Made by a program: the position numbers and the translations under genes. A stretch of 64,000 bases of DNA from Planctomyces sp. SH-PL62 (GTDB lineage: Bacteria > Planctomycetota > Planctomycetia > Isosphaerales > Isosphaeraceae), in the NCBI RefSeq assembly GCF_001610895.1, contig NZ_CP011273.1, forward strand, positions 1,178,001 through 1,242,000. Direction: 5' to 3'. Positions 1-64,000 of this stretch are shown here, piece after piece. How positions within the stretch are numbered: position 1 is the first letter of the stretch; the number at the start of each line of letters is the position of its first letter. The notes under the pieces were generated by a model, which saw nothing but the letters and a program-made list of their open reading frames with translations, was not told the origin of the DNA and searched no databases.

Positions 1-379
1 GGCAGTGGCGGCGGTAGAGGGCGTAGCCGCCGGCGTGGGGGAGCTTCTTCGGCCCCTCCGACGTCTGCTCGTAATTCCCGAGCAGCATCCCGACCCGGCC
101 CGACTCGTCCTTGGTCAGCGGTGCGTCTTCCGGGACGTGGATCTCCCGGGGCGACGGGCCGTAGAGCTTCGCCATCGCCTCGCGGGTCTTCTCCTGGATC
201 TTCGGCTTGCCGGCGAGGTGGGCCTTGCCCTCGATCTCGCGGGTCATCGCCGGCTGCTCCTCGTAGACGATGGAGTCGGCGAGTTCCGCGTCCGAGCACC
301 CGACCGCCGGCATCAGCAATATCGAAAGGCCAAGGCCGACCACGAAGCGCCGTCGCACGATCACGCCAACATCTCCCAT
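1..379 (-). CDS. Putative c-type cytochrome lipoprotein, N-terminal part (truncated by window edge)
   Basis: Only the first 126 codons are visible; the gene runs off the left edge. The product starts with a basic n-region and a hydrophobic stretch ending in a lipobox-like LMPAVGC, so Cys28 is a likely lipidation site and the protein is probably anchored outside the cytoplasm. The visible part ends in GGYALYRRHC. In planctomycete cytochromes this phrase normally precedes the CxxCH haem-binding motif, so the last Cys may be the first haem-binding Cys; that is inference because the next codons are missing. A small open frame lies 16 bp upstream in the same orientation. Start chosen at the ATG directly before the signal sequence; no good ribosome binding site is visible. 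Confidence 0.6.
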   Translation of the reverse strand, partial: MGDVGVIVRRRFVVGLGLSILLMPAVGCSDAELADSIVYEEQPAMTREIEGKAHLAGKPKIQEKTREAMAKLYGPSPREIHVPEDAPLTKDESGRVGMLLGNYEQTSEGPKKLPHAGGYALYRRHC

Positions 380-395
380 CTACGCTCGGGGCAGG

Positions 396-584
396 TCAAG
401 AGAACGACTCGGCGGCGGCGTCGCGGGCCGCGACGATCCACGGGCGTTCGTCGTCGCCGTCGCGAACGCCACGCGCGGCATGGGCCGCCGTCGATTTGGG
501 CTCGCCGTGGGCGAGCCTCGAACGGAGGCGGGGGTTGATGACGCGGAGGATTTTCGACCGCCCGCCGCGCCGTCGAGCTGGCAC
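396..584 (-). CDS. Possible small protein of 62 residues
   Basis: This is a short frame with the GC-rich third positions of real genes here, placed just upstream of and co-oriented with the truncated haem lipoprotein gene. The C-terminal half is acidic and then Ala-rich (DGDDERPWIVAARDAAAE). I recognise no family, signal peptide or membrane segment. It could be a real small gene, the remnant of a larger one, or chance coding bias in GC-rich intergenic DNA. Confidence 0.3.
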   Translation of the reverse strand: MPARRRGGRSKILRVINPRLRSRLAHGEPKSTAAHAARGVRDGDDERPWIVAARDAAAESFS

Positions 585-733
585 CTCATCTGTATGGTAA
601 GGTTATCGTAGCCGCCTGTTGCACCGCCAGCAAGCCGAACGCCGATTTCGTCTGGTTCGACGAGTTCGAACGCTACGACTGTTCCGAACGAACGCGGCCC
701 CGCCGCGCGGGCGCGGCCCGAGGGAGGGAAGAT

Positions 734-1579
734 TTGAAGTCCATCAAAGACTTCCCGGACCTGGATCCGAAGTCGCGCTCCGCCGACGGCCGGCGAAAGC
801 TGCGGCGGCTGATCTTCGTCGAGCCGATCGAGGACCCGACGCCGGGGTACTGGTCGACGACCCGCAAGCCGCTCCCGTCGCTCGTCCTGGTCGCGCCGAT
901 CGTCCTGGCCTACGAGTTCGGGGTGGTCTGGCTGGGGGGGAGTTCCGCCTCCGCCCTGCGGACGGGCGCCGACGCCTGGATGCGCCAGAGCCTGGCGGCG
1001 GCCGGGCTCACGGACCACTGGCTCCTCCCCCTGTCGCTCTTCCTGATCCTCCTGGGATGGCAGGCGTTCCAGCCCAAGGGCTGGAAGTTCTCGCCGATGG
1101 TGGTCGCCGGGATGATCTTCGAGAGCCTGGTCCTGGCGGTCGCCCTGGTGGGGGTGAGCCGCCTCGTGGACATGGGCTTCGACCTGATGGAGCGGACGAA
1201 TCCACCCACCGTCTTGCTCCAGGTCCCCGGCTCGGCCGACGGCTCGGCGGCGCAGCTCGTGGGCTACCTGGGCGCCGGGGTCTACGAGGAAGCCTTGTTC
1301 CGGCTCCTGCTCGTCCCCTTCGTCTTCTATCTCCTGCGCGGCTTGCAGACGCCCCAGGTCCTCTCCAACGCGACGGCGGTCACGGGCTCGGCGCTCCTCT
1401 TCTCGCTGGCCCACCACGCGGGCAACCCGGGCGAGGCGTTCACCTGGTTCGCGTTCATCTTCCGCTGGATGGCCGGCGTCTTCTTCGCCTGGGTCTTCAT
1501 CCTCCGGGGGTTCGGCATCGCGGTCGGGGCGCACACGGCGTACGATGTCCTGGTCGGTTGGGTCGGCTGGGACGGTTGA
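734..1579 (+). CDS. CPBP-family intramembrane glutamic protease (Abi/Rce1-like)
   Basis: This 281-residue membrane protein has the hallmarks of CPBP (CAAX protease/bacteriocin-processing) peptidases: an EExxR motif (YEEALFR, near residue 185), a FSLAHHAG motif (near 226) and a final HTAYD motif (near 266), each in or next to a hydrophobic helix. About six to seven membrane segments are visible. Family members cleave prenylated or membrane peptides, but bacterial substrates are mostly unknown. The start is a TTG with a strong purine-rich GGGAGGGA a few bases upstream. A metallophosphoesterase follows 47 bp downstream on the same strand, so the two may be co-transcribed. Confidence 0.85.
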   Translation: MKSIKDFPDLDPKSRSADGRRKLRRLIFVEPIEDPTPGYWSTTRKPLPSLVLVAPIVLAYEFGVVWLGGSSASALRTGADAWMRQSLAAAGLTDHWLLPLSLFLILLGWQAFQPKGWKFSPMVVAGMIFESLVLAVALVGVSRLVDMGFDLMERTNPPTVLLQVPGSADGSAAQLVGYLGAGVYEEALFRLLLVPFVFYLLRGLQTPQVLSNATAVTGSALLFSLAHHAGNPGEAFTWFAFIFRWMAGVFFAWVFILRGFGIAVGAHTAYDVLVGWVGWDG

Positions 1580-1626
1580 CGTCCCGCCGCCCGAGGTCCC
1601 TCCGTCCTCATCGCTGGACTTCCGCG

Positions 1627-2538
1627 GTGCCCCCATTGCGACTCATCCACGCCTCCGACGTGCACGTCTGGAAGCACGAGTTCAACCCGATGCGGTTGAT
1701 GAACAAACGGCTCGTCGGGATGGCCTCCCTGCTGCTGGGGCGGGCCCGCCGATTCCGCCTGGAACGGCTCGGCGAGGTCGTCGAGCGGATCAGGGCGAGG
1801 GACGCCGACCACCTCCTGATCACCGGCGACCTGACCACGACGGCCATGACCGCGGAGTTCCACCAGGCCCTGGAAGCCCTGGCCCCCTTGCTCGGCGACC
1901 CCTCCCGCGCGACGGTGATCCCCGGCAACCACGACCGCTACACCGGGATGGCCTTCCGGGAGAACCACTTCGAACGCGCGTTCGGCCGATTCATGGGCGC
2001 CCCACGGTTCCCCTGGATCAAGTTCGTCGCCGAGAAGACCGCCGTCCTCGGCCTGGACCCCACACGCGCCGCGCTTCACGCGAGGGGCCACCTGCCGCTC
2101 GCTCAGCTCGACGCCGCCCGCAAGCTCTGGGAGGAGCACCGGGGCTCGGTCGATCGCCTGATCGTCGCCTGCCATTACCCGACCGACGCCCCCCCCGCGC
2201 TGAGGCGTAAGCTCGACTCGAAGCGCCTGGACGACGCTCCCCGGCTGGCCGCCTGGCTGGCGACCCTCGGCCCCCACCTGTTCTGTTGCGGCCACGTCCA
2301 CCACGCCTGGGCGTTCACCCCGCCCGACATCCCGGACCAGCTCTGCCTGAACGCCGGCGCGCCCCTGCTGCGCGACGAGACCGGGAAAAATCCCCCCGGC
2401 TTCCTGGAAATCGTCCTCGACGGCCCCGACGTGGACGTGATCCACCACGCCTGGACCGAGTCCGGCTGGACCGAGCGACGGATGGAACGCCGACCGGGAT
2501 TCTTCGCGGTCCCCACCCGGCCGATTCAGTCCAACTGA
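1627..2538 (+). CDS. Calcineurin-like metallophosphoesterase
   Basis: The product (about 303 residues) shows the full metal-binding set of calcineurin-like phosphoesterases in order: ASDVHVW at the N-terminus, GDLT, GNHDR, a CHYP segment and GHVHHAW near the end. The family hydrolyses phosphodiesters or phosphomonoesters (for example 3',5'-cAMP phosphodiesterases); the substrate here cannot be told. There is no signal peptide, so it should be cytoplasmic. GTG at this position or TTG nine bases later could be the start, since the first metal motif begins only a few residues in. The last 13 bases overlap the convergent unknown gene. Confidence 0.85.
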   Translation: MPPLRLIHASDVHVWKHEFNPMRLMNKRLVGMASLLLGRARRFRLERLGEVVERIRARDADHLLITGDLTTTAMTAEFHQALEALAPLLGDPSRATVIPGNHDRYTGMAFRENHFERAFGRFMGAPRFPWIKFVAEKTAVLGLDPTRAALHARGHLPLAQLDAARKLWEEHRGSVDRLIVACHYPTDAPPALRRKLDSKRLDDAPRLAAWLATLGPHLFCCGHVHHAWAFTPPDIPDQLCLNAGAPLLRDETGKNPPGFLEIVLDGPDVDVIHHAWTESGWTERRMERRPGFFAVPTRPIQSN

Positions 2539-3101
2539 CGCGGCAGCGGCGGCGGGGCGAGGTACTTTCGGTAAGCTTCGATGTAGGGCGTGTCGAACTG
2601 GATCTGGGTGATCGAGTCCAGCGCCACGCGGCAACGTTTCCGATCCCATCGGCCGTCGGGGGCGAAGCCTCGCATGGCGACCTCGTGGACGTTCAGCCCC
2701 ACGATCGGGCCGATCAGGAAATCGTCGTCCTCGGGATCGAAACGGCTCTCGCACTCGATCACCACGAATCGCCCGCCTCGACGGAGGTCGTCGAGGGCGG
2801 GGGCGATCCCTTCCAGCGAGACGTCCAGGTCCGTGCCGATCTGGTCCAGCATCCCTTCGCCCGCGAACACCTTCTCGGCGAAGCGGTCTACCGAGGTGCA
2901 TCGGAGCCTCGCGACGTCCTGGAGCGGGAGCAGGAGGAGGCCGTCGAGCTGGAAGTCCCGAGTCTGATGCAGGAGGACGAGCCGCCGGCCCACCGCCAGG
3001 ACGAACCCGGTGGCTTCCCAGCCGCCCGCCACCCGACGGGTCAGATGCACGTGGCGACGGGTTTCCGCCAGGCCCGCGAGTCGCTCGCGAAGTCGATTCA
3101 T
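2526..3101 (-). CDS. Conserved-looking protein of unknown function
   Basis: I do not recognise this 191-residue protein. The N-terminal third (MNRLRERLAGLAETRRHVHL, then alternating hydrophobic stretches such as FVLAVGRRLVLLHQ) looks like a compact beta-rich domain. It has no signal peptide or membrane helix. The C-terminal half contains an acidic FDPEDDDFLIGP segment and ends in a proline-rich tail. The Met chosen follows an arginine-rich stretch that looks non-coding; a longer frame begins 87 bases upstream. It lies directly downstream of the sigma-factor pair, 58 bp after the membrane partner, so it could be the third gene of that unit. Confidence 0.6.
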   Translation of the reverse strand: MNRLRERLAGLAETRRHVHLTRRVAGGWEATGFVLAVGRRLVLLHQTRDFQLDGLLLLPLQDVARLRCTSVDRFAEKVFAGEGMLDQIGTDLDVSLEGIAPALDDLRRGGRFVVIECESRFDPEDDDFLIGPIVGLNVHEVAMRGFAPDGRWDRKRCRVALDSITQIQFDTPYIEAYRKYLAPPPLPRQLD

Positions 3102-3159
3102 TCGGGTCGTCCGCCTTCGCGATGTACGACGGCCGCACTCGCGACCGCCCCACGCCGTC

Positions 3160-3753
3160 TCAAGAGTCCCTTCCCGAGCCGCGGGCACGTCCCGCCGCCC
3201 CCTCCGCTCCGATTATACGGGATTCCAGCCGGAGGAGTTGCTCCCGGACCGCCAGCTCGGCCTCCTCGATCCGCGCCTGGACCGAGCCGACGGCCGCCAG
3301 GACGAGGAATCCCAGGCCGACGACGAGCATCGGCGCGGCGGCGGCCTCCTTCCCGAGCGCGATCGCCGTCAGGCCGATCCCCACCAGCGCGGCGAGGGTG
3401 AACCCGAGCGCGATCCGCGACGCCGCGCGCCGTTCGCTCGCGATCCCCCCCCGCCGTCGAGCCAGGGCCCAGCCGGCGAAGGTCGCCCAGCCCAGGCCGA
3501 ACAGGGCGAAGAGGCCGAGCAACCCCCGCACCGCCCTCGGGGTGGCGTCCGGCTCCGTCAGGCTCAACGAGCCCGCGACCAGGAACCCGATCAGGCCCGC
3601 CGCGGCGATGAGGACGTAGCGGGTCTTCCTCCCCAGGGGCCAATTTGAGCCGAGGCGAGCTTCGAGGATCGCCTGATAGCGCTCCCGCAGGGCCGGGTCG
3701 ATCGGCTCGGAATCCAGGAACCCGGCGAGTCGGACGTCGTTGCGGTCAGCCAT
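3160..3753 (-). CDS. Four-helix membrane protein, likely partner of the upstream ECF sigma factor
   Basis: The 197-residue product has a soluble N-terminus of about 45 residues, four hydrophobic segments (roughly 46-64, 76-98, 114-132 and 136-158) and a charged C-terminal helix with coiled-coil character (ARIEEAELAVREQLLRLESR). It starts inside the end of the ECF sigma gene with an 8-bp overlap, which implies translational coupling. Genes in this position usually encode anti-sigma factors. No HxxxCxxC zinc-binding anti-sigma motif is visible, so the role as anti-sigma factor is inferred from position and topology only. Confidence 0.65.
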   Translation of the reverse strand: MADRNDVRLAGFLDSEPIDPALRERYQAILEARLGSNWPLGRKTRYVLIAAAGLIGFLVAGSLSLTEPDATPRAVRGLLGLFALFGLGWATFAGWALARRRGGIASERRAASRIALGFTLAALVGIGLTAIALGKEAAAAPMLVVGLGFLVLAAVGSVQARIEEAELAVREQLLRLESRIIGAEGAAGRARGSGRDS

Positions 3754-4294
3754 GAGGACCTCCTTCCGGGCCGATCGCGTCGCGAAGCGCGCGCTTGGCC
3801 CTGTAGAGTCGAGACTTGACCGTGCCCGGGGGAATCCCGAGCACCTCGGCCGTCTCGGCGATGCTGAGGTCGTTCAGGAAGTGCAGGGTCAGCACCTCGC
3901 GGTCCGGCAGCGGCAGCCGAGAAAGCCCGTGGTGGACCATCTCCGCGTCGTCGAAGCCGTCGGCGTCGTCCCCCGGGTCCGCCACGTCGCCGTCGAGCTG
4001 ACGGGCGCGGGCGTACTCGCGGCGATGGTGGGTCATCACCGTGTTGCGTGCGACCTGATAAAGCCAGACCGGGAAACGCCGGGGGTCCCGCACCGTCGCG
4101 ATCCCGCGCAGGACCTGGAGCCAGACCTCCTGCAAGAGTTGCCAGGTCTCCTCCTCGTCCGACACGAGCTTCCGGATGAAGACGAAGAGCCTGCGCTCCC
4201 ATCCCCCGATCAATTCGTCGAACGCGGCCCGCTCCCCGCGCTGGCAGCGGACGACCAGCAGCTCGAGCACCACCTCGGTCTCGTCTCGATCCAT
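3746..4294 (-). CDS. ECF-family RNA polymerase sigma factor
   Basis: A 182-residue sigma70-family protein of the extracytoplasmic-function type. Region 2 is seen around residues 20-90 (AFDELIGGWERRLFVF to RFPVWLYQVARN) and region 4 near the C-terminus (LPDREVLTLHFL, then IAETAEVLGIPPGTVKSRL), linked by a variable acidic stretch. It directs RNA polymerase to a dedicated promoter set, probably released by the membrane protein encoded by the overlapping downstream gene. Planctomycetes carry many such pairs. The spacer upstream carries dispersed repeats and no clear promoter. Confidence 0.9.
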   Translation of the reverse strand: MDRDETEVVLELLVVRCQRGERAAFDELIGGWERRLFVFIRKLVSDEEETWQLLQEVWLQVLRGIATVRDPRRFPVWLYQVARNTVMTHHRREYARARQLDGDVADPGDDADGFDDAEMVHHGLSRLPLPDREVLTLHFLNDLSIAETAEVLGIPPGTVKSRLYRAKRALRDAIGPEGGPHG

Positions 4295-4854
4295 GGTTCG
4301 GCTCCCCCTTGAACAACCTCGATCAAGGAGTCGGGGAAGCCCCCTGGTCGGTTCATCCGATCCCGAGTTTTCTTCCGGGCGTGCGTGGAGGAACGGGGCC
4401 GTACGAGAGCAGGGCTCGCTCGATCTCGGTTTCGTCTCCCATCATGAAAGCAGGGGGCGCTGCGCGCGGATGGGCGCCGATCCCGCAATCGGGGACGAGT
4501 TGATACGACGAACCGAAGGCTCGGTTCGGGAACTCAGGACGGCGGGGATTTGGGTCGGCGCTGCACGGAAATCGCCGAACGAAGCCAAAGTCGGAACAGT
4601 CGATCTGTGCGCAATCGCCTGTCTTGAAACGATTAACGTGCGATGGCTTCGATTTCAAGGGGCGCTGACGAAGCCAATCGCGAATGCTCCGCGGAGTCGA
4701 GGCGACGAGACGGTGAAATCCGCCGAACGAAGCCAATGCGATGAGCTGAGAAACGGTCGCAAGTGGTTTAGGAATCAAGACTTGGGAAGATCCGGGGTTG
4801 GGTTCGACCATTGCGATCGAACCCAATCCGGTGCGTGATCGGCGGGAGTCGCGG
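4295..4854. other. Intergenic region of 560 bp, no gene recognised
   Basis: The third-position bias of coding DNA is lost here and the stretch is visibly less GC-rich than its surroundings. I see no tRNA, no Rfam-like fold and no convincing open frame. Its only structure is a set of short repeats annotated separately. It presumably also carries the promoter of the ECF sigma operon, which starts at its left edge. Confidence 0.5.
4567..4740 (+). repeat. Cluster of dispersed 'CGAACGAAGCCAAT' intergenic repeats
   Basis: Three direct copies are visible: GAAATCGCCGAACGAAGCCAA (4568-4588), GCTGACGAAGCCAATCG (4664-4680) and GAAATCCGCCGAACGAAGCC (4715-4734, continuing AATGCG). A partial inverted copy (ATGGCTTCGATTTC, about 4643-4656) lies between them. 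The same core occurs on the other strand near 38.5 kb. When such sequence is translated it gives strings like 'ERTKPI/NKANF' that I associate with spurious short proteins in planctomycete databases, so it is probably a genome-wide repeat family. Function unknown. Confidence 0.6.
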
Positions 4855-5256
4855 TCAGGCCTTTTCACCTTCGACCTCGGCGTCCTCGACCTCGTCGTCG
4901 TCCTCGAATTCCTCGTCGTCCTCATCCTCGTCGAGGTCGCCCTCGAAGGAGATGTCGGCGAGGTCGCCGAGGCGGTACTCCTTGCCCTTGATCGCGAGCG
5001 TGAGGTCCTCCATGGCGGGGATCTCTTCGTCGGTCACGTCTTCCCGCATGGCGAGGGCTTCCAGGCCGTCGATGGCCTTGTCGAGGGCCTCGGCGAACTC
5101 GTCGGCCGAGATCCCTTCGGCTTCCAGGACGTCTTCCTTGGCCAGGTAGACGATCTCGACCATTTCGTCGTCGTCATGGTCATGGCCGCAGCCGCAGTTG
5201 TCGTCGTGCTCGTGGGCCTGTTCGTTCTCAAGCTCGTCATGGTTCTGTTCGGTCAC
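4855..5256 (-). CDS. Acidic protein with His/Cys-rich N-terminus, unknown function
   Basis: The 133-residue product begins TEQNHDELENEQ, then a metal-binding-like HDDNCGCGHDHDDDE, a helical middle part (about residues 25-100) and a tail made almost only of Asp and Glu. The GTG start is supported by AGGAG eight bases upstream (AGGAGCGACCACC then GTG); longer frames upstream look non-coding. It is the last co-oriented gene after atpC, 161 bp away, so it may be read with the ATP synthase operon. I do not recognise the family. A role in metal handling is only a guess from composition, and the acidic tail alone is not diagnostic. Confidence 0.65.
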   Translation of the reverse strand: MTEQNHDELENEQAHEHDDNCGCGHDHDDDEMVEIVYLAKEDVLEAEGISADEFAEALDKAIDGLEALAMREDVTDEEIPAMEDLTLAIKGKEYRLGDLADISFEGDLDEDEDDEEFEDDDEVEDAEVEGEKA

Positions 5257-5417
5257 GGTGGTCGCTCCTGGGCGAAGCCCTCGCGTCCGTCGACATTCCC
5301 GGTCGGGGATTCGAGGACGTGGGATGGGTTGGAAGGATGAAAGGCAAAATCGGGACCGGACGAAGCGTCGGCGCATTCGTCGGGTCCCGAATTGGAGGGG
5401 GGTCGGTCGCGGGGACG

Positions 5418-5861
5418 TCAGGGCTTGTTGCTGATGTGGAGCATCGCGCGGAGCTGGGAGACGGCCTTGGACTTCTCGGCGACCTCGGCGTCGGTGACGG
5501 CGGGTCGCTTGAGGAGCTCGTCGAGGCGTTCGGCGGTGCCGTTGGTCTCGATCTTGGCGGCGGGGATCGCCCGGTTCGTCAGGACGGTGACGGTGTTCTC
5601 ACGGACCTGGGCGAAGCCGCCGTCGACGAAATAGGATTCGGTCCCGCCGTCGACCTTGATCCGCAGCTCACCGTACCCCAGTCGGCCGAGCAGGGGGGAC
5701 CGGCCGGGGAGGACGCCGAGCTCGCCGTCGTAGAGCGGCAGGGCGACGAAGTCCACGGTCTTGGCGAAGACGGTTTTCTCGGGGGTCACCACCTGGCAGA
5801 CGAGGGGCCGGGACAGGAGTCCCGACCCTTCCGGGAGGGTGGTTTCGGTCTGGCTGGCCAT
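5418..5861 (-). CDS. atpC: ATP synthase F1 subunit epsilon
   Basis: The 147-residue protein has the N-terminal beta-sandwich of F1 epsilon: CQVVTPEKTVFAKTVDFV, then the signature GELGVLPGRSPLL and FVDGGFAQVRENTVTVL. A helical C-terminus follows (residues about 105-140), shorter and less charged than in E. coli. Epsilon links gamma to the c-ring and inhibits ATP hydrolysis when its C-terminal helices extend. It lies 45 bp after atpD and is the last gene of the atp cluster. Confidence 0.95.
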   Translation of the reverse strand: MASQTETTLPEGSGLLSRPLVCQVVTPEKTVFAKTVDFVALPLYDGELGVLPGRSPLLGRLGYGELRIKVDGGTESYFVDGGFAQVRENTVTVLTNRAIPAAKIETNGTAERLDELLKRPAVTDAEVAEKSKAVSQLRAMLHISNKP

Positions 5862-5906
5862 GATTCGCGGGTTCCCCTGTCGGGCTGGGCTCGTTTACCG
5901 TTCCGG

Positions 5907-7445
<1,539 letters not shown>

Positions 7446-8354
7446 TCATTTCAGGGCGGTCGCGGCCCCGACGATGTCGGCCAGGTCGCCGGTGATCTGG
7501 GACTGGCGGGCCCGGTTGTACTGCCGGGTGAGGTTCTTGGACAGCTCGTCGGCGTTCTGCGAGGCGCCCTTCATGGCCACCATGCGGGCGATCTGCTCGC
7601 TGACGGCCGCGTCGAGGAAGCACTTGAAGAGCCGGACCTTGAAGGAGACGGGGACCATCTCCTTGAGGATCCCCTCGGCGTCCGGCAGGAACTCGTAGGG
7701 CGTCCGCTCGCGACCGGGGCCGTCGGCCGCCGGGGCGTGGCCGTCGGGGGTCGGGTCGGCGTCGGCGGCGTCCACCTGGATCGGCAGCAAGGTCCGCACG
7801 ACGGCCTCCTGCCGGGCCGTGTTGACGAACCGGGTGTAGGCGACGTCCATCCGGTCGATCTTCCCTTCCAGGAACATCGCCAGGTAACGCTCGGCCAGCT
7901 GCTCGACCTCGCCGAAGGCGGGCTTGTCCTCGAACTGCAGGTAACCGGCGCTGATCGGCAGCTTGCGATACTTCCAGAAGTTCTGGCCCCGCTTGCCGGA
8001 GATCTCGACGTCGATCGTCGAGCCCTCCGCCTGGAGGTCCTGGTAGTCCTTCAAGGCGGCCCGCAGGACGTTGCCGTTGTAGCCGCCGGCGAGCCCTCGA
8101 TTGCTGGAGAGGACCAGGAGCAGGGAGTTGCGGACGGGGTCGCGCTTCTCGAACAGGGGGTGCGGGGTCGACGGCGACGACTCGCCGAGGTCGGCGGCCA
8201 TCTCGGCGATCTTCTTGGTATACGCCTCGGCCTCGACCGCGCGGTCCATCGCCTTGCGGAACCGGGCCGTGGCGATCAGCTCCATCGTCCGGGTGATCTT
8301 CCGAATATTGTCGACCGCCTTGCGGCGTTTGATGATCGCGCGGGCCTTGGCCAT
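7446..8354 (-). CDS. atpG: ATP synthase F1 subunit gamma
   Basis: This is the central stalk subunit, 302 residues. The N-terminal helix (IIKRRKAVDNIRKITRTMELIATAR) and the C-terminal helix (MVAMKGASQNADELSKNLTR and the following NRARQSQIT) form the coiled coil that rotates in the alpha3beta3 core. A Pro/Ala/Asp-rich insertion around residues 190-215 (ADADPTPDGHAPAADGPG) is not usual in the E. coli or Bacillus proteins. It sits between atpA and atpD in the standard order. Confidence 0.96.
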   Translation of the reverse strand: MAKARAIIKRRKAVDNIRKITRTMELIATARFRKAMDRAVEAEAYTKKIAEMAADLGESSPSTPHPLFEKRDPVRNSLLLVLSSNRGLAGGYNGNVLRAALKDYQDLQAEGSTIDVEISGKRGQNFWKYRKLPISAGYLQFEDKPAFGEVEQLAERYLAMFLEGKIDRMDVAYTRFVNTARQEAVVRTLLPIQVDAADADPTPDGHAPAADGPGRERTPYEFLPDAEGILKEMVPVSFKVRLFKCFLDAAVSEQIARMVAMKGASQNADELSKNLTRQYNRARQSQITGDLADIVGAATALK

Positions 8355-8456
8355 CGTGGGGTCTCTCGGGATTCGCTCGGAAAGGCCCCGCCGCCGCGGG
8401 GGGCGGCGGCGGGGGCCTCGCTCAGTCGGTTGGCCCGATCGCTCGGGACGTCGGGG

Positions 8457-10163
8457 TCAGGACTTGGCCGCGACCGCGGCCGTCGCGGCGCCCTGGCCGG
8501 CGTGCCGGAACTGGGCCTTGAAGTCCTTGAGGGCCGCCTTGAGGCCGGCCAGGACCGAGTCGGTCAGCTTCTTCTCGCGGGTCAGGTCCTCGACGAGCGT
8601 GGACCGCGAGGCGTGGAGGAACTCCAGGAACTCGCGCTCGAACCGCTGGACCTCGCGGGCCGGGATGTCGTCCAGGGCCCCCTCGGCGCCGGCGAAGATG
8701 CTCATCACCTGGTCGATGGCCGAGAGCGGCTGATACTGGGGCTGCTTGAGCAGCTCGACCATGCGGTAGCCGCGGTCGAGCTGGGCCTGCGTCGCCTTGT
8801 CGAGGTCGGTGCCGAGTTGGGCGAAGGCCTCCAGCTCGCGGAAGGCCGCCAGGTCGAGCCGCAGGCCACCGGCGACCTTGCGGATCGCCGCGATCTGGGC
8901 CTTGCCGCCCACCCGCGAGACGCTGATGCCGACGTCGATGGCCGGCCGGACGCCCGCGAAGAAGAGGTCGGGCTGGAGGTAGATCTGGCCGTCCGTGATC
9001 GAGATCACGTTCGTCGGGATGTACGCCGAGACCTCGCCTTCCAGCGTCTCGATGATCGGCAGGGCCGTCATCGATCCCCCCGAGGTCGGGGTCTTGACGA
9101 CCTTGTGACCCTGGGGATAGCTCGCCTTCAGCGCGTGCGCGGCCTCCTCGGCGCCGGGGACGCCGACGTAGACCTTCTTGTCGACCCCCGACTCCTCGGT
9201 CACGGCCTCGGGCTTAGTCGAATCGGGGACGATGACGTACCGATTCGCCAGCTTGGCCGACCGCTCCAGGAGGCGGGAGTGGGCGTAGAAGATGTCGCCC
9301 GGGTAGGCCTCGCGGCCCGGCGGGCGGCGGAGCAGGAGCGACACCTCGCGGTACGCCACGGCCTGCTTCGAAAGGTCGTCGTAGATGCAGAGGGTCGGCT
9401 TGCCCTGCTCGTACATGAAGTACTCGGCCATGGCGCAGCCGGCGTACGGGGCGATGTACTGGAGCGGGGCCGGATCGCTGGCGCCGGAGGCGACGACGAT
9501 CGTGTAGTCCATGGCGCCGTGGCGGCGGAGGATGTCGACCAGCCCGGCGGTCGTCGACTCCTTCTGCGCGATCGCCACGTACACGCAGATGACGCCGGTC
9601 CCCTTCTGGTTGAGGATCGTGTCGATCGCGATGGCCGTCTTGCCGGTCTTGCGGTCGCCGATGATGAGCTGGCGCTGGCCGCGGCCGATCGGGATCATGG
9701 CGTCGATGGCCTTGATGCCGGTCTGCAGCGGCTCGTCGACCGGCTGGCGGTCGGCGATGCCGGCCGCCGGCGACTCGATCGCGCGGCTCAGGCTGGTGAC
9801 GATCGGGCCGGCGTTGTCGAGCGGCTCGCCCAGCGGGTTGACCACGCGGCCGATCATGGCGTCGCCGACGGGCACCCGGAGGAGCTGGCCGGTCGCCACG
9901 ACCTCGTCGCCTTCCTCGATCTGGGTGTACTCGCCCAGGACGATGACGCCCACCGACGCCTCTTCCAGGTTGAGCGCGATCCCCTTGGCGCCGTTCTTGA
10001 ACGCGACCATCTCGCCGGCCATGACGCCCGAGAGGCCGTGCACCCGCGCGATGCCGTCGCCGACCTCGAGCACCGTGCCGACCTCGGACCGGGTGACCTC
10101 GGGCGCGAACTGCTCGATTTCACGCTGAATGACTGAACTGATCTCTTCGCTTCTGAATTTCAT
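8457..10163 (-). CDS. atpA: ATP synthase F1 subunit alpha
   Basis: The product is 568 residues, slightly longer than the usual 500-515 because of a longer C-terminal region (it ends ...[13 protein letters not shown]). It starts with the typical [19 protein letters not shown] and contains the P-loop GDRKTGKT, with Lys where Gln is common, and the [13 protein letters not shown] signature. It provides the non-catalytic nucleotide sites of F1. The first 44 bases overlap the end of atpH, longer than the usual four-base coupling, but the N-terminal sequence makes this start secure. Confidence 0.97.
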
Positions 10164-10764
10164 GCGTCTTTCCTTCGATCAGCCGCTGGCGTATCTGTTC
10201 AAGACGGTTGCGCACCGAGGCGTCGAAAACCACGTCGCCGATCTGGACGACGAGGCCGCCGATGAGTTCGGGGTCGGTGACGACGTGGAACACGGGCGTC
10301 CCCGGGGTGATGCCGGCGACCTTCTTGCGGAGCGCCTCCATCTGGCCTTCGTCGAGCGGGGCGGCGGCCCGGACCCGGACGGCCACGCGGCCGCTCTGGC
10401 GGTCCCACTGCCGGCGCAGCTCCTCGGCGACGGCGGCGATCAGGTCGAGGCGGCCGTGCCGGTTGAGGACGCGGAGGAAGCGGGAGGTCACGTCGGCGAC
10501 CCGGCCGTCGAGCAGTTCCCGGAGGATCCGGTCCTTCTCGGCGGTCGGCACCTGCGGGGAGGCCAGGACCTCGGCGAACCGGGGGTTGGCGGCGAGCACC
10601 TCGTCGCGGATCGCGTCCAGGTCGGCGAGGGCGGCGTCGACCTCGTCGGACTTGCCCGCCGCGCCGAGGAGGGCCCCGGCGTAGGAGCGCGCGGCCTCCG
10701 CGTCGCCCGCGTCCAGGGGCCGCCGCGACTTCGTCCGGGGGGCCTTGGGGGCTGGGTTCGTCAT
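10120..10764 (-). CDS. atpH: ATP synthase F1 subunit delta
   Basis: The 214-residue protein matches F1 delta (OSCP): an N-terminal helical domain ([13 protein letters not shown]), the middle [14 protein letters not shown] motif and the C-terminal signature [14 protein letters not shown], followed by [13 protein letters not shown]. It ties F1 to the peripheral stalk. About 20 extra basic residues precede the family's usual start. Its ATG overlaps the atpF stop in an ATGA arrangement, and its own end overlaps atpA by 44 bp. Confidence 0.95.
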
Positions 10765-11462
10765 ACCGGGGTGCCTCCGGACTTCGCGCCCTCGGGCAAT
10801 TCGCGGATGGCGTCGTCGAGCAGGCGGCGGCGGTCGTCGTCGCCCAGGTCCCTGGCGAGGACGCGGCCGGCGACCGTCACGGCGACGTCGGCGGTCCGGG
10901 TCCAGATCTCGGACAGGGCCTGGTCGCGGGCCGTGGCGATGTCGCGCTGGGCGCGGTCGCGGGCGGCGTCGGCGTCGGCCTGGGCCGTACGAAGCAGCTC
11001 GCCGGCCCGGGTCTGGGCGTCGCGCTGGGCCTTGTAGAGGAGGTCGCGGACCTTGTCGTCGGTCTCGGCCATGAGCTTGCGGTGTTCGGCCAGGAGTTCC
11101 TCGGCGTCGTTGCGCGCCTTCTCCGACTGGAGCAGGCAGTGCTCGAGGTGCTCCTCGCGGCGGTGGAGGGCCTGGAGCAGGGGGCCCCAGGCGAACTTGC
11201 CGAGGACGAACAGCAGGCCGAGGAAGACGACGAGCGTCCAGACCGCCAGGCCGGGCTGGACCTCCATCGGGTCGGACTTGCCGCCGTGCTCGCCGTGGGC
11301 GTCAACCGCCTCGGGGCCGTCGGCCGCCGGGGCCGCGTGGGCCGCCGCGACCGTGGCGGCCGCCGGAGCTTCCTCGAAGGCGCGGGCGGCGGTCGGGACG
11401 GAGACGGCCAGGGCCAGCGCGACGAGTCCGGACCCCAGGGCGGACTTTGAGATGCGGAGCAT
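10761..11462 (-). CDS. atpF: ATP synthase Fo subunit b, with extra N-terminal signal-like segment
   Basis: Subunit b forms the peripheral stalk. The usual part starts near residue 66 with the membrane helix (LAVWTLVVFLGLLFVLGKFA) and continues as a long charged helix to the C-terminus. Before it lies an unusual extension of about 65 residues: a Sec-type signal sequence (ALGSGLVALALAVSVPTAARA) and an Ala/His/Gly-rich linker. The Met chosen (MLRISKS) is the one in front of this signal; a longer frame begins 54 bases upstream. The subunit may therefore have two membrane segments or a cleaved presequence. Confidence 0.93.
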   Translation of the reverse strand: MLRISKSALGSGLVALALAVSVPTAARAFEEAPAAATVAAAHAAPAADGPEAVDAHGEHGGKSDPMEVQPGLAVWTLVVFLGLLFVLGKFAWGPLLQALHRREEHLEHCLLQSEKARNDAEELLAEHRKLMAETDDKVRDLLYKAQRDAQTRAGELLRTAQADADAARDRAQRDIATARDQALSEIWTRTADVAVTVAGRVLARDLGDDDRRRLLDDAIRELPEGAKSGGTPV

Positions 11463-11615
11463 GAATGGGTTCTCGCGTTTGCGGGGCGGGATCGTGCGGT
11501 CGTCGGACGGGACCACGCGGCGCCGGGCCCGGCCCTCGACCCGATCGAAGTCGGGACGCGGGCCGGGCCGGGGGGGACGCGACGCCCGAAGGCGCCGACG
11601 TCCCTCGGGGCCGGC

Positions 11616-11930
11616 TCAGACGATGATCTGCAGCAGCAGGGCGAAGAACGTGACGCCTTCGATGAGCGCGGCGGCGATGATCATGGCCGTCTGGATGTTG
11701 CCGGCGATCTCCGGCTGGCGGGCCATGCTCTCGACGGCCGCGCGGGCCAGCAGGCCGATGCCCAGGCCGGCGCCCACGATCACGAGGCCGGCGCCGATCG
11801 GCTTGAGGTCGACCGGGGCCACGACGGCGGTCCCGCCGACCGGGACGGCGACGGCGTCCTGGGCGAAGGAGGCGCCCTGGCTCATGAGCAGCAAAGCGAA
11901 CGCGAACAGTCCGGACTTGATCAGTTTCAT
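11616..11930 (-). CDS. atpE: ATP synthase Fo subunit c, with N-terminal signal-like segment
   Basis: The 104-residue protein holds the two c-ring helices (near 46-66 and 80-103) and the loop RAAVESMARQPE. The ion-binding carboxylate is the Glu in AALIEGVTFF. There is no Gln in helix 1 (GLGIGLLA) and no Ser/Thr after the Glu, which in sodium-type rings bind the ion, so this ring is most likely proton-driven. Unlike standard 70-80 residue c subunits it carries an extra N-terminal signal-like segment (LFAFALLLMSQGASFA). Confidence 0.95.
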   Translation of the reverse strand: MKLIKSGLFAFALLLMSQGASFAQDAVAVPVGGTAVVAPVDLKPIGAGLVIVGAGLGIGLLARAAVESMARQPEIAGNIQTAMIIAAALIEGVTFFALLLQIIV

Positions 11931-12140
11931 CAGACCCTCTGGAGACTAAATGGTGACGACTGCGACGAGCAGGGGGACGCGACGAGGCTTCCCGACGCCC
12001 CGTCCCGGCGGGGGCCGGCGTCGGACGCCCCCCTCGCCGGTGTTTTCATCATCAAGGCAACGCGGACGGATCGAACCTCGGTCGTTCGCCGGGGCGGCCG
12101 CGACGCGCCGCGAACCGAACCCCCGCCGCCCCTCGGACGG

Positions 12141-12965
12141 TCAGTGCGGGTGCACCGCCGAGCCGATGAAGAGCGCCGAGAGGAACGTGAAGATGTAGGC
12201 CTGGAGGAACGCCACGAACAGTTCCAGCAGGCTCAGCGTGATGACGCCGAGGATGCTGGCCGGCATGACGAAGTAGAAGATCGGCCCCTTGGCCATCAGG
12301 ATGAAGCCCAGGATCACCGCCAGCACCACGTGGCCCGCGAACATGTTGGCGAACAGTCGCACGGCCAGCACGATGTGCTTGATCAGGAGGCCCACCACCT
12401 CGATGACGAACATGAGCGGCCAGAGGAAGTAGTTCAGGGGCCAGGGGACGTCGATGTGGGGGACCAGGCCGGTCAGGTAGCCCGACACCCCCATCTCGCG
12501 AACGCCCGCGGAGACCACGGTCGCCAGGGTCATCACCGCGAGCACCGCCGTCACGTTGATGTTCCCGGTCGGCGAGGCGAATCCGGGGATCATCCCCAGC
12601 AGGTTGTTGAACAGGACGAAGAAGAAGGCCGTCCACAGGTAGGGGAGGAACCGGTCGGCCCCGTGGCCGCCGATCGCCGGCCGGGCGACGTCGTCCCGGA
12701 TGTACAGCAGGAGCGCTTCGAAGGCGTTGAAGAAGCCGCCCCGGCTCACCGCCTGCCGCCGGATGTGCCGCACCACCGGGATCAGGATGACCACCGCCAG
12801 GACAGCCGCGATCAGCTCCATGACCATGAACCGGGTGATCTGCGTGGATTCGAAACCCAGCGGGTTCGGCAGCCGGATCTCCATCTGGTGGGAGGGCGGG
12901 TTCCACCAGGGGAATTCCAGGGTCGGATGGTCGACCACATGGCCGAGGGGGTCGTGTGCTGCCAT
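12141..12965 (-). CDS. atpB: ATP synthase Fo subunit a
   Basis: This is the stator subunit that forms the proton half-channels. It shows five to six hydrophobic helices and the essential Arg in the segment LAVRLFANMFAGH, plus the family segments NNLLGMIPG and LLELFVAFLQAYIFTFL. I chose the ATG at MAAHDPLGHV; a TTG seven codons upstream is also possible. It precedes atpE by 210 bp, a spacer without recognisable genes. Confidence 0.95.
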   Translation of the reverse strand: MAAHDPLGHVVDHPTLEFPWWNPPSHQMEIRLPNPLGFESTQITRFMVMELIAAVLAVVILIPVVRHIRRQAVSRGGFFNAFEALLLYIRDDVARPAIGGHGADRFLPYLWTAFFFVLFNNLLGMIPGFASPTGNINVTAVLAVMTLATVVSAGVREMGVSGYLTGLVPHIDVPWPLNYFLWPLMFVIEVVGLLIKHIVLAVRLFANMFAGHVVLAVILGFILMAKGPIFYFVMPASILGVITLSLLELFVAFLQAYIFTFLSALFIGSAVHPH

Positions 12966-13029
12966 GACGGGGAATTCGCTCTTCAAATGAACCGACCCGG
13001 GGAGGGCGTCTCGCGACGTCGACCGGGGC

Positions 13030-13353
13030 TTAACCGTTGGCTTGATCCGCGTCGCCGCCCGATCGCGGGCGTCGTCGCCTTTCCTCGGCCCGCTCGATCT
13101 CGGCGGGCAGGCGGAGCACGTGCAGCATCCCGATCGCCAGGCCGAGCACCGCCCCCCCGGCGGTGAGCCAGGGGGCCGTCCCCAGCCAGCGGTCGAGGCC
13201 GCGGCCGAGTACGGCGGGGAGCGCGAACTCCAGCCCGATCGTCGTCACCCGCGACCCCCATTCGAGGCCGACGGACACCCCCGATCGCGAATCCCGGTCC
13301 CGCTCCACGGCCGCCTCCAGCTCATCGACGCGGGGCGTCGGATGCCGGGCCAC
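13030..13353 (-). CDS. AtpZ/AtpI-like small membrane protein heading the atp operon
   Basis: The 107-residue product has a hydrophilic N-terminus and two predicted membrane helices (VTTIGLEFALPAVLGRGLD and LTAGGAVLGLAIGMLHVL), the layout of AtpZ/AtpI-type proteins encoded in front of atpB. Such proteins are linked to c-ring assembly or magnesium supply. The GTG start has a GGAAG 6-10 bases upstream; an ATG about 100 bases further upstream opens a low-complexity Arg-rich extension that I consider non-coding. Confidence 0.75.
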   Translation of the reverse strand: MARHPTPRVDELEAAVERDRDSRSGVSVGLEWGSRVTTIGLEFALPAVLGRGLDRWLGTAPWLTAGGAVLGLAIGMLHVLRLPAEIERAEERRRRPRSGGDADQANG

Positions 13354-13637
13354 GTCCGCTTCCAGGCGAGGGCTCGCGGGCGAGCCGGACCGCCGGACGC
13401 AGGGGATGGACCGAGGTCCTCGTCGAGACGATGCGTCGCACGCCCGTACCATTAAGCAGTCCCGCCGACCTCCTGTCAACAGCCCAGGAACCCGGTTCGC
13501 GAAATTTTTCACAAAGTCCGGCGGCCGGTCCGGAGCCCGGGTTTCGGACGCCGGCCGCGGCCCGGGCCGCGCGCGGATCCGGACGGGTCGAAACGTGTCG
13601 AAGCGTCGGTCGTCGCCGTCCCGCGGCGAAATCGGAA

Positions 13638-13667
13638 TTGACAGGGTTTGTGTCAATGTGGTATCCC
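13638..13667 (+). promoter_or_regulatory. Candidate promoter with palindromic -35 region
   Basis: A perfect -35 hexamer TTGACA (13638-13643) is followed after 18 bases by TATCCC (13662-13667), a poor -10. The hexamer is the left half of TTGACA-N7-TGTCAA, so a second -35 box points towards the atp operon, with only weak -10 matches (GATTTC). Either overlapping divergent promoters or a regulator's binding site. Confidence 0.4.
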
Positions 13668-13674
13668 GATGTCA

Positions 13675-13828
13675 GCGAGCACCGAAATGGTCGGCGTAAC
13701 GCATGTTGCCCGCGAGCCCCGGTTCAACGATGGGGGTACCAGCGATGACGTCGCAGTGGCGTGGACGAGAAAATTCCGGCTGAGGACAACGGTCTCGACC
13801 TTTGATGGGTCGACGGCCGTTTTTTTTT
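13675..13828 (+). ncRNA. Possible leader RNA or small RNA ending in an intrinsic terminator
   Basis: The stretch between the candidate promoter and the terminator at 13789-13828 could be made as a discrete RNA of about 150 bases, or be an attenuated leader of the DUF4912 gene that starts 170 bases later. I recognise no Rfam family in it. A tRNA-like pairing (GTATCCC with GGGGTAC) exists, but the rest does not fold as a tRNA. The 5' end is estimated from the promoter only. Confidence 0.3.
13789..13828 (+). terminator. Intrinsic terminator in the leader upstream of the DUF4912 gene
   Basis: ACGGTCTCGACC pairs with GGTCGACGGCCGT (one bulge) around a seven-base loop, followed at once by nine to ten T. 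It is the best intrinsic-terminator shape in the window, yet it lies 170 bases upstream of a start codon and not after a gene. Confidence 0.65.
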
Positions 13829-14001
13829 GCCCCTCGCTCCCCGCATGCGATCGCCCCGGCCCGTTGCGTCTTGAAGTCGACTACCCTCGTCCGGGACACA
13901 GGGAGTTTTCCGGATCGGTCCACTCACGGAAGAATCACGCAACCCGTCAACACATCGCGGCCGAGCCCCCGGGCGGGGCCAAGGTGTTGGAGTGGCTCCG
14001 T

Positions 14002-15087
14002 ATGACCATCGACGCGCTGAAGGACTGTAACAAGAAGCACCTCTCGCAAATGGCCAAGGAGCGGGGCATCGCGGGATGGCACGCGATGCGGAAGGACCAG
14101 TTGATCCGTGCGCTCTCCTCGATCCGGCCGGCCACGCCGCCCCGGGCCAAGAAGGAACGTCCCGCCCCCCGGGCGTTGAAGAACGTCAAGCGACCCGCCG
14201 CCCCCCCGACCCCGGCCGCCGACGCCGCCGCTTGTCGGACGTTGTCGACCCCCTCGGCCGCGCCCGCCCTGCACACGCTGGACCACGCCTCGCAGAAGGA
14301 TCGGATCATCGTCCTCGCCCGCGATCCGTACTGGCTCCACGCCCACTGGGAGTTGAGCCGCACGACGCTCGCCCGCGCCCAGGCCGCTCTCGGTCAGGAG
14401 TGGCACAGCGCCCAGCCGATCCTCCGCCTGATGGACGTCACCAGCGAGGACACCACCAATGCGGCCGAGAGGCCGATCCGTGACATCCCGATCCACGGCG
14501 GGGTCAACAACTGGTACGTCGACGTCTCCAAGCCGCCTCGTTCGTATCGGATCGACGTCGGCTACCTCTCGCGTCGGGGCAAGTTCTACGTCCTGGCGAG
14601 GTCCAACAACGTCACCACTCCCAAGGCCGGCGCGACCGACGTCCTCGAGGAGAACTGGGCCAGCGTCCAGCAGCAGTTCGAGCGGGTCCAGAACCCCTCG
14701 ACGATCAACGCCAATCGGCCGGTTTCGATCGACCTCAACGACCTGTTCGACGAGCGTCTCCGCCGTCCCCTCTCCAGCGTCTCGATGCAGAACCTCTCGC
14801 TCGGGGCGCTTCCCGGCCTGGGGCGTAACTTCCACTTCGAGATCGACGCCGAGTTGATCGTCTACGGCACGACGGAGCCCAACGCCCAGGTCACCCTTCA
14901 GGGCGAGACGGTCCAGCTCCGTCCCGACGGAACCTTCACCGTCCGCTTCAGCCTGCCAGACTCGCGGCAGATCATCCCGGCGGTCGCCGCCAGCGCCGAC
15001 GGCGTCGAGGAGCGGACGATCGTCCTGGCCGTCGAGCGGAACACCAAGGAACTGGAGCCGATGATCCACGACAGCAACGAATTGTGA
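14002..15087 (+). CDS. DUF4912 protein with N-terminal Rho-N-like domain
   Basis: The 361-residue product begins with a helical Rho-termination-factor-N/SAP-like module (LKDCNKKHLSQMAKERG, then GWHAMRKDQLIRAL). A Pro/Ala/Lys-rich linker to about residue 85 follows, then a DUF4912-type domain (IIVLARDPYWLHAHWELS through WYVDVSKPPRSYRIDVGYL) and a C-terminal beta-rich segment (IVYGTTEPNAQVTLQGE). DUF4912 proteins often carry such DNA/RNA-binding modules but their role is not established. ATG chosen at MTIDALKDC, with GGAG about 11 bases upstream; the frame stays open upstream but reads as non-coding. A strong hairpin follows the stop. Confidence 0.8.
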   Translation: MTIDALKDCNKKHLSQMAKERGIAGWHAMRKDQLIRALSSIRPATPPRAKKERPAPRALKNVKRPAAPPTPAADAAACRTLSTPSAAPALHTLDHASQKDRIIVLARDPYWLHAHWELSRTTLARAQAALGQEWHSAQPILRLMDVTSEDTTNAAERPIRDIPIHGGVNNWYVDVSKPPRSYRIDVGYLSRRGKFYVLARSNNVTTPKAGATDVLEENWASVQQQFERVQNPSTINANRPVSIDLNDLFDERLRRPLSSVSMQNLSLGALPGLGRNFHFEIDAELIVYGTTEPNAQVTLQGETVQLRPDGTFTVRFSLPDSRQIIPAVAASADGVEERTIVLAVERNTKELEPMIHDSNEL

Positions 15088-15127
15088 TCTTCGATCGGCC
15101 GCCCCGGCGCGGCCGGAATGGGACTTC

Positions 15128-15174
15128 GACCGCCCTCGGGCGTCGCCGCGAAAGGGCGACGCCCGAGGGCGGTC
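15128..15174 (+). terminator. Long perfect hairpin downstream of the DUF4912 gene
   Basis: A perfect 20-bp inverted repeat (arms 15128-15147 and 15155-15174) encloses the loop GCGAAAG, 40 bases after the stop codon. No T run follows, so it is either a GC-type terminator or an RNA-stabilising structure. At this length it could also be a copy of a dispersed palindromic repeat. Confidence 0.6.
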
Positions 15175-15278
15175 CCCTGCGCGAGGTTGCCGCCGGCGGG
15201 GGACGAAAGTAAAGTGGAGGCGAAGGCGGGCCGCGGCGTCGGCGCGTTCGACGGCCCGGATCCGGCTCGGAGGGTATC

Positions 15279-16061
15279 TTGAGTCTCGACATCGGCAACG
15301 TGCTGTCCGGGTGGGACTTCCAGCCCGACGACCTCCAGGTCCGCCTGATCGCCGGCGACGACGGCCGCGAGAAGATCCAGATGCGCGTCGACCTGGGCGT
15401 CCTCCAGATGGAATGCGAGGGCCGTCCCGACGGCCGCCGCCCCCACGGCGTCGAATCCCTGCTCGAGTATCACGAGGCCCGTCGCCAGGAGGCCATCGAG
15501 GCCGGCGAGGAGTTCGCGCTCCACGCCGTCGAATGCGCGGCGTTGATGCGCGAGGGGTTGCAGTATTACCACCGCTACCTGTCGGCGTTCCATCTCCAGT
15601 TGTACGACATGGTCGCCCGCGACACCGAGCGCAACCTGCGCCTCTTCGCGTTCGTCTCCAGGCACGCCGCCCGCAACCGCGACAGGATCGAGTTCGATCA
15701 GTACCGTCCCTACGTCACCATGATGCTCACCCGCGCCCTGGCCATCAAGGAGATGGGACGGGGAGACTTGCCGGCGGCCCTCGAGCGGATCGACGAAGGG
15801 GTGCGGCGGATCCGCGAGTTCCTCCTGGAATACCGCCAGGACGATCGCGAGACCGAGTGCTCCGAGCTGAACTTCCTGCTCCGCTGGCGGGCCGACGTGA
15901 GCCGCGAGCGGCCGACGGGCCCCCTCGAAGTCCTGGAGCACCGGCTCCAGGAGGCCGTCGCCCGGGAGAGCTACGAGGAGGCCGGACGGCTCCGCGATCA
16001 GATCGCCCAGATCAAGGCCGCCGAGCCGTCAGAGCCCTCCGAACGTCGCGGGCCGGCTTGA
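15279..16061 (+). CDS. UVR-motif (UvrB/UvrC domain) containing protein
   Basis: The 260-residue soluble protein is mostly helical. The C-terminus carries a UVR motif (LEHRLQEAVARESYEEAG, then RLRDQIAQI), the helical hairpin that joins UvrB to UvrC and is also present in McsA and Clp-related proteins. The first two thirds show no catalytic motif I recognise. The start is TTG with GGAGGG about six bases upstream, giving MSLDIGNVLSGWDFQPDDLQ. It probably acts as an adaptor rather than an excision nuclease subunit. Confidence 0.75.
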   Translation: MSLDIGNVLSGWDFQPDDLQVRLIAGDDGREKIQMRVDLGVLQMECEGRPDGRRPHGVESLLEYHEARRQEAIEAGEEFALHAVECAALMREGLQYYHRYLSAFHLQLYDMVARDTERNLRLFAFVSRHAARNRDRIEFDQYRPYVTMMLTRALAIKEMGRGDLPAALERIDEGVRRIREFLLEYRQDDRETECSELNFLLRWRADVSRERPTGPLEVLEHRLQEAVARESYEEAGRLRDQIAQIKAAEPSEPSERRGPA

Positions 16062-16107
16062 TCTCGAGACCGCGGACGCGGGGGAAGCGTGCGGCCCTGG
16101 GTTTCAC

Positions 16108-16135
16108 TTGATTTCCGGGGGCCTTGGGCTAAGAT
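16108..16135 (+). promoter_or_regulatory. Sigma70-type promoter of the 6S RNA gene
   Basis: TTGATT (16108-16113), a 16-base spacer and TAAGAT (16130-16135) place the start of transcription near 16142, about 22 bases before the closing stem of the 6S RNA. A short hairpin (TTCGTTCGG with CCGGACGAA) fills the gap and could be removed during 5' processing. Confidence 0.6.
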
Positions 16136-16163
16136 GGGTTCGTTCGGTTTCGGCCGGACGAAG

Positions 16164-16321
16164 CCTCTGCCATGTTCGATACGGGGCGTTACTTTTGGCG
16201 AACCAACGTTTAACCCGTAGGGATCCCATATCGGTCTCTTGAAGCTCGTCTTCTCGAAGGCCTGCGGCTCCCACCTGAACTGCGGGTTCTCAAAAGCGCC
16301 TCAACGGCATTGCGGTGGAGG
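16164..16321 (+). ncRNA. ssrS: 6S RNA
   Basis: 6S RNA mimics an open promoter and sequesters the housekeeping RNA polymerase holoenzyme. Three signs support it. The 5' part CCTCTGCCATGTTCGATACGG resembles the start of E. coli 6S RNA (CTCTGAGATGTTCGCAAGCGG). The 3' part has ACCTGAACTGCGGGTTC and ACGGCAT, like the E. coli ACCTTGAACCAAGGGTTC and GCGGCAT. The ends CCTCTGCC (16164-16171) and GGTGGAGG (16314-16321) pair over eight positions with two wobbles. A good promoter lies upstream and the 5-formyltetrahydrofolate cyclo-ligase gene starts 86 bases downstream, the classical ssrS-ygfA order. Exact ends may differ by some bases. Confidence 0.78.
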
Positions 16322-16407
16322 TTCATCGGCCCGTGTCGCCTCATCTCGGTGGGGAGTCACGGGCTCTTTCCGTTTCGGGTCGGCCCCACCTTCTTCGTTC
16401 CGAGGCC

Positions 16408-17004
16408 ATGCCTACGACGCCCGTCAAAAAGCAGCTGCGGACGGCGACGATCGCCTCGATCCTGGAACTCGACGAGGCCTCTCGTCGGGAGCAGGAGGGG
16501 CGGATGGCCGCGCGACTTCTGGAACTGCCGAGCTACGACCAGGCCGGTACGGTCCTGCTCTACATCAAGGCGTTCCCCGAGGAGATCGAGATCGCGCCGG
16601 TGCTCGCCCACGCCCTGGAAAGCGGCAAGCGCGTGGTCTGCCCCCGGGTGGACCGTCGCGCCGGGCTGGTCCTGCATGAGATCCGGGACCTGGCGCGCGA
16701 CCTTCGCCCGGGGATGCTGAACATCCCCGAGCCGCATCTCGACTCCCCGACGGTCGCCCCCGACGCGGTGGACTGGGCGCTCGCCCCCGGGGTGGCGTTC
16801 GACGCCGCTTGCAATCGCCTGGGCCGGGGCGCGGGGCATTACGACCGGCTTCTTCCCAGGCTGCGGGACGACGTCGAGGTCTGGGCGATGGCCTTCGACC
16901 GGCAGATCCTCGTCGGCCTGCCGGTCGAGCCCCACGACGTCCCCTTGAGGGGCGTCATCACCCCGTCGCGGCGTTTCGATCGAGCGCCTCGCGACCGGAA
17001 GTGA
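16408..17004 (+). CDS. 5-formyltetrahydrofolate cyclo-ligase
   Basis: The enzyme (198 residues) converts 5-formyl-THF to 5,10-methenyl-THF with ATP. It has the N-terminal KKQLRTATIASIL helix, the VLLYIKAFPEEIEI segment and the signature GRGAGHYDRLLPR that binds ATP and folate. The ATG at MPTTPVKKQ matches the usual family start; upstream sequence in frame belongs to the 6S RNA region. It may be transcribed with the 6S RNA as in proteobacteria (ygfA). Its stop is only 3 bp from the end of the convergent PmoA-like gene. Confidence 0.92.
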   Translation: MPTTPVKKQLRTATIASILELDEASRREQEGRMAARLLELPSYDQAGTVLLYIKAFPEEIEIAPVLAHALESGKRVVCPRVDRRAGLVLHEIRDLARDLRPGMLNIPEPHLDSPTVAPDAVDWALAPGVAFDAACNRLGRGAGHYDRLLPRLRDDVEVWAMAFDRQILVGLPVEPHDVPLRGVITPSRRFDRAPRDRK

Positions 17005-17007
17005 CGG

Positions 17008-18228
17008 TCAGTCGGCCGATTCCCACGAGGAGTCCGGGGGCGCGGCGTAGAGCGCGAAGCGGCGGGCGAGGTCGGCGGCGTCGGCGCCCCCCTTGTGCAG
17101 GACGAGCCGGTAGTTGAAGCTCATCGAGTCGCCTTTCGCCAGGGTGTGCTCGCCGTAGCCTTCGACGCCGAAATCATGGCCGCCGAACGGGTTCGCCGCG
17201 AACAGCCCATAAGTGCGGACGTGCCAGGTCGTCGGGTATCGGAAACTGCGGGGGTGGTTCAGGATCGTCAGGCCGACGGTCTCGCCGCCGACCGGGCCCG
17301 AATAATCGACCCAGGGCGAGGGCTTGCCCCAGGCCTCGGCGTCCTCAAGACCTTCGGCGTTGCGGATCTTGCCCCCCTTCTTCCTGTCGACGTCCATCGA
17401 CGACGCGACCCGCACGCCGAACGACCCTTCCTTGGTCTCGCCCATCACGACGGGGCCTTCCGAGGCCGTCAGCGTCAGGTCGAAGTCGAGGATGCGGACC
17501 TTCGCCGTCTCATAAACGGTCAGGACGCGCTCGTCCTCGCAGACCTTCCGGCCGTCGGGGGCGAGCCAGTCGTTTCGAGTCTGGAGCCGTCCCCGCACCG
17601 GCCCCGTCGCCAGGATTTCCCGGCCCGTCTCGCGGATCGTCCCGTGGCCCAGCGACCAGAAATCGATCCCGTCGACCTTGCCGTGGGTGAACCAGAAGGA
17701 CGCCTGGTGGGGATGGTCCTGGTCCTCGCCCTCGACCGTCTCCATCGGATAAGCACGCGTCATCGGGACGCCGCCGGGTCCCAGCAGGGGATGGAGGAAC
17801 GGCTTGGGCTCGCGGTCGACGCGATGGACGCCGAGCAGGTCGCCGTCGATTTCGATCTGAAGGTTCGGCCCCTCCGGCCTGAAGACGACGCCCGCGCCCG
17901 GCGCGGCGGGCTCCGTCGCTTTCAAGATCGCGAACGTCGTGGGCCCGGACATTTCGGGCGCGATCATCGAAAGCGTCGCGCGGCCCCCCTCGGCCGAGAC
18001 GACGCCGGGGATCGCGGGCGAATCGGCCGAGGCCTTCAGGCTGTACAGGCCCGGCGCCAGGCCGTCGGGGGCGGGGAGCGTCAGGGGCGTGTCGGAAGGG
18101 ACCTTCGCCTCGGGTCGGAGCGTCAGCCGCCAGCCCTCGGCGATCGCCGGCGAGGGGCCGCCGATCAGGAGCGCCAGGCCCGCCAGGGCGACCGGTCGGA
18201 GGAAGAACGTCGTCGCGGAATCTCGCAT
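17008..18228 (-). CDS. Secreted PmoA-like (DUF6807) protein
   Basis: The 406-residue product starts with a Sec signal peptide (FFLRPVALAGLALLIGGPSPAIA). The rest matches the 'PmoA family' of planctomycete and Bacteroidetes secreted proteins: HPLLGPGGVPMTRAYPM, then DHPHQASFWFTHGKVDGIDFW with its conserved His pair, and a C-terminal RTYGLFAANPFGGHDF. The name comes from weak similarity to methane monooxygenase subunit A and is misleading; there are no membrane helices of that type. Function unknown, often near sugar-utilisation genes, which is not the case here. Confidence 0.8.
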   Translation of the reverse strand: MRDSATTFFLRPVALAGLALLIGGPSPAIAEGWRLTLRPEAKVPSDTPLTLPAPDGLAPGLYSLKASADSPAIPGVVSAEGGRATLSMIAPEMSGPTTFAILKATEPAAPGAGVVFRPEGPNLQIEIDGDLLGVHRVDREPKPFLHPLLGPGGVPMTRAYPMETVEGEDQDHPHQASFWFTHGKVDGIDFWSLGHGTIRETGREILATGPVRGRLQTRNDWLAPDGRKVCEDERVLTVYETAKVRILDFDLTLTASEGPVVMGETKEGSFGVRVASSMDVDRKKGGKIRNAEGLEDAEAWGKPSPWVDYSGPVGGETVGLTILNHPRSFRYPTTWHVRTYGLFAANPFGGHDFGVEGYGEHTLAKGDSMSFNYRLVLHKGGADAADLARRFALYAAPPDSSWESAD

Positions 18229-18363
18229 GAGCCGTCAGCCTCGGTCAGGTGGGAATCGAGCGTGAGGGTTTCAATGTCCATCACCACGGGGAGACTTGCA
18301 AGCGCGAAGATCCGCCGCTCCCAAGGCTCGCGAGACCTGCGTTTTTCTTCGAAGCTTTTTTTG

Positions 18364-18392
18364 TTGAACCGTTCGAACCGCCCGGATACATT
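18364..18392 (+). promoter_or_regulatory. Candidate promoter of the RRM-protein gene
   Basis: TTGAAC (18364-18369), 17 bases and TACATT (18387-18392) form a good sigma70-like promoter about 160 bases before the RRM start codon. The leader would be long, as in cold-shock RNA-binding protein genes. The rest of the 333-bp gap (18229-18561) shows only an A/T-rich stretch just before this site. Confidence 0.5.
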
Positions 18393-18561
18393 GCCAGACG
18401 CTCCAGCCTGGGAGGCGAGGATCCGGGGTCGGCCGACAGGCCCGCCGCCGAGCCTGGAGTGGCGACGTCCCGTCGGTTTCCTCCTGGCGAGGGATCCCCC
18501 GGGGTCGTGCTGACTGGCACGTTTCGGTCGATCGGTGGAGAGCCTGTAGCGGGCGATAGCG

Positions 18562-18906
18562 ATGGCGAAGAGGCTTTACGTCGGTAATCTGAAATATACA
18601 GTCACGTCCGAATACCTCCAGGAACTGTTCGAACAGTTCGGGGCGGTCTCCTCGGCGCAGGTCCTCAGCGATCGGGAAACCGGGCGGAGCCGAGGATTCG
18701 GATTCGTCGAGATGCCCAACGACGACGAGGCGCAGGCGGCGATCGACAGCCTGGACGGTCAGGACAACGACGGCCGCCGTCTGACAGTCAACGAAGCACG
18801 TCCGCGCACCCCCGGCGGCGGGGGTGGCGGCGGGGGCGGCGGATATCGCGGCGGCGGCGGCGGCGGTGGATACCGCGGCGGCGGCGGCTACGGCGACGAT
18901 TATTGA
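18562..18906 (+). CDS. Small glycine-rich RNA-binding protein (single RRM)
   Basis: The 114-residue protein is one RNA-recognition motif with intact RNP2 (RLYVGNL, residues 4-10) and RNP1 (RGFGFVEM) followed by a disordered tail of Gly, Arg and Tyr (repeats like GGGYRGGGG) and an acidic end. Such proteins bind single-stranded RNA, and cyanobacterial relatives are cold-induced. The tail resembles eukaryotic glycine-rich proteins that phase-separate, but this is composition only. The gene stands alone with its own promoter-like sequence. Confidence 0.9.
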   Translation: MAKRLYVGNLKYTVTSEYLQELFEQFGAVSSAQVLSDRETGRSRGFGFVEMPNDDEAQAAIDSLDGQDNDGRRLTVNEARPRTPGGGGGGGGGGYRGGGGGGGYRGGGGYGDDY

Positions 18907-19084
18907 GGACGAGGGGTCGCCGCGGAGCGATTCGGACCCTACACTTGTTTAGGGGATCCCTGGCGACGGAGCGGCGGCCTTGATCTGATCGGGCGGCGTC
19001 CGGCCTTCGCACGGGATCAAGACGAAAGTGGATCGCGCCGGGTCGGCGCGATCCTCATCGTTCCGGACCGCGCGAGTCCTACTG

Positions 19085-19363
19085 ATGAATAGACCCGTCC
19101 CGTCGCGGGAGTCGCCGCTCGACGACCGCCAACTGCGGCTTGAACGCATCCGTCAGGTCGTCGACGACCACGTCCGTCCCGAACTGAGGGCCGATGGCGG
19201 CGATGTCGAGATCGTCGGCATCGACGAGGACGACATCGTCCAGATCCGGCTCCTCGGCGCGTGCCAGGGGTGCGTCTCGACCGTCCACACCACAACGATG
19301 CTCGTGGAGAAGGCCGTGAAGGCCCAGGTCCCCGAGGTCCGTTTTCTGGAAGCCATCCCCTGA
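19085..19363 (+). CDS. NifU-like (Nfu-type) iron-sulfur scaffold protein
   Basis: The 92-residue protein is a single C-terminal NifU domain: the helix LERIRQVVDDHVRPELRADG, the GGDVEIVGID strand and the cluster-binding GACQGC (CxxC). It would carry or deliver an Fe-S cluster, possibly to the radical-SAM enzyme encoded immediately downstream. ATG chosen at MNRPVPSRE. Its 3' end overlaps the most upstream possible start of hemW. Confidence 0.85.
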   Translation: MNRPVPSRESPLDDRQLRLERIRQVVDDHVRPELRADGGDVEIVGIDEDDIVQIRLLGACQGCVSTVHTTTMLVEKAVKAQVPEVRFLEAIP

Positions 19364-20556
19364 CAGGACCCACGAAGACGCCCGACGCTCGCACCGACGG
19401 GCCCGCCGCGGCCGACGGCCCCCCCTGGCTCCATCCCAGGGCGGCCTACGTCCACATTCCGTTCTGCGCGCACAAGTGCGGATACTGCGACTTCGCCTCG
19501 CTCGCCGGCGCGGACCACCTCGCCGACCGCTACCTCGACGCTCTGGAGCGCGAGACCGCCCGAAAGCTCGTCGAGCCTCGAGAAGTCGACACGATCTTCA
19601 TCGGCGGCGGAACCCCCACGCGCCTGGACGTCGCCGCTCTCGAACGCCTGGCCACGATGATCCGGCGGTGGCTGCCCCTGGCCGACGGGGGGGAGTGGAC
19701 CGTCGAGGCCAATCCCGGCACCATCGACGCCGACAAGGCCGACGTTCTGGCCGCGGCCGGCGTGAATCGGGTCAGCCTGGGCGCGCAGTCCTTCCAACCT
19801 CGGCTGCTGACCGCCCTGGAGCGGAACCACGCCCCGGAGGAGGTGGGCCGCGCGGTCGAGATCGTCCGACGCCGATTCCCGCGCTGGTCGCTCGACCTGA
19901 TCTTCGGCGTCCCCGGCTCCACGCTCGACGACTGGCGGGCCGATCTGGAGGCGACGCTCGCGCTGGAGCCGTCGCACCTCTCCTGCTATGGCCTGGTCTA
20001 CGAGAAGGGGACGGCCCTCTGGAAGCAACTTCAGAAGGGAGACGTGGCGCCGGTGGTCGAGGACGTGGAGCGCGAGATGTACGAGCTGGTGATGGACCGC
20101 CTGGAGGCGGCCGGGCTCCAGCTCTATGAGATTTCCAACTACGCCCGGCCCGGCCACGAGTCGCGGCACAACCTCGTCTACTGGGCCAACGACGCCTACT
20201 GGGGCGTGGGCCTCGGGGCCGCCGAGTACGTCGACGGCGTCCGCACCGTCAACACGCGCGACATGACCGCCTACCTCAAACGAATCGAGGCGGACGAGTC
20301 GGCGACCGGCCCTCGCGAGCGACTGGAGCCCGAGGAGCGGGCCCGAGAGACGGCGATGCTCATGCTCCGCCGGACGCAGGTCGGCATGGACCGCGACGAT
20401 TTCCGGCTCCGGACCGGCTTCGACCTCGACGCGATGCTCGGCCCGGTGATCGCCCGATTCGTCGCCGAGGGGCTCCTCGAGGACGACGGCCGACGCATCC
20501 GCCTGACGCGAGAGGGCCGCTTCCTGGCCGACCGGGTCCTCTGCGAGGTCGTCTGA
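19261..20556 (+). CDS. hemW: HemW-like radical SAM protein
   Basis: The product shows AYVHIPFCAHKCGYCDF with the CxxxCxxC cluster motif, the GGGTPTRL and EANPG segments and the C-terminal HemW domain (ISNYARPGHESRHNLVYW). HemW is a haem chaperone related to coproporphyrinogen oxidase HemN; the spacing CxxxCxxC without the extra HemN Cys favours HemW. The start is uncertain: the only GTG/ATG/TTG upstream of the core is the GTG given here, which overlaps the Nfu gene by 103 bases. A CTG at 19360 inside the Nfu stop would give a more normal length. Confidence 0.88.
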   Translation: MPGVRLDRPHHNDARGEGREGPGPRGPFSGSHPLTGPTKTPDARTDGPAAADGPPWLHPRAAYVHIPFCAHKCGYCDFASLAGADHLADRYLDALERETARKLVEPREVDTIFIGGGTPTRLDVAALERLATMIRRWLPLADGGEWTVEANPGTIDADKADVLAAAGVNRVSLGAQSFQPRLLTALERNHAPEEVGRAVEIVRRRFPRWSLDLIFGVPGSTLDDWRADLEATLALEPSHLSCYGLVYEKGTALWKQLQKGDVAPVVEDVEREMYELVMDRLEAAGLQLYEISNYARPGHESRHNLVYWANDAYWGVGLGAAEYVDGVRTVNTRDMTAYLKRIEADESATGPRERLEPEERARETAMLMLRRTQVGMDRDDFRLRTGFDLDAMLGPVIARFVAEGLLEDDGRRIRLTREGRFLADRVLCEVV

Positions 20557-20606
20557 CCGACCGACCGCTCGATCGCCCGCCCGCCCGGGATCGGGCGCGG
20601 CCCGGC

Positions 20607-21494
20607 TCAGGCGCGCCGAAGCTGGTCTGCGCGGGCGGCGAGCTTGATGACGGCGGCGTGGAAGACGCCCCGCGAGTTGGAGCTGGCGGAGCGGTAGTTG
20701 TCGACGAACCCCTCGGCCTGGGTCCAGCCCACGACGTCGACGATCTGCTTCGCCATCACGTCGAGGAGCTCGTCGATCGAGGGCGCCTCGACGTCGATCG
20801 GCGGCTGCATCGCCACGATCCGGGGATCGACGCCCCCCGCGAAATGGACCTCCTCGGCGACGGCGGGGCCGGCGGCGACGGGGGGCTCGTCGTCCCAGGG
20901 GGCCGTCGCGGCGGACATGTTGCGCCGGCCGCGCTCGGAAGGCTCGGGCGACGCGCCCGCGCTCTCGTTGTCGCGCGGTCGATTCTCGTTGGGGTCCTTG
21001 GGGAGTCCCGCGGTGGTGTAGAGCTTGCCGTCGGCGCCGACCCGGCCGGGATTGTTGGGGATCTGGTGGCCGTCGATCAGCTGCTTGCGGATCTTGGCGA
21101 CCAGCTCGCGCGAGACGCCCAGCTCCTCGGCCGTGCGGCGGTCCGACCAGTCGTGATGGAGCTTGAGCTTCACCTCGACGGCGCGCCGACGCTCGGTCCG
21201 CGAGAGCGGCAGGCCGTGGAACAGGTTGACGCTGGAGACGTAGTCGAGCGCCTCGTTGAACGTCCCCGGGCGGACCTCGGCCGGGATCGTCCGCTTGCCC
21301 AGCATGATGGCCGCGGCGTGGCGGTGGAAGCCGTCGGCGAGCAGCCAGCGCTCGTCGACGTCGTAGACGGTGATCGGCGGCAGCCGGTCCCAGGCCTCGG
21401 CGTAGCGCTCGACGGTGAAGTCGTCGAGCCGGTCGCGGAGGTTCAAATTCGGGTCGAGGACCAGGTCGTCCAGGGCCACGTTGCGGATATCCAT
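20607..21494 (-). CDS. ParB-like nuclease-domain protein
   Basis: The product (about 295 residues) opens with a ParB N-terminal domain: LVLDPNLNLRDRLD, then the ADGFHRHAAAIML box, followed by a helix-turn-helix (RRTAEELGVSRELVAKIRK). The rest is a hydrophilic linker and a C-terminal helical domain. It lacks the parA partner and the extra parS-binding features of chromosome-partition ParB, so it is more likely a stand-alone regulator or DNA-binding protein. The ATG has GGGAG eight bases upstream; an ATG five codons upstream lacks one. Confidence 0.75.
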   Translation of the reverse strand: MDIRNVALDDLVLDPNLNLRDRLDDFTVERYAEAWDRLPPITVYDVDERWLLADGFHRHAAAIMLGKRTIPAEVRPGTFNEALDYVSSVNLFHGLPLSRTERRRAVEVKLKLHHDWSDRRTAEELGVSRELVAKIRKQLIDGHQIPNNPGRVGADGKLYTTAGLPKDPNENRPRDNESAGASPEPSERGRRNMSAATAPWDDEPPVAAGPAVAEEVHFAGGVDPRIVAMQPPIDVEAPSIDELLDVMAKQIVDVVGWTQAEGFVDNYRSASSNSRGVFHAAVIKLAARADQLRRA

Positions 21495-21657
21495 CTCGGC
21501 CGCTCCCATGTCGCGCGTCGGCCCGGGGCGGGGAGGTTCGCGCGGATTCGCTCCCTCGTTTTCTCGACGATCTCCATCGCCTATGATCGGCGGGGTCCGA
21601 ACCCGGCTTGCGACCGTTCGCACCGGGACGACACGCCCACTGAAGGACTCGACGGTC

Positions 21658-22545
21658 ATGCGGATCGTGTTGACGGGCGCAACGGGGAGGCTCGGCGCGT
21701 ATTTGCAGAGGCCGCTGGCCAGGACGGGCTGGGAGGTCGTCGCCTGGAGCGGGACGACCGGCGCGCAGTGGAACGGGGCCCCCACAATCACCGTCGACGT
21801 CGCCGATCCGGCCGCGATCGCGCGCGAACTGGACCGGGCCGACCCTGACGCCGTCCTCCACGCGGCGGCGATCAGCGACGTCGAGTCGTGCCGCCGCGAC
21901 CCGCGACGCGCGAGGGCCGTGAACGTCGAGGCCGTCGCGAGCGTCGCACGATGGTGCGCCTCGCGCGGGCGTCGCCTGCTCTTCACGTCGACCGACATGG
22001 TCTTCGACGGTGCCAGGCCCTGGGCCGTCGAGGCCGACGAACCCCGGCCGATCCTGGCCTATGGCGCGTCCAAGCGCGAGGCCGAGATCGAGGCGGGGAA
22101 GGCGCCCGACGCAGTCGTCGCGAGGATCGGCCTTTTGTACGGCCCGACCCGATCCGGCCGCGAGACGTTCTACGACAAGGCCGTCGCCGGCCTCCGGGCG
22201 GGCGTCCCCCAGACCTTCTTCGACGACGAGTTCCGGACCTCGCTCGACTACCGGAGCGCGGCCGAGGCCCTCGTCGGCCTGCTCGCCTCCGACTTCCGGG
22301 GCGTGGTCCACGTCGGCGGTCGAGAACGTATCAGCCGGTTCGAATTGATGAGCCGGGTCGCGCGGGGGCTGGGACTGGACGCCGCTCTCGTCCAGGCGAA
22401 CAGCCGGGCCGACGTCCCGTTCGCGGAGCCTCGCCCGGCCGACCTCTCGATGGAGACGAGCCGGCTCGCCGACTTGCTCCCGGGCCTCGAACGGCCCCCC
22501 GTCGAGGAGGCCGTCCGGGCGATGGAGCGGGAATCAGGCGGGTGA
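21658..22545 (+). CDS. RmlD-like NAD-dependent sugar reductase/epimerase (SDR)
   Basis: The 295-residue protein has the nucleotide-binding GATGRLG motif at residues 7-13, a DAVLHAAAISDVESC segment typical of dTDP-4-dehydrorhamnose reductases, a TSTDMVFDG segment and the catalytic YGASKREAE (YxxxK). It likely reduces or remodels a nucleotide sugar. The rmlA-C genes are not nearby, so the substrate is open; MAT2B-like regulatory proteins share this fold. Its 3' end overlaps the convergent permease gene by 12 bp. Confidence 0.8.
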   Translation: MRIVLTGATGRLGAYLQRPLARTGWEVVAWSGTTGAQWNGAPTITVDVADPAAIARELDRADPDAVLHAAAISDVESCRRDPRRARAVNVEAVASVARWCASRGRRLLFTSTDMVFDGARPWAVEADEPRPILAYGASKREAEIEAGKAPDAVVARIGLLYGPTRSGRETFYDKAVAGLRAGVPQTFFDDEFRTSLDYRSAAEALVGLLASDFRGVVHVGGRERISRFELMSRVARGLGLDAALVQANSRADVPFAEPRPADLSMETSRLADLLPGLERPPVEEAVRAMERESGG

Positions 22546-24024
22546 TCCCTCGGGCGTCGGCTTCCGCCGGAGCAGGTAGTAGGCCGGCACGCCCAGCAGG
22601 ATCAGGCCGCCGCCGACGAGGGCCTGCATCCGGCTCTGCTCGTTGCGGAGCATGTCGCCCATGAGGACCAGCGAGGCGATCACGAAAAGGAGCGGGGTGA
22701 TCGGATAGCCCCAGGTCCGGTACGGCCGGGCCAGGTCGGGCCGGGTCCTCCGCAGGACGAAGACGCTGGTGATCGCCAGGAGGTAGAAGATGTTGGCCCC
22801 GAAGATCACGTAGGTGAGCATGATGTCGTAGAGCGGCGTCTTGTTGAGGGCCCCCCAGGCCGACGTGACGAAGCCCGGCAGCACCGAGTTGGACGGCGGC
22901 GGGACGAGGATCAGCGCCGTCCCCATGACGGTCAACAGGACGGCCCAGACGGCCTGCGCGAAGATCGCGTTGGCCGGGGTCTGGAATCGGGGATGGATCC
23001 GGTCGAACCATTGCGGGAGCATGCCGTCGCGCGCCATCGCGAAGTACGACCGTGGGCCGGTCAGGGCGTTGCCGTTGAGCGAGATGAAGGTGGAGCACAT
23101 CACCAGCATCGAGATCGCCATCACGCCCGAAGGCCCCAGCAGCGTCTTGCAGTAGACCGCCGCGACGGCCTTGGTGATCCCCCCTTCGGGCCGATCCGCC
23201 GCTGCGACCTCCGCCATCGGCAGGACGTAGTGATAGGCGAGGGTCATCGCCAGATAGATCGCCACCAGGATCGACATGCCGAAGACCATCGCGCGGGGGA
23301 TGTTCTTCTCCGGCTCGCGGATCTCCTCGGCCAGCGGCGTCACGTTCATCCAGCCGTCGTAGGCCCACAGCACGCCGACCATCGCCGCCATCATCCCGGC
23401 GAAGATCGACGTGTCCAGCGTCTCCGGCATGATCGGCGCGAGGTTGGCCGCGTCCCCGCCCCCCATGACGAAGGGGAGTGCGATCAGCGCCAGCACGCCG
23501 CCGACCTTCAGCCCCGTGCCGACGACCTGGAGCCCGCCGCCGCCCCGGGTGCCGAGGATGTTGATGGCCGTGACGATCGCGATGGCCGAGATCGCCGCGC
23601 ACGCCTGCCAGACCTGCTCGTTCAGGGACGCCGGCGGGGGGACGACCTGCACGAAATACCGCGAGAACGCCGCCGCGAGCGTCGCCATCGACCCCGCCCG
23701 CGAGACCGTCATCTCCGACCAGCCGAACAGAAACGCCGGGAGCCTGCCGTACGCCTCGCGCAGGTAGACGTACGGCCCGCCCGCCTGCGGCATCATCGCG
23801 CCCAGCTCCGCCAGGGTGAGCGCCCCGGCCGTCGTGAACAACCCGCCGATGATCCAGACGGCGAGGATGCCCCCCAGAAACGGCACCTCGTGGGCGACCC
23901 TCGCCGGGACGAGGAAGATCCCCGACCCGATCACCGACCCCACCACGACGCAAAGCGCGGCGACCGGCCCCAGCACCCGAGGCAAGACCACGGGCCGCGG
24001 GGGCGTCGTCGTTCGTGTTTCCAT
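22534..24024 (-). CDS. APC-superfamily amino acid permease
   Basis: The 496-residue protein shows about 12 membrane helices. The first contains the conserved GSVIGSGIFLVPARV motif of APC/LAT-type transporters, and TLAELGAMMPQAGGPYVYLR is typical of the same family. It should exchange or import amino acids across the cytoplasmic membrane; specificity is not visible. The Met at METRTTTPPR was taken because the upstream residues are an Arg-rich non-coding stretch. Downstream of the M56/BlaI pair but probably a separate unit. Confidence 0.9.
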   Translation of the reverse strand: METRTTTPPRPVVLPRVLGPVAALCVVVGSVIGSGIFLVPARVAHEVPFLGGILAVWIIGGLFTTAGALTLAELGAMMPQAGGPYVYLREAYGRLPAFLFGWSEMTVSRAGSMATLAAAFSRYFVQVVPPPASLNEQVWQACAAISAIAIVTAINILGTRGGGGLQVVGTGLKVGGVLALIALPFVMGGGDAANLAPIMPETLDTSIFAGMMAAMVGVLWAYDGWMNVTPLAEEIREPEKNIPRAMVFGMSILVAIYLAMTLAYHYVLPMAEVAAADRPEGGITKAVAAVYCKTLLGPSGVMAISMLVMCSTFISLNGNALTGPRSYFAMARDGMLPQWFDRIHPRFQTPANAIFAQAVWAVLLTVMGTALILVPPPSNSVLPGFVTSAWGALNKTPLYDIMLTYVIFGANIFYLLAITSVFVLRRTRPDLARPYRTWGYPITPLLFVIASLVLMGDMLRNEQSRMQALVGGGLILLGVPAYYLLRRKPTPEGSPA

Positions 24025-24293
24025 GCAGAAGTCCCTCGGCTCGATCACTCGGCGTCCGCGTCGTCGTCCCATGGTGAGAGGAGGACGTATTCAACCATAG
24101 TGGACCGGCGACGCGAAAGGCCGGGGGCCGTGGAGGGGGTCGCCCTCAGATCGCGGAGTTTCGTCCGAAGGGCTCGGGACTCGACCGAAGGAGTGGTCCA
24201 GGCGACCCGCTCGCACCTCGGGGGCGGGACGACGCTCTCTTGAGAAATCCCGGATTCGAGAGCGACGCCCGGCCATTCACGCGAGGGGGGCGG

Positions 24294-26333
24294 CTATTTC
24301 CGGGGCTTCGCGCCGGCGGCGCTGGTCTCGCCTTCCTTGGACGCCTCGGCTTCCTCGGCTTCGGTGAGAACGTGCCGGGGGATCACGGCGACGAGGTTGC
24401 GGACGGTCCGCGTCGACGACGGGGCCGAAGCGCCTCGAACTCGGAATTCGATACCGGCGTCGATGACGAGCCCCGAGCCGTCGGGGACGTTGCACGCCAC
24501 TTCCCGTTGGATCGCGTGTTCCTCGTCGAACGGCTTGGGGGCATCGGTGGCCTGCGGCCCCGCCTCATGATCGTCGCTGTACTCCACTCCGGTTCCGAGA
24601 GAGCTGGCGACGCGGGCCTCGATGCGATGCCCGTCCGGCAACCGGCTTCCCGTCAACCGACACACGCTCGTCCCCTTCATGGCCCCCCGGAGAACGCCTG
24701 CCACGTGCTTCGGGATTCGTCCTTCGTCCAGGGCCACGATCAGCCCGAAGGGGTTGATGGAGTTCGGCTCCCGGGGCTTGAGGAGCGCCGCCGACTGCGG
24801 TGCCGGGCCGGAGATGACGTGGGCTTGGGCCTCCTCGAAGCACGAGATCCTGGGCGCCTGGATCGTTTGCATCCCCTGTTCGCCTGCCAGGCCATCGAGA
24901 ACGGCCGCCAGGTCGGCTTCCGTGACGAGCCAGGAGACGCCGGGGGAATCCCCGATTTGCTCGAGGCGGCCCTTGCCGACGCGCTTCCAGGCCTCGTCAT
25001 CGACCTCCAGGAAGGCCACCTCGTACGTGATCATGTGGGCGTTCGCCTGCTTGATCATCTCCTCACGGGAAAGCTCGTTCAGGCGGGTGCCGCCGCGTCC
25101 CGAATTCCGGAGCCGTTTCACGAGGTCTTCGCGGGACAGCGACTCGGGCTCGGCCCTCAGAAGCCGGGCGAGCTCGTCCGCGGGGATGTCGAGCGCGGGC
25201 GGCGCCGGCTTCGCGGGGTCGGGCGGGCGTGGCGGCGTCGGTTCCTGCGCGAGCCCGACGGATGCCGCAAGGATCGCGGCGACGAAGGCTGCGGGAAGGG
25301 CCGCGAACGGCCAGCGGGCGAGGCGGGGGCGGGAGGGCTTCATGCCGAGGAGCTCCTGAATGCGAGGGAGAAGGGTCGAACGATCGCCGCCGATGGGGAG
25401 GCCGAGGCCGAGCCGGATCGAACTCGGACGGGCCGGGCGATTCCGCGCCACGGATTCCAGGGCGAGGGCCAGCGCCAGGGGATCGCCCGTCAGGCGGGCG
25501 GCCAGGGCGTCGGCGGCGTGCTCGGATTCGCGGCGGGCGGAGCGGGACAGCCAGGCGACGCAGAGATGAAAGAAGAAGCAGGCTTCGATCCCTCGCTGCG
25601 TCAGGTTCGTGACGTGGTCGAGCCGCCGCGCATGGGCCAGCTCGTGCGCGAGGACGGCGTCGACGGCCGCTTCGGTCACCGATTCCAGCCACCGCGAGGG
25701 GAGCAGGATGATGGGCCGAAACACGCCCGCGAGGCAGGGCTCGGCGATCCCCTCATGGACCAGGACCGTCGGGACGGATCGGAGCCGGAGTCGCCGGGCG
25801 AGGACGCGGACGCGAACCTCCGGCCCGACCTTCGGCCTGGCCTCGCGTCGGAGCCGACGCAGGCTCAGAAGGCCGATCAGCAGGCGGCTCGACATCGCGA
25901 GTGCACCCGCCGCCCAGATCGCCATCGCGAAGGGCCGCGCGGACTGGACTCCGAGGGAGATCCGATCGAGCGTCCTTTGGATGGAGTCGGGCCATGAATG
26001 CGGCGGGACCGCCGCCATCGCCGCGGAGGAATCGGCCGGCGAGGATGTCTCGACCGGAGTGGACGCCACGCCGTAGGTCAGGCGAACCGTCGCGGGATCG
26101 GTCGTCGGCCTGGCGTCTTCCCTCGCGAGGCGTCGCAGCGCGACGGCGACGCTGGGCGACCCGATCGCGACCGCGACCAGGGCGCCGAGGAACACGGCAT
26201 GGCGGGCCCGGTGCGATTCGAGGCGATTGGCCGCCAGGGCCGCGACGGACGCCGCGGCGAGGCCGAGCCAGACGCTGTGGAGCAGGGCGGGCCAGATCAG
26301 TCCCTGGGCCGCCTCGATCGCTTCGGGGAGCAT
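24294..26333 (-). CDS. BlaR1-like M56 metallopeptidase with a large periplasmic C-terminal domain
   Basis: The 679-residue protein has membrane helices near 15-35, 46-66 and 133-155, the zinc-binding HELAH (residues 230-234) followed by RRESEHAADALA, then a fourth helix (about 345-365). M56 proteases such as BlaR1/MecR1 sense a signal and inactivate the BlaI-type repressor encoded next door. Instead of a penicillin-binding domain the C-terminus (about 440-620) resembles short secretin-type repeats (YEVAFLEVDDEAWKRVG, then MQTIQAPRISCFEEAQAHVI). It overlaps the upstream blaI-like gene by 37 bp. Confidence 0.85.
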   Translation of the reverse strand: MLPEAIEAAQGLIWPALLHSVWLGLAAASVAALAANRLESHRARHAVFLGALVAVAIGSPSVAVALRRLAREDARPTTDPATVRLTYGVASTPVETSSPADSSAAMAAVPPHSWPDSIQRTLDRISLGVQSARPFAMAIWAAGALAMSSRLLIGLLSLRRLRREARPKVGPEVRVRVLARRLRLRSVPTVLVHEGIAEPCLAGVFRPIILLPSRWLESVTEAAVDAVLAHELAHARRLDHVTNLTQRGIEACFFFHLCVAWLSRSARRESEHAADALAARLTGDPLALALALESVARNRPARPSSIRLGLGLPIGGDRSTLLPRIQELLGMKPSRPRLARWPFAALPAAFVAAILAASVGLAQEPTPPRPPDPAKPAPPALDIPADELARLLRAEPESLSREDLVKRLRNSGRGGTRLNELSREEMIKQANAHMITYEVAFLEVDDEAWKRVGKGRLEQIGDSPGVSWLVTEADLAAVLDGLAGEQGMQTIQAPRISCFEEAQAHVISGPAPQSAALLKPREPNSINPFGLIVALDEGRIPKHVAGVLRGAMKGTSVCRLTGSRLPDGHRIEARVASSLGTGVEYSDDHEAGPQATDAPKPFDEEHAIQREVACNVPDGSGLVIDAGIEFRVRGASAPSSTRTVRNLVAVIPRHVLTEAEEAEASKEGETSAAGAKPRK

Positions 26334-26755
26334 GCGCCGCCTCCTTTCGGATCCTTCGCCGGGGGCCGGGATTCGTAACGATCGAGCAGGTCGCGGATGG
26401 CGTCGAGCTCCCCGACCGAGGGGTTCGACTGGTCGAGCAGGTGGGCGACGAGCAGGTACGCCGAGCCGTCGTAGGCCCGCCGCAGCGTCTCGCCCAGGAG
26501 CGAGCGAAGGGTCTGCTCGCGGGGGGCTTCAGGCTCGTAGACGAAGGCCCGTCCTTGCGGAGAGCGCCGCAGCAGGCCCTTGTCCGTCATGACGTTCATG
26601 AGGCTCATGACCGTCGTGTACGCCCGGGGCCTCTCCTGATCGGCGTTGACGGCTTCCAGGACCTCGCGGACCGTCGCCGGTCGGGCCAGGTCCCAGAGCA
26701 CCTTCAACACCTCCAACTCGCCGGGCGTCGGCTGTTCCGCGCGCGGACGCGTCAT
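26297..26755 (-). CDS. BlaI/MecI-family transcriptional repressor
   Basis: The 152-residue protein has the winged-helix domain typical of BlaI/MecI/CopY (PTPGELEVLKVLWDL, then ATVREVLEAVN and YTTVMSLMNVMTDKGLL) and a C-terminal dimerisation region. It is expected to bind the dyad seen upstream and to be cleaved in response to the M56 protease. A strong AAAGGAGGG lies upstream of the ATG. No beta-lactamase gene is close, so the regulon is unknown. Confidence 0.92.
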   Translation of the reverse strand: MTRPRAEQPTPGELEVLKVLWDLARPATVREVLEAVNADQERPRAYTTVMSLMNVMTDKGLLRRSPQGRAFVYEPEAPREQTLRSLLGETLRRAYDGSAYLLVAHLLDQSNPSVGELDAIRDLLDRYESRPPAKDPKGGGACSPKRSRRPRD

Positions 26756-26815
26756 GGGGGTTCGCCCTCCTTTCTGCGAGAGAAGCCGTGATGCGTTTCC
26801 GTGACGACGCTCGCG

Positions 26816-26843
26816 AGTCTACTGTTTAAGCCGTCGATGTCAA
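26816..26843 (-). promoter_or_regulatory. Promoter of the blaI-M56 operon
   Basis: On the minus strand TTGACA (26843-26838), 16 bases, then TAGACT (26821-26816). It drives the repressor gene that starts about 60 bases downstream. The whole promoter lies inside the operator dyad. Confidence 0.55.
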
Positions 26844-26858
26844 CGGCTGAAACCGTAG
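26819..26858 (-). promoter_or_regulatory. BlaI-type operator dyad
   Basis: An imperfect inverted repeat with two 16-base arms (26819-26834 and 26843-26858; consensus CTACnGTTTnAGCCGT, 14 of 16 positions matching) around an eight-base centre. It covers the -35 box and reaches the -10 box, so bound repressor would block RNA polymerase, as autoregulated BlaI/MecI do. Confidence 0.6.
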
Positions 26859-26885
26859 ATCAGCGTTCGGCCTCGTCGGATCGGG

Positions 26886-29186
26886 TCAGGGCTGGGCGGC
26901 GAGGTCGGCGGCGCGTCTGATGGCGGCGGCGGCGCGGGCGAGGGCCTGGGTGGTGGCGGGGACGGCCGTCTTGAGTTGCTCGGGCTTGTCGGTTTCGATC
27001 GCCTCGCGGACGGCGGGGAGGGGCCAGCAGGCGTAGCCGGTGGTGAGGCCGGGTGCGTAGACCGCGTGCTTGAACCAGGGGCGGCCGGCGAGGCCGTCTG
27101 GCAGGAGGAAGGCGCGTTCGATGCGGGCGAGGGCCTCGTTGAGCGCCTCCAGCTTCTCGGGCCGCGCGCCGTCCTGCTTGCCGAGGGCGTCCAGCGCCTC
27201 GTCCAGCCGCTTCGCCTCGGCCCCGAGGGCGAGCACGGCGTCGGCCAGCGTGGTCAGGCCCTCGAAGCCTTCGTCGGCCGTCGGCGCTGGGGCCTTGCGG
27301 GCCTGCCGCGCGCGGAGCAGACGCAGGTCGTCGACGTAGGAACGGAGGGCGTCGGCGTAGGGGGTGAAGCGGAAGGGGAGGACGTCGGCGCCCGCGGCGC
27401 GCATCAGGATGGTCACGTACAGCTTCGCGGCGGTGGCGTGGGTGAGGAACTCGGGGTCGCCGTGCTTCTCCATCCAGGCGAAGTCGTCGTAGATCGAGTG
27501 ATAGACGCCGTAGCGGCCCTCGAAGCCGACGTCGAGCGCGGGGACGCCCAGGTGGTCCAGAAACGCGGTGTAGTCCGACCCCGAGCCAAGCGCCGCCAGT
27601 TGGGGGACGAACCCACTCGGGGCGGGGGCCTCGCCGTCGCGGGCCCAGAACGGGTCGGTCAGGACGAGCGGGCTCGACCCGACCCAGGCGGCGCGTCGGG
27701 CTTCGAGCCAGCCGTCGCGGAGCGATCGGCCGGAGCGGGGGTCGGTGACGGCGGCGGCCGATCCCAGGACGAGGTCGCGGAGCGAGGGGACGCCCCCCAT
27801 GTCCAGGTCGGGGCCGCTGACGGCGGAGTCGACGTTGAGCATCAGGGCGGCCTTGCGGTCGACCTCGTCGGCGAACTGCTCGGCCCATTCGGTCGAGCCG
27901 ACCAGGCCGTATTCCTCGGCGTCCCAGCTCGCGTAGACGACCGTCCGCCGGGGCTTCCAGCCATCCTTGACGGCCTGGCCGAGCGTCCGGCAGGCTTCGA
28001 GGGTGGCGGCGGTGCCGCTGCCGGGGTCGACGGCCCCGTGGACCCAGGCGTCGCGATGGTTGCCGAGCATCACCCAGCGGTCGGGCTCGACCGCGCCGGG
28101 GAGCTTGGCGATCACGTTCCAGATCGTCCGCACCTTGTACTCGGTGGAGACGGTCATCGTCAGCTCGGCGGGGCCGGGGCCGACGTGGTAGGAAACGGGA
28201 AGTCCCCCTTGCCAGCCGCCGGGGGCGTTCGCCCCGGCGAGCCGCGTCAGGATTTCGTTCGCGGCCCCGTAGCCGATCGGCAGCGAGGGGATGGTGGCGA
28301 AATACTCGGCGCGCTTGAGGCCGGTCTTCTTCTCCCAGGTTTCCACGCCTTCCTCCCACTGGAGTGGGAAGCCGAACCGGGCGTCGAACGGCAGCCGATC
28401 CGCGCCGGGGATCGAGGGGCCGTGGGGCGTGGACGGGTCGCCGGGGCTGAGCGAGAGGAACAGGACGCTGCCGCGCTGGACGGCCGACTCGGGGCGGAAC
28501 GGGCCGTCGGGGTAGACGTCCCCTTTGGCGAAGCCGTCGTCGCCGGGGTCGGAATAGATGAGGATCCCCTTGGCCCCCCGGCGCTGGGCGTTGAGGACCT
28601 TGAGGCCCCGGAAGATCGCGCCGTAGCGGCAGAGGACGACCTTGTCGCGGACGTCGATCCCCAGGCCCTCCAGGGCCTTGAAGTCCTCGGGCCGGCCGTA
28701 GTTGGCATAGACGACCTGGCCGGACGCGGTCCCCGAGATCCCGTAGCCGTGGAACGCGGGGAACGCGGCCGAGTTCGCCGAATCCTTGTCGTCGGCGATC
28801 GGCTTCTCCTCCAGGTCCAGGTCGAGCGGCTCGGGCCGGTCGAGGGCGAGCGTCGGCGGGGCGGAGGGGTAGTTGAGCAGGACTTCATAGGGGACGATCT
28901 CGGCCGACCATCCCCATTCACGGAGTCGATCGCGGACGAAGGTCGCGGTGCGCTCGTCGGCGGGGGTCCCGGCGGGGTGGGGTTCGGCGGTCAGCGTCCG
29001 CAGCCACCGGCGCGCCTGGACCGGCGTGGGGACGGCCGTCGCCCTGGCTTCGGCCACGCGATGGGCGGCGAGCGAGGCGGGGGCGAAGCCGATCGGCGGG
29101 GGCGGTTCGTCGCCGAGGAGGCGGCCGGGCGCGGTCGCGAGGAGGGACAGGGCCGCGAGGACGAGGGGTCGTCGAGATTTGCGCAT
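26886..29186 (-). CDS. Secreted M28 zinc peptidase of the glutamate carboxypeptidase II type
   Basis: The 766-residue protein has a Sec signal (PLVLAALSLLATAPGRLLG), a protease-associated domain within about residues 150-330, then an M28 catalytic core with all zinc ligands: NHRDAWVHGAVDPGSG (His, Asp), WDAEEYGLVGS (Glu pair), LMLNVDSAV (Asp) and YHSIYDDF (His). The C-terminal helical domain matches the transferrin-receptor-like dimerisation domain. It is probably an exported aminopeptidase or carboxypeptidase. The Met at MRKSRRPLV begins the signal peptide. Confidence 0.9.
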   Translation of the reverse strand: MRKSRRPLVLAALSLLATAPGRLLGDEPPPPIGFAPASLAAHRVAEARATAVPTPVQARRWLRTLTAEPHPAGTPADERTATFVRDRLREWGWSAEIVPYEVLLNYPSAPPTLALDRPEPLDLDLEEKPIADDKDSANSAAFPAFHGYGISGTASGQVVYANYGRPEDFKALEGLGIDVRDKVVLCRYGAIFRGLKVLNAQRRGAKGILIYSDPGDDGFAKGDVYPDGPFRPESAVQRGSVLFLSLSPGDPSTPHGPSIPGADRLPFDARFGFPLQWEEGVETWEKKTGLKRAEYFATIPSLPIGYGAANEILTRLAGANAPGGWQGGLPVSYHVGPGPAELTMTVSTEYKVRTIWNVIAKLPGAVEPDRWVMLGNHRDAWVHGAVDPGSGTAATLEACRTLGQAVKDGWKPRRTVVYASWDAEEYGLVGSTEWAEQFADEVDRKAALMLNVDSAVSGPDLDMGGVPSLRDLVLGSAAAVTDPRSGRSLRDGWLEARRAAWVGSSPLVLTDPFWARDGEAPAPSGFVPQLAALGSGSDYTAFLDHLGVPALDVGFEGRYGVYHSIYDDFAWMEKHGDPEFLTHATAAKLYVTILMRAAGADVLPFRFTPYADALRSYVDDLRLLRARQARKAPAPTADEGFEGLTTLADAVLALGAEAKRLDEALDALGKQDGARPEKLEALNEALARIERAFLLPDGLAGRPWFKHAVYAPGLTTGYACWPLPAVREAIETDKPEQLKTAVPATTQALARAAAAIRRAADLAAQP

Positions 29187-29459
29187 CCGGTTGCCTCTCA
29201 GGGACGCCGACGCTTGACAGGGGTCCAAGGCGGGCGACAGACTCGAAGCCGCTCCGGCCGGAAGGCCAGGATACGCCGCCGCCCCGCGACGTTCCAGCGT
29301 CGCCGCGCGGCCGATCGCCGCGATTCCTTCCGGGTAGGCCCCGCCGATCGCGAGGGTCTCGGGAGGATTCGACCGATTTTTTCGGGGCGGCGGCTAAGAG
29401 ACCCCGGCCCGGCCCGTTGTCCTGGATGTACGGGAACACGTCCCTTATCGAGCACGCCG

Positions 29460-29996
29460 ATGGCAGGTGAACGCGACCTCGACGGCGACGCGTGGGTGCG
29501 CGACGCGGTCTCTCGCTACGAGGGGCCCCTGTCGCTCTACGCGCGTCGGCTCTTGAACGACGCCGAGGCGGCCCGCGACGTGGTGCAGGACGTCTTCCTG
29601 CGCCTTTGCGCCCAGAGCCGGGCCGACGTCGACGGCCACCTAGCCGAGTGGCTCTTCACGGTCTGTCGGAACCGTGCCCTGGACGTCCTGCGGAAGGAGC
29701 ATCGCATGACCCGATTGCAAGACGACCACGTCGAACGCTGCCTCAGCCCCGCGCCGGGGCCCCAGGACGTCGCCGAGCGCCGCGACCTGGGGACCAGGGC
29801 GCTGGAGCTCCTGGACACCCTCCCCCCGAATCAACGCGAGGTCATCCGTCTCAAATTCCAGAACGGTTTCTCTTACCAGGAGATCAGCCGGATCAGCGGC
29901 CACAGCGTCTCGAACGTCGGCTACCTGATCCACGCCGGGATCAAGACCCTCCGGAGCCGCCTGTTCGACGGCCGGCCCGCCGAGGCGGGCGCCTGA
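29460..29996 (+). CDS. ECF-family RNA polymerase sigma factor
   Basis: The 178-residue sigma factor has region 2 (LYARRLLNDAEAARDVVQDV, then WLFTVCRNRALDVLRK) and region 4 (LPPNQREVIRLKFQNGFSYQ, then EISRISGHSVSNVGYLIHAG). It is followed after 30 bp by a VWA protein whose N-terminus looks like an anti-sigma factor, so the pair is likely co-expressed and functionally linked. ATG at MAGERDLDGD. Confidence 0.9.
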   Translation: MAGERDLDGDAWVRDAVSRYEGPLSLYARRLLNDAEAARDVVQDVFLRLCAQSRADVDGHLAEWLFTVCRNRALDVLRKEHRMTRLQDDHVERCLSPAPGPQDVAERRDLGTRALELLDTLPPNQREVIRLKFQNGFSYQEISRISGHSVSNVGYLIHAGIKTLRSRLFDGRPAEAGA

Positions 29997-30026
29997 ACCC
30001 GCGAGCTTAGAAAGGAGAAACCGAAG

Positions 30027-32621
30027 ATGACCTTCGACATCGACGATCCCCGGCTCACCGCCTTCGCCCTCGGCGAACTCGACGAGGCCGAGGCCCAGAC
30101 CATCGAGCGTCTGCTCGCCGAAGATCCCGACGCCCGCAAGCAGGTCGACGAGATCAAGCTCACGGCGGGCTGGCTCACCGAACGGCTCCACGACGAGCAG
30201 GCCCGCGAGTCCGTCGCGGCCTCGCCCGCGCCCGTCGTCCCGCTCCAACTCGTGGCGGCCGACGCGCCGACGCCGACGCCCGCGCCGACGGAGACGAAGT
30301 CCCGGCCCTGGTGGCGGTCGCCGTCGATCCTCTCGTCGATCGCCGCGACGCTCCTTGTCGGGACCGTGATCGCGCTGATGCCGGCCATCCAGTCCGGTCG
30401 TGATGCGGCCCCCAGGTACGCGAATTACAAGGCCAGGCTGCGGGCACCCGCTGCGCCGGCCCTCGCCCCGCCGCCACCGCAAGAGGGTGTCGCCGGGGAA
30501 CGCCCGAACGTCGAAATACTCGCGGCGGCGAAGCCCGCGAAGGGCGGTCCGTCTGCGTCCGTCGCAACCCGGAACGAACCCGCGCCGTCGGCGCTCGGCG
30601 TGGAGGCGGCCGCTGCCGCTGCCGCACCCCGCGACTTCTCCGTGGCCTCGCCCCCGGCGGCCGCGGTCCCGGGGCTCGCGTCGAGCGAAGCGCGGTCGTC
30701 CCCGAGGTTCTCGACGAACTACAGGCAGCAAACCCAGGGGGGCTATGCCGGATCGCCGGCCCGGCAAGCCCAGGACTCGATGATGGGCCAGGGCATGATG
30801 GGCATGATGGGCGGCGCGGTGGGTGGGATGGCGGGCATGGCGGGCGACCCTGGCCTGGCCGGTCAGGCAGGCCGGATGGGTCGCAAGTCGGGCCGAGTTC
30901 AGGCGGAGTCGGAGCTGGCTTTCTCGCCCGACGGGAGGGCGCTGAGCAAATCGCTCGGACCGAATGTCAGGGGCCTGACGCAAGAGGCTCGCCCGGAAAT
31001 CGCCGCCGAGCCGGCCCGCGAGGCCCTGTTCGAGGGTGCCAGGGGAGGGGAGGACAAGGCCCCCGCCACGGCGCCGGTCAAGGATCAGGAGGCCCAGGCC
31101 CAGGCGGCCCCGGCGACGGTCCGCGAGGAGAAGGCCGTCGTGGCGCTTCAGCAGGTGGACGCCCAGGCCCTCGTGGATTTCGATGCGCGGCGACCGGACG
31201 CCGCCCCCGAGCCCGTGGCGGTCGTCGCGGAGAATCCGTTCGTCCTCGTCGGCCAGGAGGCGGTCTCGACCTTCTCCATCGACGTGGACACGGCCTCCTA
31301 CTCGATCGTCCGTCGGTCGCTCCTGCAGCAGAACCAGCTTCCGCCGCCGGACGCGGTGCGGATCGAGGAGATGCTCAACTACTTCCCCTATCAGGATCCG
31401 CCGCCCCCGGCCGCCAGCCCCGACCCGTTCGCGATCCGCGTGGAGGTCGCCCGATGCCCCTGGAACGCCGGCAACCGCCTGGCCCGGATCGGGATCGCCG
31501 GCAAGCCGGTCGGCCTGGCGGACCGCAAGCCCAGCAACCTCGTCTTCCTGGTCGACGTCTCCGGCTCGATGGACCAGCCCAACAAGCTCCCCCTGGTGCA
31601 GTGGGGCCTTCAGAAGCTCGTCGCCCAGCTCGGCGAGAACGACCGGGTCGCGATCGTCGTCTACGCCGGGGCCTCGGGGCTGGTGCTCCCCTCGACCTCG
31701 TGCGTCAACAAGCCCGAGATCCTCGCCAGGCTGGAGGAGCTTCGCGCCGGGGGGTCGACCAACGGCGGAGCCGGCATCCAGCTCGCCTACGACCTGGCGA
31801 CGGCGAACTTCATCAACGAGGGGATCAACCGCGTGATCCTGGCGACCGACGGCGACTTCAACGTCGGCATCACCAGCCAGGACGACCTCGTCCGGTTGAT
31901 CGAGTCCAAGGCCACGGCGCCCAAACCGGTCTTCCTGACCGTGCTGGGGTTCGGCATGGACAACCTCAAGGACGGCACGCTGGAGAAGCTCGCCGACAAG
32001 GGGAACGGCCACTACGCCTACATCGACGGCGCCGAGGAGGCCCACAAGGTGCTCGTCGAGGAGCTGGGGGCGACGCTCGACGTGATCGCCAAGGACGTCA
32101 AGATCCAGGTCGAATTCCGGCCCGAGCGGGTGAAAGCGTACCGGCTCGTCGGCTATGAGAACCGCGTGATGGCGAACGAGGACTTCGCGAACGACCAGAA
32201 GGACGCAGGGGAGATCGGCGCGGGGCACCACGTCACCGCCCTGTACGAGATCGTCCCGTCGGACCAGGCCGGGGATCGACCGGCGGCCGACGCCCCCTCG
32301 CCCGACTCGTTCGTCGTGAGGCTGCGGTACAAGAAGCCCGAAGGGACCGCCAGCGCGTTGATCGAACGCCCCGTGACCGACCGGGGGCTCGACTACTCCG
32401 AGGCCTCGGACGACTTCAAGTTCGCCTCGGCCGTGGCCGGCTTCGGCATGCTGCTCCGGCACTCGCCGTCCGTCGGCAGCCTGACGTACTCGGGCGTGAT
32501 CGAGCTGGCCTCGCCCACGCTCGCCCACGATCCCTCGGGATATCGCAAGGAGTTCATGGGGCTGGTGCAGAAGGCCAGGGACCTTCAGAATCCCCCGTTG
32601 GCGGCTCCGGTCGCCCCCTGA
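30027..32621 (+). CDS. YfbK-like von Willebrand A protein with anti-sigma-like N-terminus
   Basis: The 864-residue protein starts like an anti-sigma factor (DPRLTAFALGELDEAEAQTI), without zinc-binding Cys. It has one membrane helix near residues 95-118, a long Ala/Pro/Gly/Met-rich linker (including MMGQGMMGMMGG), then a VWA domain near 500-680 with a perfect metal site (DVSGSMD) and a C-terminal DUF3520-type domain. It probably exposes the VWA part outside and the N-terminus to the cytoplasmic ECF sigma factor encoded just upstream. Strong AAAGGAG ribosome binding site. Confidence 0.85.
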   Translation: MTFDIDDPRLTAFALGELDEAEAQTIERLLAEDPDARKQVDEIKLTAGWLTERLHDEQARESVAASPAPVVPLQLVAADAPTPTPAPTETKSRPWWRSPSILSSIAATLLVGTVIALMPAIQSGRDAAPRYANYKARLRAPAAPALAPPPPQEGVAGERPNVEILAAAKPAKGGPSASVATRNEPAPSALGVEAAAAAAAPRDFSVASPPAAAVPGLASSEARSSPRFSTNYRQQTQGGYAGSPARQAQDSMMGQGMMGMMGGAVGGMAGMAGDPGLAGQAGRMGRKSGRVQAESELAFSPDGRALSKSLGPNVRGLTQEARPEIAAEPAREALFEGARGGEDKAPATAPVKDQEAQAQAAPATVREEKAVVALQQVDAQALVDFDARRPDAAPEPVAVVAENPFVLVGQEAVSTFSIDVDTASYSIVRRSLLQQNQLPPPDAVRIEEMLNYFPYQDPPPPAASPDPFAIRVEVARCPWNAGNRLARIGIAGKPVGLADRKPSNLVFLVDVSGSMDQPNKLPLVQWGLQKLVAQLGENDRVAIVVYAGASGLVLPSTSCVNKPEILARLEELRAGGSTNGGAGIQLAYDLATANFINEGINRVILATDGDFNVGITSQDDLVRLIESKATAPKPVFLTVLGFGMDNLKDGTLEKLADKGNGHYAYIDGAEEAHKVLVEELGATLDVIAKDVKIQVEFRPERVKAYRLVGYENRVMANEDFANDQKDAGEIGAGHHVTALYEIVPSDQAGDRPAADAPSPDSFVVRLRYKKPEGTASALIERPVTDRGLDYSEASDDFKFASAVAGFGMLLRHSPSVGSLTYSGVIELASPTLAHDPSGYRKEFMGLVQKARDLQNPPLAAPVAP

Positions 32622-32649
32622 TCGACCGCGTCTCCGACTCCGAATGCTC

Positions 32650-32687
32650 AAGGCCGGCCGCTCCTTCTCCGGGGCGACCGGCCTTTT
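32650..32687 (+). terminator. Intrinsic terminator after the VWA gene
   Basis: AAGGCCGG (32650-32657) pairs perfectly with CCGGCCTT (32678-32685) and is followed by TT, 28 bases after the stop codon. Confidence 0.7.
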
Positions 32688-32700
32688 GCGTTTCCGGGGA

Positions 32701-33309
32701 TCAGGAGACGGGGACGATGTGCAGGCCGCCGGCGTCGGCGACGATGGCGTAGGGCCGGCCCAGGCTCGGGTCGGACGGAACCCAACGAGTCGAGGCGTAG
32801 ACCGTGTTCACCTCGGCGAGCTGGATCGCGTTTCGGCGCTCGGCGGTGTCGAAGCTCGCCTGGAAGGTGGGGGCGCTGTCGAAGGGGCCGCCGAACCGGG
32901 AGAAGTAGACCTGGCTCTGGCCGGCCTTGAGCGTGAAGTCGTAGAACCGGCCGTTCTCAAAGGTGGAGGCCGAGACGCTGAAGGTGATCGTGGCCTCGGT
33001 CGTGTTGGTGATCGTGATCAGGCCGTAGTTGACGTTGGCGACCGGCGCCGGCGCGACCGGGCGGTTGATGCGTGGGCCCTGGTTGCCCAGGAAGCCCGCG
33101 CCGATGGTCGTCCTGGGGCCGTTGGGGCCCGGTACGGTCACGCCGGGCGCGCGTCGGGGGGGCGTCCGAAGCGCGGGGTCGATCGGGCGGTTGCGGAGCA
33201 TGGCGCGCTCGGCCATGGCCGCGCGCATCGACGGGAAGGCGGCGGTCAGGAGCCGGCCCTCCATCTGCTCGCCGTTGGGACGGATCGCCCGCGTTCTTCG
33301 CGCCTGCAT
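32701..33309 (-). CDS. Secreted or surface protein of unknown function with 'EQMEGRLL' N-terminal motif
   Basis: The 202-residue product begins with basic residues and the motif EQMEGRLLTAAF (from residue 14), a variant of the ExLExRxL N-terminal signature common in exported planctomycete proteins and also present in the subtilase-like protein of this window. The C-terminal two thirds form a predicted beta-sandwich (ITITNTTEATITFSVSASTF, then SQVYFSRFGGPF). No enzyme motif is visible. It is convergent with the VWA gene and may act at the cell surface. Confidence 0.65.
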   Translation of the reverse strand: MQARRTRAIRPNGEQMEGRLLTAAFPSMRAAMAERAMLRNRPIDPALRTPPRRAPGVTVPGPNGPRTTIGAGFLGNQGPRINRPVAPAPVANVNYGLITITNTTEATITFSVSASTFENGRFYDFTLKAGQSQVYFSRFGGPFDSAPTFQASFDTAERRNAIQLAEVNTVYASTRWVPSDPSLGRPYAIVADAGGLHIVPVS

Positions 33310-33360
33310 CGGTTCGCCCTCGTGGTGTCGTCTCTCGGTCGCGCCGGGACCTACAAGAGA

Positions 33361-33377
33361 GTTTTGCCGCGCAAAAC
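33361..33377. terminator. Small perfect hairpin between proA and the secreted-protein gene
   Basis: GTTTTGC-CGC-GCAAAAC is a perfect seven-base inverted repeat, 63 bases after the proA stop and 50 bases before the next start on the minus strand. It could end the proA transcript, but no T run follows on the minus strand. Confidence 0.35.
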
Positions 33378-33439
33378 CCGCTTGTCGATCCCGGAGGGCG
33401 ATTTCGATGCGACGAGGGCGGACTTGACGTGGCGCCGGC

Positions 33440-34753
33440 CTACTCGCGGACCTGGCCGTCGCCGTAGACGATCCACTTGGTGGAGGTCAGTTCGCGGAGG
33501 CCGCAGGGGCCTCGGGCGTGGTACTTGTCGGTGCTGATGCCGATCTCGGCGCCGAGGCCGAGCTGGCCGCCGTCATTGAACCGAGTGCTGGCGTTGACCA
33601 TCACGGCGGCGCTGTCGACCTGGGCGACGAACCTGCGGGCGGCGGCGAGATCGCGGGTGACGATGGCCTCGGTATGGGACGAGCCGTGGCGGCCGATGTG
33701 GTCGACCGCCTCGTCGAGCGAGTCGACGACCCGGACCGCCAGGATCTTGTCGAGGAATTCGGTGTCCCAGTCGGCGTCGGAGGCGGGGGAGGCGTCGGGG
33801 ACGATCGCGCGGGCCCGGGAGTCGGCGCGGAGGGCGACGCCGGCCGCCTTGAGGGCCTCGGCGGCCTTGGGGAGCCAGGACGGGGCGATGGCGCGGTGGA
33901 CGAGCAGGGTCTCGGCCGCGTTGCAGACCCCCGGGCGCTGGGCCTTGGCGTTGACGATGATCCGGGTGGCGACCTCGGGATCGGCGGCCTCGTCCACATA
34001 AACGGCGCAGATGCCCTGGTAGTGCTTCATGACCGGCATCTTCGCCTCGGCGACGACGCGGCGGATCAGCCCCTCGCCCCCCCTCGGGATGGCCAGATCG
34101 ATGAACTCCGGGAGGGCGAGCAGGCGGCCGACGGCCGCGCGGTCGGTCGTCGGGACGAGCTGGACGGCGTACTCGGGGAGGCCGTGGCGGGCCAGCTCGT
34201 CGGCGAGCACGCGGTGAAGCGCCCGGTTGGAGTGGATCGCCTCCTTGCCTCCCCGGAGGATGGCCGCGTTGCCGCTCTTGAGACAGATGGCGGCGGCGTC
34301 GATCGTGACGTTGGGCCGGCTCTCGTAGATCATGAAGACCACGCCGAGCGGCACGCGGACCTGGACGGCGTCGAGCCCGTTGGGGCGTCGGCCGGACCGC
34401 ACGACCTCGCCGATCGGGTCGGCCAGGGCGGCGACTTCCCGGAGGCTGGCCGCCATCTCGTCGATCCGCTCGGGCGTGAGCGTGAGCCGATCGACGGCCG
34501 CCGCGTTCAGCCCCAGCCCCGGCGCGGCCTCGACGTCGAGGGCGTTGGCCGCCAGGATCTCGTCGGTCCGGCAGGCGAGGGCCTCGGCCGCTGCGGCGAG
34601 CCAGGCGTCCTTGGCGCCGGGGCCGACCGTCGCCAGCTTGCGCGCCGCCGCCTTGGCCCGCTCGGCCAGGCCGCGACACAGCGCCTCCAGTTCCCCGGCC
34701 GCCGCGCCACCGTCCCGTCCCTCGGCCTCGATCACCGTCCCCGCCTCAGACAT
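33440..34753 (-). CDS. proA: Gamma-glutamyl phosphate reductase
   Basis: ProA reduces gamma-glutamyl phosphate to glutamate semialdehyde with NADPH in proline synthesis. The 437-residue product is full length, with [20 protein letters not shown], the catalytic-Cys region [17 protein letters not shown] and the C-terminal [13 protein letters not shown]. Its start overlaps the end of folP by 8 bp, so the two are translationally coupled although their pathways differ. proB is not in the window. Confidence 0.96.
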
Positions 34754-35600
34754 CGTCCGTCCCCCAGCCCCTGACGAGATTCCAGACCTTGATCGCGTCG
34801 ACCATCGGGCCGACGTCGTGGACCCGCACGACCTGCGCGCCCAGGGTGCAGCCGGCGAGCGAGCAGACGACCGAGGCGGCGAGCCGCTGGTCCAGGCCGC
34901 GGCCGGTCATGGTCTTGAGCATCCCCTTTCGGGAGACGCCCAGCAGCATCGCGCACTCCAGCGTCCCGAATCGACCGAGGTTCCGCAAGAGCTCCAGGTG
35001 GTGCTCATAGGTCTTGCCGAAGCCGATCCCCGGGTCGATCGCGATCCGTTCCCTCGGGATTCCCATGACGTTGGTGCACCAGTCGACCCGCTCGGCGAGG
35101 TAGGCGAGGACCTCCTCGACGACGTCGTCGTACCGCGGCGCGTCCTGCATGGTCTGGGGCGTGCCCTGCATGTGCATGACGACGACGGCGGCGCCGGATT
35201 CGACGGCGACGCGGGCCGTCTCCTCGTCGCGCAGGCCCGAGACGTCGTTGATGATGCAGGCCCCGGCGCGGGTCGCCTCGCGGGCGACCTCGGGCTTCAT
35301 CGTGTCGATGGAGATGGGGACGGACGTGGCGGCGGCGAGCTGCTCGATCACCGGGACGACCCGGCGGATCTCCTCGGCGGCCGGGACGATCTCGGAGCCC
35401 GGCCGGGTCGATTCGCCGCCGACGTCGAGGATGTCGGCCCCTTCCTCGACGAGCTTCAGCGCGTGTTCGACGGCGGCCTCGATGGAGAACCATCGGCCGC
35501 CGTCGGAGAAGCTGTCGGGCGTGACGTTGACGATCCCCATGACCTTGGGGACGGCGTCGGCGATGAGGGGGCGGCCGGCGGCCTCCCAGCGGCGATTCAT
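34746..35600 (-). CDS. folP: Dihydropteroate synthase
   Basis: FolP joins p-aminobenzoate to dihydropterin pyrophosphate in folate synthesis and is the sulfonamide target. The 284-residue protein shows both signatures: [18 protein letters not shown] and [14 protein letters not shown], plus [13 protein letters not shown]. It is followed by proA with an 8-bp overlap and preceded by the LptE-like gene 22 bp upstream. Confidence 0.96.
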
Positions 35601-35622
35601 GAACGGCTCCCGGGCGATCGCG

Positions 35623-36192
35623 TCACTTCAGGTCTTCCTCGGTGTACCACGGCTGTTCCATCATATCGACCACCTGGGCGGCGAGTCTCTGGCAGACCGA
35701 ATTCAGGGCCGTGAGCGAGGTCTCGCCGACCTCGGGAACGAAGTTCACGGTCTCGGAGATGATCGTCGGCTGCCGCATCTTCTCGGAGGTGGTGGGCGGG
35801 TTGTGCAGCCAGTTGACGCTGACGTTCACCGTCCGGGTGAGCTGGCGAGGGAGGTTGAACGGGCTCTCGACGACGATGTTCTTGTCCGCGAAGTTAACCA
35901 CGCCGCTGAGGATCGTGTCGGCGTCCTCGAGGTTGTCGACGATCCGGTAGGGGGTGCGGCGGCCGATCTCCTTCTGGATCATCTCGGTCAGCATCTTCTC
36001 GACGTCGCGGGTGAAGGTCTGCGACTTGAACATCGGGACGAAGACCGTCTGGACGCTCTTGTCGTAGGGGGCGCGGAAGTTGTAGCCGCAGCCCGCCGTC
36101 GAGAGGCCGATGATCGCCAGCAGGGCCCAGGCGGCCGGTCGCAGGCCGGGCGCCCGCGCCGCGAGGTCCGATCGGTGATGACGTCCGAACAT
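35623..36192 (-). CDS. LptE-like outer-membrane LPS-assembly lipoprotein
   Basis: The 189-residue product carries a lipoprotein signal ending in LSTAGC followed by GYNFRAPYDKSVQTVFVPMF, the typical start of mature LptE/RlpB. LptE plugs the LptD barrel that exports lipopolysaccharide. Start at MFGRHHRSD, with GGAAGAGGCGG upstream. It lies between a BamD-like lipoprotein gene and folP, so two outer-membrane assembly genes sit together, supporting a diderm envelope with LPS-type export. Confidence 0.8.
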   Translation of the reverse strand: MFGRHHRSDLAARAPGLRPAAWALLAIIGLSTAGCGYNFRAPYDKSVQTVFVPMFKSQTFTRDVEKMLTEMIQKEIGRRTPYRIVDNLEDADTILSGVVNFADKNIVVESPFNLPRQLTRTVNVSVNWLHNPPTTSEKMRQPTIISETVNFVPEVGETSLTALNSVCQRLAAQVVDMMEQPWYTEEDLK

Positions 36193-36275
36193 GAATTCCG
36201 CCTCTTCCTGGGCCTTGAAGCCCGGCCCGCGTCGACGGGGCGACGCGGACGCCGGGGCCGTCCATCGGCTTTCGA

Positions 36276-37595
36276 TCACATCATGCCGCCGGGCGACATC
36301 CCCATGCCGCCCATGGCGTTCATGCCGCCGGCCCCCGCGCTGTAGTAGGGGTCGTTGGCGCCTGGCTGGGCCATCATCTTGCTGGGGAGCGACGACTTGC
36401 GCGGCTGCTTGGCGAGCGAGGCCAGGTCGCTCTTGGCCTTCACGGCCCAGGGGCTCTCCGGCCAGCGCTGGGGGATCTTGCCGAAGTAATACTCGGCCGA
36501 GGCGACCTTGCCGATCTTCTTGTAGTACGCGCCCACGTTGTACGTCCGCTCGGCCTCCTGATCGTTGATCAGGTCGAGGGTGTGGTAGAGCCCCTCCTGG
36601 CCCTCCGGCTTGTCGGGGAAGGTCTGCATGGTCTTGCGGACCAGGTCGCGGGCCTGCTCGAGCCCCTCGCCGTCGTAGTCGGGGCCGAGGTAGCCCTTGA
36701 CGCGGGCGTCGATCGCGGCCATGTGGGCCTCGTGCAGGAACGGGCTCTTGGGGTGGGTCGTGATCATCTCGTCGTAGTAGATCGCCGCGGACTCGTAGTC
36801 GGCGTTGGTCATGTGGTAGCCGGCGATCTGCATCACGGCGTCGTCGGCGAGGGGGCCGTCGGGCGCGTGGTGGCGGACGTGCTCCAGGGCCTTCAGGCCC
36901 ATGCCTCGGGTGTCGATGAGGGGCTGCTGGCCGTTGAAGTGGGAGTACCAGGGGAGCTTCTGCTCGGCTTTGGCCTTGGGGTCGCTCTGGGCCATCCAGA
37001 TCTGGGCGATCTCATACTCGCGGCTCACCAGGTCGTCCATCCGCTGGGTGCCGGGGTAGTCCGAGGCCAGCCGCTCGAAGCTCTCGTGGGCGGCGACGTA
37101 TTTCTTGCGCTTGAACTGGGTCTCGGCCAGGTAGAACTGGGCCTTCTCGCCCCAGGGGGATTCCTTGCGGGCCTTGGCGATCTTGGCGAACGCGGCCTCG
37201 GCGGCGGCGAGGTCGCCGGCCTCGTACCGCGCGAAGGCGTCGTCCAGCTCCTTCTGGGCGTCGGGGTCGATCTTGGGCTTCGCGAACGGCGACCAGCCGT
37301 TGGAGCCCAGGACCTTGCCCGAGGAGTCGCGGTCGCCGACCGTCTTCTCGTCCGAGCCGGCTTCGGGGTCGCGGGGGCTCAGCCAGCGCTTCAGGAGCGT
37401 GTCGGAGTCGGCCAGCTTCTCGGTCTTGGCCCGCGCCAGCTCGGCCTCGCCGATCGGCTTGGCGAGGCCCGAATCGTAGGTCGCCCGCCATTGCGCGAAC
37501 GGGACGCTGAAGCTCTGGCAGCCCGCGGCCGATCCCACGATCAGCGCCACGGAGGCGACCCTGGCGGCGAGCGGCCATCGAGACGATCGGCTCAT
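36276..37595 (-). CDS. BamD-like tetratricopeptide lipoprotein
   Basis: The 439-residue product has a lipobox (LIVGSAAGC, then QSFS) and a series of tetratricopeptide-like helices (AFARYEAGDLAAAEAAFAKI, AQFYLAETQFKRKKYVAAHE, SAAIYYDEMITTHPKSPF), as in BamD, the outer-membrane-protein assembly lipoprotein. It is much longer than the 245-residue E. coli BamD and ends in a flexible Met/Gly tail (GGMNAMGGMGMSPGGMM). Start taken at MSRSSRWPL, directly before the signal. Confidence 0.75.
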   Translation of the reverse strand: MSRSSRWPLAARVASVALIVGSAAGCQSFSVPFAQWRATYDSGLAKPIGEAELARAKTEKLADSDTLLKRWLSPRDPEAGSDEKTVGDRDSSGKVLGSNGWSPFAKPKIDPDAQKELDDAFARYEAGDLAAAEAAFAKIAKARKESPWGEKAQFYLAETQFKRKKYVAAHESFERLASDYPGTQRMDDLVSREYEIAQIWMAQSDPKAKAEQKLPWYSHFNGQQPLIDTRGMGLKALEHVRHHAPDGPLADDAVMQIAGYHMTNADYESAAIYYDEMITTHPKSPFLHEAHMAAIDARVKGYLGPDYDGEGLEQARDLVRKTMQTFPDKPEGQEGLYHTLDLINDQEAERTYNVGAYYKKIGKVASAEYYFGKIPQRWPESPWAVKAKSDLASLAKQPRKSSLPSKMMAQPGANDPYYSAGAGGMNAMGGMGMSPGGMM

Positions 37596-37668
37596 GGATT
37601 CCCGTCCTCGAATCCCGGGTTGACGATTGGCGGAGTGGCCGACGATCCATCGTGCCGGGTTCATCGGC

Positions 37669-38412
37669 TCAGACTCCCAGGAAGGGCCAGACCCGCGGTC
37701 GGTGGCCCAGGACGTGACTGACGACGGCGCCCACCGTCTGCCTGACGGTCGCGAGTTCCGAGCCCCCCATCCCCATCTCCCGCCACGCGTCGCCCGGGCT
37801 GGCGAGGGCCCGAAGGCCCTCGATCGTCCGCCGCGACGCCGACATCACGTGGGGATGGCCCGGACGGCAGGCCGGACACAGGGTCCCCCCCGTCGCCGGC
37901 CCGAACGCCAACGGATCCTCGTCGCCCAGCGGTTCGCCGCAATGGGCGCACCGATCGAGGACCGGCATCAGGCCGATCTCCCGCAGGCACGCCAGCTCGA
38001 ACCGAAGGACCCGCCGCGCCCGCAATCCCGGGTCGCCCAGATGCCGCAAGGTGATCCTCGCCGCGTCGAACAGCTTGGGGTGCGGGTCGTGATAGTCCGT
38101 CAGGTCGGTCAGCAGTTCGGCGATGTAATAGCCGGCATACAGGGCCGCCAGATCGCGGCGCAGACAGGGGAACCGCTCCACGGGCGCGGCCTCGGTCAGA
38201 AGATCGAGGGACTCCGACGCCTTGGGCAGCAGCACGATATCCGATACGCCCAGCAGGTCAAGGCCACCCTGGAACGGCGACTTCAGCCGCCGCCCCCCCT
38301 TGGCCAACGCCGCCACCTTCCCCAGCTCGCGCGTGAACAAGGTCACGACCAAACTGGTCTCGAAGACGTCGACCGTGCGCACCACCAGCGCCAGCGAACG
38401 ATTCGCGGGCAA
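37669..38412 (-). CDS. recO: DNA repair protein RecO
   Basis: RecO loads RecA on SSB-coated DNA together with RecR. The 247-residue product has the N-terminal OB-fold (SLALVVRTVDVFETSLVVTL), the GGRRLKSPFQGG segment and the zinc site CAHCG ... CPAC. I chose a TTG start (MPANRSLAL) because a strong GGAGGAG lies seven bases upstream; a GTG 14 codons upstream is the alternative. It closes the phoH-7TMR-ybeY-CNNM-recO cluster, separated from CNNM by a repeat-bearing gap. Confidence 0.92.
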   Translation of the reverse strand: MPANRSLALVVRTVDVFETSLVVTLFTRELGKVAALAKGGRRLKSPFQGGLDLLGVSDIVLLPKASESLDLLTEAAPVERFPCLRRDLAALYAGYYIAELLTDLTDYHDPHPKLFDAARITLRHLGDPGLRARRVLRFELACLREIGLMPVLDRCAHCGEPLGDEDPLAFGPATGGTLCPACRPGHPHVMSASRRTIEGLRALASPGDAWREMGMGGSELATVRQTVGAVVSHVLGHRPRVWPFLGV

Positions 38413-38496
38413 GGTCCGTCTCCTCCCACCTGAAGGACTCTCCGGGACGACCACTCCTATTCAATTGTACCGGATCATCGTCCCGAGGGGAGGTCC

Positions 38497-38615
38497 GTTC
38501 GATTGGCTTTGATCGCGCAGGAGCCGAAATCTGAACCCACGACGGAAACCCTTGCCATGATGATGTTTGGTGATCGTCGAGGGGGGCGGAAATTGGCTTT
38601 GTTCGGCGAGTTTTC
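38497..38615 (-). repeat. Two more copies of the 'CGAACRAAGCCAAT' intergenic repeat
   Basis: On the minus strand CGCGATCAAAGCCAATCGAA (about 38517-38498) and AACTCGCCGAACAAAGCCAA (about 38612-38593, continuing TTTCC). The core equals the copies at 4.6 kb. Both lie between the end of the CNNM gene and recO. When read as protein they give NKANF and IKANRTD, typical of spurious planctomycete annotations. Confidence 0.6.
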
Positions 38616-38626
38616 GAGGCCCGCGC

Positions 38627-39919
38627 TCAGCTTCCCGGGGCGGTTTCCGGGGCGGGCTCGAGGTTCATCTTGATGCGACGGATGGAGCGGTCGCCGACGG
38701 CGAGGATCGTGAACTCGACGCCGTCTCGACGGAAGCTCGCGCCGGGTTCGGGGAGTCGGCCCAGGGCGTGGAGCGCCAGGCCGCCGAGGGTCTGGTAGTC
38801 CTCGTCGGTCGGCAGGTGGACGCCGAACCGCTCGTTCAGCTCCTCGATCTCGACGCCGGCGTCGACCTCGAACGCGGAGTCGCCCAGCGGCACGACCGGG
38901 TCCTCCGTGCTCGGGACGTCGTGCTCGTCGTGGATCGGCCCGATGAGCTGCTCGACGAGGTCTTCCATCGTGACCAGGCCCGCCACGCCGCCGTACTCGT
39001 CGAGGACGACGGCCATCGGCGCGCGTCGGAACCGCATGTCCTCCAGGAGTCGGAAGGCGTTCTTGGACTCGGGGACGCAATAGGCCTCGCGGGCGATCCC
39101 GGCGGGGACGACGGTCTCGCCCGGGCCGGCGGCGACCATGTGGTCGAGCAGGTCCTTGACCAGCAGGACGCCCACGACGTCGTCGCGGTCGCGGCCGTAG
39201 AGGGGGATTCGGCTGCGGCCGCTCTGGCGGAACGCCTCGGCCGCCTCGCGGTCGGAGACGGTGGACGGCAGCATGACCATGGCCGAGCGGGGCTGCATGA
39301 TCTCCGAGGCCGACGTGCGGGTCAGCTCGACGACGTTCCCGATCAGGTCGCGGGCCTGTTCGGGGATCTCGGGCTCCTGGTCCTCGTCGTCTTCCAGGTC
39401 CCCGGGGACCTCGACCTCGACGCTCGCCGGCCGGCTGCCGATCTCGTCGTTGCCGACGATCCATTCCACCAGCCATTCCAGCGCCGAGCCGGCGGCCGTG
39501 AACGGCAGCGCGGCGGCCCGGAGCGGGGCCGTCGCGGGCCAGAGGTGGTCCAGGATCGACTCGGCGAAGATCCGCCCCACGACCCCCGCCGCGATGTAGC
39601 CTCCCAGGCCGACGAGGGCGATCAGCAGCGTCAAAGACGCCTGGGACCCGATCGCGCCCTGGCGGCCCAGCACGACGCCGGCGGTCGTCGCCAGCAAGAG
39701 GCCGGTCACGACGGCCGCCGACTCGGCGGCGCGCTCGGTGCGGACGTCCAGGTGGTCGATCTCCTCGGCCCGCTCCGGCCGTCCCCGGGCTTCCGTCAGC
39801 TCTTCGAGCCGGCTCCGCGAGAACGATTGGAGCGCCTCGGTCAAGGCGATCGCGACCAGGTGCACGAGATAGACGGGCGTGCAGAGAAAGACGATCCAGG
39901 TCCAGTTCGGCCCGTCCAC
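38627..39919 (-). CDS. CNNM/CorC-type membrane transporter (hemolysin family)
   Basis: The 430-residue protein has an N-terminal DUF21 membrane part with about three to four helices, a CBS pair (ASEIMQPRSAMVMLPSTVS through DEYGGVAGLVTMEDLVEQL) and a CorC/HlyC C-terminal domain (GLALHALGRLPEPGASF). Family members move magnesium or other divalent ions; the 'hemolysin' name is historical. GTG start after GGAGATCC. In many bacteria this gene follows ybeY, as it does here (YbeX). Confidence 0.9.
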   Translation of the reverse strand: MDGPNWTWIVFLCTPVYLVHLVAIALTEALQSFSRSRLEELTEARGRPERAEEIDHLDVRTERAAESAAVVTGLLLATTAGVVLGRQGAIGSQASLTLLIALVGLGGYIAAGVVGRIFAESILDHLWPATAPLRAAALPFTAAGSALEWLVEWIVGNDEIGSRPASVEVEVPGDLEDDEDQEPEIPEQARDLIGNVVELTRTSASEIMQPRSAMVMLPSTVSDREAAEAFRQSGRSRIPLYGRDRDDVVGVLLVKDLLDHMVAAGPGETVVPAGIAREAYCVPESKNAFRLLEDMRFRRAPMAVVLDEYGGVAGLVTMEDLVEQLIGPIHDEHDVPSTEDPVVPLGDSAFEVDAGVEIEELNERFGVHLPTDEDYQTLGGLALHALGRLPEPGASFRRDGVEFTILAVGDRSIRRIKMNLEPAPETAPGS

Positions 39920-39959
39920 GCGCGAGGATCTCCGGGGTTAGGGTCGGGGTCGTTCGGGG

Positions 39960-40490
39960 TCAAGGAGCGGGGCGGGGGCCGGCGGCCAGGGGGAAGGGGT
40001 TCGCCAGCCCGGCGCGGGCCAGGGCGGCCGCTTCCCGGGCGCGCATCTCGGCCGCGGAGGCCTCGTCCAGGTCGTCGCAGCCGCAGAGGTGGAGCAGGCC
40101 GTGGACGAGGTACAGGGCGACCTCGTTCCAGGGCTCCGCGCCGACTTCCGAGGCCACGCGCGCGGCGGTCTGGGTCGACACGACGAGCTCGCCCGAGAGG
40201 CGGTCGTCTCCTTCGTCGGAGAGGACGAACGAGATCACGTCGGTCGGCTCGTCGTGGTCGAGGTACTCGCGGTTGACCCGATGGATGGTCGGGTCGTCGA
40301 CGAAGGCGAGCGAGATCGAGGCCGCCGCCACCCCCTCGCCGCGAAGCACCGTCTCGACCAGCCGACGCGCGGCCTGGGGGTCGATCGGGACGTGAGTCTG
40401 GGAGTCGCTGACGTCGACCTCGAAGTCCTCGAGGGGGGGGCCCTCGGCCTCGTCTTCGAACTCCAGGTCCTGGTCGTCGGTCGGGTTCAA
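39960..40490 (-). CDS. ybeY: YbeY endoribonuclease
   Basis: YbeY is a single-strand RNase for 16S rRNA maturation and ribosome quality control. The 176-residue protein has an extra acidic N-terminus of about 30 residues and the metal site HGLLHLCGCDD. Most YbeY proteins read HGxLHLxGYDH, so the third metal ligand His is Asp here. The TTG start lies 2 bp after the 7TMR-HD stop codon, with AGAGGA upstream. Order phoH-7TMR-ybeY-CNNM is the common one. Confidence 0.9.
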   Translation of the reverse strand: MNPTDDQDLEFEDEAEGPPLEDFEVDVSDSQTHVPIDPQAARRLVETVLRGEGVAAASISLAFVDDPTIHRVNREYLDHDEPTDVISFVLSDEGDDRLSGELVVSTQTAARVASEVGAEPWNEVALYLVHGLLHLCGCDDLDEASAAEMRAREAAALARAGLANPFPLAAGPRPAP

Positions 40491-40492
40491 GG

Positions 40493-42733
40493 TCAGGCGG
40501 TCCTCTGTTCGGGATACTTGACGCGGCCGTGGTAGATGCCGATCAGCGACTTGACCAGACTGTCGCGGATCTCGGCGATCTCGCGGAGGGTGAGGCCCGA
40601 CTCGTCGAACTGGCCGTCGCGGAGCCGCTTGTCGATCAGCTCGCTGACCAGGCCCTCGATCCGGGACGGGGTCGGCTCCGACAGGGTCCGGCTGGCGCTC
40701 TCCACGCAGTCGGACATCATCAGGATGCCGGCCTCCTTGGTCTGGGGCTTGGGGCCGGGGTAGCGGAAGGCGCTCTCCTGGATCAGCGCGGCGTCGGGGT
40801 TGCCGCCGTTGCGGCGGTTGGCCTCGTGGTAGAAATACTCCACCAGGGTCGTGCCGTGGTGCTGCTCGATCAGGTCGATGATCCGCTCGGGCAGGTGATG
40901 CTGGCGGCCGAGGTCGACGCCGTCCTTGACGTGGCCGATGATGATCAGGGTGCTCATCGCGGGCGCGAGATTGGCGTGGCGGTTCGTCGAGCCGACCTGG
41001 TTCTCGATGAAGTAGTGGGGCTTGAGCATCTTGCCGATGTCGTGGAAATAGGCCCCGATCCGCACCAGGAGGCCGTTCGCCCCGATCCGCTCGGCCGCCG
41101 CCTCGGCGATGGCCCCGACGGTGATCGAGTGGTTGTGCGTCCCCGGGGCGCGGCGGACCAGTTCCTGGAGCAGGGGGTGGGTGTTGTCCCCCAGTTCCAG
41201 CAGGCTGATGCCGGTGACGATCCCGAAGGCGTTCTCCAGGAACGGGAGGCTCCCCCCCATGAAGAAGCCGGCCATCAGGCCCCAGCCGGCGCGCCAGAAG
41301 GCGTCGCTGCGGATCAGCTCGATCGGCTGGTGCTCCCAGAGCCCGGCCGCCCAGGTGAGGATCATGTAGACCCCCGCCGAGGTCGCCCCCACCTTGATCA
41401 ACTTGGTCCGCGTCCGGACGTCGTTGAGCCCCAGGACGCCGGCGGCGGTCCCCCCCATCAGGATCAGGAAGTGGGAGATGCCGGTCCCCAGCGCCATGCA
41501 GGTCAGGATCGAGAGGGAGAACGTCGCCATCAGGCCGAAGCCGGGGTTGTAGGCGATCGCCAGGATCATCGCCGCCGCCGCCACCGGGATCAGGTCGGCG
41601 TTCCAGGACTGGTTGGCCAGCAGCCGGACGATCCCCAGGCAGAGGACCACCAGGGCGCAGAGCGTGGCGATCCGCCCCAGGTCGGCGGCGATCAGCCGCT
41701 CATGCCGCGCCACGTAGAAGCCCGCCAGGATGAACAGCGACGAGACCAGGGCCAGGACGCCGAAGGCTCGCTGGAGCTTCTCGGCGAAGGTCAGCTCGGC
41801 GATGGCCGTGTCGTGCTCCATCCGCAGCAGGATGAGCTGCTCCTCGCCGATCGCCTGGCCTTGCTCGACGAGGACCTGCCCTTCGCGGAACGGGTCGTAG
41901 CGCTCGCCCACGGCGTCGCGGGCGAGCTCGCGGAGGCGGGCGGTCTCCTCCTGATCGAAGGTGAGGGTCGGGCGGCCGTCGAGGCGGTCGGCGACGAGCT
42001 GGAACAGGGTCTCGCCGACCCGGCTGGGGGTGAACGCGGCGATGAAGTCGCGAGCCACCGCGCCGTCGGGCTTGACGATCCGCTCCGGGACCACGCGCTC
42101 GCGGGGGAAGATCCGGGCCTCGTCGGCCGCCTGGCCGACGTCCCGCACCGAGAGCGTGCGGCTCGACTCCTCGTTCCGGGGGAGGGCCCCGGGGCCGAGG
42201 ACGCCGGCGTCCAGCAAGGGCTCGAAGGCCTTGGCGAGCTGGACGTGCAGGTTGTCCCGGCGCTGCGGCGTGTCGGTGGCCGACTTGATGTCGAGGTAGG
42301 CCTCGGGCTGGAGCTTCCAGGTCGAGATCAGGATCGGGTCGACGTCCTCGAACCGCTGCGACTTGGCGATGGTCACCGTCAGGTCGTCCAGCCGTTCGGC
42401 CAGATCCTTGATCGGCGCGGGGTCGTTGATCATGACCAGCGGGACCTGGTCGGCGGCGGCCTGGCGCTCGTTGCTGGTCTTGGTCTGGTTCCGGATCCGG
42501 AACTCCTTGACCTTGACCCGGATCTCGCGCTCGGGACGCTGGCCCAGCCGGTAGACGAACGGGGGGCCGGAGCCGTGGACGATCGCCGAGGTCACCAGGA
42601 CCGTCAGCGCGATCAGCGAAAAGCTCACGAGCCGCGCCCGCTGCTTGGCGAGCCGACTCTGCTGGAGCGAGACGCTAGGGAAGGTCCGCAATTGGGCCCG
42701 ATTAGGCTTCGGGCGCCGTTTACCAATGCTCAT
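40493..42733 (-). CDS. 7TMR-HD family c-di-AMP phosphodiesterase (PgpH-like)
   Basis: The 746-residue protein has a signal-anchor near residue 40, a large extracytoplasmic domain (to about 320), seven membrane helices (about 330-520) and a C-terminal HD phosphohydrolase domain (HNHSITVGAIAEAAAERIG, then GAYFHDIGKM). PgpH of Listeria degrades c-di-AMP. No diadenylate cyclase is visible in the window. It is often found between phoH and ybeY, as here. Start at MSIGKRRPK; the upstream frame is Arg-rich and unlikely to be coding. Confidence 0.88.
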   Translation of the reverse strand: MSIGKRRPKPNRAQLRTFPSVSLQQSRLAKQRARLVSFSLIALTVLVTSAIVHGSGPPFVYRLGQRPEREIRVKVKEFRIRNQTKTSNERQAAADQVPLVMINDPAPIKDLAERLDDLTVTIAKSQRFEDVDPILISTWKLQPEAYLDIKSATDTPQRRDNLHVQLAKAFEPLLDAGVLGPGALPRNEESSRTLSVRDVGQAADEARIFPRERVVPERIVKPDGAVARDFIAAFTPSRVGETLFQLVADRLDGRPTLTFDQEETARLRELARDAVGERYDPFREGQVLVEQGQAIGEEQLILLRMEHDTAIAELTFAEKLQRAFGVLALVSSLFILAGFYVARHERLIAADLGRIATLCALVVLCLGIVRLLANQSWNADLIPVAAAAMILAIAYNPGFGLMATFSLSILTCMALGTGISHFLILMGGTAAGVLGLNDVRTRTKLIKVGATSAGVYMILTWAAGLWEHQPIELIRSDAFWRAGWGLMAGFFMGGSLPFLENAFGIVTGISLLELGDNTHPLLQELVRRAPGTHNHSITVGAIAEAAAERIGANGLLVRIGAYFHDIGKMLKPHYFIENQVGSTNRHANLAPAMSTLIIIGHVKDGVDLGRQHHLPERIIDLIEQHHGTTLVEYFYHEANRRNGGNPDAALIQESAFRYPGPKPQTKEAGILMMSDCVESASRTLSEPTPSRIEGLVSELIDKRLRDGQFDESGLTLREIAEIRDSLVKSLIGIYHGRVKYPEQRTA

Positions 42734-42895
42734 TGATGGCGACTCAACTCGCCGCGGCCATCGCACGAGGCGCGCCGCGCTGATCCGCGCCGGAGCCACG
42801 CGGCCCCGAGCGCCCTGCGTTCGATCCCCGAAGGCGGGTCGTCGACCTTGCCGACGAAGGCTCGTTTCAGGAGTTTGGAGGGGCTCGTCATCTCG

Positions 42896-43912
42896 TCACT
42901 CGCTCTCGACGTCCGTCGGGGCCGCCGCGGGGTGGTGGGGCCGGGCCGGGGTGCCGAGCCGCTCCTCGTAGTCGGCGGGGGGCGTCTCGACGGCCTCGTA
43001 GGCGTCGACGATCGCCTGGACGAGAGGGTGGCGCACGATGTCGGTCCGGTCGAGCGTGACGGCGGCGACGCCGGGGACCTTGGACAGCCGTTCGACCGCG
43101 TCGGCGAGGCCGCTCGGGGTGGCCGGCGGCAGGTCGACCTGGGTGACGTCCCCGGTGACGATGATCCGCGAGTTCTGGCCCATGCGGGTCAGGAACATCT
43201 TCATCTGCGAGACGGTGGCGTTCTGGCCCTCGTCGAGGATGATGGCGGCGTCGTTCAGGGTCCGTCCCCGCATGTACGCGAGGGGGGCGATCTCGATCAG
43301 GTCGTTGTCCATGTAGCGGCGGATCTGATCGTAGGGCATCAGGTCGTGCAGGGCGTCGAGCAGGGGGCGGAGGTAGGGGTTGATCTTCGCCTCCAGGTCG
43401 CCGGGCAGGAAGCCCAGGTGCTCGCCGGCCTCCACGGCCGGGCGGACCAGCACGATCTTCTTGATCCGGCCCTGGCGGAGCGCGGAGACGGCCGTGGAGA
43501 CCGCGAGGTAGGTCTTGCCGGTGCCGGCCGGGCCCACGCAGAGGACCAGCTCGTTGTCGCGGAGGGCCTGCAAGTAGCGATTCTGGCCGCCGGTGCGTGG
43601 CCGGACCACGCGGTTCCCCTCGCGGATCTCGACGGTCGTCGCGTCGGCCGGGACCATCACGATCCGGTCGATCAGGTCGGCCACGTCGGTGGAGAGGACG
43701 GCCCGGCGCGACCGGTAGAGGGAGCGCAGCCCCTCGAAGATCTCGCGAGCCTGCTCCACGCGGGTGGGGTCCCCCTCGACGCGGACCTCGCCGTGCCGGG
43801 CCAGAACCTTCACCCCGAGAGCGTCGCGAATTTGGCGGAGATGTTGATCGCGACTGCCAAAGACCGCGAGCTCCTCGCCCTGGCCCTCGAGCGCAATGGT
43901 GACTTCTGGCAT
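42896..43912 (-). CDS. phoH: PhoH-family ATPase (PhoH/YbeZ)
   Basis: The 338-residue protein contains a short N-terminal KH-like region and the PhoH domain with Walker A GPAGTGKTYLAVSTA, Walker B (AAIILDEGQNATVSQMKMF) and GQNSRIIVTGDVTQVDLP. It is an ATPase, probably an RNA helicase acting with YbeY. ATG placed right after GGGGAGG. First gene of the conserved phoH-7TMR-HD-ybeY-CNNM-recO group. Confidence 0.92.
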   Translation of the reverse strand: MPEVTIALEGQGEELAVFGSRDQHLRQIRDALGVKVLARHGEVRVEGDPTRVEQAREIFEGLRSLYRSRRAVLSTDVADLIDRIVMVPADATTVEIREGNRVVRPRTGGQNRYLQALRDNELVLCVGPAGTGKTYLAVSTAVSALRQGRIKKIVLVRPAVEAGEHLGFLPGDLEAKINPYLRPLLDALHDLMPYDQIRRYMDNDLIEIAPLAYMRGRTLNDAAIILDEGQNATVSQMKMFLTRMGQNSRIIVTGDVTQVDLPPATPSGLADAVERLSKVPGVAAVTLDRTDIVRHPLVQAIVDAYEAVETPPADYEERLGTPARPHHPAAAPTDVESE

Positions 43913-44068
43913 GCCTCCCCTTTCGCCGGCCGCGTCGAGACGTCCGCGTCGGCTCGATCCTCGAGCTTCGCGGTCTCGAACCAACCGGCCCCATCCGTAT
44001 ACTATGCTATCAATGCGCCCGGCGAAAACAATACGGGTCGAATCAAGAGAAAGACCGATCTCGCCCGA

Positions 44069-44980
44069 TCAGGGGCCGAGGCAGGCCCAGAGCCCGTAGG
44101 CGACGGGAGCGGCGAAGAGCAGGGAGTCCAGGACGTCGAGCACGCCCCCGAAGCCGGGGACCGCGGCCGAGGCGTCTTTCCGACGGCAGTCGCGCTTGAT
44201 CATCGACTCCATCAGGTCGCCGACCTGGGCGACGACGCCGATCACGAGCCCGAAGCCCGCCGCGCCGGGCCAGCCCAGCGCGGTGACCCCCACATGGGTC
44301 GTGGCGACCCACTCGACGAGCAGCGCCGCCGCCAGCGCGAAGGCCAGGCCGCCGATCGCCCCCTCGACCGTCTTGTTCGGGCTGATCTCGGGCCAGAGCT
44401 TGTGACGCCCCGCCAGCCGCCCGATGGTGTACGCCCCCACGTCGGCCCCCTTGGCGGTCGCGATCAGGAAGGCCAGCGGGACCAGGCCGTGCTTGCAACC
44501 GTCGAGCCAGCGCATCTGGACGAGGAAGCTCCCCAGGAGCCCGACGTAGGCGACGATCAGGATCGTCCCGGCGATCGAGGCGACGGCCCGGCCCGGCTTG
44601 TCGAATCGCAGGCTCTCGGCCACGAACGCGGCCATCAACACCGCCGTGAAGCTCAGGAACGGCCAGGCGAGCACGGCGACCGCCGCGTCCGGCCCGTGGA
44701 CGATCCCCGAGATCCGCTCGGCGCTGCGGCAGGTCGCGACGACGTGGGGGACCCAGTCGGCCGCGAGGATCGCCAGCAGTCCGCCGAAGACGACCGGCGG
44801 GTAGGGCCGCGACGGAGTCGCCTCCATGAGCGCGATCAGCTCGCGCGCCGCCGCTCCCATCGCGAAGGCGGAGAGGAGGAACCAGAGCGGGAACCAGGGG
44901 GCGAGGGCCTGGTCGACGGCGAGGAGCAGGACCAGAGCGGCGACGATCAGGACGCCGCTGACGACGCGGGTGCGCAGCAT
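44069..44980 (-). CDS. cdsA: Phosphatidate cytidylyltransferase
   Basis: CdsA makes CDP-diacylglycerol from CTP and phosphatidate for phospholipid synthesis. The 303-residue membrane protein has about eight helices. The C-terminal signature is recognisable as GVVAQVGDLMESMIKRDCRR, followed by KDASAAVPGFGGVLDVLDSL. Together with uppS, which lies immediately upstream, it forms the common uppS-cdsA pair. Confidence 0.94.
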   Translation of the reverse strand: MLRTRVVSGVLIVAALVLLLAVDQALAPWFPLWFLLSAFAMGAAARELIALMEATPSRPYPPVVFGGLLAILAADWVPHVVATCRSAERISGIVHGPDAAVAVLAWPFLSFTAVLMAAFVAESLRFDKPGRAVASIAGTILIVAYVGLLGSFLVQMRWLDGCKHGLVPLAFLIATAKGADVGAYTIGRLAGRHKLWPEISPNKTVEGAIGGLAFALAAALLVEWVATTHVGVTALGWPGAAGFGLVIGVVAQVGDLMESMIKRDCRRKDASAAVPGFGGVLDVLDSLLFAAPVAYGLWACLGP

Positions 44981-45079
44981 GTATCCCAGCGGGGGCGAGA
45001 GGGTCCAATGGGGACGCGTCCGCGATCCGAGGCCGGGGGAAAACGCGTCCTCCCGGCCGGCCGCGACGACGATGCCAGT

Positions 45080-45892
45080 CTAACCCGCCGGGGTCCCGGC
45101 GGCCAAGGAGGAGGCGGGCAGGCCGCCGAACTTCCGCTCTCTCGCGGCGAAATCGGCGCAGGCCCGGAGCAGGTCGGCGCCGCGGAAGTCGGGCCAGAGG
45201 GTCGGGGTGACCCAGAGCTCGGTGTAGGAGACCTGCCAGAGCAGGAAGTTGCTGATCCGCATCTCGCCCGCGGTGCGGATCAGGAGGTCGGGGTCGGCCG
45301 AGCCGGCGGTCTCCAGCAGGCCGGAGACGCTCGCCTCGTCGATGTCGGCGGGGGCGAGCCGCCCGGCGCGGACCTCCTCGGCGAGTCGCCGGACGGCGTC
45401 GACGATCTCGGTCCGGCCGCCGTAGTTGATCGCCAGTCGGAGGATCATGCCGGTGTTGGCGGCGGTCTCCGCGACGGTGCGGTCGATCTCCTCGAGGACC
45501 TCCGGGGGGAGCCCCTCGCGGCGGCCGATCACCCGCAGCCGGACGTTCTGCGCCATCAGCTCGGCCCGCTCGACGACCAGGAATCGCCGGAGCAGTCGCA
45601 TCAGGAACCGCAGCTCGCGGGGGGGCCGCTTCCAGTTCTCCACGGAGAGGCAGTAGAGCGTGAGCTGTTCGAGCCCCAGCCGGACGCCCTCCTCGACCAC
45701 GGCCCGGACGCTCTGGATTCCCCGGCGGTGGCCGACGACTCGGGGGAAACCCCGCTTCTGCGCCCAGCGGCCGTTGCCGTCCATGATCACGGCGACGTGT
45801 CGGGGGAGCTGCTCGGGCTTCAATCCCCAGTCTTGCAGCCGGGCCCGGCCTTCCTCGGTGATGTTCAGCGGGGGTTGCTCATCTGCTCGCAT
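45080..45892 (-). CDS. uppS: Isoprenyl transferase (undecaprenyl diphosphate synthase)
   Basis: The 270-residue enzyme builds undecaprenyl diphosphate for cell-envelope polymers. It has the catalytic VAVIMDGNGRWAQKRG with the key Asp and Asn, the GHRRGIQSVRAVVE region and SDPDLLIRTAGEMRISNFLL towards the end, written here in family form (the window reads SADPDLLIRTAGEMRIS). The C-terminus has the usual WPDF signature. Located 99 bp upstream of cdsA in the same direction. Confidence 0.95.
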   Translation of the reverse strand: MRADEQPPLNITEEGRARLQDWGLKPEQLPRHVAVIMDGNGRWAQKRGFPRVVGHRRGIQSVRAVVEEGVRLGLEQLTLYCLSVENWKRPPRELRFLMRLLRRFLVVERAELMAQNVRLRVIGRREGLPPEVLEEIDRTVAETAANTGMILRLAINYGGRTEIVDAVRRLAEEVRAGRLAPADIDEASVSGLLETAGSADPDLLIRTAGEMRISNFLLWQVSYTELWVTPTLWPDFRGADLLRACADFAARERKFGGLPASSLAAGTPAG

Positions 45893-45991
45893 GAGTCGCC
45901 TTCAGCCCATTCCATCCGGGGGGGTCATGCCGTCGGCGGCGCGGCCGGGTCGCCCGAAGCGGCGAGCCCAGGCCGACGCCTCCCTCGGCGC

Positions 45992-47296
45992 TCAGCGGTC
46001 GCGGGGAACCATGATCGTCTGGCGGCGGTCGGGGCCGACGGAAACGATCCCCGCAGGGACGCCGACGATCCGGCCCAGGTACTCGACGTAGTCGCGCGCC
46101 GCCTTGGGAAGGTCGTCCCAGTTCCGGGCGGCGGTCAGGTCTTCGGTCCAGCCCGGCAGGGTCTCGTAGACGGGGCGGCAGCGCTCCAGATCGGCCAGCG
46201 AGGCCGGCAGGACGTCGAGCTTGCGGCCGTCCAGCTCGTACGAGACGGCGACCTGCAGCTCCTCGATTCCGCTGAGGACGTCGAGCAGCATGACGGCGAG
46301 TTCGGTCGACCCGCTCACGCGGGACGAGTAGCGCACGGCCACGGCGTCGAACCAGCCGCAGCGCCGGGGGCGCCCGGTGACGGTCCCGTATTCGCGGCCG
46401 ACGCGGCGGATCCGTTCGCCGACCTCGTTGTCCTGCTCGGTGGGGAACGGGCCCCCGCCCACTCGGGTCGTGTACGCCTTGACGACGCCGATCCAGCGGT
46501 CGATGCAGCGCGACGGCACGCCCGAGCCCGGCGCCGTCCCGACCGCGCTGCTGCTCGAACTGGTCACGTAGGGATAACTGCCGTGGTCGACGTCGAGCAG
46601 CGAGCCCTGCGCCCCCTCGAACATCACGCGGCGGCCCGCGGCGACGGCCTCGTGGAGCTTGGACGTGGCGTCGCAGACGAACGGCCGGAGCTGCTCGGCG
46701 TAGCCGAGGTACTCCTCGGCCACCTCGGCGGCGTCGAACGGCTCGAAATCGGGGAGCATCGCGGTCAGCAGGCGATTCTTGAAGTCGACGATCCGACCCA
46801 GCCGCTCGCGAAGGTCCGCCGGCCGATACAGGTCGGCGACCCGGACGCCGTGGACCCGGCCGACCTTGTCCTTGTAGCAGGGGCCGATGCCCCGTCGGGT
46901 CGTCCCCAGGTGGTCGGCGGCCGAGGTCGACTCCTCGGTCAGCCGCTCCTCGGCCAGGTGGTAGGGGAGGATCACGTGGGCGCGATCGCTGATGTGCAGG
47001 CGGCCCTCGAACTTCACCCCCTGCGCCCGGAGCGAGTCCATCTCCTTCAGCAAGGCCGGGGGATGGATCACCACGCCGTTGGCGATGACGGCCTCGACGT
47101 TCTCGCGGAGGATGCCCGTCGGCACCAGGGAGAGTTTGTACGTCATCCCCTCATGGACGACCGTATGGCCGGCGTTGGCCCCCCCCTGATACCGCACGAC
47201 CACATCGTGGTGGTCGCACAGCAAATCCACGATCTTCCCCTTGGCCTCGTCCCCCCATTGGAGGCCGACAACGCACGTCGAACCCACGGCGCACAC
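45992..47296 (-). CDS. purA: Adenylosuccinate synthetase
   Basis: PurA joins IMP and aspartate with GTP in AMP synthesis. The 434-residue protein is complete: VVGLQWGDEAKGKIVDLL (P-loop and catalytic Asp), GGANAGHTVVH, TTRRGIGPCYKDKVGR and TRVGGGPFPTEQ. The start is GTG; a second GTG three codons in is possible. A near-palindrome TGTAAAGTTACA lies 37 bp upstream (47333-47344) and may bind a regulator. Confidence 0.96.
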   Translation of the reverse strand: MCAVGSTCVVGLQWGDEAKGKIVDLLCDHHDVVVRYQGGANAGHTVVHEGMTYKLSLVPTGILRENVEAVIANGVVIHPPALLKEMDSLRAQGVKFEGRLHISDRAHVILPYHLAEERLTEESTSAADHLGTTRRGIGPCYKDKVGRVHGVRVADLYRPADLRERLGRIVDFKNRLLTAMLPDFEPFDAAEVAEEYLGYAEQLRPFVCDATSKLHEAVAAGRRVMFEGAQGSLLDVDHGSYPYVTSSSSSAVGTAPGSGVPSRCIDRWIGVVKAYTTRVGGGPFPTEQDNEVGERIRRVGREYGTVTGRPRRCGWFDAVAVRYSSRVSGSTELAVMLLDVLSGIEELQVAVSYELDGRKLDVLPASLADLERCRPVYETLPGWTEDLTAARNWDDLPKAARDYVEYLGRIVGVPAGIVSVGPDRRQTIMVPRDR

Positions 47297-47332
47297 TCCG
47301 AAGCGGCTCGCGACCCGGCGGTCGCTTGGTAA

Positions 47333-47344
47333 TGTAAAGTTACA
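47333..47344. promoter_or_regulatory. Near-palindrome upstream of purA
   Basis: TGTAAAGTTACA has five-base arms TGTAA/TTACA separated by two bases, in A/T-rich DNA within 40 bp of the purA start. It could be a repressor site or part of the -10 region; no matching -35 box is visible. Confidence 0.35.
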
Positions 47345-47407
47345 CGGTACACGCCCCGGACGACCTCGTCAATGAGGCGGAATCGCGGGGCGGATCGAGG
47401 CCCGGAC

Positions 47408-48568
47408 TCAGGCCATCGCCGTGCGGAACTCGTCGAACAGGTACTGGCTGTCGTGCGGGCCGGCGGCGGCCTCGGGGTGGTACTGGACGCCGAAGACGGG
47501 CAGGCGGGTGTGCCGGAGCCCTTCGAGCGTCTGGTCGTTGAGGTTGACGTGGCTGGCGACCACGTCGGCCGGCAGGGTGGATGGGTCGACGGCGAACCCG
47601 TGGTTCTGGACGGTGATCTCGATCTTCCCGGTGGCCTCGTTGCGGACCGGGTGGTTGGCGCCCCGGTGGCCGAATCGGAGCTTGAAGGTGTCGGCCCCGA
47701 ACGCCTGGCCGAGGAGTTGATGGCCCAGGCAGATGCCGAAGATGGGGATGCCTCGCGACTCCGCGGCGGTCCGGATCAGGGTCTTGAGGACGTTGGTGGC
47801 CTCGACGAGGGGGCGGGGGTCGCCGGGGCCGTTGGAGAGGAACACGCCGTCGGGTTGGTGCTCCATCACGGCCTCGGCAGACGCCGAGCCGGGGACCACG
47901 GTGACCCGGCAGCCGATGTCGACCAGGTGCCGGGGGATGCTCCACTTCATGCCGAAGTCCATCGCCACGACGTGCGGACGCTTCGCCCCGTCCGCCCGGC
48001 GACGCACTTCCGACCCCCCCCGTCCCGAGGCGTCGAACTGGTAATCCTGGTCCAGGCCCGAGTCCCAGACCTTCGCCTCGCTCGGCATGACCTCGCTGGC
48101 GAGGGCGCGGCCGACCATCCCCGGGCTCTTGCGGGCCTTGGCGACGAGGCTGGCGTCGTCGAGGTCGGCGGTCGACAGGATTCCCCGGAGGGCGCCCTGG
48201 ACTCGCGTCAGCCGCACCAGGGCTCGGGTGTCGATCCCCGACACGCCGACGACGCCGTTCTCCTCCAGGTAGGCCGCCAGGGACTTCTCCGCCCGGAAGT
48301 TGCTGACCCGACTGCTCAGCTCTCGCACCACGAACCCGCGGACCCAGGGCCGTCGGCTCTCGGCGTCCTCGGTGTTCACGCCGTAGTTGCCGATCTCGGG
48401 GTAGGTCATCGCCACGATCTGGCCGTGGTACGAGGGGTCGGTGAGGATCTCCTGATAGCCGGTCATGCTCGTGTTGAACACGACCTCGCCCTCGATCTCG
48501 CCCTGAGCCCCGAATGAGCGGCCCGTGAACACCGAGCCGTCTTCGAGCGCCAGTTTCGCCGTGCCCAT
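47408..48568 (-). CDS. carA: Carbamoyl phosphate synthase small subunit
   Basis: CarA is the glutaminase subunit that feeds ammonia to CarB for arginine and pyrimidine synthesis. The 386-residue protein shows the N-terminal GEIEGEVVFNTSMTGYQEIL domain and the amidotransferase triad: Cys in GICLGHQLLGQAF, and His and Glu in VQYHPEAAAGP. carB is not adjacent in this window; purA lies downstream on the same strand. Confidence 0.96.
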   Translation of the reverse strand: MGTAKLALEDGSVFTGRSFGAQGEIEGEVVFNTSMTGYQEILTDPSYHGQIVAMTYPEIGNYGVNTEDAESRRPWVRGFVVRELSSRVSNFRAEKSLAAYLEENGVVGVSGIDTRALVRLTRVQGALRGILSTADLDDASLVAKARKSPGMVGRALASEVMPSEAKVWDSGLDQDYQFDASGRGGSEVRRRADGAKRPHVVAMDFGMKWSIPRHLVDIGCRVTVVPGSASAEAVMEHQPDGVFLSNGPGDPRPLVEATNVLKTLIRTAAESRGIPIFGICLGHQLLGQAFGADTFKLRFGHRGANHPVRNEATGKIEITVQNHGFAVDPSTLPADVVASHVNLNDQTLEGLRHTRLPVFGVQYHPEAAAGPHDSQYLFDEFRTAMA

Positions 48569-48694
48569 CGTCGCTCCCGGGGCCGTGATCCGGCCCTCAC
48601 CCTCCGGTTTTCCGCGGAATTCGTCGTTTCGGACCGAGTCGATTGTACGCGCGGCGAACCCTGGTCGTCGAGTCGATTCGAAGCCGGTCCGGGT

Positions 48695-50458
48695 TCATCC
48701 GGTCCGGCCGTCCGGTTCGTCGGGGTCGAGGAAGGCCGAGGCGAGGTTCGCCGCGGTCGCGATCAGCGCCAGGGAGGCGGCGATCGCCGCCCCGCCGCCG
48801 GGCCGTTCATGGAAGAGGAGCAGGCCCGGGCCGATCGTCGCGGAGTGGGCCGAGGAGGCCAGCACGACCGCCGGCGCGACGTTCACCGCCGCCGTCGCGA
48901 CGGTCGCCGCCGCGGCCCGCCACCGCCCCGATCCGAACCCTCCTCGGGCCAGCCGCCGCGCCCCGCTGCGCCCCGCCCCGGCGAGGGTCGCGGCGTCCCG
49001 GCACTCGGCCGTCCCGGTCGCGAGGGGAGGGCGCCGGCCGTCGAGCCGCGACGCGACGGTCGCCAGCCAGACCCCGAGGATCACCGTCGCGAGGCCGAGT
49101 CGCTCGCCGTCCAGCCCCTCGACGAGGCGACGGGTCGCGATCGACGAACGCGAGTCGACCGTCTCTGCCGCCAGCCCGATCAGGAATCCGAAGGCCAGGA
49201 CGACGACCCCCGCGACCATCGGCGGCGGCGCGAGGAGTCGCGCCAGGCGTCGGAACCGACCGGACGCCGCGGGCCCCGCCCCGGCCTCCAGGCCGCCGAG
49301 CGCGCGGCCCGAGATCGCCGCCAGGATCGCCACGCCCAAACCCAGGACGATCGAGCGGAACAGCAGGCGCGTCACGGCCGGGTCGGCGAGCCGAGGGACG
49401 ATCGCCGCCGACCGGAACCCGGATTCGCCCCCGTCGAAGGCCGCCCGCGCGAGCCCCCCCAGCGGGACGGCCGCGAGGATCGCGCCTGATCCGAGGAGCG
49501 TCGACAGGACGACCACGCGCGGCCAGGAGGCGGCGGGACGCGCCCGCCCCCCGTCGCGATCGCGCCGGGGCGGCCCTACAAGCCGGGTCGGCCCGGCCCA
49601 GAGCCGCAGCGTCGCGCGGGCCGTCGCGCAGGCGAGCAGCGCCAGGAGCCCCAGGACCGCGAGCCGGGGAAAAGGCGCGGCGTCGAACGCGGCGGACGCC
49701 ATCTGGAATCCGAGGGTCCGCCGCAGGCCGAGGATCAGGGGGGGGCCGGGATCGGCCAGCGTCACCGCGAAGACGAGGCCGCCGACGCGGGCCATCGCGG
49801 GCCGGAGCAGGGGCCAGGCGAGCCGTCGCCAGGCTCGCGTCCCGTCGGCACCCGCAAGTCGGGCCGCGTCGCGCCAGGCGGGGTCCAGGCGGTCCAGGGC
49901 CCACGCGTACGCCAGGGTCGCGGCCGCCGCGCCGGGGAGCGAGGCCGCCAGCAGCCAGAGGAGCCAGCCTGCGTCGGCGGGGAGGTGACGGGTCGCGCGT
50001 TCGGACCGGGACAGGATCGTAGACCAGGCCGTCGCGGCGTCGTCGCCGACCGCCGCCGAGGCCCCCATCGCCAGGGCGACGGAGGGCGTCGCCGCCAGGG
50101 CCGTGAGCAGCAGGAGGGCCGGGCCGCGAAGCCGGAACGCCCGATCGCCGATCAGGCGGCCGACGACGACCCCCGCGACCATCGCCGTCGACGCCGCCAG
50201 TCCGGCGACGACGACGCTGTTGCGGACGCACGCCCAGACGAACGGGTCGAGCGCGGCGATCGCGACCGGGAAGAGCGACGCCCGGACCTCGCCGTCGGGC
50301 GCCCGGTCCAGCAGCGCGCAGACTCCCATCGCGGCGAGCGGCCCGGCCACGAGCAATCCCAGCGCGATCGACGAAAACCAGCTTGCGATCAGACGAATCA
50401 ACCGGAAATCCCCGAACCCGATCCTGACAGGTACGACCCCGACGATCGTCGCCACCAT
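48695..50458 (-). CDS. ABC importer permease with two fused membrane domains
   Basis: The 587-residue protein has about 12 membrane helices and two binding-protein-dependent permease units, as in iron(III), thiamine and putrescine-type fused permeases (FbpB, ThiP). The first half shows an EAA-like loop (WRDAARLAGADGTRAWRRL, then AWPLLRPA), the second a more degenerate one (RDAATLAGAGRSGARRLARG). It is the last gene of a minus-strand operon with the ATPase (89 bp upstream) and the solute-binding lipoprotein. Start at MVATIVGVVPVR. Confidence 0.78.
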   Translation of the reverse strand: MVATIVGVVPVRIGFGDFRLIRLIASWFSSIALGLLVAGPLAAMGVCALLDRAPDGEVRASLFPVAIAALDPFVWACVRNSVVVAGLAASTAMVAGVVVGRLIGDRAFRLRGPALLLLTALAATPSVALAMGASAAVGDDAATAWSTILSRSERATRHLPADAGWLLWLLAASLPGAAAATLAYAWALDRLDPAWRDAARLAGADGTRAWRRLAWPLLRPAMARVGGLVFAVTLADPGPPLILGLRRTLGFQMASAAFDAAPFPRLAVLGLLALLACATARATLRLWAGPTRLVGPPRRDRDGGRARPAASWPRVVVLSTLLGSGAILAAVPLGGLARAAFDGGESGFRSAAIVPRLADPAVTRLLFRSIVLGLGVAILAAISGRALGGLEAGAGPAASGRFRRLARLLAPPPMVAGVVVLAFGFLIGLAAETVDSRSSIATRRLVEGLDGERLGLATVILGVWLATVASRLDGRRPPLATGTAECRDAATLAGAGRSGARRLARGGFGSGRWRAAAATVATAAVNVAPAVVLASSAHSATIGPGLLLFHERPGGGAAIAASLALIATAANLASAFLDPDEPDGRTG

Positions 50459-50547
50459 CTTAGCAGACCGTCGTCGTGATACCGGGGGGCGGGCCGGAAT
50501 TCCCTCGACGGGGAAATCCGAGCCTCGCCGTCGCGTCCCCGGGCCGA

Positions 50548-51654
50548 CTAGGATCCGCCGCCGACGGCGAACTTGCCGGGAAGGAGCGTGACGTTCTCGG
50601 GGGCGATCGAGAGGGTCACGCTCTGGCCCTCGCGGACGTGCGCCGACTGGCTCTGCAGGGCCAGCGCGGTGACGGGCCAATCGCCGGGGCCTCGGAGGAG
50701 GATGCGGCGGGTGGAGCCCTGGAAGGTGATCCGCTCGATGGTCGCCGGGAAGCGGTTGGCGTCGCTGGGGATTCCGGGCCCCAGCGCGAGCGACTCCGGC
50801 CGGATGGAGACCGTCAGCGAGGTGGTCGCCGTGGGCGCCGGGAGGTTGGTGCGGGCCACGAGGCGGCCGACCGGCGTGCGGACGACGACCTCCCGGCGGG
50901 AGGGGTCGTGGCTGAGGCCGTCGACCTGGCCTTGCAGCAGGTTGGTCGGGCCGAGCAGCCGCGCGACGAAGACGTCGACCGGCTGGGTGTACAACTCGTG
51001 GGGCGTGCCGCTCTGGAGGATGCGACCGAGGTCCATCACCGCCAGGCGGTCGGCGCGGGCGAGGGCCTCGGGGACCGCCGAGGTCAACAGGAGCGTGGTC
51101 AGGCCGGCCTCCACGCGGGCGCGACGGATCTCGTCCCAGGCGTCGTCGCGCCCCTGGGGCTCGACGCCCGCGAGCGGCTCGTCCAGGATCAGGACGTCGG
51201 GCTGGGCGATCAGGGCGCGGGCCAGGGCCACGCGCAGCGACTGGCCGGGCGTCAGGGCGGCGGGGCGGAGGTCGGCCAGGGTGTCGACCCGCAGCGCGGC
51301 GAGCGTCTCGTCGACCCGTCGCCGACGCTCGCGGCCGGGGACGCCCTGGAGCTTCAGCGGGTAGGCCACGTTGTCGCGCACCGAGAGCGCGGGCCAGAGG
51401 GCGTGATCGCGGAAGACCATGCCGACGCCCCGATCGCGCGGGGGAAGGGCCTGGACCATGCGGTCGCCGAAATAGATCTCGCCGTCGTCGGCCGATTCGA
51501 GCCCGGCCAGCAGCCTCGCGAGCGTGGTCTTGCCCGCTCCCGGCGGGCCGAGCAGGCAGGTCAGCTCGCCCGGCGGCAGTTCGAGCGACGCGTGATCGAC
51601 GGCCGCGACGCGGCCGTAACGCTTGACCAGACCTTCGGCGATGACACGGATCAT
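50548..51654 (-). CDS. ABC transporter ATPase with degenerate catalytic motifs
   Basis: The 368-residue protein has a MalK/PotA-type layout with a C-terminal TOBE-like domain (VSIRPESLALG). Walker A (GPPGAGKTT, residues 36-44) and Walker B with its Glu (VLILDEP, 154-160) are intact. Other motifs are not: the Q-loop Gln is Arg82 (MVFRDHALWP), the signature LSGGQ reads LTPGQ (134-138), the D-loop is AGVEP, and the H-loop His is Ser192 (LLLTSAVPEAL). ATP turnover is thus doubtful. Its ATG overlaps the stop of the binding-protein gene by 4 bp (ATGA). Confidence 0.82.
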   Translation of the reverse strand: MIRVIAEGLVKRYGRVAAVDHASLELPPGELTCLLGPPGAGKTTLARLLAGLESADDGEIYFGDRMVQALPPRDRGVGMVFRDHALWPALSVRDNVAYPLKLQGVPGRERRRRVDETLAALRVDTLADLRPAALTPGQSLRVALARALIAQPDVLILDEPLAGVEPQGRDDAWDEIRRARVEAGLTTLLLTSAVPEALARADRLAVMDLGRILQSGTPHELYTQPVDVFVARLLGPTNLLQGQVDGLSHDPSRREVVVRTPVGRLVARTNLPAPTATTSLTVSIRPESLALGPGIPSDANRFPATIERITFQGSTRRILLRGPGDWPVTALALQSQSAHVREGQSVTLSIAPENVTLLPGKFAVGGGS

Positions 51655-52922
51655 GAGTCGCTCGACGGGGGCGGCGGCGGGGGAAAGACGGGCGCGACCC
51701 CCGAGGCGGCCAGCCGCGCCACCCAACGGTAACGCTGTCGGGCCCATTGCGTCCATTCCGCCTTCAGCCAGGATCGAAATCGGGGCTCGCGGGCCAGCCG
51801 CCCCCCCGCGCCGGCCGCCACCTCCGCGAGAACTTCGCCGTCGAGCGGCCGGCGCGGCTTGAGCCAGCTCTGGGCGAGCCAGAGCCGCAGGTCCGGGGCG
51901 GGGGCGACCTGGCCGATGAGCGTCTCGACGAGCGTCAGGCCCGCCTCGCCCTCGCGTCGCAGCAGCTTCTCGACCGACGCCGGCGGCCACGGCGGCGGCT
52001 GGGTCAGCAGGTCCGTCGCCCAGGCCGGGGAGCCGGCCTTGCGGACCGCGGCCGAGGCCGCCGACAGCTCCGGTTGCGCGTCGACGAGGGTCGCCCCCAG
52101 CAGGTCGGCGGCGAGGTCCTCCGCGTCGGCCTCGGGGCGCGCGTCCAGCGGAGACTCGAACTTCGGGCCGGGCTCGGCCCCCCGAGTCTCGGCCAGGAAT
52201 TTCAGGAACGCCCGAGCGGCCCGCGACCGTCGCGCGCCGATCGGGATCGCCGCCCCCTCGACGAACTCGACGGCCTCGAATGAAGACGCTTCGGCCGGCT
52301 CCGGAACGGCGACGGTCCGCCCGGCCCGACCTCGCTCCACGGTCGCCCGCGCCGATCCGGCGCGCCAGCCGATGGGGACCTCGGCCTCGCCGTAGAGCCC
52401 GACCAGGCTCGCGTAGCGGGCCGACCACGGTTCCCGGTCGGCCCTCCTCCCCAGCGCCCAGGCTCGGGTCGCCGGGTCGAGACGGGGGTCGGCCAGGGCG
52501 AGCCGCGTCGAGGACCCCGACCCATCCGAGAGCCCGACCGTCCCACGGCTGGCGACGACCCAGTAGGGCCGAGGCGCGCCGTCGCCCAGGCTCTCCAGCC
52601 TTCCCTCGGCCGCGAGCCTGGCGTAATCGGAGATCGGTCCTCCGAGCAGCAGGTCGGCCCTTCGCGCCGAAGAGGCGATCGGCTCGTCCTCGGGGAGCTC
52701 GATCCAGGCGATGGCCCCGGCGTCGACGGCTTCCCTCTCCGGGCGGTCCCGGAGCCACTCGGCGAACTCCCGGGCCAGTCGCGCGCACTCGGCTCGCGTC
52801 CGATTCGTCGCGACCCGCAGCACGTCGTCGCGATCGCCCGCGCAGCCGATCTCCAGCAGCGCGACCGCGACGACGATCGCGACCGAGGGGCGCCGGAGGA
52901 TCGGGACGACGGGCGGTTTCAT
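51651..52922 (-). CDS. Solute-binding lipoprotein of the ABC importer
   Basis: The product (about 423 residues) has a lipoprotein signal (SVAIVVAVALLEIGC) and a body that resembles iron or thiamine-type periplasmic binding proteins (VLRVATNRTRAECARLAREF near the mature start, then ADLLLGGPISDYARL). The C-terminal third is an extra helical region ending in a Pro/Ser tail. The ligand is not evident; no Tyr-rich iron site stands out. Start at MKPPVVPILRR. First gene of the operon with the degenerate ATPase and fused permease. Confidence 0.72.
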   Translation of the reverse strand: MKPPVVPILRRPSVAIVVAVALLEIGCAGDRDDVLRVATNRTRAECARLAREFAEWLRDRPEREAVDAGAIAWIELPEDEPIASSARRADLLLGGPISDYARLAAEGRLESLGDGAPRPYWVVASRGTVGLSDGSGSSTRLALADPRLDPATRAWALGRRADREPWSARYASLVGLYGEAEVPIGWRAGSARATVERGRAGRTVAVPEPAEASSFEAVEFVEGAAIPIGARRSRAARAFLKFLAETRGAEPGPKFESPLDARPEADAEDLAADLLGATLVDAQPELSAASAAVRKAGSPAWATDLLTQPPPWPPASVEKLLRREGEAGLTLVETLIGQVAPAPDLRLWLAQSWLKPRRPLDGEVLAEVAAGAGGRLAREPRFRSWLKAEWTQWARQRYRWVARLAASGVAPVFPPPPPPSSDS

Positions 52923-52977
52923 GGACGCTCCTGGGATCGCGAGGACGGCTCTCGGTCGCGGTGGGATCGAACGACGT

Positions 52978-53252
52978 CCTTCCCCCCTGGCGGGCTTGTA
53001 GGGGGAGGTATTCTGCAAGATTCTGGGCTGAAACAGGTTGCGTGGACAAATCGCACGGAATCGCGGCCGTTACGGAAGTCGATTAATCATGTGCCAGAAC
53101 GCCGCCGTGATCTGGCCCCGTAAATCACGGGGTTCTCCACGAACGGTGAACTCGGGCGTCGATCCGAAGCCCCGAAATCACGATCAGCAACCTCTCTCAA
53201 AACCAGTAGTTGCGAAAATACCTCCCCTTGTAAGCCCCCTGGCGGGGGAAGG
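52978..53252. repeat. Inverted-repeat-bounded element (MITE/REP-like)
   Basis: The left arm 52978-53017 is an imperfect inverted copy of the right arm 53211-53252; shared parts include ATACCTCCCC, then TAAGCCC/ACAAGCCC and GGGGGAAGG. The arms enclose about 190 bases without coding signs. The right arm reads in one frame as PLVSPLAGEGGTQGRMRG, a phrase common in spurious proteins from GC-rich genomes, so it is probably a multicopy palindromic repeat. Confidence 0.55.
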
Positions 53253-53296
53253 TGGCACGCAGGGCCGGATGCGGGGGGGGCGAGCACCGAGACCGT

Positions 53297-53461
53297 CGGC
53301 GCTTCGTGCGGCCGGACTGAGAATCCCGACGGCTCCATGTGCTCGGCACCCCCTCATCTAACCCCTTCGGGGTCTGTCTTCCCCCGCGAGGGGGGAAGAC
53401 CGCTATTGAGCGTGGAAGCCGCCGGCGTTTCGGGCGACCGGGCTGCGAATCCCGACGGCTC
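53297..53461 (+). repeat. Imperfect direct repeat of 39 bases
   Basis: Units 53297-53335 and 53423-53461 agree at about 33 of 39 positions and share the exact end GAATCCCGACGGCTC. The 126-base period includes a C/G-rich spacer. Confidence 0.55.
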
Positions 53462-53569
53462 TCGCGCTGTTCTTCCCCTGCAAGGGGGGGGCGTCGGAGG
53501 GCCCGCTTTTCTTTTATTGACTATTGATACTCCTCACTCGACTCCACCGAGTTCCGGCGAAATCCCTTC

Positions 53570-53602
53570 GGGTGCCACGGGTTCAGAGAACCCGTGGCAC
53601 CC
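53570..53602. repeat. Perfect palindromic hairpin repeat
   Basis: GGGTGCCACGGGTTC (53570-53584) is followed by AGA and its exact reverse complement (53588-53602), a 15-bp stem with a three-base loop. In frame it reads GATGSENPWHP, which I associate with repeated spurious annotations in planctomycetes, so it is likely a dispersed REP-like element, possibly also a terminator for the M28-PDZ gene on the minus strand. Confidence 0.6.
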
Positions 53603-53657
53603 CGATTGCCGTCTCCCGATCCGCTTGAGGTGGTGGTGTTAAGTGAGGAGTCTCCTT

Positions 53658-55661
53658 TTATTGCTTGGGCGGCGAGGTGGACTTGCCCAGCTCGACGCGA
53701 AGGGTGACGTCCTTGCCGTCGCGCTTGATGAGGACGTCGACGGCGTCTCCCGGCTTGTAGCGGCCCAGGCTTTCCATGTAGTCGTAGATCGTCCCGATCG
53801 GCTTGCCGCCGATGCCGATGATCACGTCGCCCCCCTTGAGTCCGGCCTTGGCGGCGGGGCCGCCTTCGCGAACGTCGGAGAGCTTCATGCCGGCCTTGCC
53901 CTCGTCGGCGTAGTCGGGCATGACGCCCAAAGTGACGCTCATCCCGGTGGAGGCCGACTGCGAAGGCGACGCCGACGGCGACGTCGAGGCGCCGTGCCTA
54001 GCGGGGGCAGGGCCGCGCGCGAAGGCCGGGCGTTGGGGTCGTCGGAGGATGTCGAGCAGGAGCAGCTCGATGTAGTCGGCGATCCCGGCCATCCCCGCGT
54101 AGTTGATCTTCGCCGAGTCGTCGCTGGGGCGGTGGTAGTCGGAATGGATGCCGGTGAACGCGAACAGGATGGGGACGTCCTTGGCGTGGAACGACTGGTG
54201 GTCGCTGCCGCCGAAGCCGTCGGTCATGCCCGGGACCTTCTTGATGGTCAGGCCGGAGTCCTTGCCGAGCGCGTCGACCAGGCCGTCGAAGCCGGGGGAG
54301 GTCCCGGTGCCGATCATCGTCAGCTCACGCTTCTCGTTCAGGCGGCCCACCATGTCGAAATTGAACATGGCGACCGTGGATTCGATCGGGAAGGGGGGGT
54401 GTTCGACGTAATGCTGCGAGCCGAGCAGCCCGCGCTCCTCGCCGGAGAAGGCGACGAAGACGATCCGGCGGGGGGGCGGGTCGCGACGTTCCGCGAGCCG
54501 ACGGGCCAGTTCCAGGGTCAGGGCGGTGCCCGACGCGTTGTCGTCGGCGCCGTTGTGCACGTCGGTCGAGAGGAAGGCCAGCGAGCCCGAAGTCAGGCCG
54601 CCTCGACCCAGGTGGTCGTAATGGCCGCCGACGACGATCGTCTCGCCGGAGTTCGGCCCCGCCCCTTCCAGCACGCCGATCACGTTGCTGGTCTCGATGG
54701 CGGGCCGGTCGATCTTGACGCGGCCGGCGACGGCCAGCCCCTTCAACTCGCGCGAGCGCGGCTTGTAGTCCTTGTCGATCTCCGCCTCCAACTCGGCCAG
54801 CGTGGGCTCGCCGGCGGCCTTGAGGATCTTGTCGGCGAAGTCGCGGGTGACGTGGACGATCGGCAGGAGGGCGAGGGTCTCGGAGCCCGCCGAGCCCAGG
54901 TTCAGGAGGGCGTCGCGGTCGGAGCCGAGACCGGCCAGGTCGTTGACCACCAGCAGCATCGCGGCCCCGTGCTGGTAGGCGTTGGTCGCCTTGTGGCGGA
55001 AGGTGGCGAAGTCGCTGGTCTTCTTGCCGTCGAACGGGCTCGCCTCATCGTTCAGGCCGGGCTCGCGGCGGAGGACGAGGACGACCTTGCCCTTCGCGTC
55101 GATCCCCGCGTAATCGTCGTACGCCAGATTCTTGTCCGGCCGGTCGGCCGTGATGCCGAAGCCCGCGAAGACGATCGGGGCGGCGTCGGCCGAGCCGGTC
55201 GTCCCAATGGCCATGGGGTTGAAATCGGTCCGGGGGACGCCGGCGATCGCGACGTCGCCGGGCCCCTTGACGGTCAGTTCGAGGGGGTCGCCGAGGCGCG
55301 GCTGGCCGGAGATCGTGAACTTCTGGAAGTAGCCGTCGCCGCCGGGGGGGGGCTGGAGGCCGAGATCCTTGAATCGCCCGGCGATGTACTCGGCCGAGGC
55401 CTCGATCCCCTGCGTCCCGGGCGCGCGGCCCTCCTGGGCGTCGTCGGCGAGGAACGTCACGTCGTCCCGGAGCCGGACCTCGGCCGGGGAGACGAACGTC
55501 GACGTCGCGGCCGGCGAGTCGGCCCCGCCGCCCCCGTCCCCGACCGGCGCCTGCGCCCGCGTCCCGACGACGGCTGGCCCGAAGGTCAGGGCCGCCAGGG
55601 CCGCCAGGCCCGCCGCGACCCCCGAGAACCGCCCCGGACTCCCCACGCGATGCCTCATCAT
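53658..55661 (-). CDS. Secreted M28 zinc aminopeptidase with C-terminal PDZ domain
   Basis: The 667-residue protein has a Sec signal (VAAGLAALAALTFGPAVVG), a protease-associated domain (about 150-330) and an M28 core with the five zinc ligands: GGHYDHLG (His), NGADDNASG (Asp), SGEERGLLGS (Glu), FNFDMVG (Asp) and SDYHRPSD (His). A Ser/Pro/Ala linker leads to a PDZ domain (about 575-660; KAGLKGGDVIIGIGGKPI). It likely removes amino acids from peptides outside the cytoplasm, with the PDZ part recognising partners. Confidence 0.9.
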   Translation of the reverse strand: MMRHRVGSPGRFSGVAAGLAALAALTFGPAVVGTRAQAPVGDGGGGADSPAATSTFVSPAEVRLRDDVTFLADDAQEGRAPGTQGIEASAEYIAGRFKDLGLQPPPGGDGYFQKFTISGQPRLGDPLELTVKGPGDVAIAGVPRTDFNPMAIGTTGSADAAPIVFAGFGITADRPDKNLAYDDYAGIDAKGKVVLVLRREPGLNDEASPFDGKKTSDFATFRHKATNAYQHGAAMLLVVNDLAGLGSDRDALLNLGSAGSETLALLPIVHVTRDFADKILKAAGEPTLAELEAEIDKDYKPRSRELKGLAVAGRVKIDRPAIETSNVIGVLEGAGPNSGETIVVGGHYDHLGRGGLTSGSLAFLSTDVHNGADDNASGTALTLELARRLAERRDPPPRRIVFVAFSGEERGLLGSQHYVEHPPFPIESTVAMFNFDMVGRLNEKRELTMIGTGTSPGFDGLVDALGKDSGLTIKKVPGMTDGFGGSDHQSFHAKDVPILFAFTGIHSDYHRPSDDSAKINYAGMAGIADYIELLLLDILRRPQRPAFARGPAPARHGASTSPSASPSQSASTGMSVTLGVMPDYADEGKAGMKLSDVREGGPAAKAGLKGGDVIIGIGGKPIGTIYDYMESLGRYKPGDAVDVLIKRDGKDVTLRVELGKSTSPPKQ

Positions 55662-55842
55662 CCGATCGTTCCTTTCTCGACGCCTTGATCGTCCTGGACG
55701 GGTCGATTCTGAGGGGCCGTGTCGGCAGGGTCAAGCCGTCTCCCGGCCGAGGGGGGCCGCGTTGCAACCGCCCCGACCCCCCGCTACACTGAACCCGGCG
55801 GGGCTAGGACAATTGTCACTTCCGGCGGGAGGCTCGGTGGAT

Positions 55843-57171
55843 ATGATCGCAATGAACGGGCGTCGGCGGTTCTCGCGGTGGCTCCCGGCGCTCCTGCTCG
55901 CGGCGGTCGCGGGGGGGGCGGCGGTCGGCCAGGAGGCGTCGGAAGCGGCGCTGCGCGACCGCGTGCTGCAACTCGTCGAGCGGCTGGGCGCGGACAAGCC
56001 GGAGGCTCGCGACGCGGCCGAGGCGGCGCTCGTGAAGCTCGGGGCGCGGGCCTTGCCCTTGCTCCCGGACCCGGCAGGCCTCCCGAAGGAGAGCGCCGAT
56101 CGGCTCGCGAGGGTCCGCGAGTCGATCGGGAAGGACGGGCCGGGCGACGACCCGACGAAGCCCTCTCGGGTGACGCTCAAGGCGAAGGGGATCCGCCTCA
56201 GCGACGCCCTTCTGCAGCTCCAGAAGCAGACCGGCAACCCGATCACCGACCTCCGCGAGCAGTACGGGGTCGAGGCGACGAACCCGTCGATCGACCTCGA
56301 CCTGGACGGCGCGCCGTTCCTGGAGGCCCTCGACGAGGTCGCGCGGCGGGCCGACGTCGGGATCACCCCGTACACCGGCGACGGCTCGATCGGCATCATG
56401 GGGGGGCGAGCCGAGGCCGCCGCCGGAGCCGCCGCGACGACCTCGACGCCGTTGCAGTACGTCGGGCCCTTCCGGGTGACCCTCCGGCAGTTCACGGCGA
56501 TGCGCGATTTCCAGACGGGGGCGGCGTCCGCCAACGCGGCCCTCGAGATCGCCTGGGAGCCACGAATCCGCCCGATGCTGATGGCGATCAAGGCCGATCA
56601 GGTGGAGGTCCGAGACGACCAGGGCCGCACGGTCAAGCCGCAGGTGGCGGCGGAGTCGAGCGACGTGGTGCTGCGACCCGAGAACCCGTCGGCCGACGTC
56701 AACGTGAACCTAGAGGCGCCCGATCGGTCGGCGATGAAGCTCGCGACCTTCCGCGTGAAGGCCGAGATGACCCTCCCCGCCGACGTGAAGACCTTCCGCT
56801 TCCCCAACCTCGCCGAGAAGAAGACCATCCAGCAAGGCGAGGTGGGAGTGACGCTCGAAGGGGTCGAGGTGGACGAGCAGGTCTGGAAGGTGGGGGTCGT
56901 CCTCAGCTATCCGGGCGAGGGGCCCGCGTTCGAGAGCTACCGCCAGGGGTTGTTCAACAACCGGCTCTGGCTCCAGAAGGCCGACGGCTCCAAATTCGAA
57001 CAGAACGGCGGATTCTCGAACACCGGCAGCGACGGCGGCCGGTTGGGGTTCGAATACCTATTCGTCGACGCGCCCGGCAAGCCCGAGGACTACCAGCTCG
57101 TGTACGAGACGCCGAGCCGGGTCGTCACCGTCCCCGTCGAGTTTACGTTCCGGGACGTGCCGCTCCCCTGA
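55843..57171 (+). CDS. Secreted protein of unknown function with helical N-terminus
   Basis: The 442-residue product has a signal peptide (WLPALLLAAVAGGAAVGQ), a charged helical segment (VLQLVERLGADKPEARDAAE) and a region TLKAKGIRLSDALLQLQKQT that resembles short secretin/TonB-type repeats. The C-terminal half is beta-rich. I recognise no catalytic motif. GGGAGG lies upstream of ATATG; a second ATG three codons later is possible. The neighbours (M28-PDZ peptidase divergent, subtilase downstream) are also exported. Confidence 0.65.
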   Translation: MIAMNGRRRFSRWLPALLLAAVAGGAAVGQEASEAALRDRVLQLVERLGADKPEARDAAEAALVKLGARALPLLPDPAGLPKESADRLARVRESIGKDGPGDDPTKPSRVTLKAKGIRLSDALLQLQKQTGNPITDLREQYGVEATNPSIDLDLDGAPFLEALDEVARRADVGITPYTGDGSIGIMGGRAEAAAGAAATTSTPLQYVGPFRVTLRQFTAMRDFQTGAASANAALEIAWEPRIRPMLMAIKADQVEVRDDQGRTVKPQVAAESSDVVLRPENPSADVNVNLEAPDRSAMKLATFRVKAEMTLPADVKTFRFPNLAEKKTIQQGEVGVTLEGVEVDEQVWKVGVVLSYPGEGPAFESYRQGLFNNRLWLQKADGSKFEQNGGFSNTGSDGGRLGFEYLFVDAPGKPEDYQLVYETPSRVVTVPVEFTFRDVPLP

Positions 57172-57458
57172 CCGGCGTCGCCCTGCGGGGGCGTGCTCGT
57201 CGGGTTCGGACGGTTGTTTGAAATTGTTCGTGGATGCGCGGAATCGAAAGGCGGGGGCCGCCTTGTCGTGGGATCCTTAAGAAGAATTGCGTTCGATGCT
57301 TGACTTTGTCGAATTGTGCGGGCATCGTGATCTCGTCGCCCGCACGCTCTCTCGCCGGGATTCGATGAAGATCCCTTGTCGTCAAGCATCGAGGCTCGCG
57401 AGGGCGTCGCCGAAGTCGTTCGACGCATCCTCGAGTCGCAACCCTGAAGAGGTGCCCT

Positions 57459-60344
57459 TTGACGCGAAATCACCTGGATTCCGACCGGGCGCGTTCCCGG
57501 AGGCCGAGGCGGCCGATCGCCTGCTCCCCTCGGACGGAACAGCTGGAGGACCGCAGGCTCATGGCGGGCCTTCTCCCCAGGGCGACCTCCCTCCTGACGC
57601 CCGCGATCCTGGGCGACGGCGACGCCCAGGTCCAGAGGATGTCGTCCTCGCTGGCGAGCCTCGTCTACGCCTCCCGGACGGCGCCCGCCGGCGTGAGCCC
57701 GGCCCAGGTCATCGATTCGTCGCGGCTCCCGCTCATCCGGGATGCGCAGGGGCGGGTCGCCGTGTCGGTGACGGCCCGGGACGTCGGCCGCCTGACGCCC
57801 GAGCTGCAACGGCTCGGATTCCAGGTGACGGCGTCGCTGCCGGCGCTTCATTTGGTCGAAGGCTTCCTGCCGCTCGCCTCGATCCTCGACGCGACGACGC
57901 TCGCCGCCTCCGGGCTCCTGGGCCTCTCGGCCATCGCCCGTCCTCAGACGGGCGCCGGCGCCGTGACGAGCCAGGCCGATTTCGTGCTCGAAGCCGACCG
58001 CGTCCGCAACACGCTCCCCGCCGGCCTCACCGGGGCCGGTGTGAAGGTGGGGGTGATCAGCGACAGCTTCAACCGCCTGGGGGGCTATGCGGCGGGGGTC
58101 GCCTCGGGCGACCTCCCGGCCGGCGTCCTGAACTACCTCGAAGGGCCGGCCGGCAGCTCCGACGAGGGGCGCGGCATGGCCGAACTGGTGCACGACCTGG
58201 CGCCCGGCTCGCCGCTCGCCTTCGGGTCGGCCTTCTACGGCCAGGCCCAGTTCGGCCAGCTGATCCGCGACCTGGCCAATCCGGCGGTCTTCGGCGCCTC
58301 GATCATCACCGACGACATCTTCTATTTCGAGGAGCCCCTTTTCCAGGACGGCCCGATCGCCCAGGCGATCAACGACGTGGTGGCCAACCGGGACGTCGCC
58401 TACTTCGCGCTCGCGGGGAACCTGGGGACCCAGGCGTATGAATCGACCTCCCCCAGCTTCGGAGCCGATCCCACGTACGGATCGGGCTTCCTCGACTTCA
58501 ACCCCGGCGCGGGGGTGGACACGCGACAGCGGATCACGCTGGGCGCCGGTCAGGTGGTCTACCTGAACCTGCAGTGGGACCAGCCGTTCTACACGGTCGA
58601 CGGCGTGACGACCGACCTGGACTTCTACCTGATCGATCCGGCCACCGGCGCCATCGTGGCTTCCTCCGCGGCGGACAATCCGGCGATCCAGACCCCCAGC
58701 GAACTGCTCGCGTTCCAGAACACCACCGGCGCGACCCGCTCTTACGACCTCCTCGTCTATAATTTCAGCGGCCCGAACCCCGGCCGCGTCAAGTGGGTGA
58801 ACTACGGGGCCAACAACTACGGCGCGATCACGGTCGTCGACTTCCCCACCAACAGCGCGACTGCGAACCCGCACGCGTCGGCCGCGGGGCTCTCCGTCGG
58901 CGCGGCTCCGTTCTTCGACCAGTTGAACCCGGAGTCTTACACCTCGACGGGCCCGAACACGATCCTGTTCTCGCCCAACGGGACGCGACTGGCCGCCCCG
59001 GAGATCCGGGCGACCCCCGACGTCACCTCGATCGACGGGACGGACACGACCTTCTTCGGAAGCGACTTCGACGGCGACGGCCGGCCGAACTTCTTCGGCA
59101 CGTCGGCCGCCGCGCCCCACGCCGCGGCCGTCGCGGCCCTGCTTCGCCAGTATCGGCCCGGCTTCACGGCCCAGCAGGTCTACGATCGCCTGACCTCGAC
59201 CGCCGACGACATCGTCAGTTCCGGGATCGGTCGCGACGTCCGCACGGGCTACGGGCTGATCAACGCCTTCGACGCGATCTTCGGCGACCCGACGGCCGCC
59301 TCCCCCAGCGTCCTCGACGGCTTCGAATCCCGGGCCCTGGACGTCCACTGGGAGACGTACAACGACGGGGCCTCTCGCACGATCGTCACGTCGACCGGCG
59401 GGCCGGCCTCGGGCTCCTATCACCTCGTCATGGATTCGAGCCTCGGCTTCTTCTCCGGGCTCGGAGAATCCGTCCTGCACGTGAATCTGGCCGGTCGCAA
59501 GGGCGTGCAACTCGCCTTCCGCCAGAAGGAATCCGGGGACGGGGATCAGCCGATGCCCTCCTCGTTCAACGGCCGCGTGGACGCCGACGGCGTCGCCTTC
59601 TCCGTCGACGGGGTCAACTGGTATCGCCTCATCAGCCTCACCGGGGCGGACTCCACGTCGACCTATCAGGCCCGCACGTTCGACCTTTCAGGGATCGCCG
59701 CCGGCCTGGGGCTCACCCTCGGCGCCGACGTGCGGATCAAGTTCCAGCACTTTGATACGACCGGCGGCTTCGCCTTCGACGACGTGAAGGTGACGGCGAT
59801 CTCGCAGGCGACGGCCCTGGTGGTCGACGACGGCACGGCCCAGCGCTCGCGGATCCGGTCGATCACGCTCGACGTCGCCGGCACGCTGGCGACGGTCCCG
59901 GCCTCGGCGTTCACCCTGACCCGGACCACCGACGGCGTGATCGTGCCGGTCGTGCCGTCGTTCGTCGTCCGTGGCGACGGGACCACCCGGATCGTCCTGA
60001 CGTTCCAGGCGAGCGCCCTGCAAGGGGGCTCGCTGCCCGACGGCAGGTACTCGCTCCGGATCGACGGCGCGGCGATCCTCGACGACGCCGGGAACCCGAT
60101 CGACGCCGCTCTGAACGGCGTGCGAGGGAGCGTCCGCACCCTCGCGTTCCATCGCTTCTTCGGCGATTCCAACGGCGACGGCCAGGTCGACGCCGTCGAC
60201 TTCCTGGCGTTCCGGGCCGCGGCGCTCGGAGTCGATCCCACGTCCCCGTCCGCCTCGATCTTCGACGGCGACGGCGACGGCGACATCGACCTCGCGGATC
60301 AGACGGCCTTCACGGCCAACTTCCGCAAGCGACGCCTTTCCTGA
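57459..60344 (+). CDS. Subtilase-like (S8) exported protein with C-terminal dockerin repeats
   Basis: The 961-residue protein has the exported-protein motif EQLEDRRLMAG near residue 27. Its protease-like domain shows the Asp box (VGVISDSF, Asp202) and the Ser box FFGTSAAAPHAAAVAALL (Ser549). The usual HGTH is missing: the matching place reads DEGRGMAELVHDLAPG with Glu236. After a beta-sandwich region come two calcium-binding dockerin-like repeats (GDSNGDGQVDAVDFLAF and DGDGDGDIDLADQTAF). Start TTG with AGAGG upstream. It may be an active variant or an inactive binding protein. Confidence 0.85.
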   Translation: MTRNHLDSDRARSRRPRRPIACSPRTEQLEDRRLMAGLLPRATSLLTPAILGDGDAQVQRMSSSLASLVYASRTAPAGVSPAQVIDSSRLPLIRDAQGRVAVSVTARDVGRLTPELQRLGFQVTASLPALHLVEGFLPLASILDATTLAASGLLGLSAIARPQTGAGAVTSQADFVLEADRVRNTLPAGLTGAGVKVGVISDSFNRLGGYAAGVASGDLPAGVLNYLEGPAGSSDEGRGMAELVHDLAPGSPLAFGSAFYGQAQFGQLIRDLANPAVFGASIITDDIFYFEEPLFQDGPIAQAINDVVANRDVAYFALAGNLGTQAYESTSPSFGADPTYGSGFLDFNPGAGVDTRQRITLGAGQVVYLNLQWDQPFYTVDGVTTDLDFYLIDPATGAIVASSAADNPAIQTPSELLAFQNTTGATRSYDLLVYNFSGPNPGRVKWVNYGANNYGAITVVDFPTNSATANPHASAAGLSVGAAPFFDQLNPESYTSTGPNTILFSPNGTRLAAPEIRATPDVTSIDGTDTTFFGSDFDGDGRPNFFGTSAAAPHAAAVAALLRQYRPGFTAQQVYDRLTSTADDIVSSGIGRDVRTGYGLINAFDAIFGDPTAASPSVLDGFESRALDVHWETYNDGASRTIVTSTGGPASGSYHLVMDSSLGFFSGLGESVLHVNLAGRKGVQLAFRQKESGDGDQPMPSSFNGRVDADGVAFSVDGVNWYRLISLTGADSTSTYQARTFDLSGIAAGLGLTLGADVRIKFQHFDTTGGFAFDDVKVTAISQATALVVDDGTAQRSRIRSITLDVAGTLATVPASAFTLTRTTDGVIVPVVPSFVVRGDGTTRIVLTFQASALQGGSLPDGRYSLRIDGAAILDDAGNPIDAALNGVRGSVRTLAFHRFFGDSNGDGQVDAVDFLAFRAAALGVDPTSPSASIFDGDGDGDIDLADQTAFTANFRKRRLS

Positions 60345-60351
60345 CCGGCGG

Positions 60352-60381
60352 GCGCGGCCCCGAGAAGCCTCGGGGCCGCGC
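60352..60381 (+). terminator. GC hairpin after the subtilase-like gene
   Basis: GCGCGGCCCCGAG and its exact complement flank the loop AAGC, 7 bases after the stop codon. No T run follows, as is common in this GC-rich DNA. Confidence 0.55.
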
Positions 60382-60429
60382 GCCGGGCTTCGACCTGATT
60401 CCGTCTTCTTCCATCCAGGATCCACGCCC

Positions 60430-61053
60430 ATGCGAACGCTTGGTGTTTCGGTCTTCGTCGTCGCCCTCCTGGCCGGTCTGCCCGCCGGGTCCGCCCGGGC
60501 CGACCTTTTCCTCTCGCTCCAGCCCTCGTCGTCGACGATCGACGTCGGCGAGATCGTCATGGTGGACGTGCTGCTGGGCCAGGAAGGAGCGGGGCCGCAG
60601 GTCGATGCGTCCAACCCGCTCCTCACCGCCGGAATCCGCCTCTCGTTCGGCGATCCCGCCGGCGTCCTCGGAACCGACCTGGGGACGATCGCCTACCTCC
60701 TGGATTGGGTCGCCGACGCGGCTTTCGAGAATCCTTCGACGATCACCCTCGGGCTGACCAGCCTGATGGGCTTCGACGACCTGACGACCCCGCTCCTGCT
60801 GGCCAGGCTGACGTTCACCGGACTGGCGGCGGGGACGACCACGCTTCAGGTGAAGGATCTGGACGACCAGTCCGCGGACTTCATCACGCTGATGGGGGAC
60901 GTGCTGGATCCCACCAACGTCGGGGCCGCTCGCATCACCGTCCGCTCGTCCGGCGGGACCGTTCCGGAGCCCTCCTCGCTGGCGATGGGTTTGCTGGCGG
61001 CGGGAACGGCCGCCGCGATCGCCGCTCGGGAGCGTCGGGTCGCCCTGGCGTGA
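60430..61053 (+). CDS. PEP-CTERM sorting-domain protein
   Basis: The 207-residue product has a Sec signal (VVALLAGLPAGSARA), a cohesin-like or beta-rich middle part (TIDVGEIVMVDVLLGQ, then GIRLSFGDPAGVLG) and a C-terminal PEP-CTERM signal: VPEPSSLAMGLLAAGTAA followed by the basic AARERR. Such tails direct proteins to exosortase for surface attachment. It follows the dockerin-bearing subtilase by 86 bp, and the cohesin-like fold next to a dockerin protein hints that the two could interact. That is only a suggestion. Confidence 0.8.
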   Translation: MRTLGVSVFVVALLAGLPAGSARADLFLSLQPSSSTIDVGEIVMVDVLLGQEGAGPQVDASNPLLTAGIRLSFGDPAGVLGTDLGTIAYLLDWVADAAFENPSTITLGLTSLMGFDDLTTPLLLARLTFTGLAAGTTTLQVKDLDDQSADFITLMGDVLDPTNVGAARITVRSSGGTVPEPSSLAMGLLAAGTAAAIAARERRVALA

Positions 61054-61087
61054 CCCGGAGAGCCTGAGTCGGAATGGGAAAAGGGGT

Positions 61088-61125
61088 GGGGCGAGGGGGG
61101 GCGACTCGGGCCCCTCCCTCGCCCC
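61088..61125. terminator. Bidirectional terminator hairpin between convergent genes
   Basis: GGGGCGAGGG (61088-61097) pairs exactly with CCCTCGCCCC (61116-61125), and further G-C pairs extend the stem inwards. It lies between the PEP-CTERM gene and the end of the NtrC-type gene. Confidence 0.55.
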
Positions 61126-61128
61126 GTC

Positions 61129-62538
<1,410 letters not shown>

Positions 62539-62615
62539 GGCTCCATCCTTCCGCCGTAGTCGTCGTCGTGTGCTGATTCCATGCAGGACGGAACGGTCCT
62601 CGTCCATTTTTGCCG

Positions 62616-63764
62616 CTAGTGGTCCGATTTGGGAAGGTCCGACCCCGCCTTTGGATCGTTTTTCGGCGTCTCCGCGGGGGGCGGCTCCTGAACGCGGGAG
62701 TCGATGGTGCGATCGGGCGTCGGCGGCTCGGGTGGGACGGGCGAGGGGCGAGACTCGCCGGGGCGGGGGGCGGTGCGGATCTTGACCTCCAGCGTCTCCT
62801 CGCCTCGAACGACGGCGAGGGTCAGCTCGCGGCCCACCGGCGCGAGGTCGATCGCCCGCTGGAGCGCGAGGGCGTCGCGGACCTTGCGGCCGTCGACGGC
62901 CGTGATGCGGTCTCCCGCCTCCAGGCGGGCGAGCGCGGCCGGGCTGTCCATCGCCACCCCGGTCACGACGGCCCCTCCCAGGGTCGGCGAGAAGTCTCCC
63001 GGAAGCCGTCGCGCGGGGGCGAGCTGGACCCCGAGATAACTCCTCGGCCGTCCCCCGCCGTCGCCGAACGCGGCGACCGCCGCGCGGATGTGGTCGGAGG
63101 TGATCGCCGTCGGGAAGGTTCCAAGGTGCCGGACGTCGGCCGTCGGCCCTTCGCCGGGGAGGCTGATTCCCACCACGCGTCCGTCGTGGTCCACCAGCGG
63201 GCCGCCCGCGGTCTCGACCGTGACGAGGGCGTCGATCGCGAAGGGGGCGACTTCGAAGTCCGCCTCGTCGCGCGAGCGGACGGAGGCGACGATCCCCGAC
63301 GAGGCGAGGAGCCGGCCTGTCGCCGAGCGTCCCAGGGCGAGGATCTCGTCACCGAGTTGCAGGGCGGTCGAGCCGCCCAGATTCGCGGCGGCGAGCCCCG
63401 GCGCCGCCGGATCGATCTGGAGGACGACGAGCTTCGTGGCCGGGTCGGCGAGGAAGATTCGTCGGGCCGGCCGGATCGAGCCGTCAGGGAGGACGACCTC
63501 GATTCGCTGGTCGCCGAAGGTCGCCTCGCCGGTCGTCGCGACGAGCCCCCGGGCTGCGTCGACCACCACGCCGGAACTGGAGAGGGGCTCGCGGAAGCCG
63601 TGCCGCGTCGATCGCACCGAGACGACCGAGGCCTCGACCGCGGCGGTCGCCCCCCGGATCGCCGCGGCTCGCGAGTTCGTCGCCTCCTGCGCCGGGGCGG
63701 CTTCCGGCGAGGCGGCCAGGGTTGCCAGGACGATCAGCCCGCGACCGAGACGACGGCTCGACAT
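62616..63764 (-). CDS. HtrA-like trypsin-fold protein with PDZ domain, catalytic residues lost
   Basis: The 382-residue protein has a signal peptide (LGRGLIVLATLAASPEAAPA), a trypsin-like domain (residues about 35-260) and one PDZ domain (about 270-345, SPAALARLEAGDRITAVDGR), then a Pro-rich tail. In HtrA proteases the catalytic residues sit in TNxHV, TDLAVL and GNSGGPL. Here the same places read VATTGEAT (75-82), TKLVVL (Lys111) and ETAGGPL (Ala186), so none of the triad is left. It is likely a binding or sensory pseudoprotease. Start at MSSRRLGRG. Confidence 0.8.
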   Translation of the reverse strand: MSSRRLGRGLIVLATLAASPEAAPAQEATNSRAAAIRGATAAVEASVVSVRSTRHGFREPLSSSGVVVDAARGLVATTGEATFGDQRIEVVLPDGSIRPARRIFLADPATKLVVLQIDPAAPGLAAANLGGSTALQLGDEILALGRSATGRLLASSGIVASVRSRDEADFEVAPFAIDALVTVETAGGPLVDHDGRVVGISLPGEGPTADVRHLGTFPTAITSDHIRAAVAAFGDGGGRPRSYLGVQLAPARRLPGDFSPTLGGAVVTGVAMDSPAALARLEAGDRITAVDGRKVRDALALQRAIDLAPVGRELTLAVVRGEETLEVKIRTAPRPGESRPSPVPPEPPTPDRTIDSRVQEPPPAETPKNDPKAGSDLPKSDH

Positions 63765-63891
63765 GATGGGGCCTCCGAGACGGGCTTCGCGACGCCGAAG
63801 CGGCTCGCACCCCGCGCCCGTCTCGTCGATCCTAACGTCGTGCGGCGGGCGGTCGCAATCGATCGGCCTCCGCACGAGCTTCGACGGATCG

Positions 63892-64000
63892 TCATCGGAT
63901 CGGCGCCCGGTCGCGCGGCCGGGGCTCGGGCTTCGCGGGATCGGCGGCCTTTGCGTTCGGTTTGTCCTTCTCGGGGCGGTTCTCCAGCTTCTCCTCGACG
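63892..64000 (-). CDS. C-terminal end of a truncated gene
   Basis: The last 36 codons of a gene that enters from the right edge. The visible end is hydrophilic and Pro/Lys/Arg-rich (KLENRPEKDKPNAKAADPAK, then PEPRPRDRAPIR) and stops 127 bp before the HtrA-like start. The composition resembles the tail of that protein, so it may encode a related secreted or PDZ protein, but this cannot be decided from the tail. Confidence 0.5.
   Translation of the reverse strand, partial: VEEKLENRPEKDKPNAKAADPAKPEPRPRDRAPIR

Follow-up and report, generated by a model that had tools for sequence, protein, structure and literature searches.

The closest described systems are type I importers of the FbpABC and PhnSTU2 type. 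The locus analysed here resembles them in gene order, as seen at two loci of the family coded f8, and in the folds of its ATPase and its substrate-binding protein (SBP). It differs from them in that the ATPase has lost the signature, the D-loop, the H-loop and often also the Q-loop and the catalytic Glu, while the ligand domain of the lipoprotein is trimmed, its tail is longer and the second EAA loop of the permease (EAA2) is half eroded. Taken as a whole, the locus suggests an old pump that was turned into some other membrane device. We consider it rather probable, on the basis of sequence comparison, that it encodes a repurposed type I ABC importer specific to Isosphaeraceae, in which ATP would be bound but not hydrolysed.

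A single degenerate site is frequent among ABC proteins. Similar changes in the signature, the Walker B Glu and the H-loop are described for TAP, BmrCD, Pdr5, CFTR, RbsA and NupO in excerpts of two papers (PMC7756269, PMC11466899). However, such proteins combine two different NBDs and retain one consensus site, whereas both sites would be degenerate here, since one gene encodes the sole NBD seen at the locus. Walker A differs as well: the present ATPase keeps it, whereas RbsA, NupO and Pdr5 have a changed Walker A at their degenerate sites. RbsA and NupO are importers with one degenerate site, in which the NBDs are fused and the second Walker A Lys is missing (excerpt of PMC11466899). In the degenerate site of Pdr5 changing one or two motifs had no effect, while making all four canonical abolished the activity (excerpt of PMC7756269); thus, degenerate sites can be functional.

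A functional analogy exists to FtsEX-EnvC and YbbAP-TesA, in which an ABC complex serves transmembrane signalling or a periplasmic hydrolase (for YbbAP-TesA: excerpt of PMC12646458). Both are however type VII systems with working ATPases, whereas the present locus appears to descend from a type I importer, its ATPase looks deficient in hydrolysis and the partnership with a peptidase is putative. In SUR1, too, the nucleotide state of an ABC protein governs a partner and drives no pump. The likeness to SUR1 is functional; SUR1 is a eukaryotic ABCC protein and the kinship is no closer than the superfamily. Among open-licence papers, no description was found of this locus, of an importer in which every site is degenerate, or of an importer-derived system whose sole visible NBD is degenerate and which nevertheless persists in practically all genomes of a family.

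Such a system would represent a natural separation of ATP binding from hydrolysis, for which the canonical relatives in f8 provide a ready control. If genes are annotated by their best match, the locus could pass for a normal importer of sugars or phosphonates and thereby mislead metabolic reconstructions of planctomycetes. The features of the locus are compiled in Table 1; the window is the whole analysed stretch of 64,000 nucleotides.

Table 1. Features of the locus, with positions in the window and the basis of each assignment or its conservation.
Feature	Position	Strand	Basis or conservation
Degenerate MalK/FbpC-type ABC ATPase, 368 aa	50548..51654	-	translation, Pfam, AF2
Walker A GPPGAGKTT, intact	51523..51549	-	Lys42 in 40/40 orthologues
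Q-loop residue 82, Arg for Gln, in VFRDHALWP	51409..51411	-	Gln in 18/40 orthologues
Signature LTPGQ for LSGGQ	51241..51255	-	GG in 0/40 orthologues
Walker B VLILDEP and D-loop AGVEP	51157..51195	-	Asp158 in 40/40, Glu159 in 24/40, Asp165 in 15/40 orthologues (Glu in 17)
H-loop residue 192, Ser for His, in LLTSAVPEA	51079..51081	-	His in 3/40 orthologues
C-terminal TOBE regulatory region	50581..50943	-	conservation equal to NBD across the family
Lipoprotein, trimmed type II substrate-binding domain and C-terminal tail, 423 aa	51651..52922	-	translation, AF2
Conserved lipoprotein C-terminal tail PPWPPAS ... FRxWLRAEWTAWARQRYRR	51654..52103	-	in 42/45 family genomes
Fused two-half permease, 587 aa	48695..50458	-	weak match to BPD_transp_1
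EAA loop 1 (docking loop), kept	49811..49870	-	Gly 24/24, Pro 23/24
EAA loop 2, second half eroded	48938..48997	-	Asp/Glu 21, Ala 19, Gly 23, Pro 4 of 24
carA, neighbour of the permease gene	47408..48568	-	downstream of the ATPase in 17/40 loci
M28 peptidase with PA and PDZ domains	53658..55661	-	Pfam

Fold and motifs of the ATPase

The ATPase gene runs on the minus strand from 51654 to 50548 and comprises 368 codons followed by a TAG stop codon. Its product matched the Pfam families PF00005 (ABC_tran; E 7.3e-29) and TOBE_2 (E 2.4e-11). The AF2 (AlphaFold2) model reached a pLDDT of 91.9 and matched both MalK (9bcr_D; Z 37.2, 352 residues, rmsd 2.3) and FbpC (9j4r_B; Z 37.2, 334 residues, rmsd 2.8). 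By homology and fold the protein thus belongs to the ABC ATPase superfamily. Its best NCBIfam match was PhnT2 (TIGR03265), the score of 258.3 bits being under the cut-off of 457.7.

A reading of the DNA made from the sequence alone (the sequence-only reading) had described Walker A and B as intact and had pointed out Arg82, LTPGQ, AGVEP and Ser192. All of these assignments were confirmed by aligning the NBD without gaps to solved MalK-type ATPases, the best of which was 1v43 (E 1.2e-59). A misreading of the motifs was rejected, as the NBD alignments to 1v43, 1vci and 2yyz contain no gaps; together with the match of the AF2 model they indicate an intact ATPase fold and genuine substitutions. 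The D-loop reads AGVE at the position of the canonical SNLD and the Walker B Glu is present, so that among the catalytic Glu, the switch His and the Q-loop Gln the Glu alone is found in the window ATPase.

Our sample of the family, presumably the Isosphaeraceae, comprised 45 genomes, 40 of which contained a clear orthologue of the ATPase (39 full-length, one partial). The motifs were read in all 40. Weaker matches (about 35-45% identity) were put aside as paralogues, the motifs of which were checked in 13 rows, two of them from a single locus region in the genome of the window. By record, the carriers of the lipoprotein tail are Paludisphaera soli, Singulisphaera and Tautonia sociabilis, and furthermore MAGs called Isosphaeraceae, Planctomycetales or Planctomycetota. 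The MAG contigs L138 and L139, which also carry the system, are labelled Candidatus Kuenenia stuttgartiensis; these labels look wrong.

Alignment of the close homologues, a check named in the sequence-only reading, revealed that the substitutions are family-wide. Lys42 and Asp158 occur in every orthologue and an intact signature occurs in none (Table 1); the six members of the window's genus (G000-G005) all lack both GG and His, the Q-loop Gln being present in G002. The catalytic Glu159 is replaced in 16 orthologues (11 Asp, 3 Ala, 2 Ser), and the A-loop Tyr or Phe, which stacks on adenine, is found in 26 and missing in 14. Gln82, signature residues 135-137, Asp165 and His192 occupy positions that range at the 70th-90th percentile of variability in the 39 full-length members; the same positions are invariant in 27 canonical rows. 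Gly41, Lys42 and Asp158 are invariant in the full-length family members, and the position of the catalytic Glu lies merely at the 53rd percentile.

Recent decay in a single species was rejected as an explanation, since the loss of motifs is common to the orthologues throughout the family. Sister species with normal motifs, which the sequence-only reading had named as a refutation, were not among them. The three orthologues with a switch His (G031, G065 and G066; loci L054, L079 and L080) have a second His directly after it (LTHH). Their close relatives lack it, and the residue was either retained or regained.

NG86 estimates of dN/dS for the ATPase, in which dS is rough in such GC-rich DNA, ranged from 0.067 to 0.194 in 13 close pairs, some of which share a genome, and point to purifying selection. 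Where YN00 was computed, its dS was mostly higher than that of NG86, with the exception of the lipoprotein of G007-G026. The canonical relatives gave 0.187 and 0.219 in the two pairs free of the paralogue L092, the other two of four pairs being inflated by the apparent frameshift of L092. The earlier view of an unusual loss of motifs in a preserved reading frame is supported, and the dN/dS test proposed along with it indicates selection.

The importer-like system is kept in nearly every family genome examined, some part of it being present in 44 of the 45. In G036 a fragment of the ATPase gene lies at a contig end, in G020 and G015 the contig ends within the lipoprotein gene, and in G011 the match to the tail begins at base 3 of its contig. 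The sole blank among the 45 is G061 (77% complete), in which neither an ATPase orthologue nor the tail was found. Thus, the missing orthologues look like assembly gaps. The ATPase frames are open; two of the 40 matches (G034, G027) cross one stop codon, and the respective ORFs still comprise 364 and 350 aa.

The varied residues at the lost sites might also be expected of a dying operon, in which selection was relaxed after the loss of transport and which was caught at different stages. The fast evolution of the lipoprotein (NG86 dN/dS 0.25-0.48, 7 pairs) and of the permease (0.28-0.51, 5 pairs) would agree with this scenario; an NBD that evolves more slowly than its neighbours is usual in ABC operons. 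However, the persistence of the system in 44 genomes, the open frames and the low dN/dS of the ATPase, and the strong conservation of the TOBE domain and of a lipoprotein tail that has even gained residues make a dying operon very improbable.

Canonical relatives and origin

Among 198 genomes of the class searched for the nearest ATPases outside the family, the best matches (E 1e-65 to 1e-73) came from three genomes of a family coded f8 and one genome of a family coded f3. All four of these ATPases have LSGGQ, the Q-loop Gln, SNLD and the His, and the ALWP stretch is common to both sets. The f8 loci L143 and L144 show the order lipoprotein-ATPase-permease, which is that of the window. No relative of the lipoprotein or the permease was found adjoining the other two f8/f3 ATPases. 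The lipoproteins of L143 and L144 match SBP_bac_6 (3.1e-15 and 1.6e-14), and the permease of L143 matches BPD_transp_1 in two stretches (2.7e-26). The NCBIfam matches in f8 were of the 2-aminoethylphosphonate, molybdate and polyamine type, none over the cut-off among the matches listed. The ancestor was probably a normal Fe/phosphonate-type system composed of a lipoprotein SBP, a MalK/FbpC-type ATPase and a fused permease, of a kind that persists in another planctomycete family.

A tree built without 12 motif positions requires one change for GG, four for the His, eight for the Glu and nine for the Gln. The single change for GG depends on the tree, in which the branch separating the family from the four nearest canonical rows is supported at 98/73 and does not reach the starred level. 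The tree is drawn open in its deep part, and G016 and G017 are long branches that meet. These counts would fit a scenario in which the ATP sandwich was lost once, early on, and the sites that had thereby become dispensable drifted afterwards.

The genome of the window contains 58 ABC-type matches, i.e. the window ATPase and 57 further ones, and 42 other NBD loci were examined, L225 being read solely in two pieces. None of these 42 lacked both GG and the His. GG is missing and the His is kept in 20 complete NBDs, which by reading are mostly of the exporter type; all of them keep the second Gly, as LTPGQ does, 13 also lack the Q-loop Gln, and one (L226) has Asp for the catalytic Glu as well. Two other NBDs lack the His alone. 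Since NBDs without GG are frequent in the same genome, the change in the signature or in the Q-loop of the window ATPase is not extraordinary by itself, and GG is a loose criterion for ABC membership. What is extraordinary is the combination with the loss of the His and the spread throughout the family. The second Gly of LTPGQ, which is kept as in working exporters of the same genome, speaks against a repurposing.

A canonical ABC ATPase paralogue of the window genome (L092, about 4602-4629; G000:C1 near 138,600) changes frame after about residue 216-224 in comparison to the G003 protein, due to either a real mutation or a sequencing error. The canonical ATPase paralogues are presumably of the sulfate type.

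The sequence-only reading had furthermore proposed that the system may depend on another ATPase. In such a case the degenerate subunit would pair with a canonical shared ATPase encoded elsewhere and form an asymmetric transporter. MsmX is a shared ATPase that serves several importers. Shared and exchangeable ATPases have been described for type I importers (excerpt of PMC7658222), and the number of ABC-type matches in the window genome is in line with this possibility. However, the degenerate pairs described in an excerpt of PMC7756269 jointly keep one consensus site, and since one protein here lacks the signature, the D-loop and, in 37 of 40 orthologues, the His, neither composite site could be fully normal with any partner. 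When the ATPase was used as query, no second NBD was found in the 40 loci, just a C-terminal stretch in G014. With the trans elements lost and the cis His mostly lost too, the proposal appears weak and we regard the pairing as improbable.

Lipoprotein, permease and carA

The lipoprotein gene lies upstream of the ATPase gene, its stop codon overlapping the start codon of the latter (ATGA). In the AF2 model of the lipoprotein (pLDDT 87.9) residues 32-280 match 6wce (Z 14.7, 220 residues, rmsd 3.4), which indicates a type II SBP fold; no match to Pfam, SBP families included, was found for the window lipoprotein. In comparison to f8 most lipoproteins of the family lack about 95 residues of the ligand-binding part and have gained about 46 residues towards the C-terminus (residues 326-350 and 362-382 of the lipoprotein encoded in the window). 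The lipoprotein of the MAG G018 is 253 aa long and the start of its gene overlaps the stop of the peptidase gene by 4 bases, so that it seems to consist of little beyond signal, linker and tail. In G063 and G032, which have the same genus code, the lipoprotein comprises 374 aa.

No part of the lipoprotein is better kept than the C-terminal tail, which has 11 invariant columns in 27 sequences. Of 397 genomes searched in the class, 42 contained the tail; all of them belong to the 45 of the family and none to the 352 others. The earlier description of the tail as atypical thus holds in that it is nearly family-specific, and it is conserved at the same time. The window tail had no match in Pfam at E up to 1. 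Searching all 27 tails at this threshold yielded three families, each in one or two members, and sequences from the PDB matched at E 0.11 or worse; both results were treated as chance. Its first third weakly matches f8 sequences (12.6 and 11.5 bits), and the tail is therefore not wholly new. It represents a conserved domain of the lipoprotein for which Pfam has no family.

The match of the permease to BPD_transp_1 (1.2e-4) is below the cut-off and covers the N-terminal half alone. This weak match is also what bears on a possible FtsX/MacB-type permease fold, as in the type VII mechanotransmitters FtsEX, YbbAP and MacB. A crude hydropathy scan predicted 10-13 hydrophobic segments in 24 orthologues. 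Mean pairwise identity of the permeases amounts to 44.8% around EAA1 and 27.9% around EAA2. The EAA loops had been called atypical in the sequence-only reading; EAA1 is normal, and the description applies to EAA2, the second half of which is lost while the first half is kept.

Strong orthologues of the permease (E up to 1e-77) were identified in 17 of 25 genomes searched, weak matches alone in seven, and no match in the remaining one, G026 (68% complete). In several genomes the permease gene is located apart from the ATPase gene, yet it is retained. A loss of the permease in genus g6 was considered and rejected for G027, where a divergent permease gene adjoins carA; weak matches likewise exist in G036 and G064. 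At six loci (L046, L048, L049, L052, L067, L075) a gene of cluster C9, oxidoreductase-like by eye, lies between the ATPase and permease genes on the opposite strand.

The gene carA adjoins the permease gene even where the latter sits apart from the ATPase gene, as in G027. In the window carA, purA and uppS follow the permease gene (45080-48568), an order common to G001, G016, G017 and G065. The linkage to carA is probably synteny only.

The retention of an SBP fold, a permease and an ATPase, as well as the Walker B Glu in 24 of 40 orthologues, would also be compatible with a system that still imports, either slowly or on ATP binding alone. In this case the TOBE domains would hold a loose NBD dimer together, which would close on ATP in spite of lacking a proper signature and hydrolyse it poorly. 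FbpC, a relative in fold, has an extended domain-swapped dimer of its regulatory domains (excerpt of PMC2896483), and translocation by TmrAB is reported to be powered by ATP binding alone (excerpt of PMC13040083). On the other hand, the signature is broken in all 40 orthologues, the catalytic Glu is replaced by Ala or Ser in five of them, the ligand domain is trimmed in most lipoproteins and almost absent from that of G018, and EAA2 is half eroded. The very slow transporter considered in the sequence-only reading sits badly with the 16 replacements of the Glu, the near-absence of the ligand domain in G018 and the erosion of EAA2, and we regard continued import as unlikely.

TOBE domain, linked peptidase gene and possible mode of action

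The ratio of TOBE to NBD identity is 1.01 within the family (741 pairs). For 15 canonical relatives it amounts to 0.50 (105 pairs), and for the four canonical ATPases nearest to the family to 0.40 (6 pairs). The value for the 15 relatives was recomputed without L092 due to its apparent frameshift (0.50 instead of 0.47). In very close canonical pairs the gap is smaller (NBD 93.5%, TOBE 85.7%; 5 pairs).

The raised constraint on TOBE and the unlinked permease gene in several genomes could indicate that the ATPase gave up transport and acts as a soluble regulator via TOBE, its neighbours being carried along. The regulatory domain of MalK binds enzyme IIA-glc and MalT (excerpt of PMC11466899). Such a departure from the membrane does not fit the conservation of EAA1 in the permease and of Trp87-Pro88 in the ATPase, nor the presence of a permease orthologue, which is strong in 17 of the 25 genomes searched and divergent in G027, and it appears hardly probable.

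The sequence-only reading had missed the family-wide extent of the change, the remodelling of the complex, the tail as the best-kept part of the lipoprotein and the linked peptidase gene. The M28-PDZ peptidase, by reading a secreted protein with a signal peptide, is encoded upstream on the same strand at 35 of 40 loci, or at 35 of the 36 with enough upstream DNA. Of the five loci without it, four hold less than 1.3 kb of upstream DNA, and in G024 the gene is located elsewhere. The gap between the peptidase and lipoprotein genes measures -4 to 279 bases in 32 relatives and is -4 in six of them. The peptidase occurs throughout the class (58 of 59 relatives), and most of its carriers outside the family lack the importer-like system. 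No peptidase gene was found beside the four f8/f3 ATPases within the 2.5 to 5.7 kb covered upstream of the ATPase.

Returning to the repurposed importer that binds ATP but does not hydrolyse it, the retention of Walker A and of the Walker B Asp, together with the ALWP stretch beside the Q-loop, would allow a nucleotide to be held in cis. The loss of the signature, the D-loop, the H-loop and often the catalytic Glu would preclude both a trans ATP sandwich and hydrolysis. These features strongly suggest that ATP or another nucleotide is bound without turnover. The NBD would probably dock mainly via EAA1 on the first half of the permease, and the complex presumably does not pump. The kept cis elements and the erosion of EAA2 make a nucleotide-binding NBD docked on the first permease half, without a sandwich, the simplest picture. 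Binding of the nucleotide may stabilise or switch the transmembrane assembly, the working surfaces of which would be the cytoplasmic TOBE domain and the periplasmic tail of the lipoprotein. The nucleotide-gated receptor suggested in the sequence-only reading is hereby supported in spirit.

Several observations qualify this picture. As the A-loop aromatic residue is present in 26 of 40 orthologues, deeply branching members may bind the nucleotide weakly or no longer at all, while the His in three members and the catalytic Glu in 24 make residual hydrolysis possible. The kept first half of EAA2 weakens the assumption of a single docking site. Furthermore, all three subunits are kept and the permease has its 10-13 hydrophobic segments, as in a transporter, which argues against a repurposing.

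Judging from the linkage of the genes, one might guess that the assembly holds or controls a partner in the envelope, such as the M28-PDZ peptidase. A more specific version, which is speculative and which we would not expect to hold in full, envisages a nucleotide-sensing complex that does not pump, with a single pseudo-ATPase on one half of the permease and a tail that anchors or gates the peptidase in the periplasm.

The gap between the peptidase and lipoprotein genes of the window itself (52923-53657) measures 735 bases, compared to -4 to 279 bases in its relatives, and may contain an insertion in the window genome. In G014 (L055, 10633-10866) an extra stretch matches residues 290-364 of the ATPase alone (56% identity) about 4.5 kb downstream of the orthologue, and represents a copy of the TOBE domain only or a fragment.
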